Below, one piece after another: positions 1 through 54,578 of a stretch of 54,578 bases of DNA. How positions within the stretch are numbered: position 1 is the stretch's first letter; each line of letters begins with the position of its first letter. Source of the DNA: an uncultured Halieaceae bacterium (GTDB taxonomy: Bacteria > Pseudomonadota > Gammaproteobacteria > Pseudomonadales > Halieaceae). The notes beneath the pieces are model-generated. The model was not told where the DNA came from. It saw nothing but the letters and a program-made list of their open reading frames with translations, and ran no database searches. Made by a program: the position numbers and the translations under genes. The DNA lies in contig CAJXMD010000009.1 of NCBI GenBank assembly GCA_913056165.1, forward strand, positions 1 to 54,578, read 5' to 3'.

Positions 1-942
1 GAGGTCCCCAGACTGATCTGGTGGATGATTCTGCACGGCATTATTCTGAACACTCGCCCCGCACGTTCTGCCGAGGCATACCGAGAGGTTTGGACCGATC
101 GGGGGTCGCCGCTTCTCTATCACCTGATGGATCAGGTCAGCGGCGTGCAAAACAGGCTTGAGCAGTCACTGGGACCACACATCATGGTTCGAGGTGCCAT
201 GCGCTACGGCAATCCCTCGATCCCCTCCGTACTGCAGGATATGTTTGCCGCCGGGGTTCAACGTCTGGTGGTTCTGCCCCTCTACCCCCAGTACGCAGGT
301 CCAACCACGGGCTCAACCTTTGACGAGGTCGCCAATGAATTTATCGGGCGTCGTTGGCTACCCGACTTTCGATTTATTGCCCAGTATGGCGACGACGATC
401 GCTACATCAATGCGATTGCCCAGTCCATCCGCGACCACTGGCAGAGCCACGGTCAGGCGGACAAACTGATTTTCAGCTACCACGGCAGCCCGAAACGCTA
501 TCTCGATAATGGTGATCCCTATCACTGTCAGTGTCACAAGACGACCAGACTGGTTGCTGAGATGCTGGAACTTCCTTCCGATCGGTACCTGACCACCTTC
601 CAGTCCCGCTTCGGTCGGGAGGAGTGGCTGAAGCCTTACACCGATGAGACCCTCAAGGGTTTGCCGGAAACAGGAGTCAAGTCACTTCAAATCATCTGTC
701 CCGGTTTCTCAGCGGATTGCCTTGAGACCATTGAAGAGATCGGCATGGAAAACCGCGACTACTTTCTGGAGGCCGGGGGCGAGCGCTATGAATACATTCC
801 CTGTCTGAATGCCAGCGACGCCCACATCGATGTGCTTTCCCATCTGGTGCTGCGGGAGCTGCAAGGCTGGGAACAGCCCCGTTACGACAGTAGCGTTACC
901 TTACGAGAAGCAACCACCCTGCTGGAGCAGGAGAGTCCCTGA
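1..942 (+). CDS. hemH: Ferrochelatase (5'-truncated by window edge)
   Basis: Ferrochelatase inserts ferrous iron into protoporphyrin IX, the last step of protoheme synthesis. The frame is already open at base 1 and reads into the family's conserved block around ILHGIILNTRPARSAEAY, so the first roughly 50 residues lie outside the window and the ATG at 25 is internal. Visible family motifs are FSYHGSPKRYLDNGDPYHC with the metal-binding/catalytic His of SYHG, FQSRFGREEWLKPYTDETL, and the ICPGFSADCLETIEEI block with the conserved glutamate region. It converges on the ZIP transporter gene with only 24 nt between the stops. Identification is secure; only the N-terminus is unseen. Confidence 0.95.
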   Translation, partial: EVPRLIWWMILHGIILNTRPARSAEAYREVWTDRGSPLLYHLMDQVSGVQNRLEQSLGPHIMVRGAMRYGNPSIPSVLQDMFAAGVQRLVVLPLYPQYAGPTTGSTFDEVANEFIGRRWLPDFRFIAQYGDDDRYINAIAQSIRDHWQSHGQADKLIFSYHGSPKRYLDNGDPYHCQCHKTTRLVAEMLELPSDRYLTTFQSRFGREEWLKPYTDETLKGLPETGVKSLQIICPGFSADCLETIEEIGMENRDYFLEAGGERYEYIPCLNASDAHIDVLSHLVLRELQGWEQPRYDSSVTLREATTLLEQESP

Positions 943-966
943 GCCCTGAGTAGTCGGGTTGAACCC

Positions 967-1808
967 TCAGTGGATGCCCTCGACCAGACCAATCCCCCAA
1001 GCCAGCCCCAACCCCAGCAAAAAAAGCCCGGTTAATTTCCCTCTGTCGTGACTGTGAAACTGGATCTCAGGCAAAAGATCACCGAGTGCGATACAGATAA
1101 ACGCACCGGCGGAAAACGCCAGTGCTCCCGAGAGTAAAAGCGAATCGGCCACCGCGGGATCAACCGCTAGCCAGAAAACAGCGGCCGCTAGGGGGCACAG
1201 GGCCGAGAAACTCAGGTTGATCCATCGTCGAGAGGCCGATGACTTCCCGGCCGCTGCCATCACCGTCTCAATCGAGAGGGAATCAAGGGGCTTGTGGAGC
1301 AGGATCGCCAGAAAAACACCGAGCCCAAGTACCCCACCTCCGGTTGGCTCAGCTCTCATAACGGCCCCAAGTGCAATGCCATCAACCACGGTGTGCACGC
1401 TGAGCCCCAGCAATAGACCAAGCCAGGTAAAGGGCCCATTTGGCGACGATGTATGACCGTGCTCGTGGGCGTGATTGTGAGGATGCGCATCGGCGTGTCC
1501 ATGCTCACAGTCAGTCCCCGCGAGAGCGAAATCATGCTGATGAAAATGAAACAACCGAAGTAACACCAGCATGAATACCAGACCCATCACTGCCCAGCGC
1601 ATCGTAAAATCCACATCGACCGGAGGCGTCAACGTGGAGTGGGGAATGAGGTGGAAAAAGGCCACACCGAGCATCAAGCCCGCAACGAGGCTCATGATTA
1701 ACTGGGTGCGGGTGTGGGTGAGCTGAAACCGTCGCGGCAACCATCCCCCCAGCAGACTGGCAGCAAAAATAGCTGCGAGGTAGACCGTTAATAACAGCGT
1801 CGCCGTGT

Positions 1809-1812
<4 letters not shown>
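967..1812 (-). CDS. ZIP-family divalent metal transporter
   Basis: Predicted inner-membrane transporter of zinc or related divalent cations into the cytoplasm. The 281-residue protein is mostly hydrophobic helices. A His-rich cytoplasmic-type loop lies at about residues 90-120 (CEHGHADAHPHNHAHEHGH). The two metal-pathway helices carry HTVVDGIALG (about 140-149) and LLHKPLDSLSIE (about 171-182), matching the HN/DxxxG and HExP-type signatures of ZIP, although the second has HK where many members have HE. The start ATG overlaps the proB stop as ATGA, so it is the last gene of the rplU-rpmA-obgE-proB series. Substrate cannot be read from the sequence. Confidence 0.85.
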
Positions 1813-4240
<2,428 letters not shown>

Positions 4241-4243
4241 CTA

Positions 4244-4501
4244 TCAGGCACTCACCACGCGGACCTGCTTACGGTTTTGCGGGCCACCGGTGTAAAACTC
4301 GACTTTACCATCGACAGTCGCGAACAGCGTGTGATCCTTTCCAGTGCGTACATTATCACCAGCATGGAAGCGTGTGCCTCGCTGTCGGACGATAATGCTG
4401 CCTGCAGATACTTCCTGCCCGCCAAATACTTTTACGCCAAGCCGTTTACTTTCGGAATCGCGACCGTTTCGGGTACTGCCGCCAGCTTTTTTGTGTGCCA
4501 T
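4244..4501 (-). CDS. rpmA: 50S ribosomal protein L27
   Basis: L27 reaches toward the peptidyl transferase centre of the 50S subunit. The 85-residue product starts [19 protein letters not shown], the conserved flexible N-terminal tail, followed by [20 protein letters not shown] and [11 protein letters not shown]. There is no N-terminal extension of the Firmicutes type that needs protease processing. It lies 12 nt downstream of rplU in the usual rplU-rpmA pair and is followed by a strong terminator at 4193-4221. Confidence 0.98.
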
Positions 4502-4513
4502 ATCAGTCTCCTC

Positions 4514-4825
4514 TCAGCCCTTGATGCCTGTGATTTTCACTTCGGTGTACCACTGTCTGTGGCCAGTCTCGTTGCGATAGTGCTTGCGACGATTGAACTT
4601 GACGATGCGAATCTTCTCATGGCGACCGTGTGATACCACCTCGGCGGTTACCTTGCTGCCATCAACCACTGGCGCGCCAATCTTTACATCGCTGCCAGCG
4701 CCTATCATCAGAACACGATCGAACTCGATCGTTTCACCGGTGGCTGCTTCTAGCTTCTCGAGCTTCAGGACTTCGCCTTCCTCGACGCGGTGTTGCTTAC
4801 CGCCACTCTCAATTACTGCGTACAT
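4514..4825 (-). CDS. rplU: 50S ribosomal protein L21
   Basis: L21 binds 23S rRNA in the 50S subunit. The product is 103 residues starting [18 protein letters not shown] and ending [15 protein letters not shown], with the basic [23 protein letters not shown] stretch typical of the family in the C-terminal half. The ATG at 4825 is chosen over a GTG four codons upstream because GGAG sits 6 nt before it and would otherwise be coding. First gene of the rplU-rpmA unit, with its promoter read at 4931-4959. Confidence 0.97.
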
Positions 4826-4930
4826 GGGTTTCTCCACTCAGTTAGCCGGCTCGCATATTAGGGTCCGCCTTGCGGAGGCAGAGCATCGGCACCAGTGCCT
4901 CTGAGCAATAGCCAGAGGTCAGGGGCGCGA

Positions 4931-4959
4931 ATAGTAGGCGACTACCTGTCCCAATTCAA
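4931..4959 (-). promoter_or_regulatory. Sigma70-type promoter of rplU-rpmA
   Basis: Read on the minus strand: -35 TTGAAT (4959-4954), 17-bp spacer, -10 TACTAT (4936-4931). It is about 105 bp upstream of the rplU start, in the divergent region shared with ispB. Inferred from consensus match only. Confidence 0.6.
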
Positions 4960-5001
4960 GCCCATTTTTGCCGACTTTCCTTTGATTTTCGGGCATCTGC
5001 G

Positions 5002-5031
5002 ATGACAGAAGTGAGGTCAACCCACTATACT
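5002..5031 (+). promoter_or_regulatory. Sigma70-type promoter of ispB
   Basis: -35 ATGACA (5002-5007), 18-bp spacer, -10 TATACT (5026-5031), 24 bp before the GTG start of ispB. The predicted transcript start leaves a short leader holding the GGAG ribosome binding site at 5045-5048. Confidence 0.65.
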
Positions 5032-5055
5032 CCGCGCTGATTTTGGAGACCCCCA

Positions 5056-6021
5056 GTGATTGCAGATATCCGCGCCTGTGTGGCGGACGAGTTTGAACGC
5101 GTTAACCAGCTGATCATCGATCAGCTGCAGTCCAACGTAGAGCTGGTTGAAAATATAGGCCACTATATCGTGGATGCTGGCGGCAAGCGGCTCCGCCCTC
5201 TGCTTGCACTGTTAGCCGCCAAGGCCCTCGACGAGGCCGATGATCAAGCGGTTACGTTTGCGGCGGTCGTCGAATTCATCCATACCGCAACCCTGCTTCA
5301 TGACGATGTGGTGGATATTTCGACCTTGAGACGGGGTCGCCCCACCGCCAACGCACACTTCGGGAATGCCTCCAGCGTATTGGTCGGTGACTTCATTTAC
5401 ACCCGCGCCTTTCAACTCATGGTCCAGCTCGCCAATATGGAGCTGCTAAATCACATGGCCGACACCACCAATGTCATCGCCGAGGGCGAGGTCTTACAGC
5501 TGGTCAGAGCGGGCAATCCTTCGATCACCGAAGCCCAGTACCTAGAGGTCATTGAGCGGAAAACCGCCGCGCTTTTTGCGGCAGCCTGCAAAGGTCCCGC
5601 CATTCTGAGAGGTCACCCCGTCGAGGTACAGGAGGCCATGGAAAACTATGGTCGCCATCTCGGCATTGCCTTTCAAATGATCGATGACGTACTCGATTAC
5701 ACGGGGGATCCAGAGACCACGGGCAAACAGGTTGGCGACGATCTCAACGAGGGCAAGCCGACACTGCCCCTCATTCACACCATGACCGCAGGCAGTGACG
5801 ATGACTCCACCTTGATCAAATCAGCGCTGTCGAACAAAAGCAGCGAACAGTTAGATGAGGTGATTGCAGCGGTGAAACGCTCGGGGGGCATTGATTACAC
5901 CCAGAATCAGGCCCAGATGCATCGAGAGCACGCACTATCTTCCTTAAACCACCTGCCAGACTCGTCCGCGACCTCAGCGCTTGCCGCGCTTGCGGATCTG
6001 GCCATCGACCGCCAGCGCTGA
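5056..6021 (+). CDS. ispB: Long-chain polyprenyl diphosphate synthase (octaprenyl type)
   Basis: Elongates farnesyl diphosphate with isopentenyl diphosphate to the side chain of ubiquinone; chain length cannot be read with certainty. The 321-residue protein has both aspartate-rich motifs: DDVVD (residues 83-87) in LLHDDVVD and DDVLD (210-214) in FQMIDDVLDYTGD, plus GGKRLRPLL near the N-terminus. The GTG start at 5056 has GGAG 7 nt upstream. Position divergent from rplU-rpmA is the standard gammaproteobacterial arrangement, which supports the ispB assignment over ispA. Confidence 0.93.
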   Translation: MIADIRACVADEFERVNQLIIDQLQSNVELVENIGHYIVDAGGKRLRPLLALLAAKALDEADDQAVTFAAVVEFIHTATLLHDDVVDISTLRRGRPTANAHFGNASSVLVGDFIYTRAFQLMVQLANMELLNHMADTTNVIAEGEVLQLVRAGNPSITEAQYLEVIERKTAALFAAACKGPAILRGHPVEVQEAMENYGRHLGIAFQMIDDVLDYTGDPETTGKQVGDDLNEGKPTLPLIHTMTAGSDDDSTLIKSALSNKSSEQLDEVIAAVKRSGGIDYTQNQAQMHREHALSSLNHLPDSSATSALAALADLAIDRQR

Positions 6022-6052
6022 GAAACAACTGCCAGACCGGTCTCAGGCGCGC

Positions 6053-7408
6053 CTAAAACTGATCGATAAAACCCAGAAGCTCCTCGGTTTTCTGGCGCAT
6101 TAATCCCTCGTCACCCCGGCTTTCAACATTAAGCCTGACCACGGGCTCGGTGTTTGACATACGAAGATTGAAGCGCCAGTCGTCCATTTCGACACTTAAT
6201 CCGTCCAGATGTTCCACACAGGTGGCGTTGGCTCCGTAGTGGGTCTCTGCGGCTGAGATCAAAGCCTTGGGGTCGGCAATTTCGCGGTTGATCTCCCCTG
6301 AGCAGGGAAAGGCGGCGGCCCGCTCAGACACCAACTCCGCAAGACCTGACTCTCGGGTGCTCAGCAGTCCCGCCACCAACAGCCAGGGAATCATGCCACT
6401 ATCGCAGTAGGCAAAATCCCTGAAGTAATGGTGAGCACTCATTTCGCCCCCGTAAATGGCGTCCACTTCGCGCATTCGCTCCTTGATAAACGCATGGCCG
6501 GTTTTGCTCTGCACCGCTTCACCCCCCGCACCCTCAGCAATTGCACGGGTATTCCAGGTTAGGCGTGGGTCATGAACAATCCGCTGCGGCCCGTATTTGG
6601 CCAGAAATGCGTCTGCAAGCAAGCCAACGATGTAATAGCCTTCCACGAATTCACCCGATGCCGTAAAGAAAAAACACCGATCAAAGTCACCGTCCCAGGC
6701 GATACCCATATCCGCCTTTTCGGCTCTGACGACGGCGGCAGTGGCCTCGCGATTCTCGAGCAGTAGCGGATTTGGCACCCCGTGGGGAAACTCTCCGTCC
6801 GCCTCATGATGGACTTTGGTAAAGCGGACAGGGAGCTTGCCCTCCAGCGCATCGATCACGCGGCCCGCGCCGCCATTGCCCGCATTGCAGACGATATGAA
6901 GCGGCTTGAGTGCCTCGACATCAACGTAACTGAGTAGATGATCCACGTAGGCATCAAGGGTTGAGACCGTTTTCACACTACCGGGCTCTGCTGCGGGAGC
7001 AAAGTCATCAGCCTCCGCTAATGCCTGTATTTCAGCCAGGCCCGACTCTCCTGAAATCGGCCGGGACTCCTCCCGCACAAACTTCATCCCGTTGTAGTCT
7101 TTTGGGTTGTGACTTGCAGTCACCACGATGCCGCCGCCAGTCTTAAGATGAGTGGTCGCGAAATAAATTTCTTCGGTCCCACACAGGCCAATATCAAGGA
7201 CGTCAACGCCTTGCTCACAAAGCCCTTCAATTAGGGCCGCCTTCAGGGAGGGGCTGGTCAGACGGATATCGTGTCCAACCACCACGCTGCCGGGATTTAT
7301 GACCGTGGCGTAGGCGCGTCCAATGCGCTTGGCGATGTCTTCGTTGAGCTGGTCTGGCACCCGGCCACGAACATCATAAGCCTTGAAACAGGTGATGGCG
7401 TTGCTCAT
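6053..7408 (-). CDS. manB: Phosphomannomutase (CpsG/ManB type)
   Basis: Interconverts mannose 6-phosphate and mannose 1-phosphate for GDP-mannose synthesis; related enzymes can also act on glucose phosphates. The 451-residue protein opens [19 protein letters not shown]. The phosphoserine loop is TASHNP with Ser near residue 99, the metal-binding loop is DGDFDR (239-244), and a C-terminal phosphate-binding segment reads [15 protein letters not shown]. Similarity is closer to enterobacterial CpsG than to the longer AlgC. It is the last gene of manC-galU-manB, 2 nt after galU. Role in surface polysaccharide precursors is inferred from this grouping. Confidence 0.9.
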
Positions 7409-7410
7409 GG

Positions 7411-8241
7411 TTAGTCTCTACCGTAGACGTGGTGGTATACATGATTGGTAGCCTCGACAAAGCCCGGAATGCTGCCGCAGTCGAAGCGTTGGCCCTTAAA
7501 GCGGTAGGCCATGACACAACCCGCGCGGGCCTGGGCTTGCAAGGCATCGGTGATCTGGACTTCGCCGTTTGCCCCTGGGGGGGTTTCCCGCAGGATGTCA
7601 AAAATATCCGGCGTCAGAATATAGCGCCCTATAATGGCGAGATTGGATGGCGCATCCGCTGCGTCTGGCTTTTCCACCATGCGATCGACACGGTACAGCC
7701 CGTCTTTCATCGCCTCGCCGGCAATCACGCCATATTTGTGGATCTCTGACTCGGGGACCTCCTGCACGGCAACAATCGAACAGCGAAACTGGCGATAGAG
7801 CTCCGCCATTTGGGCAAGCACCCCCGGGCCTTCCTCGTTCAGACACAGGTCATCGGACAACACGACGCCGAAGGCTTCAGGACCGATCAAGGACTCGCCC
7901 GTTAAAATCGCGTGGCCCAAGCCCAACATCTCGCGCTGGCGAACCATGGTGAAGGTCCCCCGATCGATGACATCGCGAATACTGGTTAACAGCGACTCCT
8001 TGTTGCTGCCGGCGATCTGGTGCTCAAGCTCGTAGCTGATGTCGAAGTGATCGGCAATGGCACGCTTGCCTCGACCCGTGACGAAGGCACAGTTGGTCAT
8101 GCCGGCTTCCATCGCCTCCTCGACCCCGTATTGCACCAGTGGTTTGTTCACCACAGGCAGCATTTCCTTGGGCATACTTTTCGTTGCCGGCAGGAATCGG
8201 GTGCCGTAGCCGGCAACCGGGAAAAGACATTTTCGAATCAT
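7411..8241 (-). CDS. galU: UTP-glucose-1-phosphate uridylyltransferase
   Basis: Makes UDP-glucose from UTP and glucose 1-phosphate. The 276-residue product begins [34 protein letters not shown], the nucleotidyltransferase signature. Later family blocks are [22 protein letters not shown], and MVEKP before [10 protein letters not shown]. The ATG at 8241 is preferred because AGAGGA lies 5 nt upstream; the 14 codons further upstream show no similarity. It sits between manC and manB, so the operon supplies both glucose- and mannose-based nucleotide sugars. Confidence 0.95.
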
Positions 8242-8300
8242 TGGAATCCTCTTCTCTATCAGAAGTCGGGTGTCAACAAGCAACGGTGGAGTCCGACGCC

Positions 8301-9710
8301 CTACTCCTGTCGTCCATAGACATCTTCGAACCGCACGATGTCATCCTCACCTAGATACGACCCAGACTGAACTTCGATCAGTTCAAGTGGTATCTGGCCG
8401 GGATTAACGAGCCTATGCACGGTCCCAAGGGGAATGTAGGTCGACTGGTCCTCTGAGAGGGTGAATACCTCATCCCCTCGGGTCACTTCCGCCGTGCCGC
8501 GCACCACAATCCAGTGTTCAGCCCGATGAAAGTGCTTCTGCAAGGACAACTTCTGGCCCGGTTGGACAATGATGCGCTTCACCTGAAAGCCGTCGGACTC
8601 CACGAGGGATTCGTAGGATCCCCACGGGCGATATACCCGCTGGTGGAGCGTCGCCTCACTCCGGTCAGTAGCTTTTAGCGCTTCAACTATATCCTTGACA
8701 CCCTGCACTTGATCGCGGTTGGCGACCAGCACCGCGTCTGCCGTCTCGACCACAACGATATTATCGATGCCTGTCGTCGCAACCAGACGGCTTTCACTTC
8801 TGATGTAGCTATCCCTGGTCTCATGAGCCAGCACATCGCCAACCAAGACATTACCCTGCTCATCGGCGCCGCCCACGTCCCAGAGGGCGGACCAGGCACC
8901 GATATCACTCCAACCACAGTCTAGTGGCACCACCGCCCCGTCCCGGGTATGTTCCATCACGGCATAGTCGATACTATCGCTGGGGCACTCGGCGAAGGCG
9001 TCCCGATCGGGTCGCAGGAAATCCATATCCGTAGAACTCGCCCCCATGGCAGCCTCGCAAGCGGCGTATATCGACTCGCTGGAGGCCTTTAAGGCCTCCA
9101 GATATCGATCTGCACGGAACATAAACATCCCGCTGTTCCACACAAAATTCCCTGAAGCAACATACTTCTCAGCGGTCACCTCATCGGGCTTCTCAACAAA
9201 TTCAGCAAGTTGAAGGGCGCCGGATGCCAGCTTTTCACCACAGCGGATGTATCCGTACCCCGTCTCCGCTCGGGAGGGCACAACGCCAAAAGTCACCAGA
9301 CACCCCTCCTCGGCTGCTCGCTGTGCTGGCTCCATTGCCTCGGTGAACGCAGCGACACTCTGAATATGATGGTCTGCGGGCAACACCAGTAGCACGCTAT
9401 CTTTATTCATCTCGAGGGCGCTGAATGCAGCCAGCGCAATGGCTGGGGCCGTGTTGCGGCCCTCTGGTTCGAGAATAATCGCCTGAGGGGTCGTCCCGAC
9501 TTCCCGCAGTTGCTCAGCTACCAAAAACCGATGCTCTTCGTTGCACACCACAATCGGCTGCCCCGCCGCCACTGGCGCCACGCGGTCGCAGGTTGATTGC
9601 AGCATCGACAGGGCGCCACTCATCGGCAAAAACTGCTTGGGTCTGCCCTGTCGAGACACGGGCCAGAGGCGGCTACCAACACCGCCAGACAATAAAACCG
9701 GGACAAGCAT
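8301..9710 (-). CDS. manC: Mannose-1-phosphate guanylyltransferase / mannose-6-phosphate isomerase
   Basis: Bifunctional type II enzyme: the N-terminal domain makes GDP-mannose from mannose 1-phosphate and GTP, the C-terminal cupin isomerises fructose 6-phosphate to mannose 6-phosphate. The 469-residue protein has LLSGGVGSRLWPVSR and GRPKQFL at the N-terminus, FVEKPD in the middle, and the C-terminal isomerase block VYRPWGSYESL followed by the cupin histidines in LQKHFHRAEHWIVV. An AGGA-containing purine-rich stretch precedes the ATG. First gene of the manC-galU-manB unit; no clear promoter was found. Confidence 0.93.
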   Translation of the reverse strand: MLVPVLLSGGVGSRLWPVSRQGRPKQFLPMSGALSMLQSTCDRVAPVAAGQPIVVCNEEHRFLVAEQLREVGTTPQAIILEPEGRNTAPAIALAAFSALEMNKDSVLLVLPADHHIQSVAAFTEAMEPAQRAAEEGCLVTFGVVPSRAETGYGYIRCGEKLASGALQLAEFVEKPDEVTAEKYVASGNFVWNSGMFMFRADRYLEALKASSESIYAACEAAMGASSTDMDFLRPDRDAFAECPSDSIDYAVMEHTRDGAVVPLDCGWSDIGAWSALWDVGGADEQGNVLVGDVLAHETRDSYIRSESRLVATTGIDNIVVVETADAVLVANRDQVQGVKDIVEALKATDRSEATLHQRVYRPWGSYESLVESDGFQVKRIIVQPGQKLSLQKHFHRAEHWIVVRGTAEVTRGDEVFTLSEDQSTYIPLGTVHRLVNPGQIPLELIEVQSGSYLGEDDIVRFEDVYGRQE

Positions 9711-9884
9711 CCTGCTCGCTTCCTGACTGATCTGAAGGGTCGCGTAGTGTACCTCAGCTGCTCACCCCGGTGGTAACCAGTCTCCAGCCTAATCGCGGCT
9801 CGCAGCCCCTCTCAAGCCGCCCCGACGAGTCGCCGCGGAAAGCGCAATAGAAAGATCGTGCCTTCTGCCATGACTCAACAAGGC

Positions 9885-9913
9885 TTGGACAGACGGGCCT
9901 TAGGCAGTACACT
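9885..9913 (+). promoter_or_regulatory. Sigma70-type promoter of fabA-fabB
   Basis: -35 TTGGAC (9885-9890), 17-bp spacer, -10 TACACT (9908-9913). The predicted transcript start, near 9920, lies downstream of the in-frame ATG at 9858, which rules that codon out and supports the fabA start at 10008. No FabR-like palindrome was recognised beside it. The rest of the 297-bp divergent gap to manC holds nothing else that I can identify. Confidence 0.6.
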
Positions 9914-10007
9914 TCGCGCCGTGGCTTGCGCTGAACTCTGGCAAGTGCTCGCCGGGCATTTTTTTCGCCCCAGCCTCATATCAACACTAACCCCTCAATG
10001 GACTCCT

Positions 10008-10538
10008 ATGACTGCGCCAACACACGTTCAACAGCCCAGCTACTCCAAGGAGGAACTGATTGCCTGCGGTCTGGGCGAGCTGTTCGGTCCCGGAAATGCG
10101 CAGTTGCCCACCGAAAACATGCTCATGGTGGATCGAATCAGCCATATCAGCTCTGAAGGCGGTGAATTTGATAAAGGCGAGATCGTCGCGGAGCTCGATA
10201 TTCATCCCGATCTCTGGTTTTTTGCCTGTCACTTTCCGGGGGATCCCGTCATGCCCGGGTGCCTTGGACTTGATGCCATGTGGCAGCTCGTAGGCTTTTT
10301 TCTCGGCTGGCGCGGTAATCCTGGTCAAGGAAGAGCATTGGGCTGCGGCGAGGTCAAGTTCACCGGGCAAATCCTGCCCAGCGCAACTAAGATTGAGTAC
10401 CGAATTGCCATGAAACGCGTGATAGAGCGCAAATTGATTATGGGCATAGCCAACGGCTCTGTCGCCGTGGATGGAAAGGTGATCTACACCGCTCAGGATT
10501 TACGGGTTGGCTTGTTTGGCTCCACGGAGACCTTTTAA
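10008..10538 (+). CDS. fabA: 3-hydroxydecanoyl-ACP dehydratase/isomerase
   Basis: Dehydrates 3-hydroxydecanoyl-ACP and isomerises the trans-2 product to cis-3-decenoyl-ACP, the branch point to unsaturated fatty acids. The 176-residue form from ATG 10008 matches the usual length (about 172) and starts just before the conserved [16 protein letters not shown]. The catalytic pair is visible: His75 in [12 protein letters not shown] and Asp89 in LGLDAMWQL. The ribosome binding site is weak, but a 50-codon upstream extension has no homology and lies before the promoter. Its stop overlaps the fabB ATG by one base (TAATG), the classic fabAB operon. Confidence 0.96.
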
Positions 10539-11764
10539 TGGCCAAACGGGTTGTTGTGACGGGGATGGGCATCATCTCCTGTCTCGGAAACAACGTCGAC
10601 GCTGTTGCCGCCGCACTGAGAGCCGGTCAATCAGGCATCAGCTTTTGTGACGCCCATGCCGAGGTGGGCATGCGCTCCCATGTCGCCGGGCAACCAGACA
10701 TTGACCTCGCCGAGCATATTGACCGTAAGCAGTGGCGCTTCATGGGTGATGCAGCGGGCTATGCCTACTTGAGTATGCAGCAGGCGATTGAGGACTCGGG
10801 ACTGACTGACGAACAGGTGTCCAACCCCCGTACCGGCATTGTGGCGGGCTCCGGCGGGGCCTCCTCTGCCAGTCAGGTAGATGCCGCAGATACCCTGCGT
10901 GAGCGAGGCTTGCGTCGAGTCGGGCCCTATCGCGTCACTCAGACGATGGGCAGCACGGTGTCTGCCTGTCTCGCGACTCCCTTCAAAATCAAGGGAGTTA
11001 ACTACTCGATTTCATCAGCCTGTTCTACCAGCGCCCACTGCATTGGTAATGGCGCAGAACTTATCCAGCTCGGCAAACAGGATGTGGTTTTCGCAGGTGG
11101 TGGCGAAGAGTTGCACTGGAGTATGAGTAGTTTGTTTGATGCCATGGGCGCACTGTCCACCAAATATAACGAGCAACCAGCACAGGCCTCCCGCGCCTAT
11201 GACGCGGATCGCGACGGATTCGTTATCGCCGGGGGTGGCGGTATGTTGGTGCTGGAGTCACTCGATCATGCCCAAGCCCGAGGGGCAAAAATCTACGCCG
11301 AAATCGTTGGTTATGGGGCAACCAGTGACGGTCACGACATGGTGGCGCCCTCGGGCGAAGGTGCCATCCGCTGCATGCAGCAGGCCATGGCAACCATCGA
11401 AGGTCAGGTCGACTACATCAACGCTCACGGGACCAGTACGCCAGCAGGGGACATTCAGGAGCTGAAGGCAGTTCGAGAGGTCTTTGGCGAGGGCAGTGAT
11501 ACACCGTGGGTTGGCTCCACAAAATCCCTCAGCGGCCATTCGCTCGGAGCCGCCGGGGTGCAGGAAGCCATCTACAGCTTGCTCATGATGCGTGATGATT
11601 TTATCGCTGCTTCAGCCAACATCGACAATCTCGATCCTGGTGCTGAGGGGGTACGCATTGTGCAGAGCCTGGTTGAAAAACCGGGTCTCAATCAGGTGAT
11701 GTCCAACAGCTTCGGTTTTGGTGGCACCAACGCCACACTGATTTTCAAGCGATTTACCGACTGA
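10538..11764 (+). CDS. fabB: 3-oxoacyl-ACP synthase I
   Basis: Condensing enzyme that elongates the cis-3-decenoyl-ACP made by FabA. The 408-residue protein carries the thiolase-fold active site: nucleophile Cys162 in [12 protein letters not shown], His in [11 protein letters not shown], and Lys plus His in [14 protein letters not shown]. The C-terminus [17 protein letters not shown] is the family's. Translational coupling to fabA by the one-base overlap supports FabB rather than FabF. It converges on moeA with 16 nt between the stops. Confidence 0.97.
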
Positions 11765-11780
11765 GGATCAACCCAGAGAG

Positions 11781-12995
11781 TCAGCCCGCCGCGCTGGGCG
11801 AGAGAAACTCACTGATCAGGATCACGTCCACTTCATCACCCGCCTTAACCACCTCACCAACGGGAATAATGGCGAGACCATCCGCGCGGCCCACACTGCT
11901 CAACACACCACTGCCCTGATCCCCCGCCAGACCAGCACCCATATCCTCGGTCAGCGACACGCGAAGGTACTCCTCACGAGCCCCGGGCTTTGGTCGATTG
12001 AAGGCTGCCCGGTAGCGTATGCGCCGATGACGGGGTACCAGCGCCCCTTGCGCCGCCAATAACCAGGGCTTCACCACCAATCCAAAGGTGACCCAAGAGG
12101 AGACCGGATTACCGGGTAAACCGAAAATGGGGCAATCAAGCACGCGCCCAAAGGCAACGGGCTTGCCCGGTTTAATCGCCAATTTCCAAATATCGATACT
12201 ACCCAGAGCCTCAATTTGTCCGCGTACGTGATCCTCCTCACCCACTGATACGCCCCCGGACGTCACGATACAGTCTGCGATTGCCGCTGCCTGTTGCAAA
12301 GCATTCCGGATCTCTTCTGGGTTATCGCCCGGGGTGTCTAGGACGACAGGCTCACAGCCCAATGCCTGTACCTGGCTCGCAAGCTGGACGCTGTTGCTGT
12401 TGTAGATCTGCCAGTCCGCAGGCGTTTCTCCCGGTGCAACCAACTCGTCCCCGGTCGATAGTATGGCGACTTTGAGCCGCTGATAGACATCAATGACCGG
12501 CGTACCCGTGGATGCCGCCAAGGCAAGATCCTGGGGTTGAAGCACGCGACCAGCGTCAAAGACCGACGCTCCCGCCGGCACATCGCTACCGCGCAGGCGT
12601 ATGTGCTGACCCTGAGTGGCCGGCTGCATGAAGGTGACCCGATCCGTCGCCAAATCTGCCTCAGCGACATCCTCCTGTATGACGACGGTATCTGCACCCG
12701 GCGGGATAAGAGCCCCTGTAAAAATACGCGCGGCGGTTCCCGGCTCCAGTTCCATCGCTGGGGCCCCGGCCGGAATCCGCTGGCTAACTCGAAGCGTCCC
12801 GGGCAGGTCCGCAGCGCGCAAGGCATAGCCATCCATCGCGCTGTTATCAAAGGGAGGCACATCGCGCTGGTTGGTGACCGGCTTGCCAACCACGCGGCCC
12901 AAACAATCAACAATCGGGAGACTCTCTGTCGTGGGTGGCGCAGGCACTACGCTGAGAATATGGTCGAGCGCCTGCTGGAGGGGTAAGAGCGCCAC
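11781..12995 (-). CDS. moeA: Molybdopterin molybdenumtransferase
   Basis: Inserts molybdate into adenylylated molybdopterin. The 404-residue protein shows the MoeA domain order: N-terminal DVPPFDNSAMDGYAL, ILSTGDELV in the MPT-binding domain, SGGVSVGEEDHVR, IKPGKPVAFG with IFGLPGNPVSSWVTF, and a C-terminal beta domain. The start is GTG at 12995 with no strong ribosome binding site; the conserved N-terminal helix QALDHILS begins soon after it, so the choice is reasonable. It follows moaB by 5 nt and is probably translated from the same message. Confidence 0.94.
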   Translation of the reverse strand: MALLPLQQALDHILSVVPAPPTTESLPIVDCLGRVVGKPVTNQRDVPPFDNSAMDGYALRAADLPGTLRVSQRIPAGAPAMELEPGTAARIFTGALIPPGADTVVIQEDVAEADLATDRVTFMQPATQGQHIRLRGSDVPAGASVFDAGRVLQPQDLALAASTGTPVIDVYQRLKVAILSTGDELVAPGETPADWQIYNSNSVQLASQVQALGCEPVVLDTPGDNPEEIRNALQQAAAIADCIVTSGGVSVGEEDHVRGQIEALGSIDIWKLAIKPGKPVAFGRVLDCPIFGLPGNPVSSWVTFGLVVKPWLLAAQGALVPRHRRIRYRAAFNRPKPGAREEYLRVSLTEDMGAGLAGDQGSGVLSSVGRADGLAIIPVGEVVKAGDEVDVILISEFLSPSAAG

Positions 12996-13000
12996 AACAA

Positions 13001-13528
13001 TTATGTCGCGCGGAGCACGCCAACGTAATTACAGGGGCGATGACGGCTGTCCAACTGCTCAGCGATAAGGCCATTCCACGCAGTTTTACAAGCGCCTGTT
13101 GAGCCGGGCATACAGAAAATGACCGTACCGTTGGCAAAACCGCCAAGAGCGCGAGATTGAATAGTGGAAGAGCCAATCTCGTCGTAGGAAAGCTGCCGGA
13201 ATACCTCGCCAAAGCCCTCGATGGTTTTATCAAATAACGGCTGCAATGCTTCAGGGGTGCTGTCCCGCCCGGAGAAACCCGTTCCTCCGGTGACCAGCAC
13301 CACCGAGACAGCGTCAGTCGCTATCCAGCGCGATACCACCGCCCGAATCTGGTAGATGTCATCTTTCACGATGCAACGCTCAACGATCTGGTGGCCGCCC
13401 GCTACCGCGGCGTTACTGAGAAAATCTCCCGACGTATCGTTATCCTCTGAACGGGTGTCACTCACCGTTAACACCGCAATCCCCAACCCAATGGGGCTGT
13501 CATCGCTCATGGCGTCTGCATCACTCAT
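13001..13528 (-). CDS. moaB: MoaB/MogA-type molybdopterin adenylyltransferase
   Basis: Family member that adenylylates molybdopterin before MoeA acts. The 175-residue product has IAVLTVSDTR, the LVTGGTGFSGRDSTPEAL loop and IFCMPGSTGACKTAWNGLI. Of three in-frame starts, the ATG at 13528 is chosen: it overlaps the preceding stop as ATGA and has AGGAGA 8 nt upstream. Paired with moeA immediately downstream. MoaB and MogA are hard to tell apart from sequence alone; the length and C-terminal region favour MoaB. Confidence 0.9.
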   Translation of the reverse strand: MSDADAMSDDSPIGLGIAVLTVSDTRSEDNDTSGDFLSNAAVAGGHQIVERCIVKDDIYQIRAVVSRWIATDAVSVVLVTGGTGFSGRDSTPEALQPLFDKTIEGFGEVFRQLSYDEIGSSTIQSRALGGFANGTVIFCMPGSTGACKTAWNGLIAEQLDSRHRPCNYVGVLRAT

Positions 13529-14400
13529 GGCGTTTTCTCCTCGCAATAAATCTCGATATATCGTCGAATCGCCCGCTCCACAAAATCCCGCCAGGGCCTT
13601 TGTTGGATACCAAAGCGATGGCGGATTGCCCCACAGTCCAGAGAGCGATTCACTACTGGGGTCGTAAAATCCTCCTGCAGTAGCCCAGTCGACCCCGCCA
13701 TGGCATCAAACTGTGACGCAACGGCGACCACTGCCTCAACGAAGGAGAAATATCCCGTATCCCCCTCGCTACCGTAATGAAATAATCCCCGCGCCGGCGC
13801 GCCCACTTCAATCTGATCAATGATGCCAGCAATAACGCGGGCCACCTCAGCGCTGTGCACCGGGCAATCCCGACGATTATCCGAGGCGAGTATCGCTTCC
13901 TCCGCTCTGAGTTGATCAAGCAAGCGGTTAAAAACACTGGGGCCGCGACCAGAGAAAACCCAGCCCAAACGTAAAATGAAAAGGGATTCGATCAATCCAG
14001 AAAGATGGCGTTCGGTATCCATCATCATCTGCCCGAGTGCATCGGTAGCGTCGGGCGCGTCACTCTCGCGATAGGCGCGACGAAGTGAACCGGAAAACAC
14101 TCGAGAGCTGGATAACAAAAAATACCGACAGCCGAGCTTGGCGCTGGTCTCGCCAAGCCATCGCGTGCGCTCAAGGTCTTCGGGCTGCAAGTCATTTTCC
14201 CGGTCGATCAAACTGATCAGTCGGGCATCGAGAATGATGCCGGGGTCGGCGGACTTGAGGAGTTTTTTTGCCTGACGGGCGCGCTTGAGTCGCGTTGACT
14301 CCAGTGGAGCCTGAATTAATTCATGGCGTTGCAGGGGCGCCAAAAATGCCCGCAAAGAATAGCCGATGGGGGTATCGGCCCCCAGTAATAGAATACGCAA
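13525..14400 (-). CDS. RmlD/extended-SDR-like protein lacking the YxxxK pair
   Basis: The 291-residue protein has the fold signature of NAD(P)-dependent sugar epimerases/reductases: ILLLGADTPIGYSLRAFL at the N-terminus (a changed glycine motif), LLSSSRVFSG where the catalytic Ser segment lies, LRLGWVFSGRG, and a C-terminal region like RmlD substrate-binding domains. Where RmlD relatives carry Tyr-x-x-x-Lys, this protein reads ALGQMMMDTE, putting Leu122 and Met126 at those positions. It is therefore probably not an active dehydrogenase. It lies 31 nt after ssb and overlaps moaB by ATGA. Function unknown; a binding or regulatory role would be a guess. Confidence 0.7.
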   Translation of the reverse strand: MRILLLGADTPIGYSLRAFLAPLQRHELIQAPLESTRLKRARQAKKLLKSADPGIILDARLISLIDRENDLQPEDLERTRWLGETSAKLGCRYFLLSSSRVFSGSLRRAYRESDAPDATDALGQMMMDTERHLSGLIESLFILRLGWVFSGRGPSVFNRLLDQLRAEEAILASDNRRDCPVHSAEVARVIAGIIDQIEVGAPARGLFHYGSEGDTGYFSFVEAVVAVASQFDAMAGSTGLLQEDFTTPVVNRSLDCGAIRHRFGIQQRPWRDFVERAIRRYIEIYCEEKTP

Positions 14401-14431
14401 GCGTCAAACCACCCCGAGACTGGCCATCGAA

Positions 14432-14893
14432 TCAGAACGGGATATCGTCATCCATTGGGTCAAAGGAACCGCCGGTGGGTGCCGCCTGAGGCGCGGCGGG
14501 CGCACTTTGGGCAAAGTCATTACCGGCAGGCTGGCCACCGTAATTATCGCCACCTCGGCTATCGAGCATTTGCATTTCATTGGCCACTACTTCGGTGGTG
14601 TACCGATCCTGCCCGCTCTGGTCCTGCCACTTTCGAGTACGCAGTGAACCCTCGACGTAGACTTTTGACCCCTTTCGCAAATACTCAGCGGCAATTTCCG
14701 CCAGGCGATTAAAAAACACAATCCGGTGCCACTCGGTGCGCTCCTGGGGTTGACCGGTATTTTTGTCCTTCCAGGTCTCCGAGGTCGCGACGCTAATGTT
14801 GGTGATCGCCGCTCCGGCCTGAGACATACGATGCTCTGGGTCAGCACCCAAATTACCTACCAGAATGACCTTGTTAATGCCTCGGGACGCCAT
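14432..14893 (-). CDS. ssb: Single-stranded DNA-binding protein
   Basis: Coats single-stranded DNA in replication, repair and recombination. The 153-residue product has the OB fold ([20 protein letters not shown] to about residue 110), a Gly/Gln/Ala-rich linker and the acidic tip [10 protein letters not shown] that docks partner proteins. Two conserved tryptophans appear in ETWKDKNTG and TEWHRIVFF. It lies between the MFS transporter and the SDR-like gene on the minus strand, close to divergent uvrA, an arrangement seen in pseudomonads. I searched by eye for a LexA box upstream and did not find one. Confidence 0.97.
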
Positions 14894-14987
14894 AACCTAC
14901 TCCAGACCTAAACCCACTTCGGGGACGAAATAATGAACCTGTCGCAGACTATAACAACGCTATGTGGTGGTGGCGAGCACTGGGCCG

Positions 14988-16199
14988 CTATTCGCTGAAA
15001 TTGGCCGGGTTTGCGACCAGCAAAGGTCTCATCCAGAGCATGACGGCCCAGAGACACAGACAGCAAACCACCAACAGCAACACGCCAGAAGCTCCTCCCG
15101 CGCCCAGCGTCACGCCGCCGGCAGTGCCACCAACGAAAATGCCAAGGAACTGGCTAGTCGCGAAACAACCCATGGCAGTACCTCGACGTTTCCCGGGTGC
15201 CAAACGACTGACCGTTGCCGGCAACAAGGCTTCCAAGGCGTTGATCCCTGTGAACAGCAGGATAAAACCTGCCACAACCAGCCAGAGACTGGCGCCATGG
15301 ATAACAAGGACCACCCCAAGGCTAAATGGAACGATAGCAACCATGATTGGCAGCCTCGGATCGGCGGCATCACGCCCTTTCTTCATAATGAATAGCGCTG
15401 GCGCAATCGACAGCATCACGGTGACCAGATAAAGGATGCTATGTTGAGCCGGAGGAATGCCCAAGCCGTCCGTCAGTGCCTTCGGCGCGATCAGAAAAGC
15501 GGCCATCATCAGACCATGCAGCAAAAAGACACTCAGGTATAAGACGGGCAACCCGCCGCCGAGAACATGAGCCACCTCCCACTCCCCCTGCACGGCACCC
15601 GGTGAATGCTCCGGCACCGCGGGCAATGCCACCAGCACGATGATCAGACCTATCAAGCCCAGGCAAGCCGTAAATAGAAAGACCGCCCCGAGACCGAGAC
15701 GAGAGGCTACTGCGGGCCCCAATACGATGGCGAGCACAAAGGAAATGCCGACACTGGCGCCAATGACCGCCATCGCCTTGGTCCTCTGAGAATCTCTGGT
15801 GTAATCGGCGGCCAGCGCTGCGAGTGCGGCTGCAATCGCACCACCCCCCTGAATAAATCGGCCTGCGATGATTCCATAAATAGACTCCGCAGACGCCGCG
15901 ATAAAACTGCCGCCGATAAAAAGCAGCAGCCCGCCAATCACCACCGGGCGGCGTCCAATCCGATCCGACAGCCAGCCAAGTGGCAGCTGCAGCATTGCCT
16001 GAGTCAGGCCGTAAGCACCCAGGGCAATGCCGAGGGTTTCCGGCGTAGCGCCCGGCATATCCGCTGCGTAAAGCCCCAGCACCGGCAAGACCATGAATAA
16101 ACCCAGCATACGGAAGCTGTAAAGGCTACCGAGGGTCAAAATCGCCTTGCGTTCGTCAGGGGTAAAGGAGGTAGACGGGGTCACAGGAGGCTTCAACAA
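14988..16199 (-). CDS. MFS transporter (YajR-like)
   Basis: Predicted 12-helix inner-membrane transporter, 403 residues. The major-facilitator motif is seen after helix 2 as [16 protein letters not shown], and a second conserved segment is [22 protein letters not shown] in helix 4. The N-terminal segment [21 protein letters not shown] resembles the YajR group. The frame begins at a TTG at 16199 with no clear ribosome binding site, so the exact start is uncertain. Substrate unknown. The position between ssb and divergent uvrA is a recurrent gammaproteobacterial neighbourhood rather than evidence of shared function. Confidence 0.85.
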
Positions 16200-16262
16200 C
16201 CAAATACGTAGTCTACCACGACATAACTGTGAATCAGGCCATCGAACGGCCGGTCTATTGCG

Positions 16263-16268
16263 TATACT
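16263..16268 (+). promoter_or_regulatory. Possible -10 element for uvrA
   Basis: TATACT lies 38 bp before the uvrA ATG at 16307. No good -35 hexamer is found at 16-18 bp upstream. Its position makes the in-frame ATG at 16229 an unlikely start. No LexA box (CTGT-N8-ACAG) was recognised nearby. Confidence 0.35.
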
Positions 16269-16306
16269 CCGCTACCGGCAGCCTCCGAGACGCACAGGTT
16301 AACTTC

Positions 16307-19213
16307 ATGGATACCATTCAGGTCCGCGGTGCACGCACCCACAATCTCAAGAATATCGATCTGGATATTCCGAGAGACAAGCTGGTGGTGATTACCGGGC
16401 TATCCGGATCCGGAAAATCGTCTTTGGCCTTCGACACGCTCTATGCCGAGGGTCAGCGGCGCTACGTCGAATCCCTGTCTACCTACGCACGCCAGTTCCT
16501 GTCGATGATGGAAAAACCTGACATCGATCACATTGAAGGGCTGTCACCTGCGATCTCAATAGAGCAAAAGTCGACCTCGCACAATCCACGCTCCACCGTG
16601 GGCACCATCACCGAAATTTATGACTATCTCCGCCTGCTGTTTGCACGAGTTGGCGATCCCCGGTGCCCAACCCACGGTGTTACCTTGAAAGCACAAACCG
16701 TGAGCCAGATGGTGGACGCCGTGCTGGCAAAACCCGAGGGGAGTAAGCTGATGTTGCTTGCCCCTGTGGTGCGGGATCGCAAGGGCGAACACCTGCACAT
16801 ATTCGAGCAAATGCGTGCTGCCGGCTTCGTCAGGGTTCGGGTCGATGGCATCCTAGTGGATCTCGATGACGTGCCCGCACTGGACAAAAAACGAAAGCAC
16901 AGCATCGACGTTGTGGTGGACCGATTTAAGGTACGCGACGATCTCGCCCTGCGCCTTGCCGAATCTTTCGAGACTGCACTGGAGTTAACCGATGGCCTGG
17001 CCTCGGTCGCCCCCATGGAGGGCGAGACCGGTGAACCCCTGTTGTTTTCAGCACGCTATGCCTGTCCCGAATGTGGTCACGCTATCGACGAGCTGGAACC
17101 CCGACTGTTTTCTTTTAACAATCCTGCGGGAGCTTGTGATAGTTGTGATGGCCTCGGCGTGACCCAATATTTTGATGAGAGTCGCGTGGTATCCCATCCC
17201 GAGGCAAGCCTCGCTGCGGGGGCGATAAGAGGATGGGATCGCCGGAATGTTTACTATTTTCACATCCTGAGTTCACTCGCCGATCACTATGGCTTTGATA
17301 TCGACAAGCCCTTCGAAAAGCTGGCCAAAAAACACCGGGATCTCATCCTGTACGGTAACAAGGGCGAGGAGATTGAATTCGCCTATATCAATGATCGAGG
17401 CACAGTGTTCAAACGCCGACACGCCTTTGAGGGTGTACTGCCAAACTTCGAGCGCCGCTACCGGGAGACCGAGTCCCAAGGGGTGCGAGAGGAGCTCTCC
17501 AAGTACGTCTCCACCGCTCCCTGTCAGGCGTGCAACGGCACGCGACTCTGCACTGACGCGAGGCACGTTTTTGTCGACGAGCGCACGCTGCCACAAATCA
17601 CGCACCTGCCGGTCGGTGAGGCTCACGCCTATTTCGAGGACCTCAATCTCGAGGGTCGGGCGGGGGAAATTGCCGACAAGATTCTCAAGGAGTTGCGAGC
17701 GCGATATCGATTTCTGGTCGATGTTGGCCTGAACTATCTCACCTTGGACCGCAGCGCGGAAACCCTCTCAGGTGGAGAGGCCCAGCGAATCCGGCTGGCA
17801 TCACAAATTGGTGCCGGGCTGGTAGGTGTGATGTATATCCTCGACGAGCCCTCCATCGGTCTGCACCAACGGGATAATGAACGCCTGTTACGCACCTTGA
17901 CCCACCTGCGTGACCTGGGGAATACAGTCTTGGTAGTGGAGCACGATGAAGACGCGATACGCACGGCTGATCACGTTATCGATATTGGACCTGGCGCAGG
18001 CGTGCACGGTGGGGAGATTGTTGCCGAGGGGCCTATCGACAGCATCATGGCGGTGGAGGCATCACTTACCGGCGCCTATATGTCAGGCCAACGGGCCATT
18101 GCAGTACCCTCCCGCCGTACACCCGTCGATCCCAAGCGCCAATTGGTGATTGAGGGAGCGACCGGTAATAATCTGAAAGGGGTCAAGCTCGAGCTGCCGG
18201 TGGGTCTGCTGACCTGCGTCACAGGGGTATCGGGCTCAGGGAAATCAACCTTGATCAATGGCACCCTCTACCCATTAGCGGCCACCGCCCTAAATGGCGC
18301 CACTACCCTCAAGCCTGCGCCTTACAAACGCCTCAGTGGTCTCGAGCATTTTGACAAATGTATTGATATTGATCAGTCGCCGATAGGCCGGACACCACGA
18401 TCAAATCCGGCGACCTACACCGGGATCTTTACCCCGATTCGCGAACTCTTTGCCGGAACTCAAGAAGCTCGCTCACGGGGTTACAAACCGGGGCGCTTCA
18501 GCTTTAACGTGCGAGGCGGACGATGTGAAGCCTGTCAGGGGGATGGTGTCACCAAGGTGGAAATGCATTTCCTACCTGATATTTATGTCCCCTGCGATGT
18601 GTGCAAAGGCAAGCGCTACAACCGGGAGACCCTGGAAATTCGCTATAAGGGGCAGAATATCTTTGAGGTGCTCGATATGACTGTCGAGGACGCGCTCGCC
18701 TTCTTTGAACCCGTACCGGTGATCCATCGCAAACTGCAAACCCTCGTCGATGTAGGCCTGTCCTACATCCGCCTCGGGCAGGCAGCCACTACCCTCTCAG
18801 GGGGAGAAGCCCAACGCGTCAAGCTGGCAAAAGAACTGTCCAAACGGGATACAGGTAGCACCCTGTATATTCTCGACGAGCCCACCACCGGTTTGCACTT
18901 CGAAGATATCCGACAACTCCTTGAGGTGCTGCACCGATTACGCGACGGGGGCAACACCGTCGTCATTATTGAGCACAACCTTGACGTGATAAAAACCGCT
19001 GACTGGCTCATTGATCTCGGTCCTGAGGGCGGCTCCGGGGGAGGAGAGATCATTGCTTCAGGAACTCCCGAGGCTGTGGCAGATAATCCAGCGTCTCACA
19101 CGGGGCACTTTCTGAGACCGCTCCTTGCAGACAGCAGTTCGGCACGCAAGAAAACTCCCGCCAAAACCAAAACCGCTCGCCGGAGCTCCGGGAAAAAATC
19201 AAAGGCAGCATAG
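16307..19213 (+). CDS. uvrA: UvrABC excinuclease subunit A
   Basis: ABC-type ATPase that finds bulky DNA damage and loads UvrB in nucleotide excision repair. From ATG 16307 it is 968 residues and starts [20 protein letters not shown] as in the family. Two ABC modules are visible: Walker A GLSGSGKS (31-38) and GVSGSGKST in the second half, signatures LSGGEAQRI and LSGGEAQRV, and Walker B segments [10 protein letters not shown] and [10 protein letters not shown]. Zinc-finger cysteines appear in [15 protein letters not shown] and [15 protein letters not shown]. The C-terminus carries a Lys-rich tail. The 26 codons upstream of 16307 are not conserved. Confidence 0.97.
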
Positions 19214-19345
19214 ACGGCCGCGCAAATACCGCCACTGTGGCCGGCTGTTGGCTCTAAATGACACCCTCCTGACGGCTTCAGACACAACTCGGCAGCATCC
19301 ACGTGCTTTAATTCGTTTGTCGTACAACAATAATCAGGATCTGCG

Positions 19346-20581
19346 ATGAACATGGCAATAACAGACCCTGCGACGGTGTCTGTCGAAGAAATTGACGTCT
19401 CCGATCCAACGCTCTACCAAACCGATAGCTGGCGACCATGGTTTGCCCGCTTGAGGGCCGAAGATCCCGTGCACTGGTCTGAGAACGACACTTTTGGGGG
19501 CTTTTGGTCAGTCACCCGTTTCAATGACATCGTGGCTGTCGATAAAAATCACCACGACTTTTCCTCAGAGCCAGCTATCACCATAGGGGATTACGGTAAT
19601 GACCTGCCGGTCCGGCAGTTTATCGCCATGGACCCTCCCATTCATGACATACAACGAAAAGCGGTTCAGGGCGTGGTGGCACCCAGAAATCTTGCCGACC
19701 TTGAAGCCGTTATTAGACGTCGCGTTATTGCAATACTGGAAAGTCTACCCGTGGGTGAGACCTTCGATTGGGTCGAGCATGTATCCATCAATTTGACGAC
19801 CCAAATGCTGGCCACCATTTTTGATTTCCCCTTCGAAGACAGAGCAAAGCTACCCTTCTGGTCGGACATGGCCACCTCTCTACCTGAAATTGCAGGTGGT
19901 GCAGGTGACAACGACGCACGCACTCAAGCGCTGACCGAGTGTCTAGAGACTTTTACCTCGCTCTGGCACCAGCGCAAACACAACCCGCCCGACACAATGG
20001 ATCTGATCAGCATGATGGCGACCAATCCAGACACAGCTGAGATGATTGACAATCCTCTGGAATACCTCGGCAATATCATTTTGCTCATTGTCGGCGGCAA
20101 CGACACCACTCGAAATTCCATCACCGGTGGCGTTCTTGCGCTTAATGAGCACCCGGATCAGTACAATAAGTTGAAGTCGAACCCCGAGTTAGTGGGTTCA
20201 CTAGTGCCTGAAATCATCCGATGGCAAACCCCCTTGATGCACATGCGGCGGCTGGCAACCAGGGACGTTGAATTGGGCGGCAAACCAATTCGCAAGGGCG
20301 ATAAGGTCGTCATGTGGTACCTGTCTGGCAACCACGACGAAACCGCTATCGATAATCCCAACAGCTTTATCATTGACCGACAAAATCCGCGGTTTCATCT
20401 GTCCTTCGGCTTTGGTATCCACCGTTGCATGGGAAACCGTGTAGGAGAGATGCAGCTTCGTATTCTGTGGGAGGAGCTCTTGAGGCGATATTCACATGTG
20501 GAGGTGGCAGGCAATCCAGTCCGGGTACAGTCAAACTTTGTGCGTGGATTCGAATCCATGCCTGTGATCTTGCACAAGTAG
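19346..20581 (+). CDS. Cytochrome P450, CYP153 family (terminal alkane hydroxylase type)
   Basis: Soluble bacterial P450 of 411 residues. CYP153 enzymes hydroxylate the terminal carbon of medium-chain alkanes or fatty acids using a ferredoxin and reductase. Visible: EEIDVSDPTLY start region, I-helix GGNDTTRNS (250-258), ExxR as EIIR (289-292) followed by QTPLMHMRR, and the haem-binding loop FGFGIHRCMGNR with Cys361. INLTTQMLATIFDFPFEDR and FIIDRQNPRFHLSFGFG are strongly CYP153-like. No ferredoxin or ferredoxin reductase gene is in this window, unlike many CYP153 operons, so partners must be encoded elsewhere. Substrate is inferred from family only. Confidence 0.9.
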   Translation: MNMAITDPATVSVEEIDVSDPTLYQTDSWRPWFARLRAEDPVHWSENDTFGGFWSVTRFNDIVAVDKNHHDFSSEPAITIGDYGNDLPVRQFIAMDPPIHDIQRKAVQGVVAPRNLADLEAVIRRRVIAILESLPVGETFDWVEHVSINLTTQMLATIFDFPFEDRAKLPFWSDMATSLPEIAGGAGDNDARTQALTECLETFTSLWHQRKHNPPDTMDLISMMATNPDTAEMIDNPLEYLGNIILLIVGGNDTTRNSITGGVLALNEHPDQYNKLKSNPELVGSLVPEIIRWQTPLMHMRRLATRDVELGGKPIRKGDKVVMWYLSGNHDETAIDNPNSFIIDRQNPRFHLSFGFGIHRCMGNRVGEMQLRILWEELLRRYSHVEVAGNPVRVQSNFVRGFESMPVILHK

Positions 20582-20678
20582 CACAGGCAAAGCTGTAACC
20601 ACTGAAAGCTGTAACTACTGTAAGTCGCGGTGGGTGAGGGAAACCCGCTCCCTGTAACATCTCAGCAAAGGGATACAC

Positions 20679-22430
20679 ATGATTATCATGTCATCGCCAA
20701 AACATAGTCGTACCTGCACACCCTCTCTCGGAATCTTCGCAAACGGGCTCAGTGCTTGCATCGCTCTGCTGCTCTGTAGCACTGTGTCTTTAGGGGTGTA
20801 TGCATCCAACAGCGAGCAACGGGTGAATCCCGAGCTACTGGAGCTTCAGCAGAAACAAAAACCAATCCTTCGCAAACTGGGAACGCGGGTTTACGCCACC
20901 GAATTCATTGGCTACTCGAACCACGGGTTTATTGAGGGAGACGACGGCATTATCGTGATCGATGGCGGCTGGTTCCCGACAACCACTCAGCGTGCGATTA
21001 CCGAACTGCGGGAATTTACCGATAAACCCGTTGCCGCCATTATCTACACCCACCTGCATCTGGATCACTTTGGCGGAATCGGGCCCATCATGGCGAACCA
21101 GCCTACCGATATTCCGGTCTATGGCCCAGCGGGCTGGGAGCACTGGGTCACGAGACTGTTACGGCAAGATCGAGAGTCTATCCTTCGACGGGTCTATCTA
21201 CAGATGGGAATGCTATTGCCCCAAGGAGAAAACGGGACCGTGGGCAATGGCATCGGCCCTTCACCCATACCCGAGCCCAACGACCCGCTGAGCTTTCCCC
21301 CAACCATCGACGTAGATCAGACTCTCGACGTTGTTATCGCGGGGGTGCCCTTGCGTATCATGCCCATGGAGGGCGACGTGACCGAGCACATCTGGGTCTG
21401 GCTACCAGAGGACCGCATCCTATTTAGCGGAGACTCGCCACCTCACGGGGTATTCCCAGCGGTTGAAACCGCCCGGTTTGAGATTGGTCGTAATCCTGAC
21501 GAAATGCTACGCGCGGTTGAAACCTCCCTCGCCCTCCAGCCTGAGGCGATTGTACCGGGCCACTCGCGTATTTTGAGAGGCCGGGATGAAATCGACCGCA
21601 TCATGTCGGACACCCGCGACGCGATCGGATTTTTAGTAGACCAGGTAAACCGTTTTTTTCTAACGAACCGGTCGGCGGATGAGCTGCTCGACACCGTCTC
21701 CCTTCCGCCGGCTATTGTCGCCAGCCCCGATCTCCAGCCCTACTATCATCGCTGGGAATGGATGGTGCGCCAGCGCTTCATTAAGCTCGGCGGGTTCATT
21801 GACGATTCCATGGACTACTTATCACTCAATGCGCTGGAAGAGTCTCGCAGACTGGTGCCGCTACTGGGCGGAGTTGATCGCGTGCTCGCCCTAGCTGAAA
21901 CCAGTATCGATGGAGACCCACGATGGTCTGCCAGGCTAGCCACCTATGTTCTGCATACCGATGCCGATAACGAGGATGCTCGGGCCATTCGACAACGCGC
22001 CTTTCTGCGAGTGGCGCAGACAACCAACAGCGCCAATGAGCGAAACTACATGCTCGGACTGATTTTGGAAGAGCAAGGCAAAATAGACTTCCCCCGTCAG
22101 CTGGCTCCACTGAATCAGCGGGCCTACGCCCAACTCGACAATCGCGCGCTACTGGGGAGGCTTAAAGCGCGAGTGAAGGCTGAAGACGCCGATCATATCA
22201 ACCAGCAGCTGCCCTTGCGCGTGGGGCAGGACCGCTTTTTGCTATCCCTTCGAAACAACGTCCTGTTCATTGACGACATCACCCAGCGGAACGAGCAGAC
22301 GGACAAGCCCGATGCAAGCATGACCCGCGAAGAGCTCATTGCAGTCGTGGCTCACATAACCTCGCTAACGGCCCTGCCAGGGTGGCAGCAACCCGGCGCG
22401 CAAACTCTTGCCAGCCTAATTGAGGACTAA
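20679..22430 (+). CDS. Exported alkylsulfatase-like metallo-beta-lactamase-fold hydrolase
   Basis: 583 residues with a signal peptide (hydrophobic stretch about 22-41, cleavage likely near VYASNS). The metallo-beta-lactamase metal site is THLHLDH (124-130); further likely ligands are Glu236 in DVTEHIWVW, Asp252 in LFSGDS and His295 in VPGHS. A helical region about 300-430 with YYHRWEWMVRQRF and a C-terminal SCP2-like part resemble the SdsA1/alkylsulfatase family that cleaves alkyl sulfates to alcohols. In SdsA1 the ligand equivalent to Asp252 is a glutamate, so chemistry may differ. AAGGGA precedes the ATG. Converges with the next gene, 7 nt apart. Confidence 0.8.
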   Translation: MIIMSSPKHSRTCTPSLGIFANGLSACIALLLCSTVSLGVYASNSEQRVNPELLELQQKQKPILRKLGTRVYATEFIGYSNHGFIEGDDGIIVIDGGWFPTTTQRAITELREFTDKPVAAIIYTHLHLDHFGGIGPIMANQPTDIPVYGPAGWEHWVTRLLRQDRESILRRVYLQMGMLLPQGENGTVGNGIGPSPIPEPNDPLSFPPTIDVDQTLDVVIAGVPLRIMPMEGDVTEHIWVWLPEDRILFSGDSPPHGVFPAVETARFEIGRNPDEMLRAVETSLALQPEAIVPGHSRILRGRDEIDRIMSDTRDAIGFLVDQVNRFFLTNRSADELLDTVSLPPAIVASPDLQPYYHRWEWMVRQRFIKLGGFIDDSMDYLSLNALEESRRLVPLLGGVDRVLALAETSIDGDPRWSARLATYVLHTDADNEDARAIRQRAFLRVAQTTNSANERNYMLGLILEEQGKIDFPRQLAPLNQRAYAQLDNRALLGRLKARVKAEDADHINQQLPLRVGQDRFLLSLRNNVLFIDDITQRNEQTDKPDASMTREELIAVVAHITSLTALPGWQQPGAQTLASLIED

Positions 22431-22437
22431 AAAACCC

Positions 22438-23346
22438 CTACTGGTAATAGGCAGGAGCCTTTTTCTGGGAATCAAACAAGGCGGCATCATGCTGCAGCCA
22501 GAAGTCTGCGCCACTGGCAGACACCAATTCCTCGACCTTGTCCATCGACAGGAGTGTTTGCTCAGCATCGACATTGAACAACGGTACAACCCGATTTCTT
22601 CGACTGTAGCGAAAGTGGTAGAGATCTCCAGAGAGTATCACCGGTCCTGTTTCAGCCAAGTCGACGTACAGCACCTGATGTCCAGGAGTATGGCCCTCAG
22701 CCGCTATCACCCTGACGCGGCCGTCACCAAATACATCGTGATCGCCGTTGAGAACCTGCGTCGGCCGATTTTTTATCCTTGCGAGAAGCTCGGATTGAAC
22801 CGCAGGAACACCAAGGCTGCCCTCTGCGTGAGCCGCATCATAATCGCCCTGCTGCACCAGCCAAGTGCCGCTGGCCACATCATTTGCCGCCCCAACGTGA
22901 TCCCAATGGATGTGGGAAAAAGCAACATACTCAAGACTGCCCAGATCGAAACCTAAATTGAGGCGCGCCAGCTGAGAGGTCAGACTTTCAGTGAGTATCG
23001 AGGCAAAGCCATCCTCTTGGACCTGCCAGCCCTCTTGCTTTGCGAGACCACTGGGTAAACCTGCATCCCATAGCAATTGGCCTTCGGGATGGTCAATGAC
23101 ATAACAGGGTGTCGAGAGTTCGCGCACGTCGGTGTCGGTCTGCTTCAGATTAAACCCCGCTATCGATGCGAAGCGCAGCCGCCCACAGTCGAAGATGTAC
23201 AGCTTGATCGGCTGCATAGCTAATTCACGACCGGTCACCTCGGGTCCGGATACGCTTTCTTTTTGAGATTGAGCCGGTTCGCCCCCTTCGCAGGCGATCA
23301 AGAACAAACTAATCAACCCCACAAACAGTAACTTGAATGATCCCAT
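22438..23346 (-). CDS. Lipoprotein metallo-beta-lactamase-fold hydrolase (N-acyl homoserine lactonase-like)
   Basis: 302 residues. The N-terminus is a lipoprotein signal (LLFVGLISLFLIAC with lipidated Cys19), so the enzyme should be anchored in the periplasm or at the outer membrane. The fold's metal residues are HIHWDH (145-150), His223 in GHTPGHQ, Asp241 in LSGDLYH and His286 in LQHD, the pattern of AHL-lactonase-type hydrolases with a dinuclear site. Actual substrate is unknown; quorum quenching is only one possibility. GGGGAGG precedes the ATG. It is downstream of the rplQ terminator and has its own transcription unit. Confidence 0.82.
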   Translation of the reverse strand: MGSFKLLFVGLISLFLIACEGGEPAQSQKESVSGPEVTGRELAMQPIKLYIFDCGRLRFASIAGFNLKQTDTDVRELSTPCYVIDHPEGQLLWDAGLPSGLAKQEGWQVQEDGFASILTESLTSQLARLNLGFDLGSLEYVAFSHIHWDHVGAANDVASGTWLVQQGDYDAAHAEGSLGVPAVQSELLARIKNRPTQVLNGDHDVFGDGRVRVIAAEGHTPGHQVLYVDLAETGPVILSGDLYHFRYSRRNRVVPLFNVDAEQTLLSMDKVEELVSASGADFWLQHDAALFDSQKKAPAYYQ

Positions 23347-23454
23347 AGTGCCTCCCCAAGGTTTTGCAGGACAGCCTTCTCAATCGCTGTCTTGCAGATT
23401 AGCCCGAGCTTGTCGCAAACCGGGATTGGACGCAAACCCCCACTGAGACCCATG

Positions 23455-23493
23455 AAAAAAAATCCCCGAAAGCACATCGCTCGCGGGGATTTT
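23455..23493 (-). terminator. Rho-independent terminator of the alpha operon
   Basis: On the minus strand AAAATCCCCG pairs with CGGGGATTTT (10 bp) around a 15-nt loop and continues into an eight-T run. It begins 26 nt after the rplQ stop and ends the whole ribosomal protein block. Confidence 0.92.
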
Positions 23494-23519
23494 AATCACT
23501 CAAGGCAGATGACGTAGAA

Positions 23520-23924
23520 TTACTCCTCGGTGTCATCAACCTCGACGTCATCCATATTTTCTGGATCAGGGCGGTCGACCAACTCCACATAGGCCATGGG
23601 CGCCTTGTCTCCGGTGCGAAATCCGCACTTGAGAATACGAATATAACCTCCGGGACGCTCCGCATAGCGAGGTCCGAGCTCATCGAACAACTTACCAACA
23701 GCTTCCTTACTACGCGTGCGATCAAAAGCCAGCCTGCGATTGGCCACGCTGTCCTTCTTGGCCAAAGTAATCAGAGGCTCTGCGTAGCTTCGCAACTCTT
23801 TTGCCTTGGGCAGTGTTGTCTTGATCAGCTCGTGCTCGACCAGGGACACCGCCATGTTACGAAACATGGCTTTCCGGTGGGAGCTATTGCGGTTTAGCTG
23901 ACGACCGCTGTGACGATGACGCAT
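23520..23924 (-). CDS. rplQ: 50S ribosomal protein L17
   Basis: L17 binds 23S rRNA near the exit tunnel. The 134-residue product starts [20 protein letters not shown] and has [22 protein letters not shown] and [20 protein letters not shown], with an acidic C-terminal tail ([10 protein letters not shown]). It is the last alpha-operon gene, followed by the strong terminator at 23455-23493. The 75-nt gap after rpoA holds a GC-rich hairpin (stem GGGCTC/GAGCCC near 23944-23965), possibly an mRNA processing or stability element. Confidence 0.98.
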
Positions 23925-23999
23925 TGTCTTTCTTCCTTGCTATGGGCTCACCCCGCGGGGAGCCCCCTTTTAATTACTGTTACCCGAGTGCCAGTCGAC

Positions 24000-25004
24000 T
24001 TAAACGCTCAGTAACCGCTCATCATTCTTGAGGCTGGCGGGTGGCCAGTTCTCCAATCGCATACCCAGGGACAATCCACGAGACGCGAGTACGTCCTTGA
24101 TTTCAGTGAGAGACTTCTTGCCAAGGTTAGGAGTCTTGAGCAGCTCAACCTCGGTCCGCTGAACCAGATCACCAATGTAGTAAATATTCTCGGCTTTGAG
24201 GCAGTTAGCCGATCGTACCGTTAGCTCGAGATCATCTACCGGACGAAGCAGGATTGGATCGACTTCGTCGTCGGCTTCCTGAGCCGTTGCTTGTGCCTCG
24301 CTCTCGAGGTCAACAAAGACAGAAAGCTGCTGTTGCAGGATCGTTGCCGCGCGACGAATAGCCTCTTCGGGATCGATGGTGCCATTGGTCTCTAGATCGA
24401 TAACCAGCTTATCAAGATCAGTTCGCTGCTCTACCCGCGCCGAATCAACGACGTAGGACACGCGACGAATCGGGGAAAATGATGCATCGAGCTGCAAACG
24501 ACCAATAGCTCTTGTCTCTTCCTCAGGATTCATTCGAGAATCAGCAGGCGAGTAGCCACGGCCGCGCTCTGCAACCAACCGAATAACCATCTCCTTGTCA
24601 GAAGTCAGGGTGCAAATCACATGCTCCGGATTGCATACCTCAACGTCATGATCGACCTGAATATCAGCCGCCGTCACCGTACAAGGACCTTTTGCTACCA
24701 GCGAGAGCTCGGCCTCATCCTTTCCAGCCATGGTGAGAGCCACGCCTTTCAGGTTAAGGAGTACTTCGATCATATCTTCCTGCACGCCTTCGATCGCTGA
24801 GTACTCGTGCAGTACCCCGTCGATCTCGACTTCGGTAATGGCGGCACCGGGCATAGAAGAGAGCAGAATACGACGCAGGGCATTGCCCAGCGTGTGGCCG
24901 AAACCACGCTCGAGAGGCTCGAGAGTAACCTGCGCTCGGGTGGTCGACTTCTCGTCTACCTTGATAACGCGGGGCGTCAGTAACTCATTTACAAAATTGG
25001 ACAT
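24000..25004 (-). CDS. rpoA: RNA polymerase alpha subunit
   Basis: Alpha dimer scaffolds RNA polymerase assembly and its C-terminal domain contacts UP elements and activators. The 334-residue product has the N-terminal domain with [23 protein letters not shown], a flexible linker near [21 protein letters not shown], and the C-terminal domain [19 protein letters not shown] and [19 protein letters not shown]. Length is one to five residues over the common form. Fourth gene of rpsM-rpsK-rpsD-rpoA-rplQ. Confidence 0.99.
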
Positions 25005-25061
25005 AGTGCACCTATTTCCTAATCGGGTTGAAAGGGCTGCTTCTCGAGGCTTTATACGGCC

Positions 25062-25682
25062 TTACTTGGAATACAGCTCCACAATCAGGTTCTCGTTGAT
25101 TTCGCTTGAGAGATCCTGACGTTCAGGTTTTGACTTGAAGGTCCCTTCAAGCTTGTCCGAATTAACCTCAATCCAAACGGGCTCACCACGCTGCTCCGCT
25201 ATAGATAGAGATGCTTGTATACGCAATTGCTTCTTTGCCTTCTCACGAACACTCACGGTGTCGCCAGGCTTCACCTGATAAGAGGGAATGTTGACGACAG
25301 AGCCATTTACCAAGATACCTTTGTGAGATACCAGCTGACGAGCTTCGGCACGGGTAGAACCAAAGCCCATCCGATAAACGACGTTATCAAGGCGGCTTTC
25401 CAACAGCTGAAGCAGGTTTTCACCGGTGGCACCCTTGAGACGCGCGGCTTCCTTGTAATAGTTGCGGAACTGCTTCTCGAGTACCCCGTAAATGCGGCGT
25501 ACCTTTTGCTTCTCGCGAAGCTGAACACCGTAGTCCGAGAGACGCCCTCGGCGAGCACCGTGCTGTCCCGGTGCAGTTTCGGGCTTACACTTTGAATCCA
25601 GTGAACGCACACCGCTCTTGAGCTGAAGGTCGGTGCCTTCGCGACGAGAGAGTTTGCACTTGGGTCCGATATAACGAGCCAT
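25062..25682 (-). CDS. rpsD: 30S ribosomal protein S4
   Basis: S4 nucleates assembly of the 30S 5' domain and in enterobacteria represses the alpha operon by binding its leader. The 206-residue product begins [19 protein letters not shown] and includes the S4 RNA-binding domain ([24 protein letters not shown] with [17 protein letters not shown]). It lies between rpsK and rpoA in the usual order. Whether S4 autoregulation operates here is not shown by the sequence. Confidence 0.98.
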
Positions 25683-25706
25683 ATGAATGAATCCTCTGCG
25701 CGGGCG

Positions 25707-26096
25707 TTAAACGCGACGCTTCTTGGGGGGACGACAACCGTTGTGCGGGATTGGCGTCACATCAGTAATGTTGGTGATCTTGTAGCCGCAGCTGTTCAGA
25801 GCGCGCACCGCAGACTCACGACCAGGGCCGGGGCCTTTGACTTCAACGTCCAGATTTTTGAGGCCGTATTCCTTCGCGGCTTCCCCGGCGCGCTCCGCAG
25901 CAACCTGCGCAGCAAACGGTGTGGACTTTCGAGAACCACGGAATCCGGAGCCGCCGGCGGTGGCCCAGCTCAACGTATTGCCTTGGCGGTCGGTGATGGT
26001 CACGATCGTGTTATTAAATGAGGCGTGCACATGAGCAACCCCATCGACAACCTGCTTGGTTATCTTGCGTTTCGTTGTCTTGGCATTCTTGGCCAT
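25707..26096 (-). CDS. rpsK: 30S ribosomal protein S11
   Basis: S11 forms part of the 30S platform and contacts mRNA near the E site. The 129-residue product has [19 protein letters not shown] and ends [15 protein letters not shown], the conserved basic C-terminus. Second gene of the alpha operon, 70 nt after rpsM and 24 nt before rpsD. Confidence 0.98.
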
Positions 26097-26166
26097 AATG
26101 TCCCTACTTCAATATCAGCGCTACAAATTACGATGTAGCTACACTAAACGGGTGATGTTGCAGCAA

Positions 26167-26523
26167 TTACTTGCGTATCGGCTTACGTGGTCCCTTTCGG
26201 GTACGCGCATTGGTTTTGGTGCGCTGGCCACGCAAAGGCAGCCCTTTTCTGTGTCGTAACCCACGGTTACAACCAAGGTCCATAAGACGCTTGATATTCA
26301 TGGATACTTCCCGTCGCAGATCACCCTCCACCATCATCTCGGACAAAAGGCTACGCAGCTGATCCAGCTCGCCTTCACTCAAGTCACCAACTTTGGTTTG
26401 GTGATTGATGCCAGTCGCATCGAGCAGGCGACGCGCCTGCGTGCGGCCAACGCCATAGATGTAGGTCAGTGATACCACTGCATGCTTGTTGTCGGGGATG
26501 TTGACACCGGCGAGACGCGCCAT
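26167..26523 (-). CDS. rpsM: 30S ribosomal protein S13
   Basis: S13 sits on the 30S head and contacts P-site tRNA and the 50S subunit. The 118-residue product begins [21 protein letters not shown], has a helix-hairpin-helix-like [12 protein letters not shown], and ends in the basic tail [22 protein letters not shown] lies upstream of its ATG. First gene of the alpha operon, about 120 nt after rpmJ, with a promoter read in that gap. Confidence 0.98.
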
Positions 26524-26609
26524 CGATTTATCTCCAAACGTTCACTGCGGTACCAAATCTTGCAAGACCGGCACCACAAAAAGCGGCTCCCTTTTCACAG
26601 GGGGCGCGC

Positions 26610-26638
26610 AGGTTACTGATTTTCCGAAAAAAATTCAA
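26610..26638 (-). promoter_or_regulatory. Possible promoter of the alpha operon
   Basis: On the minus strand: -35 TTGAAT (26638-26633), 17-bp T-rich spacer, -10 TAACCT (26615-26610), just past the rpmJ stop. It would give an rpsM leader of about 80 nt, long enough for an S4 target, though I do not recognise that fold. Confidence 0.5.
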
Positions 26639-26643
26639 CGGTA

Positions 26644-26760
26644 TTAACCCTGACGCTGCTTGTGACGGGGATCGCTGGAGCAAATCACCCGCACCACACC
26701 GTTTCGGCGTACCACCTTACAGTTTCGGCATATTTTCTTCACAGAAGCTCGTACCTTCAT
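26644..26760 (-). CDS. rpmJ: 50S ribosomal protein L36 (zinc-ribbon form)
   Basis: Small 38-residue protein read directly from the minus strand: it starts [17 protein letters not shown] and ends RHKQRQG. The zinc ligands Cys11, Cys14, Cys27 and His33 are all present, so it is the zinc-binding (C+) form that needs zinc, not the zinc-free paralogue. The ATG at 26760 has GAGCGAGAG just upstream. It follows secY by 16 nt, closing the spc operon in the usual place. Confidence 0.97.
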
Positions 26761-26776
26761 CTCTCGCTCCTAGTAT

Positions 26777-28102
26777 CTAGCGCAACCGACCCGCAGGGCC
26801 GACGTTTGCCAGATTGGCTTTCTTCATCACACCTTCATACTGGTGTGACATCAAATGACTCTGAATTTGCGCCATGAAATCCATGACCACGACCACCACA
26901 ATCAGCATGGAGGTGCCGCCCAGATAAAAGGGCACGTTGAACATGACAACCAGAAATTGGGGCAACAGGCAGACCAGCGCGATATACGCCGACCCAAAAA
27001 CCGTCAAACGGGTCAGCACTCCATCAAGATAATTCGCGGTCTGCTGGCCAGGACGAATACCGGGGACAAATGCCCCAGAGCGCTTTAGATTATCTGCCAC
27101 TTCCTGAGGGTTAAACATCAACGCCGTATAGAAGAAACAGAAGAAAACGATGAACCCGGTAAACAACATAATATTCAGAGGCTGCCCTGGCCCAATAGCG
27201 ACCGCCAGATCCTGCAGCCAATCAGCACTGTCTCCACTGCCAAACCATTGAGCAACAGAAGCAGGGAATAATAAGATCGAACTGGCGAAGATTGCGGGGA
27301 TCACCCCTGACATATTCACTCTGAGTGGCAGATGGGATGACTGCGCCTGATACTGCTGTCTGCCCTGCTGGCGCTTTGCATAGTTAACCGTTACGCGACG
27401 CTGGCCACGCTCGATAAAAACAACGAGGTAAACCACCACGATCGCCAACGCGACAATCGCCAACAAAATAAGGATGTTCAGTTCGCCCTGTCGCGCCTGC
27501 TCGAGGCTTTGACCGACGGCTGAAGGTAAGCCAGCGGCGATACCCGCGAAGATAAGCAGTGAGATTCCGTTACCGATTCCGCGCTCGGTGATCTGCTCGC
27601 CCAGCCACATCATGAACACCGCGCCAGTAACCAGGGAGGTGATTGCGATTACGTAAAAACTGATCGACGTATCAAAGGACAGCCCCTGGTTTGCGAGACC
27701 AACGGTCATGCCCGTGCCCTGCACCAAGGCCAGCATCACTGTCAGATAACGGGTCATCTGCGAGATGCGGCGACGACCTGACTCACCCTCTTTCTTCAGC
27801 TGCTCAAGTTGAGGGGTCACAGCCGTCATCAGCTGCATGATGATGGAGGCTGAAATATAGGGGAGTATGCCCAGAGCCAGAATACTCATCCGCTCCAGAG
27901 CACCCCCAGAGAACACATTGGCAAGACCTAAAATAGTGCCCTGGTTCTGATTGAACAATGCTGCCAACTGCTCGGGATCAATCCCGGGAACAGGAATGTG
28001 GGTGCCGATGCGGTAAACCACCAATGCCATGAATACAAAGCGAAGACGGGCAAAAAGTTCGCCCATACCCGCTGTATTCATTGATGGCATACCGTTAGCC
28101 AT
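26777..28102 (-). CDS. secY: SecY protein translocase channel subunit
   Basis: Forms the central pore of the SecYEG translocon in the inner membrane. The 441-residue protein shows ten hydrophobic helices; early family blocks are [21 protein letters not shown] and, in the plug region, [21 protein letters not shown]. The cytoplasmic loop [33 protein letters not shown] and the C-terminal [11 protein letters not shown] are conserved. It starts 2 nt after rplO in the spc operon. Confidence 0.98.
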
Positions 28103-28104
28103 GA

Positions 28105-28551
28105 TTACGCCTCGACGCTCCCGCCAGCGGCTTCGATTGCTTCACGAGCACCTTTGGTCACAGCAAGCCCTTGTACCTTAACGGCCTTCTCAATGCTTCC
28201 CGAGAGAAATACCCGCGCGCGGAGAACATCGTCTTTGATGAGGTCTGCCTGCTTTAGCGCCGCGAGATCGACCACATCGCCTTCCACACGATTAAGCTCA
28301 TGGAGGCGCACCTGCGCAGTTGTTCGTCCGATACGGGACGTAAAGCCATACTTCGGCAAGCGCTTCTGAAGTGGCATCTGACCACCCTCGAAGCCGGGCT
28401 TAACGGTACCGCCAGAGCGAGACTTCAGGCCCTTGTGACCCCGACCAGCGGTCTTGCCAGTACCCGAACCAATACCACGACCCACGCGCTTCGCAGCTCG
28501 CTTTGAGCCGGGTGCGGGGCTTAGTGAATTCAAACGCATTTCGTCAGCCAT
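28105..28551 (-). CDS. rplO: 50S ribosomal protein L15
   Basis: Late-assembly protein of the 50S subunit. The 148-residue product starts [17 protein letters not shown], followed by [21 protein letters not shown], the glycine-rich RNA-binding N-terminal region. Three starts are possible; ATG 28551 is chosen because GAGGGTGAG lies upstream, and it then overlaps rpmD by 8 nt. The conserved MRLN at 28539 is the alternative and would give four fewer residues. Followed closely by secY. Confidence 0.96.
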
Positions 28552-28738
28552 TTGTCTCACCCTCTACGCGAACCAAATAGTTCACCTTGTTGATCATGCC
28601 GCGCACCGACGGGGTGTCTTCCACCTCGACCGTGTGGCCAATACGTCGCAATCCCAGACCTGCGACGCAGGCCTGATGCTTTTTCAGGCGGCCGTGAATA
28701 CTCTTCACCTGGGTCACCTTGATCATTTGCTTACTCAT
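28544..28738 (-). CDS. rpmD: 50S ribosomal protein L30
   Basis: Small 50S protein of 64 residues. The core [32 protein letters not shown] (read in parts) and the segment [20 protein letters not shown] fit the family. It lies between rpsE and rplO as usual and overlaps the rplO start. Confidence 0.96.
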
Positions 28739-28754
28739 CAGCTTTATCCCCGCC

Positions 28755-29282
28755 TCAGCTCAGGATTTCTTCAACTGTCTTGCCGCGTTTGGCGGCGATC
28801 GCGTCAGGAGACTGCATATCGCGCAGGCCCTTGTAGGTAGCGCGAACCACGTTCACAGGATTGGTCGAGCCGTAGCACTTCGCCAATACGTTATGAACGC
28901 CCGCCAGTTCCAGCACTGCTCGCATTGCACCACCGGCAATGACACCTGTACCTTCAGAGGCAGGCTGCATGTAAACCTTTGAAGCGCCGTGTGCAGCTTT
29001 CACTGGATACTGCAGGGTGCCTTCAACCAATTCGACCTTGACCATGTTGCGGCGAGCAGCTTCCATTGCCTTCTGGATAGCGACAGGCACTTCTCGCGCC
29101 TTACCGCGGCCGTAACCAACGCGACCCTTGCCGTCGCCAACCACGGTCAACGCAGTGAAGCTCATGATTCGGCCGCCTTTAACGGTCTTTGCTACCCGAT
29201 TCACCTGAACCAGCTTCTCCTGCAGATCGCCTTCGGTACGCTGGTCTCGATCGCCCTGTTTCTTTTGGTCGTTATACGCCAT
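28755..29282 (-). CDS. rpsE: 30S ribosomal protein S5
   Basis: S5 lies at the mRNA entry channel and affects decoding accuracy. The 175-residue product has an extra charged N-terminus (about 20 residues, [16 protein letters not shown]), then [39 protein letters not shown] and the [19 protein letters not shown] block. It starts 2 nt after the rplR stop in the spc operon. Confidence 0.98.
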
Positions 29283-29284
29283 GC

Positions 29285-29635
29285 TTAAAACTCCAATCCG
29301 CCTTCACGCGCGGCATCCGCCAACGCCTTGACTCGGCCGTGATACTTGAATCCTGCTCGATCAAAAGCGACTTCGGTTACGCCTGCCGCCTTGGCACGCT
29401 CTGCAATTAAGGCACCCACTTTGGCTGCCGCCTCGATGTTGCCTGTTGCACCCGACCGAAGATCCTTGTCCAGCGTGGAGGCACTCGCCAAAACGCTGTT
29501 ACCTTCCGGAGCAATTATCTGCGCGTAGATGTGGCGCGGGGTACGATGTACCGTAAGACGAGTAACACGAGCGGTGCGCATCCGAACGCGAGACTTTCTC
29601 GCTCTGCGCTGACGTGATTCAACTTTATCGTTCAT
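29285..29635 (-). CDS. rplR: 50S ribosomal protein L18
   Basis: L18 binds 5S rRNA and helps dock it to the 50S central protuberance. The 116-residue product begins [19 protein letters not shown], with [15 protein letters not shown] and the C-terminal [20 protein letters not shown], all conserved. Located between rplF and rpsE. Confidence 0.97.
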
Positions 29636-29647
29636 TGGCCTACCTAC

Positions 29648-30175
29648 TTATTTCTTCTTGGCTTCTTTACGACGCACATACTCATCGTCGTAGCGAATAC
29701 CCTTACCCTTGTAAGGCTCCGGCGGACGGAAGGCGCGGATCTCCGCAGCTGCCTGACCGACTGCCTGCTTGTCTGTGCCACTAATAACAATCTCGGTCTG
29801 TGATGGAGTTTCCGCAGACAAACCTTCTGGCAACTGGTAGTCGACGTTGTGCGACAAGCCAATGGTTAGATTGACGGTCTTACCCGAGGCCTTGGCTCGA
29901 TAGCCAACGCCGTTCAGGACCAGCTTCTTCTGCCAGCCCTCGCTAACCCCAACTACCAGGTTATTTAGCAAGGCTCGTGTGGTACCGGCCATGGCACGGT
30001 TGGTATCGAAGTCATAAACGACCTTCACCTGTCCGTCCTCAACTTCAACGCCGATGCCTTCGACCAGATCCATCTCAAGGGTGCCCTTGCCGCCCTTTAC
30101 AGAGACCTTGCCCGCATTGATGTTGACCTCAACACCCTTCGGTAACGTAACCGGATTGTTTGCAACTCGTGACAT
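29648..30175 (-). CDS. rplF: 50S ribosomal protein L6
   Basis: L6 lies near the factor-binding site of the 50S subunit. The 175-residue product begins [19 protein letters not shown], contains [20 protein letters not shown] and ends with the hallmark [19 protein letters not shown]. Length is close to the 177 of E. coli. Located between rpsH and rplR. Confidence 0.98.
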
Positions 30176-30204
30176 AACTCAATCTGCTCTTCAGATACGT
30201 CGAA

Positions 30205-30600
30205 TCAGAATACGGTGCAGAGGACTTCGCCGCCCACACCCGCTGCTCTCGCTGCACGATCTGTCATCACCCCTTTTGAGGTGGAAACAATCGCGCAACC
30301 CAAACCACCGCGTACCGAGGGCAACTCACCCTTAGATGCGTAACGGCGTAATGAGGGTCGGCTTACCCTGTGGATCTCAGCGATCACTGGCTTACCCTCA
30401 AAATATCGAAGCTCGATAGACAGTCTCGGCTTGCCACTGCTGGCGTCGAGATTAAAGGCTCCGATATAACCCTCTTCTTCCAACACCTTGGCAACCGCTG
30501 CTTTCAGCTTGGAGCCAGGCATGTCAACGAACTTTTTACCGGCCATTTGCGCGTTGCGCAGGCGGGTCAACATATCGCTGATAGGATCTTGCATGCTCAT
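30205..30600 (-). CDS. rpsH: 30S ribosomal protein S8
   Basis: S8 binds the 16S rRNA central domain and, in enterobacteria, represses spc translation at rplE. The 131-residue product begins [18 protein letters not shown] and ends [20 protein letters not shown] plus the GGEVLCTVF terminus, both typical. Located between rpsN and rplF. Confidence 0.98.
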
Positions 30601-30614
30601 AGTTATCTACTCCG

Positions 30615-30920
30615 TTACCAGCTTGACTTAACCAAGCCGGGCACATCGCCACGCATGGCCGCCTCGCGCAGTTTGTTGCGGCAAAGGCCAAATTTTCGGT
30701 ACACCCCGTGTGGTCGCCCGGTCACCTGACAGCGGCGCTGCTGACGGACAGGACTTGAGTTGCGTGGCAACTTCTGAAGCGCTATTTGGGCATCCCAACG
30801 CTCTTCATCCGAGGAAGAGGCGCTGGCTATAATTTCCTTCAGCTGAGCTCGCTTGGCAGCGTATTTAGCTACCGTGCGCGCACGCTTCTCTTCTCGGGCA
30901 ATCATCGACTTCTTCGCCAT
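30615..30920 (-). CDS. rpsN: 30S ribosomal protein S14 (zinc-free form)
   Basis: S14 is in the 30S head. The 101-residue product from ATG 30920 begins [20 protein letters not shown]; a 35-codon upstream extension belongs to rplE's frame-shifted overlap and is discarded. It lacks the CxxC zinc motifs of short S14 (the segment reads [19 protein letters not shown]), so this is the long C-minus type and does not need zinc, unlike the zinc-ribbon L36 in this window. Confidence 0.97.
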
Positions 30921-30933
30921 CGCTATCGATTCC

Positions 30934-31473
30934 TCAGCTCTTGAACGGGAAGTTAAAGGCACGCAACAAGGCGCGACCGTGCTCATCGTTTGTTGCGGTT
31001 GTGGTAATGGTGATATCCATGCCACGCAACGAATCGACTTCGTCGTAATTAATCTCAGGGAAAATGATCTGCTCGGTCACACCCATTGCAAAGTTACCCC
31101 GACCATCAAACTGCTTGGGGCTCAGACCACGAAAGTCGCGAATACGCGGAATGGCAATGCTCACCAGGCGCTCGAGGAACTCATACATCCGCTCATCTCG
31201 TAGCGTAACCTTGCAGCCGATGGGCCAGCCGTCGCGGATCTTGAACCCTGCAATCGACTTGCGCGACTTGGTAACAACAGGCTTCTGGCCGGCAATCTTT
31301 TCCATGTCAGAGACCGCGTTCTCGAGCACCTTCTTGTCACCTACCGCCTCACCGACACCCATATTCAGGGTGATTTTGGTGATGCGAGGGACTGCCATCG
31401 GATTACTGAGTCCCAGCTCTTCTTTGAGCTTGGGAGCAATCTCACCTCGATATTTTTCTTTCAGGGTTGCCAT
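30934..31473 (-). CDS. rplE: 50S ribosomal protein L5
   Basis: L5 binds 5S rRNA and contacts P-site tRNA. The 179-residue product contains [38 protein letters not shown] and [20 protein letters not shown], and ends [12 protein letters not shown]. It lies between rplX and rpsN. Confidence 0.98.
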
Positions 31474-31504
31474 TTTTCGCTACCTCAATCGCGCCGAGCA
31501 CTGC

Positions 31505-31822
31505 TCAAGCGTCGATCTGTTCTCCACTCGATTTGTACACACGGACTTTTTTGCCGCCATCCACTATCTGATACCCAACACGATCCGCCTTACTGGTGGT
31601 CGAGTTGAAGATTGCTATGTTCGATACCTGAATAGGCGCCTCTTTTTCGACGATGCCGCCGGCCACGCCCATCTGCGGGTTTGGCTTGGTGTGCTTCTTC
31701 ATCATGTTGACGCCCGAGACGATGACGCGATCCGCGTCGAGTACAGCCCGGACAGTGCCGCGCTTACCCTTGTCTTTACCTGCCAATACGATGACTTCGT
31801 CGTCGCGCTTAATTTTTGCCAT
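31505..31822 (-). CDS. rplX: 50S ribosomal protein L24
   Basis: Assembly-initiator protein of the 50S subunit near the tunnel exit. The 105-residue product begins [20 protein letters not shown], the KOW motif, followed by [20 protein letters not shown] and [16 protein letters not shown]. Second spc-operon gene, 25 nt after rplN. Confidence 0.98.
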
Positions 31823-31847
31823 GACCTCTGTTCCTCCTACTGACCGC

Positions 31848-32216
31848 TCAGATAACTTCTGGCGCCAGTGAGATAATTTTCATGAACTTCTCACCCCGGA
31901 GCTCGCGAGTGACAGGTCCAAAAATACGTGTGCCAATCGGTGCCTGCTGAGCGTTTAACAACACCGCCGCGTTCTCATCGAACTTAATCAGCGACCCATC
32001 GGGACGGCGAACACCTTTCTTTGTTCTTACGACCACCGCTGTCATGACCTGACCTTTTTTTACCTTGCCGCGGGGAATCGCTTCCTTGACGGTGACCTTG
32101 ATCAAATCGCCGACACGGGCATAACGGCGCTTGGATCCACCCAACACCTTGATGCACATGACGCGACGAGCGCCACTGTTGTCTGCAACTTCCAAATACG
32201 ACTGGGTCTGAATCAT
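31848..32216 (-). CDS. rplN: 50S ribosomal protein L14
   Basis: L14 sits at the subunit interface. The 122-residue product from ATG 32216 begins [20 protein letters not shown] and ends [16 protein letters not shown]. The frame extends 11 codons upstream without homology; GAGTGAG lies just before the chosen ATG. First spc-operon gene. The 48-nt gap from rpsQ holds a hairpin GCGGC-AATTA-GCCGC (32233-32247) and no clear promoter. Confidence 0.98.
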
Positions 32217-32264
32217 TTTCTCACTCCAAACCGCGGCTAATTGCCGCAATCGGCCCCGGCTTTC

Positions 32265-32531
32265 TTAGATCGCCGTGGCTGTCTCAATTACTTCGACCAA
32301 CGTCCAGGACTTGGTCTTGCTCAACGGACGCGATTCCGCAACCAGAACCGTATCGCCCATTCCCGCCGTGTTACTCTCATCGTGCGCGTGCACCTTGGAA
32401 GACCGGGTGATGTACTTCCCGTAGACAGGGTGCTTGACTCGACGCTCAACCAGCACAGTGATTGTCTTGTCCATCTTGTCGCTAACAACGCGACCCTGAA
32501 GGGTCCGTGTACGCTTTTCTGCAGATGCCAT
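32265..32531 (-). CDS. rpsQ: 30S ribosomal protein S17
   Basis: Primary 16S rRNA-binding protein of 88 residues, with an OB fold: [39 protein letters not shown] and [20 protein letters not shown]. Its ATG overlaps the rpmC stop by one base (TAATG). Last gene of the S10 operon. Confidence 0.98.
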
Positions 32532-32722
32532 TAGCCTTCCACCTTCTCATTCAATGCGGTCTTGACCCGGGCGATGTCGCGCTTGGTCTGCTTCAACAGA
32601 TGTGTCTGGCCCAACTGACCAGTTGATTTTGCCATCCGCAGTTTGAACTGCTCTTCACGGAGCTTGAGCAGCTCGCTGTTGAGCTCCTCAGCTGACTTGT
32701 CACGAAGTTCACTCGCTTTCAT
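32531..32722 (-). CDS. rpmC: 50S ribosomal protein L29
   Basis: Small tunnel-exit protein of 63 residues: [19 protein letters not shown] at the start and [20 protein letters not shown] near the end. The ATG at 32722 is chosen over the GTG one codon before it because the family begins MKA and it overlaps the rplP stop by one base (TGATG). Confidence 0.97.
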
Positions 32723-33135
32723 CACATCACCGACCGTTTTACAAACGTGGTTTGTACAGGAAGCTTGGCCGCAGCAAGCTGAAATGCTTCGCGCGCCAAT
32801 TCTTCTGATACGCCCTGTACCTCATAGAGCACACGACCCGGCTGGATCTGTGCCACCCAATATTCAACGTTACCCTTACCTTTACCCTGACGAACCTCGA
32901 GAGGCTTTCCGGTAATTGGCTTGTCAGGGAAAATGCGGATCCAAATCTTGCCGCCACGCTTGATGTGGCGGGTCATGGCTCGACGGGCAGCCTCGATCTG
33001 ACGAGCGGTAATGCGCCCACGACCAGTGGCCTTGAGAGCGTACTCGCCAAAGCTGACCTTGCTTCCACGTTCTGCAAGACCGCGGTTACGGCCCTTCTGC
33101 ATCTTGCGGAATTTTGTTCGTTTTGGTTGCAGCAT
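32722..33135 (-). CDS. rplP: 50S ribosomal protein L16
   Basis: L16 helps shape the A-site tRNA corridor of the 50S subunit. The 137-residue product begins [19 protein letters not shown], with [20 protein letters not shown] and [19 protein letters not shown], all conserved. Lies between rpsC and rpmC. Confidence 0.98.
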
Positions 33136-33154
33136 GTTTCAGTCCCCTACCGGC

Positions 33155-33826
33155 TCAGCTCGCCGCCGCGCGACGAGGTTCCTGACCCTCGTCGTCGCCA
33201 CCAATGACTTCACCCTTGAATATCCATACCTTGACGCCGATAACGCCGTAGGTCGTATGGGCCTCGTAGGTCGCGTAATCGATATCCGCGCGAAGCGTGT
33301 GCAGAGGCACTCGACCTTCGCGATACCATTCTGAGCGAGCGATTTCTGCACCACCCAGACGGCCGCCTACCTGTACCTTGATGCCTTCAGCTCCCTGACG
33401 CATGGCGTTTTGCACCACTCGCTTCATGGCACGGCGGAACATGACCCGGCGCTCGAGTTGCTGCGCAACATTCTGGGCAACTAAACGCGCATCGAGATCG
33501 GGCTTGCGGATTTCTTCGATATTGATGTGCACTGGCACACCCATCTTGGCGCTCAACTCCTGACGAAGTTTTTCAACGTCTTCGCCTTTCTTGCCGATAA
33601 CAATGCCAGGCCTTGCCGTATGAATGATGACTCGCGCTGTCTGAGCAGGACGCTCAATCACAACCCGGCTGACCGAGGCTGCGTCCAGCTTCTTCAGTAC
33701 GTAGTCGCGCACCTCAAGATCGCTGATCAGGTTTTTCGCGTAGTTCTTGCTATCCGCATACCACACCGAATTGTGGTCCTTGACCACACCGAGGCGAATA
33801 CCGGTTGGATGTACCTTCTGACCCAT
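33155..33826 (-). CDS. rpsC: 30S ribosomal protein S3
   Basis: S3 lines the mRNA entry channel. The 223-residue product begins [20 protein letters not shown], has the KH domain with [20 protein letters not shown], and the C-terminal domain [20 protein letters not shown] with [19 protein letters not shown]. Lies between rplV and rplP. Confidence 0.98.
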
Positions 33827-33838
33827 GCGTCAGTCCCC

Positions 33839-34177
33839 TTAGCCTTCGCTATCCGACACTTTCACAGTGATGTGACAAGTTCGCTTGAATATTCGATCAC
33901 CACGGCCTTTGGCGCGCGCACGCATGCGCTTCATGGTTAATCCCTCATCGACAAAAACGGTCGATATACGCAGTTCGTCTACATCTGCGCCTTCATTGTT
34001 CTCGGCGTTTGCGATCGCCGAGTTGAGTACCTTCCGCACCAGATGAGCGGCCTTCTTGGTACTGAACTCAAGCAGGTTGAGCGCTTCGCCCACTGGCTTG
34101 CCTCGTACCTGGTCAGCAACCAGTCGGGCTTTTTGCGCAGAGATGCGCGCGCCGCGGAGTTTTGCTGATACTTCCAT
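33839..34177 (-). CDS. rplV: 50S ribosomal protein L22
   Basis: L22 lines the exit tunnel. The 112-residue product starts [20 protein letters not shown] and carries the long beta-hairpin region [22 protein letters not shown] 34177 is chosen over a GTG five codons upstream because GGAGAGAG would otherwise be coding and is well placed as ribosome binding site. Confidence 0.97.
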
Positions 34178-34197
34178 CGTCTCTCTCTCCACCGGCC

Positions 34198-34473
34198 TTA
34201 TCGCTTGGCCTTTTTGTCTACGATGTGGCCCTTGAACGTGCGGGTCACAGCAAACTCACCCAACTTGTGGCCTACCATGTCTTCGTTAATCAAAACCGGG
34301 ACGTGCTGTCGACCGTTGTGAACAGCAATAGTCAGGCCCACCATGGTGGGGGAAATCATGGACCGACGAGACCAGGTCTTGATCGGACGTCGATCGTTGC
34401 TCTCAACCGCTGCCTCAACCTTCTTAAGTAGATGAAGGTCGATGAAGGGGCCTTTTTTCAGTGAACGTGGCAT
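34198..34473 (-). CDS. rpsS: 30S ribosomal protein S19
   Basis: S19 pairs with S13 in the 30S head. The 91-residue product begins [20 protein letters not shown] and contains [20 protein letters not shown] and [16 protein letters not shown]. Lies between rplB and rplV. Confidence 0.98.
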
Positions 34474-34495
34474 AACGTGTTCTTTCCCTCAGCGA

Positions 34496-35323
34496 TTATT
34501 TCTTGTTGCGACGACGCACAATAAAGCCGTCGGTTCGCTTGTTCTTTCGGGTCTTGTAACCCTTGGTGGGCACACCCCATGGAGATACCGGATGACGGCC
34601 TCCCGATGTGCGGCCCTCACCACCACCGTGGGGGTGATCTACCGGGTTCATCGCAACACCGCGAACGGTAGGACGCACACCGCGCCAGCGCGCCGCACCG
34701 GCCTTGCCTAATTTCTGCAAGCTGTGCTCTGAATTGGAGACTTCGCCAAGAGTGGCGCGGCAGTCCACGGGAACCTTGCGCATTTCACCTGAGCGAAGAC
34801 GGATAGTGGCGTACTGGCCTTCACGGGCAACCAGCTGCACCGAGGCACCTGCCGAGCGCGCCAACTGGGCGCCCTTGCCGGGTTTTAGCTCGATGGCGTG
34901 GATGACCGCGCCAACGGGGATATTACGAATAGGAAGACAGTTACCTGCCTTAATTGGTGCCGCGGATCCTGAGTACAGCACGTCCCCCGCGGAAACACCC
35001 TTTGGTGCCAAAATGTAGCGACGCTCACCGTCTGCGTAGAGCACAAGAGCGATATGCGCCGTGCGATTCGGATCGTATTCGATGCGCTCTACCTTAGCCG
35101 GAATACCGTCTTTGGTGCGCTTGAAGTCGATAACTCGGTAGTGCTGCTTGTGACCACCACCGATATGACGAGTGGTAATGCGGCCTAAATTATTTCGGCC
35201 TCCCGTCTTGGACTTCTTCTCAAGAAGAGGTGCGTACGGACGACCCTTGTACAGCTCGGTATTGGTCACCTTAACCTGGTGGCGACGACCTGCTGATGTC
35301 GGTTTACTCTTTACAACTGGCAT
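34496..35323 (-). CDS. rplB: 50S ribosomal protein L2
   Basis: L2 supports subunit association and the peptidyl transferase centre. The 275-residue product includes [40 protein letters not shown] and the catalytic-region block [20 protein letters not shown], which retains the conserved histidine of DHPHGGGEG. Length matches the family. Lies between rplW and rpsS. Confidence 0.98.
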
Positions 35324-35336
35324 AGCGACCGTCCCC

Positions 35337-35633
35337 TTAACTCACTGAAGCAAAGTCAATTTCTTGACCCTGCTCCAACCTGACGTAAGCTTTTTTCCAA
35401 GTCGGCTTAGTCGCCCAGCCAAATCGGTTTTGCTTTCTCTTACCCTTCACGCGGAGCGTGCGAACGTCATCGACCTTGACGTTGAACAGCTTCTCGACGG
35501 AAGTACGAATCTCTGTCTTGGTGGCATCAATAGCTACCTTGAACACGTATTGATTGCCGTTCTCCACTGCGATAGCAGCTTTTTCCGACATATGCGGCCC
35601 TAGCAGAACCTGAAAAACTCGCTCCTGGTTCAT
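35337..35633 (-). CDS. rplW: 50S ribosomal protein L23
   Basis: Tunnel-exit protein that docks trigger factor and SRP. The 98-residue product has [20 protein letters not shown] and [20 protein letters not shown], typical of the family. Its ATG overlaps the rplD stop as ATGA. Confidence 0.97.
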
Positions 35634-36247
35634 GCCAATGCCTCCTCAAACTTTTTAACCGCATCGACGGTGACCAACACCTTATCGAACGCGATCAGAC
35701 TCACCGGATCAACGGCGTCGACATCACACACGTCGACTTTGTGCAGATTGCGAGAGGCAAGGTACAGATTCTCGTCAATCTCGCTTGAGATGATGAGCAC
35801 ATTCTCCACACCCAATCCCTTAAGCTGCTCGACCAGCAGCTTTGTCTTGGGCTGCTCCACACCAAGGCCTTCAACAACAACCAGACGATCAGTACGAGCC
35901 AACTCGGACAAAATCGAACGCATTGCCGCCCGGTACATCTTACGGTTTACCTTCTGGCTATGATCCTGTGGCTTGGCAGCGAATGTCGTGCCACCCGAGC
36001 GCCAAATCGGAGAACGAATCGTTCCCGCACGAGCACGGCCAGTGCCCTTCTGACGCCAAGGCTTGCGTCCACCACCGGCGACTTCTGAACGGGTCTTCTG
36101 CGCTTTGGTTCCCTGACGCGCTCCCGCCAAGAAGGCGGTAACCACCTGATGAACCAGAGCTTCGTTGTACTCTCGGGCAAACGTCGCTTCGGACACTGAG
36201 ACAGTGCCTGCTGCTGCGTTGCCGGGCTTAACTACACTTAATTCCAC
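35630..36247 (-). CDS. rplD: 50S ribosomal protein L4
   Basis: L4 has a globular domain and a loop reaching into the exit tunnel; in E. coli it also represses the S10 operon. The 205-residue product has [40 protein letters not shown] and [12 protein letters not shown], the extended loop. Start is GTG at 36247. The S10 leader in this window is only about 55 nt, too short for the enterobacterial L4 attenuation leader, so that control is probably absent. Confidence 0.97.
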
Positions 36248-36260
36248 AGCCTAGCCCCCA

Positions 36261-36896
36261 TTAACCTTTTACTGTCGGACGGACAATGACGTGGCCACCT
36301 GGTGCTCCAGGGACAGCGCCCTTGATCAGCAGCAGGTTGCGTTCGACGTCAATACGAACGACCTCAAGACCTTGCGTCGTGACACGCTCTGCACCCATAT
36401 GGCCAGCCATCTTCTTGCCCTTGAACACCCGTCCGGGGGTCTGGCACTGACCAATGGAACCCGGGGCCCTGTGCGACAGCGAGTTACCGTGAGTTGCGTC
36501 CTGAGTGCGGAAGTTCCAGCGCTTAACGGCACCCTGGAATCCCTTACCTTTGGAGCGCCCAGCAACATCCACCTTCTGGCCCTGCTCAAATCGCTCGACA
36601 GTCAGTTCGGAACCCACCTCAAACGCCTCATCGGAACCTTCAACGCGGAACTCCCACAGGCCATCGCCCGCGGTCGTGCCGGCCTTGGCATAGTGCCCGG
36701 CTTCCGGCTTGCTGACTTTTGAGGCCTTACGGTCGCCCGTTGTGACCTGAATCGCTCGATACCCATCGGTCTCGAGCTCTTTGATTTGAGTGACTCGGTT
36801 TGGAAGCACTTCCACTACGGTCACTGGTACTGATACGCCTTCATCGGTAAAGACTCGCGTCATGCCCGACTTACGGCCGACTACACCAATAGTCAT
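36261..36896 (-). CDS. rplC: 50S ribosomal protein L3
   Basis: L3 reaches toward the peptidyl transferase centre. The 211-residue product begins [20 protein letters not shown] and has [33 protein letters not shown] and [15 protein letters not shown]. The glutamine of GQCQTPGRV is the residue methylated by PrmB in relatives. Second gene of the S10 operon. Confidence 0.98.
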
Positions 36897-37009
36897 GGTT
36901 TTAACCTCACAGTGTACGGGGCTACACCCTCTATGGCCGTCCTCTTATCCCAGCGGGCTTCGAGAACGTTACACACCCGGATTCCCGGGCAGGTCTTGCT
37001 AAATTGTCC

Positions 37010-37321
37010 TTAACCGAGGCTGATCTGAACTTCTACACCAGCCGCCAGGTCAAGCTTCATCAGGGCGTCCACGGTCTTTTCCGTGGGCTCCACGATGTCC
37101 AGGAGTCGTTTGTGCGTGCGAATTTCGTACTGGTCCCGCGCGTCTTTGTTGACGTGGGGAGACACCAAAATAGTAAACTTCTCTTTCTTGGTGGGAAGCG
37201 GGATAGGACCGCGAACCTGAGCGCCTGTGCGGCGTGCAGTCTCAACAATTTCTTGCGTCGACTGATCGATCAATTTGTGATCAAAGGCCTTGAGGCGAAT
37301 ACGAATGCGCTGACTCTGCAC
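37010..37321 (-). CDS. rpsJ: 30S ribosomal protein S10
   Basis: S10 is in the 30S head and also acts as NusE in antitermination. The 103-residue product reads [40 protein letters not shown] and [20 protein letters not shown]. Start is GTG at 37321 with AGGAG 8 nt upstream. First gene of the S10 operon, with a strong promoter at 37382-37410. The gene normally upstream, tuf, is absent here. Confidence 0.98.
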
Positions 37322-37381
37322 TTTACTGCTCCTGAAAAAGCCGGGATGCCGCGAAGGGGACCCCGCAAAAAAAGAGTGCGA

Positions 37382-37410
37382 AGTTTACGGATGCCCTATG
37401 GGGGTGTCAA
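37382..37410 (-). promoter_or_regulatory. Sigma70-type promoter of the S10 operon
   Basis: On the minus strand: perfect -35 TTGACA (37410-37405), 17-bp spacer, -10 TAAACT (37387-37382). The transcript would start near 37375, giving a leader of about 55 nt before the rpsJ GTG. An imperfect hairpin between pqqE and this promoter (CCCTTT/AAAGGG near 37482-37504) may end the pqq transcript. Confidence 0.8.
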
Positions 37411-37514
37411 CACAGGATTTGGCTTTATTTCAGGGTTTCAGCCCCCTGAGCAAAATTCACAGTTTGATTCCTCCGGACTGCAGAAAAGGCCCTTTTTCAG
37501 TGGGGAAAGGGGTA

Positions 37515-38651
37515 CTAAAGGCCCCCGGAAGAAGCTATCAGGTCCTTGCTGTTGGCTAGAGTCCTAAAAAGCAGCGGCGAAGGGGGTCTCTGACGGTGGC
37601 TACCCGCCCTTATAAGGGCTTCGTCAATCAAGGCGCGATGGGGGGACAGGGTGCAAACCGGGTCCGCAGCGGCGGCATCCCCTGTGAGCGCGAAGGCCTG
37701 ACAGCGACATCCCCCGAAGTCACGGTCTCGCTCTGGACACTGCCGACAGGGTTCCTGCATCCAGTCCTCTCCCCGATAATGATTAAACCCGGGAGACTCA
37801 TACCACGCCTGACTCACCGACTCAGTGCGCAGGTCGGGAAAATCGATCGGCAATGCAGCTGCGCTGTGACAGGGCAGCGCCCGGCCCTCTGGCGTAACGG
37901 TCAAAAACATCGAACCCCAGCCGTTCATGCACGGGTTGGGTCGCTCTTCAAAATAATCAGGTACAACGAAGAAAAGCTTCATCCCGCCGGGATTTGCCTG
38001 CCGCCATTCATTCACGGCAGTTTCTGCCGCTTCGATTTGTTGACGGCTTGGCATCAGTGAATCACGATTTTGAAGTGCCCAGCCGTGATACTGCGTGTTC
38101 GCGAGCTCCAGATAATCAGCCGAAAGCGACTCTGCAAGGGCAATGATCTCGGGCACCTGATCTATGTTGTGTCGGTGCAACACAAAATTGAGCACCATGG
38201 GATACCCCGCCTCCTTGACCGCCCTTGCCATCGCTACTTTCTGGGCGTGGGCTTTGCCACTCCCCGATATCAACTCGGACAGCTCTTCATCCGTGGACTG
38301 GAAGCTAATTTGAATATGATCTAGCCCGGCGTCTTTCAGCGCCGAGACGCGTTCGCGGCTGAGACCCACTCCGGAGGTGATGAGGTTGGTATAGAACCCC
38401 AGACCCCGGGCATGACTCACCAGATCCTCCAAATCTTGACGCACGAGAGGCTCGCCACCTGAGAAACCCAGCTGGGCTGCGCCTAACTCCCTCGCCTCAG
38501 TGAGGATGCGCAGCCACTCCTCGGTGTTAAGTTCACGGGCGCCAGCCTGCAGGTCCAGAGGATTAGAGCAATAAGGGCACTGAAGGGGACAGCGGTAGGT
38601 CAACTCCGCCAGAAGCCAGAGAGGTGGGCCTACCCTGTCAGTCACTGACAA
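37515..38651 (-). CDS. pqqE: PqqA peptide cyclase, radical SAM enzyme
   Basis: Forms the Glu-Tyr carbon-carbon bond in the PqqA precursor, starting PQQ synthesis. The 378-residue protein opens [20 protein letters not shown], with the CxxxCxxC iron-sulfur cluster site for S-adenosylmethionine, then [15 protein letters not shown] and [13 protein letters not shown]. The C-terminal SPASM cysteines are in [25 protein letters not shown] and DPVC. The frame starts at TTG 38651, inside pqqD; GTG 38645 is equally possible. Close to Klebsiella PqqE over its full length. Confidence 0.95.
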
Positions 38652-38907
38652 GCCACTGGTTGGTGTGTGCAGTAACGAGAAAGTCGATGATATCGGTTTC
38701 GATATCCGGTGCCTCGGGAAATTTCTCTGTTAACAGGCCAATGATCTCGGCAACAGACCGCTCACCATTACAGACCGCAAGAATCTCCCCTGCCGATCCA
38801 TTCAGCTTCACCATTCCCTCTGGGTAAAGCAGCACATAGGCCTCTTGAGCGGGCTCCCATTGAAAGCGCAAATGCGGATGCAACCGCGGAATTTCCCCGG
38901 GCTTCAT
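38638..38907 (-). CDS. pqqD: PqqA-binding chaperone PqqD
   Basis: PqqD carries the PqqA peptide to PqqE. The 89-residue product has [38 protein letters not shown] and the conserved [12 protein letters not shown] segment. Its ATG overlaps the pqqC stop as ATGA, and its end overlaps pqqE by 14 nt, so C, D and E are translated together. Confidence 0.94.
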
Positions 38908-39668
38908 GGCAGCACTCCTGGCGGCAACGGATATGCTTCGCCAGTGCAGCTATGGAAAGGAGGCTCTCCGTGGCAATAGGCGAGTGTCATGGCATCGAGC
39001 ATCGACCACAGAATATTCAGCTTGAACTGCAACAACCCCAGCGCATGAGCTTGCTGCTCAGCGGTCTGAAAGTGATCGAGGGTGATACGTAGACCATGCT
39101 CAACATCTCGTCTGGCTTCGCTCAATCGCTTGCGAAAGTAGCTTAGGCCCGTTGCGCTTATCCAGGGATAATGATCGGGCCATGAGTCCAGCCGAGACTG
39201 ATGAATCTCAGGGGCAAATAGTTCTGTTAGCGAGGAACAGGCTGCTTCTTGCCAGGTGGCGCGGCGAGCAAAGTTCAAGTAGGCGTCTACTGCAAATCGA
39301 ACCCCGGGCAGCACGTAGCGCTGATCTACCACTTCATCTCGTGACAGTCCCACCGCTTCAGCGAGTAACAACCACGCCTCGATACCACCCGGATCTGTCC
39401 CAGCGCCGTCGTGATCAACAATTCGTTGAACCCATTCCTGACGTACTTCTCGATCGGGACAATTTGCGAGTATCGCGGCATCCTTCTGGGGGATGATCAC
39501 CTGATAGTAGTAGCGATTGGCTACCCAACCCTGTATCTGGCCCACGGAGAGTTCACCCGCATACATCGCCTGATGAAAAGGATGATGGATATGGTAGCGA
39601 GCACCCTTACTCCGGAGTGCTGCCTCAAAGTCGTCTCTGCTCAAGACCAATGACACAATGCATTTCAC
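38904..39668 (-). CDS. pqqC: Pyrroloquinoline-quinone synthase (last step)
   Basis: Cofactor-free oxidase that closes the last ring and completes PQQ. The 254-residue protein shows [40 protein letters not shown], the active-site [16 protein letters not shown] and LRQFK-like [16 protein letters not shown] region. The start is taken as GTG 39668; there is no clear ribosome binding site and GTG or TTG codons a few triplets on are alternatives. The 223-bp region to the divergent TM2 gene contains no recognisable pqqA (Glu-x3-Tyr peptide) and no pqqB. Confidence 0.93.
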
Positions 39669-39891
39669 GTTATTGCTTGACGGTGGAGTATTCTAACGGA
39701 CATCGGCCGTGCTCCGACACAGCAACTTCTCGAGGCGTCATCGTTACACGAGGTAATGCACCCACAAAGCGGCATTGATCTGCATATAAATCAGAAACAA
39801 ACTGGGATAATCTGATAACAGGCGCTGCGTGAAAGCCGGCAACGGCTTGCATCAATGTGGCTTAAAAGCACGGTATTCAAGGAGGAACACC

Positions 39892-40299
39892 ATGGAGCAC
39901 GAAAAACCATTATCAGACCACAGTATTTTTCTCGGCTATGTGATGTGGGTCTTCGGCATTATTGGCTTGCATCGGTTTTATTATGGCAAACCAATCAGTG
40001 GGGCTATCTGGGCGTTGACCTTGGGCCTACTCTTCATCGGATGGATCATCGATTTGTTTCTCATACCCGATATGGCTGACGAGGCGACTCGGCGATTTCC
40101 AGGCGGCCAGTATGACTACAATCTTCCCTGGATTCTCTTGGTTCTCTTAGGCGTGTTCGGGGTCCATCGTTTCTATCAAGGTAAAATCCTGACCGGGCTG
40201 CTCTACCTCGTCACACTGGGTCTCTGTGGTCTCGGCGTTCTTTATGACTGGTTCACTCTTAACCGACAGATCGCTGATCTCAACTTGGGGATAGACTGA
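39892..40299 (+). CDS. Protein with two TM2 domains
   Basis: Small membrane protein of 135 residues. Two similar halves each have a GxxGLHRFYYGK-type start followed by hydrophobic helices: first GIIGLHRFYYGKPISGAIWA, then FGVHRFYQGKILTGLLYLV. This is the TM2 domain (PF05154) in tandem. ATG 39892 is fixed by an excellent AAGGAGG at 39879-39885; a longer frame upstream is not used. It is the only plus-strand gene between 22.4 kb and the window end, divergent from pqqC. Role unknown; no functional tie to PQQ can be read. Confidence 0.85.
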   Translation: MEHEKPLSDHSIFLGYVMWVFGIIGLHRFYYGKPISGAIWALTLGLLFIGWIIDLFLIPDMADEATRRFPGGQYDYNLPWILLVLLGVFGVHRFYQGKILTGLLYLVTLGLCGLGVLYDWFTLNRQIADLNLGID

Positions 40300-40342
40300 C
40301 CGGTTCGGTGAGTGGTTCCGCGCAAGTCTAGTAAACGGTCTC

Positions 40343-40409
40343 GCTGATGAGAAACTGTTTTTCAGTCGCTCCACGAAATTCGCTTGGTGAAAAACAGTGT
40401 CTCACCAGC
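40343..40409. repeat. Hairpin element R0 with conserved 23-nt tip
   Basis: Two 22-nt arms (40343-40364 and 40388-40409) pair at 20 of 22 positions, including a perfect CTGTTTTTCA/TGAAAAACAG block, around a 23-nt tip at 40365-40387. The tip is the inverse complement of the tip in the three elements downstream, differing from the first by a single base. It lies 43 nt after the TM2 stop and may also end that transcript. A second small inverted repeat (GCAGAC/GTCTGC) follows at 40441-40466. Confidence 0.85.
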
Positions 40410-40493
40410 TTGGTTTCTGCGTTGACGTAAGACTTACACAGCAGACAATGATTCAGATAAGTCTGCACTGCTAGCAATATCGCGCTCCAAAAA

Positions 40494-40710
40494 GCATGGC
40501 GTGCAAAACATTGAATCCAAACACCCCATATTTTGGCACGATCTCCAGCCTCGGGGGCTGGCATGCTTTCCGCCAAGCGAATTTCGCGGAGCGACCGGAA
40601 AGCATGTCGTGCAAAACACTGAATCCAAAACTGCCTATAGTCTGGCACGATCTCCAGCCTCAGGGGCTGGCGTGCTTTCCACCAAGCGAATCCCGTGGAG
40701 CGACTGGAAA
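40494..40710. repeat. Tandem 108/109-nt repeat (two full copies)
   Basis: Copies at 40494-40601 and 40602-40710 begin GCATG and share GCAAAACA, TGAATCCAAA, GGCACGATCTCCAGCCTC and a GGGGCTGGC block, then the hairpin with the conserved tip. A third, diverged and shortened copy continues to about 40800. Within each full copy CCAGCC/GGCTGG makes a further small hairpin. No protein is supported here; the short frames across the region follow the repeat, not codon constraints. Confidence 0.85.
40562..40606. repeat. Hairpin element R1 with conserved 23-nt tip
   Basis: A perfect 11-bp stem, CATGCTTTCCG (40562-40572) with CGGAAAGCATG (40596-40606), surrounds the tip at 40573-40595. Beyond the stem, pairing resumes (TTTTGgCACGA with TCGTGCAAAA) after a one-sided bulge of about 20 nt that itself holds the CCAGCC/GGCTGG hairpin. 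Confidence 0.85.
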
Positions 40711-40715
40711 GCATG
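40671..40715. repeat. Hairpin element R2 with conserved 23-nt tip
   Basis: Stem CGTGCTTTCCA/TGGAAAGCATG pairs at 10 of 11 positions around the tip at 40682-40704. The pair next to the tip is A-T where R1 has G-C, a compensated change. Outer ends TAGTCT (40638-40643) and AGACTA (40736-40741) also match inversely, so the whole element may span 40638-40741. Confidence 0.8.
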
Positions 40716-40740
40716 TCGGCGTATGAGGCGACCAGAGACT

Positions 40741-40820
40741 AACAAACCTCAGGGGCCGGCGTGCTCTCCACCAAGCGAATTTGCTGGAACGACTGGAACG
40801 CGCGCCAGCGCATGTTTGTT
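40741..40820. repeat. Hairpin element R3 with conserved 23-nt tip
   Basis: Most diverged copy: tip at 40771-40793; inner arms GGCGTGCTCTCCA and the inverse of GGCGCGCGTTCCA match at 10 of 13; outer ends AACAAAC (40741-40747) and GTTTGTT (40814-40820) are exact inverse repeats. It ends 7 nt before the fusA stop codon, so together with R0-R2 it accounts for most of the 527-nt gap 40300-40826. Confidence 0.7.
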
Positions 40821-40826
40821 CAGACT

Positions 40827-42935
40827 TTAATAGGTCTGGTTTTTTGAAATGATGGCCTGAGCGACATTGCTTGGCGCCTCGGCATATTTTGAAAACTCCA
40901 TGGTGTAGGTCGCACGACCCTGAGTCGCTGAACGCAGATCAGTCGCGTAACCAAACATCTCGGCCAGAGGCACTTCAGCATCCACCACCTTGCCCGAAGA
41001 ATTCTCATCCATCCCATGGATAATGCCCCGCCGACGGTTAAGATCGCCAACGACATCACCCATGTTCTCTTCCGGCGTGACAACCTCTACCTTCATCATG
41101 GGCTCCAGCAGGACCGCGCCCCCTACCTCTGCAAGCTTTCGCGTTGCCATAGAGGCCGCAATCTTGAATGCCATCTCGTTGGAATCAACGTCGTGATAGG
41201 AGCCGTCATAAACCGTAGCCTTGAGTCCCAGCAGGGGGTACCCGGCAAGAACGCCGTTCTGCATCTGCTCTTGAATGCCTTTTTGAACAGCGGGGATGTA
41301 TTCCTTTGGAACCACGCCACCGACTATCTCATTTTCAAATTCCAGTCCTTCCTGGCCTTCGTCATCAGCGGGTGCAAACTTGATCCAGACGTGACCGTAC
41401 TGGCCCCGGCCGCCAGACTGGCGCACAAATTTACCTTCAATCTCCACGGTATTACGAATGCGCTCACGGTACGCGACCTGAGGCTTACCGATATTCGCCT
41501 CTACGCTGAACTCTCGCCGCATCCGGTCAACGATAATGTCCAGATGCAGCTCGCCCATCCCTGAAATGATGGTTTGTCCTGTTTCTTCATCGGTCTTGAC
41601 GCGGAAGGACGGGTCTTCCTGGGCCAGCTTGCTAAGGGCTATACCCATTTTCTCCTGGTCCGCCTTTGAACGTGGCTCCACCGCCACAGAGATAACGGGC
41701 TCAGGGAATTCCATGCGCTCAAGCACTACGGCATTACCGGGATCACAGAGCGTGTCGCCCGTAGTAACGTCCTTCAAACCGATCGCGGCGGCGATATCTC
41801 CCGCCAATACTTCCTTGATCTCTTCGCGGCTGTTGGAGTGCATCTGAACCATGCGACCAACCCGCTCTTTTTTGCCCTTCACAGAGTTGTAAACAGCAGT
41901 ACCGCTTTCAAGTTTCCCCGAGTACACCCTGAAAAACGTGAGGGTGCCGACAAATGGATCGGTCGCTATTTTGAACGCCAATGCAGAAAAGGGCTCATTG
42001 TCATCTGAGTGACGCTCCGCGGGGGTCTCCCCATCTTCAAGAGTGCCCTCGATCGCTTTAACTTCAGTGGGAGATGGCAGAAATTCAATCACCGCGTCCA
42101 ACACAGCCTGAACGCCCTTGTTCTTGAAGGCCGAACCACCGAGCACGGGTACGATCTCGTTTGCGAGCGTTCGCGCTCTCAGACCCTGCTTGATTTCATC
42201 CTCACTGAGTTCACCCTCTTCGAGGTACTTGGTCATGAGCTCTTCATTGGCTTCTGCCGCCGCTTCCACCATGTACTCACGTAGCTCGGCTACTTTGTCT
42301 GTGAGCTCATCGGGCACGTCTGCGTAGTCGAATGTCATTCCCTGATCATCTTCGTTCCAGAGAATGGATTTGTTCTTGATTAGATCGACGACACCCTTGA
42401 ATTCGTCTTCGGCACCAATAGTCATCTGGATGGGAACAGCGTTACAGTTCAGGCGGTCCCGCAGTTGGTCAACAACCCGCTCAAAATCAGCACCCGCGCG
42501 GTCCATCTTGTTGACAAACACCATACGCGGGACTTCGTATTTATTGGCTTGGCGCCACACGGTCTCGGTTTGAGGCTGAACCCCTGATGAGCCACACAGA
42601 ACCACAACCGCACCATCGAGCACACGGAGCGAGCGCTCGACCTCGATCGTGAAGTCGACGTGCCCGGGGGTGTCGATAATGTTAATTCGGTGCTGATCAA
42701 ACTGCTGCTGCATTCCCTGCCAAAAACAGGTGGTAGCAGCAGAAGTGATGGTGATACCGCGTTCCTGCTCCTGCTCCATCCAGTCCATGGTGGCAGCACC
42801 GTCGTGGACCTCGCCAATCTTGTGAGAGAGACCGGTGTAAAACAGAACGCGCTCTGTGGTGGTGGTTTTCCCGGCATCCACGTGGGCACAGATACCGATA
42901 TTGCGATAACGTTCTATCGGTGTTTTGCGTGCCAC
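40827..42935 (-). CDS. fusA: Elongation factor G
   Basis: Translocation GTPase of 702 residues. The G domain shows G1 [19 protein letters not shown], the switch region [12 protein letters not shown]3 DTPGHVDF and G4 [10 protein letters not shown]. Later domains carry [18 protein letters not shown] and, near the C-terminus, RRRGIIHGM. Start is GTG 42935 with AAGGGC upstream. The C-terminus ends normally at KNQTY. In the common order tuf would follow and then rpsJ; here the repeat region, TM2 gene and pqqCDE lie instead. Confidence 0.98.
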
Positions 42936-42969
42936 AACGGTGCCCTTAATCGCGGATGGGGATATTCAA

Positions 42970-43440
42970 TCAGAATCTGAAGTGCGAGAAGGCCTTGTTG
43001 GCTTCAGCCATACGATGAACGTCTTCACGCTTCTTGACCGCATTGCCCTTGCCCTGCGAGGCATCGACGATCTCGCCTGCCAGGCGCATGCGCATGGACT
43101 TCTCACCGCGATTACGCGCGTAGTCAACCAGCCATCGCATGGATAAAGCCTGGCGGCGTGAAGGGCGTACTTCTACAGGCACCTGATAGGTGGCACCACC
43201 GACACGGCGAGACTTTACTTCAACCATGGGCGCGATGTTTTCGAGCGCCTCATCAAATACTTCGATAGGATCGCGCTTGGTGCGCTCTTCCACGAGGGAC
43301 AAAGCACCATACACAATAGATTCGGCGACTGACTTCTTGCCGCTTACCATCACGTGGTTCATGAACTTTGCGAGAGTTTGATTACCGAACTTGGGATCGG
43401 GCAGGACTTCACGTTTTGCGACAACGCGTCTTCTTGGCAT
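42970..43440 (-). CDS. rpsG: 30S ribosomal protein S7
   Basis: S7 nucleates the 30S head and in E. coli represses the str operon. The 156-residue product begins [20 protein letters not shown] and contains [20 protein letters not shown] and [20 protein letters not shown]. It lies 34 nt before fusA and 138 nt after rpsL; that rpsL-rpsG gap has no gene. Confidence 0.98.
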
Positions 43441-43578
43441 GACTTGCTTCCTTTTGCTTCAGGTTAATCCGGGCACTTACAACATTTGTGTATTCGTCCC
43501 GGCCTTACTGTCGGCTTCGCCGACTTGATTACCGACCAACGCGCAAGCGGTGGCCAGTGGTTGTGCTTGCTGCTGCTC

Positions 43579-43950
43579 TTACTTGGGCCGCTTGGCTCCG
43601 TACTTGGAACGACCCTGGCGACGATTCGCAACGCCTGATGTATCGAGGCTTCCCCGAACGGTGTGATAACGAACACCGGGCAGATCCTTGACTCGGCCGC
43701 CCCTGATAAGGACCACGCTGTGCTCCTGCAGGTTGTGGCCTTCGCCACCAATGTAAGACGACACCTCGAATCCATTGGTCAGACGCACACGACATACCTT
43801 ACGAAGCGCTGAATTCGGCTTCTTGGGAGTCGTTGTGTATACACGGGTGCATACACCGCGACGCTGCGGGCAAGCCTGAAGAGCAGGAACGCCACTCTTC
43901 ATGACTTTGCGCTTGCGCGGCTTTCGCACCAGCTGGTTAATTGTTGCCAT
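43579..43950 (-). CDS. rpsL: 30S ribosomal protein S12
   Basis: S12 is at the decoding centre and is the streptomycin-resistance target. The 123-residue product begins [20 protein letters not shown] and contains [20 protein letters not shown] and the decoding loops around KPNSA and [20 protein letters not shown]. The lysines of PKKPNSA and VKDLPG are the usual sensitive residues. First gene of the str operon, with its own promoter. Confidence 0.98.
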
Positions 43951-44000
43951 TCAAAAGCTCCAAACTGTTATTGGGGCGAGCCCCAAATCAAAGAGCGCGC

Positions 44001-44029
44001 ATTCTATAGACGCGCCCTGAGCCGGTCAA
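44001..44029 (-). promoter_or_regulatory. Sigma70-type promoter of rpsL-rpsG-fusA
   Basis: On the minus strand: -35 TTGACC (44029-44024), 17-bp spacer, -10 TAGAAT (44006-44001), about 50 bp upstream of the rpsL ATG. The leader then holds a short GGGGC/GCCCC hairpin. Confidence 0.8.
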
Positions 44030-44036
44030 CCGGCTC
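44019..44036. promoter_or_regulatory. Inverted repeat over the rpsL -35 element
   Basis: GAGCCGG and CCGGCTC (7 bp each) flank TTGA, so the palindrome covers the -35 hexamer exactly. It could be a repressor site; it has no T-run and so is less likely to be a terminator for rpoC. Function is inferred. Confidence 0.4.
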
Positions 44037-44063
44037 ATTTTCACAACTATTCTCAAAAGGCGA

Positions 44064-44083
44064 GCCCAAACCGCAGCTTGGGC
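44064..44083 (-). terminator. Possible hairpin terminator after rpoC
   Basis: On the minus strand GCCCAA pairs with TTGGGC around an 8-nt loop, followed by TCGCCTTTTG. The T-run is short and offset, so termination would be partial. It begins 17 nt past the rpoC stop. Confidence 0.4.
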
Positions 44084-44100
44084 ACACCGCAGCCAGAGGC

Positions 44101-47100
44101 TTATTCGCTCTCTGCCTCAGCGCTCGCCTCGACTTTCTCCATCTCGTCAGCAAAGCTCTCGGTGAACTCCTCATCCGACATGGACAGCTGCAAGCCGCCT
44201 TCTGCCTGCTTACGACGACGCTCCTCGTGGTAGCTAAGCCCGGTACCCGCAGGGATCAAGCGGCCCACAATGACGTTCTCCTTCAAGCCTCGCAGGTAAT
44301 CCCGCTTGCCCGTGACCGCCGCTTCCGTCAGGACACGGGTGGTCTCCTGGAACGACGCTGCCGAAATGAAGCTCTCGGTGGCGAGCGAGGCTTTGGTAAT
44401 GCCAAGAAGCTCACGTTCTGCGGTCGGCGCAATGAGGCCTTCGGCTTCAACACGATCGCACTCTTCAAGGAACGAGGTGTACTCAACCTGCTCTCCCTTG
44501 ATAAACGAGGACTCACCTGAGGTGCTAATAATCACCTTGCGCAACATCTGACGAACAATCACTTCAATGTGCTTGTCGTTGATCTTCACGCCCTGGAGAC
44601 GGTAAACCTCCTGAATCTCATTGACGATGTACTTGGCCAGCTCGGCGATACCCTTGAGCCGCAGGATATCGTGGGGGCTGAGCGGTCCTTCCGACACTAC
44701 TTCACCCTTCTCTACCTGCTCGCCCTCGAAGACGGTCAGCTGACGCCACTTGGGGATCAATACTTCGTAGTGATCCGAGCCGTCAGGCAACGTGGAGCCA
44801 TCGGTGGGAGTGATAACCAAACGGCGCTTGCCCTTGGTCTCCTTACCAAAGCTCACCGTACCGGAGATTTCAGCAAGAATTGCCGGCTCTTTCGGCTTTC
44901 TGGCCTCAAACAAATCGGCAACCCGGGGCAGACCACCCGTGATATCCCTCGTCTTGGAACCCTCTTGAGGAATCCGGGCAATGATGTCACCGACACCGAC
45001 CTTGGCACCATCTTCCAGATTAACCATTGCCATCGGCGGCAGGAAGTAGTGCGCAGGTACGTTGGTACCGGCGAGAGTCAGCTCTTTGCCCTTGGCGTCG
45101 ACCAGTGTGACCGCTGGACGAATGTCCTTACCGGCTGTTGGTCGCTCGCCAGAGTCCATCACTGAAATGCTGGTCAGACCGGTAAACTCATCGGTCTGGC
45201 GCTTCACCGTCACGCCCTCTTCCATACCGCTGAATTTAACGGTACCTGCTACCTCAGTGATAATGGGGTGTGTGTGCGGATCCCAGGTCGCGACGATATC
45301 GCCAGCGCTAACCTCGGCCTCGTCACCCACCTTGATGGTCGCACCGTAAGGCACTTTATAGCGCTCACGCTCGCGGCCTACCTGATCGAGTATGGACAGC
45401 TCGCCTGAGCGAGATACCGCAACCAGAGCACCATCGGCCCGATCAACCACCTTCATGTTGTGAAGTTTCACGACACCATCTGAGTTGACCTGAATATTGT
45501 CCTGGGCTGCTTGACCCGATGCCGCACCACCAATGTGGAAGGTCCGCATGGTCAACTGCGTGCCGGGTTCACCAATGGACTGAGCCGCGACCACACCAAT
45601 GGCCTCTCCCATGTTCACCTGATGACCACGACCAAGATCACGGCCGTAGCAGGCTGAGCAGATGCCGTAGCGAGTCTTACAGGTAATGGGGGATCGAACG
45701 TAAATCTCATCGATACCCATTTCCTCAAGGCGCGTCGTCCACAGTTCGTCGATCATCGTTCCCGCTTCGAGGAGAACCTCATCGGTGCCTGGCTTGCAGA
45801 CGTCCTTAGCGACAATCCGACCAAGAACCCGATCAGCAAGGGATTCGATGATGTCTCCCCCATCGATGACGGGGGTCATCAAGAGGCCTTCATCGGTACC
45901 GCAATCTTCTTCAGTGACGACTACGTCCTGAGCCACATCGACCAAACGACGAGTGAGATAACCCGAGTTCGCCGTCTTCAAGGCTGTATCGGCAAGTCCC
46001 TTACGGGCGCCGTGAGTGGAGATGAAGTACTGAAGAACGTTCAACCCTTCACGGAAGTTCGCCACGATTGGCGTCTCGATGATCGAACCATCTGGCTTTG
46101 CCATCAGGCCTCGCATACCCGCCAACTGACGAATCTGGGCCGGGGATCCCCGAGCTCCTGAATCGGCATACATGTAGACCGAGTTAAAGCTGTCCTGTTG
46201 CTCGTCTTCGCCATCGCGATTCTTGACGGTCTCCTTGGAGAGATTCGCCATCATCGACTTGGACACCTGATCGTTGGTACGCGACCAAATGTCGATGACC
46301 TTGTTGTACTTCTCGCCCTGAGTTACCAGACCCGCAGCGTACTGCTCCTCGATCTCCTTGACCTCACCGTAGGCGCGATCGACCAGCTGAGCCTTCTCAT
46401 CGGGGATTTCGAAGTCGTTAACACCAATCGAAGAACCGGACTTGGTTGAGTACTGGTAACCGGTGTACATCAACTGGTCCGCAAAAATGACCGTCGACTT
46501 CAAACCCACTGCCCGGTAGCACTGGTTGATAATGCGGGAAATCGCTTTTTTCACCATTGGCTGGTTGACCATGTCATACGACAGACCTTCCGGCACAATT
46601 CGCCACAACAGCGCGCGACCGATCGTGGTATCAACAACCCGTGTTTGGGTGACGGGGTCGGTTTCATAATGCACGACGCTTTCAGTGATGCGCACCTTCA
46701 CCCGCGCCTGCAGATCCACTTGACCCGCCGCGTAAGCGCGCTCCGCTTCTGCAGTATCGGCGAAGGTCATCCCTTCACCTTTAGCGTTGATTCGCTCACG
46801 CGTCATGAAGTAGAGACCCAACACCACGTCCTGAGACGGCACGATAATCGGCTCGCCGGATGCGGGAGACAAGATGTTGTTGGTTGACATCATCAATGCC
46901 CGGGCTTCGAGCTGTGCTTCCAACGTCAGAGGCACGTGAACCGCCATCTGGTCTCCATCGAAGTCAGCGTTGTATGCGGCACACACCAGGGGGTGCAGCT
47001 GGATTGCTTTACCTTCAATCAAGACTGGCTCAAACGCCTGAATACCAAGTCGGTGCAGAGTGGGTGCCCGGTTCAACAGCACCGGGTGCTCGCGGATAAC

Positions 47101-48339
47101 TTCAGCGAGGATATCCCAAACTTCAGGCGGCTCTCGCTCCACCATCTTCTTGGCTGCCTTGATGGTGCTGGCCAAACCTCGATGCTCGAGCTTGCCGAAA
47201 ATAAATGGCTTGAACAGCTCCAATGCCATTTTTTTCGGTAAACCACACTGATGCAGTCGCAAGGTCGGGCCCGTCACAATGACTGAACGCCCAGAGTAAT
47301 CAACTCGCTTGCCCAACAGGTTTTGACGGAAACGTCCCTGCTTGCCCTTGATCATATCGGCCAGGGACTTAAGCGGACGCTTGTTGGAACCGGTGATGGC
47401 GCGACCACGACGACCGTTATCAAGCAGCGCGTCGACCGCTTCCTGAAGCATACGCTTCTCGTTACGCACAATGATGTCGGGCGCATTGAGATCGAGCAGC
47501 CGCTTCAAACGGTTGTTACGGTTAATCACCCGACGGTAAAGATCATTCAAGTCAGACGTAGCGAAACGTCCGCCGTCGAGAGGCACGAGGGGCCGGAGAT
47601 CCGGTGGCAACACAGGCAGCACGTTGAGAATCATCCACTCGGGCTTGTTGCCGGAGTTAACGAAGGCATCAAGCAGTTTTAAGCGCTTTGACAACTTCTT
47701 GATCTTGGTCTCGGAATTGGTCGCGGGAATCTCTTCCCGGATTCGCTCCACTTCGCTGTTAATGTCGATCTGGGACATCAAATCCTGAATCGCTTCGGCA
47801 CCCATCTTGGCGGTGAATTCATCGCCAAATTCTTCCATGGCCTCGTAGTACTGCTCGTCGTTGAGCAGTTGCCCCTGATCCAAAGTAGACAGGCCGGGGT
47901 CGGTGACCACGTATGACTCGAAGTAAAGGATGCGTTCGATATCCCGAAGGGTCATATCCAGCAAAAGGCCAATGCGCGAGGGCAGAGACTTCAGGAACCA
48001 GATATGTGCTACAGGACTCGCAAGCTCGATGTGACCCATACGCTCACGACGGACTTTTGCCAGTGCAACCTCAACGCCACACTTCTCGCAAATAACGCCG
48101 CGATGCTTGAGGCGCTTGTACTTGCCACAAAGACACTCGTAGTCCTTGACCGGGCCAAAAATCTTGGCGCAGAACAGGCCGTCACGCTCGGGCTTAAAGG
48201 TCCGGTAGTTGATGGTCTCAGGCTTCTTCACCTCGCCAAATGACCAGGAACGGATCATCTCAGGCGATGCGAGACCAATGCGAATCGAGTCGAAATCTTC
48301 ACTCTTCTCGCGGCTTAACAGATTCAATAAATCTTTCAT
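44101..48339 (-). CDS. rpoC: RNA polymerase beta' subunit
   Basis: Catalytic subunit of RNA polymerase, 1412 residues, full length for gammaproteobacteria. Visible: the N-terminal zinc site [20 protein letters not shown], the RNA polymerase active-site loop [15 protein letters not shown] with three aspartates binding magnesium, the second zinc site beginning CGTDEG and completed by [13 protein letters not shown], the trigger-loop region [16 protein letters not shown], and an acidic C-terminal end. It starts 12 nt after the rpoB stop. Confidence 0.99.
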
Positions 48340-48351
48340 GGTCTATTCCCC

Positions 48352-51300
48352 TCAGAAGCCTGATGACTCGGACTCGAGATCGATATCGATACCGAGCGAG
48401 CGGATTTCTTTGATCAACACATTGAAGGACTCAGGCATACCTGGCTCCATCTGGTGATCCCCATCAACAATGTTTTTGTACATCTTGGTTCGACCTGCAA
48501 CGTCGTCAGACTTCACCGTCAGCATTTCCTGAAGCGTGTAGGCCGCGCCGTAAGCTTCAAGTGCCCACACTTCCATTTCTCCGAATCGCTGACCACCAAA
48601 CTGAGCTTTACCGCCCAGAGGTTGCTGGGTAACGAGGCTGTAAGAGCCTGTAGAGCGGGCATGCATCTTGTCATCCACCAGGTGGTTGAGCTTGAGCATA
48701 TACATGTAGCCAACAGTAACCGGTCGCATAAAGGCATCACCGGTTCTGCCATCGTAAAGCGTCAGCTGACCGCTGTCCGGCAGGTCGGCAAGACGCAACA
48801 GCGACTTGATCTCCTCCTCAGCCGCGCCATCAAATACTGGCGTTGCCATCGGAACACCTGCGCGCAAGTTGTCCGCTAGCTCGAGCAGTTCCGTGTCCTT
48901 AAGGCCATCAATGTCCGCGTCACGTCGGGAATCAGTGCCATGGGCGTAGATTTTCTTGAGGAACTCACGCAGCTGGCTAACCTTCGCCTGCTGATCAAGC
49001 ATGTCGTTGATCTTGGCTCCGAGACCGCGAGCAGCCATGCCCAGGTGCGTCTCGAGAATCTGTCCAACGTTCATGCGCGAGGGTACGCCGAGCGGATTGA
49101 GTACGATATCGATCGGCTCACCGTTGTCGTCATAGGGCATGTCTTCCACAGGCATGATGACCGAGATAACACCCTTGTTACCGTGCCTACCTGCCATCTT
49201 GTCGCCGGGCTGGATACGTCGCTTGACCGCGAGATATACCTTGACGATCTTGAGCACGCCGGGCGCGAGATCATCGCCACTTTCGAGCTTCTCACGCTTG
49301 CTCTCAAAACGCTCCTCGAGCTGCTTGTTCTGCTCTTCAAGCAATTGCTGTGCAGAAGCAAGTTGCTCATTGAGCGCGGATTCGCCCAACTTCAACTTGA
49401 ACCACTGGTCACGGGCCAACTCACCAAGAACCTCATCGGTAAGCGTCGTACCCTTGGTCAAGCCACCGCCGCTGACGGTCTTCTTGCCGCGAAGAAGGGA
49501 CGCCAAGCGGGCGTAGGTCGCTTCCTCATAAATACGAAACTCTTCCCGCAGGTCCTTCCGATAGTCCGCAAGCTGGGCCGCTTCGATCTGCTTCGCCCGG
49601 GGATCCTTCTCGAGACCGTCTCGGGTGAACACCTGAACATCGATAACGGTTCCCTTGTAACTGGAGGGTACTCGTAGAGAGGTATCTTTAACGTCGGAGG
49701 CTTTCTCTCCGAAAATAGCTCGCAGCAGCTTTTCTTCCGGTGTTAGCTGAGTCTCGCCTTTGGGCGTCACCTTACCTACCAGAATATCGCCGGCGTCTAC
49801 CTCGGCACCGATATAAACAATGCCCGAGTCATCCAGCTTGCTCAATGCGCCTTCCCCTACGTTGGGGATATCGGCCGTCACCTCTTCAGAGCCCAGCTTG
49901 GTATCTCGTGCGATACAGGTGAGTTCCTGAATGTGGATCGTGGTAAATCGATCTTCCTGAACCACACGCTCGGATACCAGGATGGAATCCTCAAAGTTGT
50001 ATCCATTCCAGGGCATAAACGCGATGCGCATGTTTTGGCCCAGAGCGAGCTCACCCATATCCACAGAGGGACCGTCAGCGAGGATGTCACCGCGATCGAT
50101 GCGATCTCCCACCTTGACGATAGGGCGCTGGTTGATACAGGTATTTTGGTTAGACCGCTTGTACTTGGTCAGGTTGTAAATATCCACCGGAGATTCACCC
50201 AGCCCGACAGACCCCGCATCAACCCGAACCACGATACGGCTGGCATCAACCGAATCGATAACGCCCGCGCGTCGTGCTACCTCACAGACACCAGAATCGG
50301 AGGCAACGTGTCGCTCCATACCGGTACCGACGAGAGGCTTGTCTGCTTTGAGGGTGGGCACAGCTTGCCGCTGCATGTTCGACCCCATCAGGGCTCGGTT
50401 GGCATCGTCGTGCTCGAGGAACGGAATCAGGGCCGCCGCGATCGAGACCACCTGCTTGGGCGACACGTCCATGAAATCCACTTCGGAAGCGGGCTTCACG
50501 GTGAATTCGTTCATATGGCGAACGTTAATCAGGTCATCAACAAAGCGATTCTTTTTATCGAGCTCCGCAGAGGCCTGAGCAATCACATGCTCAGCTTCGT
50601 TAATAGCCGACAGGTACTCAATTTCATCCGTGACCACGCCGTTAACGACCTTTCGGTAAGGCGCTTCAAGGAAGCCGTATTCATTGGTGCGCGCGTAGGC
50701 TGCCAATGAATTGATCAGACCAATATTCGGACCCTCAGGGGTTTCGATGGGACAAACTCGTCCGTAGTGGGTCGGATGCACGTCGCGGACTTCAAAGCCC
50801 GCGCGCTCGCGTGTCAAGCCGCCTGGGCCGAGAGCGGAGACGCGGCGCTTGTGGGTTACCTCGGATAATGGGTTGTTTTGGTCCATGAACTGGGACAGCT
50901 GGCTCGAACCAAAGAACTCTTTGACGGCCGCCGACACCGGCTTGGCGTTAATAAGATCCTGGGGCATGAGCCCTTCGCTCTCCGCCATGGACAGTCGCTC
51001 CTTCACCGCGCGCTCAACACGCACGAGACCAACTCGGAACTGGTTTTCTGCCATCTCGCCCACAGAACGGATACGTCGGTTACCCAGATGATCAATGTCA
51101 TCCACGACGCCCTTGCCATTTCGGATATCGACCAAGGCCTTGAGCACATCAACGATGTCTTCGCGATCGAGGGTTCCGCTGCCCGTCGACTCGTCTCGTC
51201 CGATGCGACGATTAAACTTCATCCGGCCAACCGCCGACAGATCATAGCGGTCCGCCGAGAAGAACAGATTCTGGAACAGGTTCTCTGCAGATTCTTTTGT

Positions 51301-52443
51301 AGGCGGTTCGCCGGGACGCATCATGCGATAGATTTCAACCAGCGCTTCCAGCTCGTTGCGCGACGGATCTTGAGCTAGGGTATCGGAAATGAACGGACCA
51401 CAATCGATCTCATTGGTGTAGAGAGTCTCAATGGTCTCAATGTTCTTTTCCCGGAGCAGAGCCAGCATTTCTTCGGTGATTTCGGCGTTGCACTCAACAA
51501 CCACTTCACCCGTGGCCGTATCCACAACATTCTTCGCCAGACGCCGACCCAACAGGTACTCCTCAGGGACCGCGAGATACTCGACACCCGCGTCGTCAAG
51601 CTGGCGGATATGGCGCGCGGTAATTCGACGGCCACGTTCCACGATCAACTTCTTGCCCGCCATGATGTCAAAGGCGGCCATGTCTCCTTGCAAACGCTTG
51701 GGGACCAGCGTCATGGTCGCTGAATGCTCTTCACCCAGCTGGAAGACGTTGTTCTCGTAAAACATCCCGAGAATTTCTTCACTGTCATAGCCCAGGGCGC
51801 GCATGAGGATGGTCGCAGGAAGCTTCCTTCTGCGGTCGATACGCGCAAATACCTGATCCTTTGGATCAAATTCAAAGTCGAGCCATGAACCACGGTAAGG
51901 AATCACGCGAGCCGAGTACAGCAGCTTGCCTGAAGAATGAGTTTTGCCTTTGTCGTGATCAAAGAACACGCCGGGAGAGCGATGGAGCTGGGAGACGATG
52001 ACCCGCTCGGTACCGTTGATGACAAACGTGCCATTCTCTGTCATGAGCGGAATCTCGCCCATGTAAACATCCTGCTCCTTGATGTCCTTGATGGACTTGG
52101 AGGAGGATTCCTTGTCATAGATGATCAATCGGACCTTGACTCGGAGCGCGCAGGCGTACGTCGTGCCGCGCAGCACACACTCGTCAACGTCGAAAACGGG
52201 CTTGCCCAGTGAGTAATCAACATACTCGAGAGCAGCATTTCCGCTGTAGCTAGCGATGGGGAATACTGACTTGAAGGCCGCGTGCAGACCGTGCTCACCG
52301 CGCGCTTCAGCGTCAATACCCTCCTGGGTAAACTTTCGATAGGAGTCGAGCTGGATCGCGAGCAGGTAGGGAATGTCCATTACCTTCTCAAGCGAGCCAA
52401 AATCTTTCCGGATGCGTTTCTTCTCAGTATATGAGTAAGCCAT
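48352..52443 (-). CDS. rpoB: RNA polymerase beta subunit
   Basis: Large catalytic subunit, 1363 residues from ATG 52443; a TTG one codon upstream is rejected because GGAG is placed for the ATG. The rifampicin-binding region reads [20 protein letters not shown] and [20 protein letters not shown], without known resistance changes at the Asp, His or Ser positions visible (DQNN, THKRR, SALG). The C-terminal [20 protein letters not shown] and [20 protein letters not shown] are conserved. Slightly longer than E. coli (1342). Confidence 0.99.
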
Positions 52444-52493
52444 CAATACTCCCCAGCATGTCGCTATCGGGTATCCCCGACAATTAACTGGTC

Positions 52494-52536
52494 AAAAAAC
52501 CAGGAAAGGGCTGAAGCGCACCGCGCGCCACAGCCC
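52494..52536 (-). terminator. Attenuator-like hairpin between rplL and rpoB
   Basis: On the minus strand GGGCTG (52536-52531) pairs with CAGCCC (52513-52508) around a GC-rich loop, followed by TTTCCTGGTTTTTT. Other small hairpins flank it (CTCGGC/GCCGAG upstream, CGGG/CCCG near the rpoB start). Partial termination here would explain lower rpoBC than rplJL expression, as known in E. coli; inferred. Confidence 0.5.
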
Positions 52537-52570
52537 GTGAATCTCGGCCAATGCCGAGTTCGTCTCTGCT

Positions 52571-52954
52571 TTACTTGAGTTCGACGGAACCGCCGGCCTC
52601 TTCAAGCTGCTTCTTGATGTCTTCTGCTTCGTCCTTGGAAGCGCCTTCCTTGACAGGAGCCGGTGCTCCGTCAACGACAGCTTTAGCTTCCTTCAGGCCG
52701 AGGCCGGTTACCGCACGGACAACCTTGATGACGTTGACCTTCTTCTCGCCGCCTGAAGTCAGGATGACGTCGAATTCAGTCTGCTCAGCTGCTGCGCCGC
52801 CAGCGTCACCGCCCGCTGCTGCTGCCGGAGCAGCTGCCACAGCCGCCGCCGCAGTTACGCCAAACTTCTCTTCCATCGCTTCGATCAAGCCAACGATGTC
52901 CATTACGCTCATCTCGGCGATCGCGTCGAGAATCTCTTCTTTTGAAAGTGCCAT
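52571..52954 (-). CDS. rplL: 50S ribosomal protein L7/L12
   Basis: Stalk protein that recruits translation GTPases. The 127-residue product has the dimerising N-terminal domain ([20 protein letters not shown]), a long Ala/Gly-rich hinge, and the factor-binding C-terminal domain [20 protein letters not shown] with [15 protein letters not shown]. It follows rplJ by 45 nt. Confidence 0.98.
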
Positions 52955-52999
52955 TTCAATTTCTCCTGTTGAAAAAGTGTGGGACCAGATCGCGGCTAA

Positions 53000-53530
53000 T
53001 TAGCCGGCCTGCTCCTTTTGGTCACGAACTGCAGCCAGTGTACGAACCAGCTTCCCGGGAACTTCATTCATGGTCTGTACCAGCTTGGTGGTGGGCGCCT
53101 TCATGACGCTCATCAACATCGACAACGCCTGATCCCGCGTTGGCAACTTGGCCAGTACATCCAGTTGATCGGCTCCCATCAGCGTTCCGCTGATAGACAG
53201 TGCTTTCACCTCGAACTTGTCGTTCTCTTTGGCGAAATCCTTAAACAATCGTGCTGCCGCACCCGGATCTTCCAAGGAAAATCCGAACAGGGACGGACCC
53301 GCCAGCGTGTCGTTGACACACTCGTAGTCGGTACCCTCAAAAGCGCGCTTGGCCAAGGTATTGCGGACAACCCGCAGATATACCTGGTTTTCGCGTGCTG
53401 TTGCGCGCAGAGCAGTCATGTCGTTTGAGGCAACCCCACGTGCATCGGCCACCACAAGCGAAAGCGCACTGGCAGCGGTCTCGTTGACTTCGGCGACAAT
53501 CGCCTTCTTTTCGTCGAGTCCAATAGCCAT
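53000..53530 (-). CDS. rplJ: 50S ribosomal protein L10
   Basis: L10 anchors L7/L12 dimers to the 50S stalk and represses its own operon by binding the leader. The 176-residue product begins [20 protein letters not shown], with [20 protein letters not shown] and [18 protein letters not shown]. The C-terminal helix that binds L7/L12 follows [22 protein letters not shown] lies upstream of the ATG. Confidence 0.98.
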
Positions 53531-53557
53531 TGGTCTACTCCTGGATTTAACATTTCA

Positions 53558-53604
53558 GTTATCACAAACCACGGTGATAACCACCCACGGTGAACAACTT
53601 CACC
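53558..53604 (-). promoter_or_regulatory. L10 leader (autogenous control element)
   Basis: Just upstream of rplJ on the minus strand are two clean hairpins: GGTGAA-GTTG-TTCACC (53604-53589) and GTTATCAC with GTGATAAC (53581-53574 and 53565-53558) around an 8-nt loop. Both order and position fit the conserved L10-binding leader of rplJL operons. No convincing promoter was read in the 263-nt gap. Confidence 0.65.
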
Positions 53605-53750
53605 ATCTGCGTAGGACACTTGCGTTATTAAGGGGCGTAGCCCCACCTACGGTCTTTGACAGCCTTCAGTGCTCAGTCGTGGCAATCCCACGCTTTTTCC
53701 AAAGACTCCAAAGAGAGTCACCCACAAACCTGCCGCGGGGACTCACTGAA

Positions 53751-53786
53751 TTCCGACGAATCGGAACTCTCCGCGCCCTAGGGCGC
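53751..53786 (-). other. Two hairpins just past the rplA stop
   Basis: The perfect palindrome GCGCCCTAGGGCGC (53773-53786) is followed on the minus strand by TTCCGA-TTCG-TCGGAA (53766-53751), a 6-bp stem with a UUCG tetraloop. There is no T-run, so they are more likely mRNA processing or stability structures than terminators. Confidence 0.5.
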
Positions 53787-53793
53787 AGAAACT

Positions 53794-54507
53794 CTAAACA
53801 TCCAGTGCTGCGTGATCGATGGTGACCCCGGGCCCCATCGTGGTCGACAGCGTTACCTTCTTGAAATACACACCCTTTGAGGCAGCGGGCTTGGCTTTTT
53901 TGAGATCTGCAAGAACTGCAACCAGGTTGCCCTTGATCGCCTCGGACTCAAAATTCACCTTGCCGATACCGCCATGAACAATGCCGTTCTTGTCGGTACG
54001 GAAACGCATCTGACCCGCCTTGGCATTGTTAACAGCCCCTTCGATGTCCGGCGTAACCGTTCCTGTCTTGGGGTTGGGCATCAATCCACGGGGACCAAGC
54101 AAGGTTCCCAGCTTGCCCACCACACGCATTGCGTCAGGGGTGGCAATTACCACATCGAAGGCAATGTCTCCACCCTGCATGGTTTCGGCGAGGTCTTCCA
54201 TCCCGACTTCATCGGCTCCGGCCGCCTTGGCCTTTTCCGCCAGTTGCGAGTTCCCGGTGGAGGAAAGCCCGAGGAAGGGGATGTTCGCCAGCGTGCCGAT
54301 TCCACGAACCGCCTGGACGGCACTCCAGAGGCCGTGCTCAGCAAGATCGAGATCCACGACCATGAAATCAGGCGCATGCTGCCGGCAGAATTCCACCATC
54401 TGCATGGGATTCCACACAACGGCGGTCTGGTAACCAGATTGGCCAAGAGCTTGCTGAAATCGCTCTCCCGTCTGGCGTTCGCCTGCAACAATCAATACAC
54501 GGTTCAT
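53794..54507 (-). CDS. rplA: Chimeric frame: receiver-like N-terminus joined to L1 C-terminal part
   Basis: The 237-residue frame is two proteins in one. From about residue 95 onward it is ribosomal protein L1: [48 protein letters not shown], ending [16 protein letters not shown], matching roughly the last 137 residues of L1. The first ~95 residues are not L1 at all; they resemble a CheY-like receiver ([34 protein letters not shown]). The join falls in [11 protein letters not shown], which both families can supply. Position before rplJ fits rplA. The real L1 N-terminus and rplK are not in the window. A misassembly at a contig end is as likely as a real fusion. Confidence 0.7.
54220..54507 (-). 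other. Segment encoding a degenerate response-regulator receiver domain
   Basis: Codons 1 to about 96 of the chimeric frame. The hydrophobic strand-acidic pattern fits a receiver: VLIVAGE (strand 1, but the usual acidic pair is replaced by Ala-Gly), FMVVDLDL with a possible phospho-accepting Asp near residue 52, and FLGLSS (strand 4, with Ser in the switch position). The C-terminal Lys and last strand-helix are missing because L1 takes over. It has a plausible own start at ATG 54507. Confidence 0.6.
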
Positions 54508-54578
54508 TCGAAAAGAAAAGGAATAGTAGAATTACTGGGAAAAATCAAATTTCCATAAATTTACCGTTTATTGAATAG
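54508..54578. other. AT-rich window end
   Basis: These 71 bases are far richer in A and T than anything else in the window, as a promoter region might be. No rplK or other coding sequence is seen. Consistent with the upstream region of the receiver-domain gene rather than the rplK-rplA spacer. Confidence 0.5.

Follow-up and report, generated by a model that had tools for sequence, protein, structure and literature searches.

We found that four hairpins lying between a TM2-domain gene and fusA in an uncultured Halieaceae bacterium belong to a real family, REP/BIME-like in layout and spread, and are best read as a variant of extragenic palindromic repeats in which the stem is long and the tip conserved. 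The repeat unit is a 75-nt hairpin, in which a near-constant 23-nt tip with internal pairing is carried on a long stem. The family is patchily distributed in Gammaproteobacteria, including some marine and soil bacteria. The conserved tip and the co-changing arms suggest that the folded strand itself is recognised by some cell component.

Four hairpins between the TM2 gene and fusA

A pattern search of the window (the whole stretch of 54,578 nt that was analysed) located four 23-nt cores, CCAAGCGAATNNNNNGGAGCGAC, between the TM2 gene (39892..40299, plus strand; Pfam PF05154, E 7.8e-28) and fusA (elongation factor G, named by reading of the ORF; 40827..42935, minus strand), both of which converge on the hairpins. 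The cores of R1, R2, R3 and R4 have 0, 0, 0 and 1 mismatches, respectively, and CCAAGCGAAT is identical in all of them. None of 100 shuffles reached four cores, the chance mean being 0.04. The initial annotation, which had described four near-identical 23-nt cores sharing their first ten bases, is confirmed on this point.

Do the arms pair within each copy, as was also claimed? In R1 and R3 they do. R1 (40343..40409, minus strand; tip 40365-40387; extent by the covariance model 40339-40413) contains a 22-nt inverted repeat (91%) and is paired at 22 of 26 stem positions, and its tip strand folds as DNA with a z of -5.85, with 0/200 shuffles folding as well. R3 (40656..40730, plus strand; tip 40682-40704) is paired at 23 of 26 positions and has a z of -4.16 (0/200 shuffles as stable). 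Both were recovered by the covariance model (E 9.2e-15 and 3.5e-14), of which they are training rows. Pairing is weaker in R2 (40560..40608, plus strand; tip 40573-40595), which has a short stem of ~13 bp, 16/26 pairs and a z of -2.23 (9/200 shuffles as stable), and which the model found at E 1.7e-8 without its being a training row. R4 (40745..40819, plus strand; tip 40771-40793, with one mismatch) is a degenerate copy with 17/26 pairs that the model missed at E ≤ 0.001. We regard it as a weak hairpin because it folds no better than shuffles (z -0.87; 37/200 as stable).

Next to the tip, three copies (R1, R3 and R4) have an A-T pair and R2 has G-C, the opposite of the earlier statement that it changes from G-C in R1 to A-T in R2. 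Furthermore, the tip had been described as conserved and single-stranded; it is conserved, but in the window copies it is predicted to form an inner helix with a 6-nt bulge on the 3' side and is thus not simply single-stranded. R2 and R3 are spaced 109 nt apart (108 nt for the upstream part) and R3 and R4 89 nt apart. A repeat search placed R2 and R3 in a tandem repeat with units of 108–109 nt (40491..40718, plus strand), in agreement with the 108-nt repeat noted before. A small palindrome, CCAGCCTCGGGGGCTGG, was read from the sequence at the 5' foot of R2 (40545..40561, plus strand), and a similar one, CCAGCCTCAGGGGCTGG, before R3 (40654-40670). At L. concretionis loci (L220, L223 and others), a small palindrome is also found at the 5' foot of the hairpin, e.g., CCACCGGACAGTCCGGTAG.

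In the window (37010-42935), TM2 and apparent pqqC, pqqD and pqqE genes lie between rpsJ and fusA; TM2 was identified by Pfam, and the others are what we take the genes to be from reading them. In two relatives (L278 and L037), tuf follows fusA, where the window has TM2 and the pqq genes, and a search for a tuf match within the window gave none. The Halieaceae MAG Ww294 has a tuf/TM2 gap with two hairpins (each 23/26 pairs), one of which has a GGCCGCGAC-type tip, and in Halioglobus HKST-UBA220 a hairpin-bearing repeat unit adjoins TM2. In H. japonicus BC5_1 (L037), TM2 lies next to tuf, and the two hairpins are found elsewhere, upstream of rpsL. In a same-genus genome (G053), the tuf-TM2 gap is ~100 bp and has no hairpin.

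A near-constant tip on covarying arms

Among 191 hairpins preselected by a requirement of 20/26 pairs, 166 had stems of 23–29 bp, with a mode at 26 (74/191) and a second mode at 23 (32/191). In a set of 127 distinct copies, which takes in the window copies and four chance loci, pairing was 70–98% through pair 26 and 33% at pair 27. When arms were swapped between different copies, a mean of only 13.5 of 26 positions paired. Variants of the tip include CAAAGCGTGTATCGGGGAGCGAC, CCAAGCGAGTATCGGGGAGCGAC and CCAAGCGGATAACGGGCCGCGAC. At two HKST-UBA220 loci (L045, ~1220; L070, ~5561), the partner hairpins have a tip of the CCAAGCGAATTCGTTGGTCCGGCACTCCGGGAGCGAC type that is ~14 nt longer.

Covariation was evaluated in an ungapped 27-row alignment, whose rows are 27 of 33 script-chosen divergent copies picked partly for good pairing; window R2 and R4, L112 (which has an N), L096, L032 and L035 were left out, several of them poorly paired. 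The results show that 94.4% of the cells were paired compared with 59.2% after shuffling and 38–45% in slid registers, and that the covariation score was 0.894 compared with 0.194, a value reached by 0/500 shuffles. The number of pairs changed on both sides (25) was reached by 51/500 shuffles and is uninformative. In 21 cross-species comparisons at 16 loci (546 pairs), 354 pairs were unchanged, 126 were changed on both sides yet still paired, 27 were changed on one side only and 39 lacked pairing in one of the two copies compared (L328 accounts for 11 of them). The proposal of the initial annotation, a conserved tip carried by covarying arms, therefore holds in other genomes, and the alternative outcome it had named, alignments without covariation in the arms, is contradicted.

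Could the arms arise de novo, by tips that insert and copy neighbouring DNA by fold-back? This was considered because the arms of eight WH4.bin29 hairpins were no more alike than shuffled ones (similarity 0.345 versus 0.319). However, in the four closest comparisons (flanks 95–97% identical), no pair had changed on both sides, 5 had changed on one side and 6 were unpaired, as expected of ordinary mutation followed by compensation, so that de novo arms are not favoured in this small sample.

The folding strand can also be told from the mismatches in the stems. Counted over the inner 24 pairs, the 191 distinct hairpins had 209 G-T/T-G compared with 34 A-C/C-A pairs, and 115 purine-purine compared with 21 pyrimidine-pyrimidine mismatches; a thinned set of 71 hairpins gave ratios of 64/19 and 37/8. 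The excess of G-T over A-C identifies the tip-bearing strand as the one that folds and on which the constraint acts. The G-T excess, though not the purine-purine one, could be partly due to deamination of an exposed strand. Because RNA tolerates G-U as well, the strand bias is equally compatible with single-stranded DNA and RNA. Agreement of the hairpin strand with GC skew (6/17 and 19/35) supported no bias with respect to replication.

Copies, distribution and arrangement

In the window's own genome (2.43 Mb, 86.7% complete), cores with 0–1 mismatch are only the four described above. The sole 2-mismatch match has 5/26 stem pairs, and at ≤3 mismatches the pattern gave 24 matches compared with 20 for the reversed control. 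At E ≤ 0.001, the covariance model recovered three of the four window hairpins, two of which are its training rows, and no copy beyond the window among the candidates scored (150 of 784 and 12 of 728). A search of 97 relatives, of which 56 belong to the same genus, added two single core matches with 2 mismatches each, which we consider to be without a stem because only 8 and 13 of 26 positions pair.

An exact core scan of a one-genome-per-species collection gave at least 119 stretches with at least 160 core matches, and those listed were mostly in Halioglobus-type MAGs, Pseudohaliea rubra, Lysobacter or Luteimonas. The known distribution is incomplete, since these counts are minimum figures. 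Four stretches (two Bradyrhizobium, one Gluconobacter and one Ignavibacteriales) were judged by eye to be chance matches. In 18 genomes chosen for having matches, the covariance model detected from 1 to at least 118 copies each, which are lower bounds with at most 150 candidates scored per genome. Positive genomes numbered 4/390 in a survey of the order (covariance model, 12 candidates scored each), 4/369 in a pattern survey of the class, with stems only in the window's own genome, and 5/299 in a strict-pattern survey around L. concretionis (Lysobacterales), L. concretionis included. The initial annotation had regarded a lack of further copies as evidence against it; they are indeed absent from the own genome and the same-genus genomes searched, but present in the wider family and class. 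A phage origin was rejected, as 27 viral-contig stretches fit a loose core with at most 14/26 pairs.

Neighbours at most 600 bp apart numbered 35 (the window contributed three, and many were HKST-UBA220 pairs that are copies of each other and not independent); 26 were tail-to-tail, 8 tandem and 1 head-to-head; thus, 26 of the 27 inverted neighbours were tail-to-tail, and inverted pairs with short spacers are the arrangement expected of BIMEs. In HKST-UBA220, the hairpin pair lies within a repeated unit of ~400–470 bp with TIR-like ends, CAGCGTGTTGAAAAA (loci L031 to L130), and its spread there is explained by this larger unit. In at least one copy (L130), CTAG flanks the unit on both sides. 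Such a unit is like a MITE as characterised in PMC3733652. Unlike MITEs, the copies in P. rubra, Lysobacter and WH4.bin29 have nothing in common beyond the hairpin and a few bases next to it. A clean insertion of one hairpin with defined ends was not observed in the material examined.

Gene context and a possible RNA function

Could the hairpins function as RNA? They would then be transcribed in 3' or intercistronic regions, where the long double-stranded stems and a protein-binding tip would set mRNA stability or processing. By crude script-made gene calls, and with 80 of the 191 hairpins excluded (60 for lying at edges, 8 because their gaps were wide and 12 because they fell inside called ORFs), 69 hairpin gaps comprised 20 convergent, 10 divergent and 39 co-directional gaps compared with 23, 53 and 90 among 166 hairpin-free gaps. 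This convergent excess (Fisher p 0.009) and divergent deficit (p 0.006) are in favour of a transcribed element, as is the position of several hairpins between co-directional housekeeping genes. The hairpin gaps include those between what we take, from reading the proteins, to be lpxA/lpxB, hslV/hslU, adk/mpl and infC/rpmI; at an xerC/hslV gap, HslV and the Xer-like recombinase were confirmed by Pfam. The tolerance of G-T pairs points the same way, since in REPs it has been taken to indicate an RNA function (PMC3733652).

On the other hand, the convergent preference was not repeated in 20-kb stretches of two genomes, in which 6 hairpins were in convergent, 5 in divergent and 33 in co-directional gaps and 7 overlapped called ORFs; the background counts for the three gap types were 35, 32 and 135 (convergent, 6/44 hairpins outside ORFs versus 35/202). 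Although the tip fixes the folded strand, co-directional hairpins did not favour either orientation with respect to the genes (15 sense and 18 antisense in the two genomes; 7 and 13 among single co-directional hairpins of the 69-gap set), and the orientation was flipped at 4 of the 16 compared loci. Furthermore, no Rfam match above the gathering score overlapped a hairpin, either in the window or at eight loci, where 2 of 11 matches reached gathering. At L064, V_AS9 (4043-4146; 50.4 versus 50 bits) and an FMN riboswitch (2922-3097) are above gathering and lie off the hairpin. An intrinsic terminator was also rejected, with TTTTT following the 3' foot in 0/189 hairpins and in 1/189 on the other strand. 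Considering both sides, we find an RNA element rather unlikely.

Retention, gain and loss of hairpin sites

Alternatively, old REP-like copies may have been recruited by the host as sites for a chromosome-maintenance protein, in which case they would be selected and not mobile. Flank comparison showed that G109 has a hairpin at 6/6 listed hairpin gaps of G972 and at 2/2 of G1059, and base changes affected 32 of 483 tip positions compared with 324 of 1092 arm positions across the 16 loci, as would be expected of host-kept sites. However, only 1/4 gaps of G986 and 4/12 of L. ruishenii (G105; one of them in a neighbouring gap) were also occupied in G109. The cross-species comparison is, moreover, biased toward kept tips: both tip constancy and site retention are overstated because the loci were mostly found by their tip.

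To avoid this bias, a 20-kb stretch of L. concretionis that carries 7 hairpins grouped into 4 clusters was compared with two relatives, and in both of them only 1/4 clusters was occupied by a hairpin. At two of the unoccupied clusters the gap was shorter in the relatives (212 bp versus 63 and 65; 748–806 versus 60 and 116), and at the third it was filled with other, longer DNA. From the shared gaps and the three clusters absent in relatives, it follows that some hairpin sites are old, whereas others are gained or lost. This turnover and the patchy distribution (5/299 Lysobacterales) make a host-kept site unlikely.

Comparison with known systems

Are the hairpins, then, substrates of a RAYT/Y1 tyrosine transposase, i.e., long REPs or TIRYT-type repeats? 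In the literature considered, REPs have a basal stem of 7–20 nt and a loop of 2–5 nt or a second short stem (PMC6006769), and the REPs and BIMEs that are tagged with GTAG or CGTC have stems of ~5–13 bp, whose loops are mostly short (Di Nocera 2013, PMC3733652). Like these elements, as far as the latter text describes them, our hairpins are short intergenic palindromes that are patchy across species, have G-T pairs in their stems and occur as singles, tail-to-tail dimers and tandem groups. Unlike them, they have a stem of ~26 bp (second mode 23), a constant 23-nt tip, both exceeding the published ranges, and no tag in most lineages. GTAG or GTGG (GTRG) was found near the foot in 41/189 hairpins overall compared with 196/3780 for a random 10-mer control; by lineage, it was frequent in P. 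rubra (24/44) and L. concretionis (11/26), which argues for such a substrate, but occurred in only 1/40 hairpins in HKST-UBA220, 0/31 in Ve_Sed_32 and 1/8 in WH4.bin29. TIRs associated with TIRYTs, reported in Stenotrophomonas among others, flank Y1 genes and are longer, partly self-complementary repeats in dimers according to the same source (PMC3733652); the hairpins resemble them in the latter respect but are not beside Y1/RAYT genes, a distinction drawn by description and not by sequence.

Y1_Tnp matches were present in 7/12 hairpin genomes and RAYT-model matches in 7/11, two of them above the cut-off (L. antarcticus was negative for the former and positive for the latter), which is again in favour of a transposase substrate. 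However, both models were negative in P. rubra (67 copies) and L. ruishenii, which are drafts, and in the own genome. The initial annotation had proposed to look for a linked RAYT transposase or integrase, and no hairpin was found within ~±1.5 kb (some stretches shorter) of 12 Y1_Tnp and 11 RAYT-model matches (0 in 23 loci). Nor did the hairpins have a common neighbour: among ORFs of ≥90 aa within 3 kb in 17 genome groups, no cluster was shared by more than 4 groups, and none of the 25 clusters listed was recognised by eye as a recombinase or transposase. The hairpins thus depart from REPs in stem and loop size and in the absence of a flanked RAYT gene, and have a foot tag only in some lineages. 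A RAYT/Y1 substrate is highly improbable.

An integron attC is a recombination site that is used as a folded single strand, with its core sites at the stem and a tip that varies. Here the reverse is seen, the tip being constant and the stem variable, and the RYYYAAC/GTTRRRY foot signature of attC was present in 0/189 hairpins. An integron integrase was above the cut-off in 7/11 hairpin genomes and 0/14 controls, but this co-occurrence is given no weight because the comparison has no background rate from close relatives. None of five integron integrase loci examined contained a hairpin. In G986 (contig C7), a hairpin at 224394 lies ~3.5 kb from an integron integrase (227923-228864), possibly by chance. 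Of the options in the initial annotation (a REP/BIME-like palindrome, a folded-strand recombination site or structured RNAs), the REP/BIME-like palindrome remains the best, minus the expected transposase linkage. We found no published description of such hairpins in a search of text outside figures, supplements and most subscription literature, and among the matches listed for the string CCAAGCGAAT, none concerned such repeats by title.

Proposed explanation and meaning

The account that we favour, with slightly less than even confidence, is that R1 to R4 are copies of a dispersed REP/BIME-like palindrome with a long stem and a structured tip that is read, as folded single-stranded DNA, by a putative protein. 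The locus would consist of one inverted and three tandem copies of a palindrome whose stem of ~26 bp carries a structured tip of 23 nt, R2 to R4 probably having arisen by local tandem duplication at the TM2 gap. The tip strand may fold whenever it becomes single-stranded, in the lagging-strand template or in an extruded cruciform, and the tip and bulge would then be read by a putative protein encoded away from the hairpins; the partner-gene searches revealed no such reader. At least in the past, the units would have been copied or moved, and in this genome one locus would be left, in a convergent gap beside TM2 that has a counterpart with two hairpins in a Halieaceae MAG. It is possible, although doubtful, that an undescribed folded-ssDNA system, neither RAYT nor integron, recognises the tip; in such a system the tip would be structured, a stem of ~23–26 bp would be measured while its sequence is ignored, and sites would be long kept in housekeeping-gene gaps with flips allowed.

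The REP families described in PMC3733652 and PMC6006769 are defined by a foot tag and a short stem. In the present hairpins the tip is constant and the stem may have any sequence provided that its arms match, and this points to a reader of the folded strand. If confirmed, they would be natural tools for probing DNA that is single-stranded or in cruciform shape inside cells and would offer a route to finding the putative reader of folded strands.
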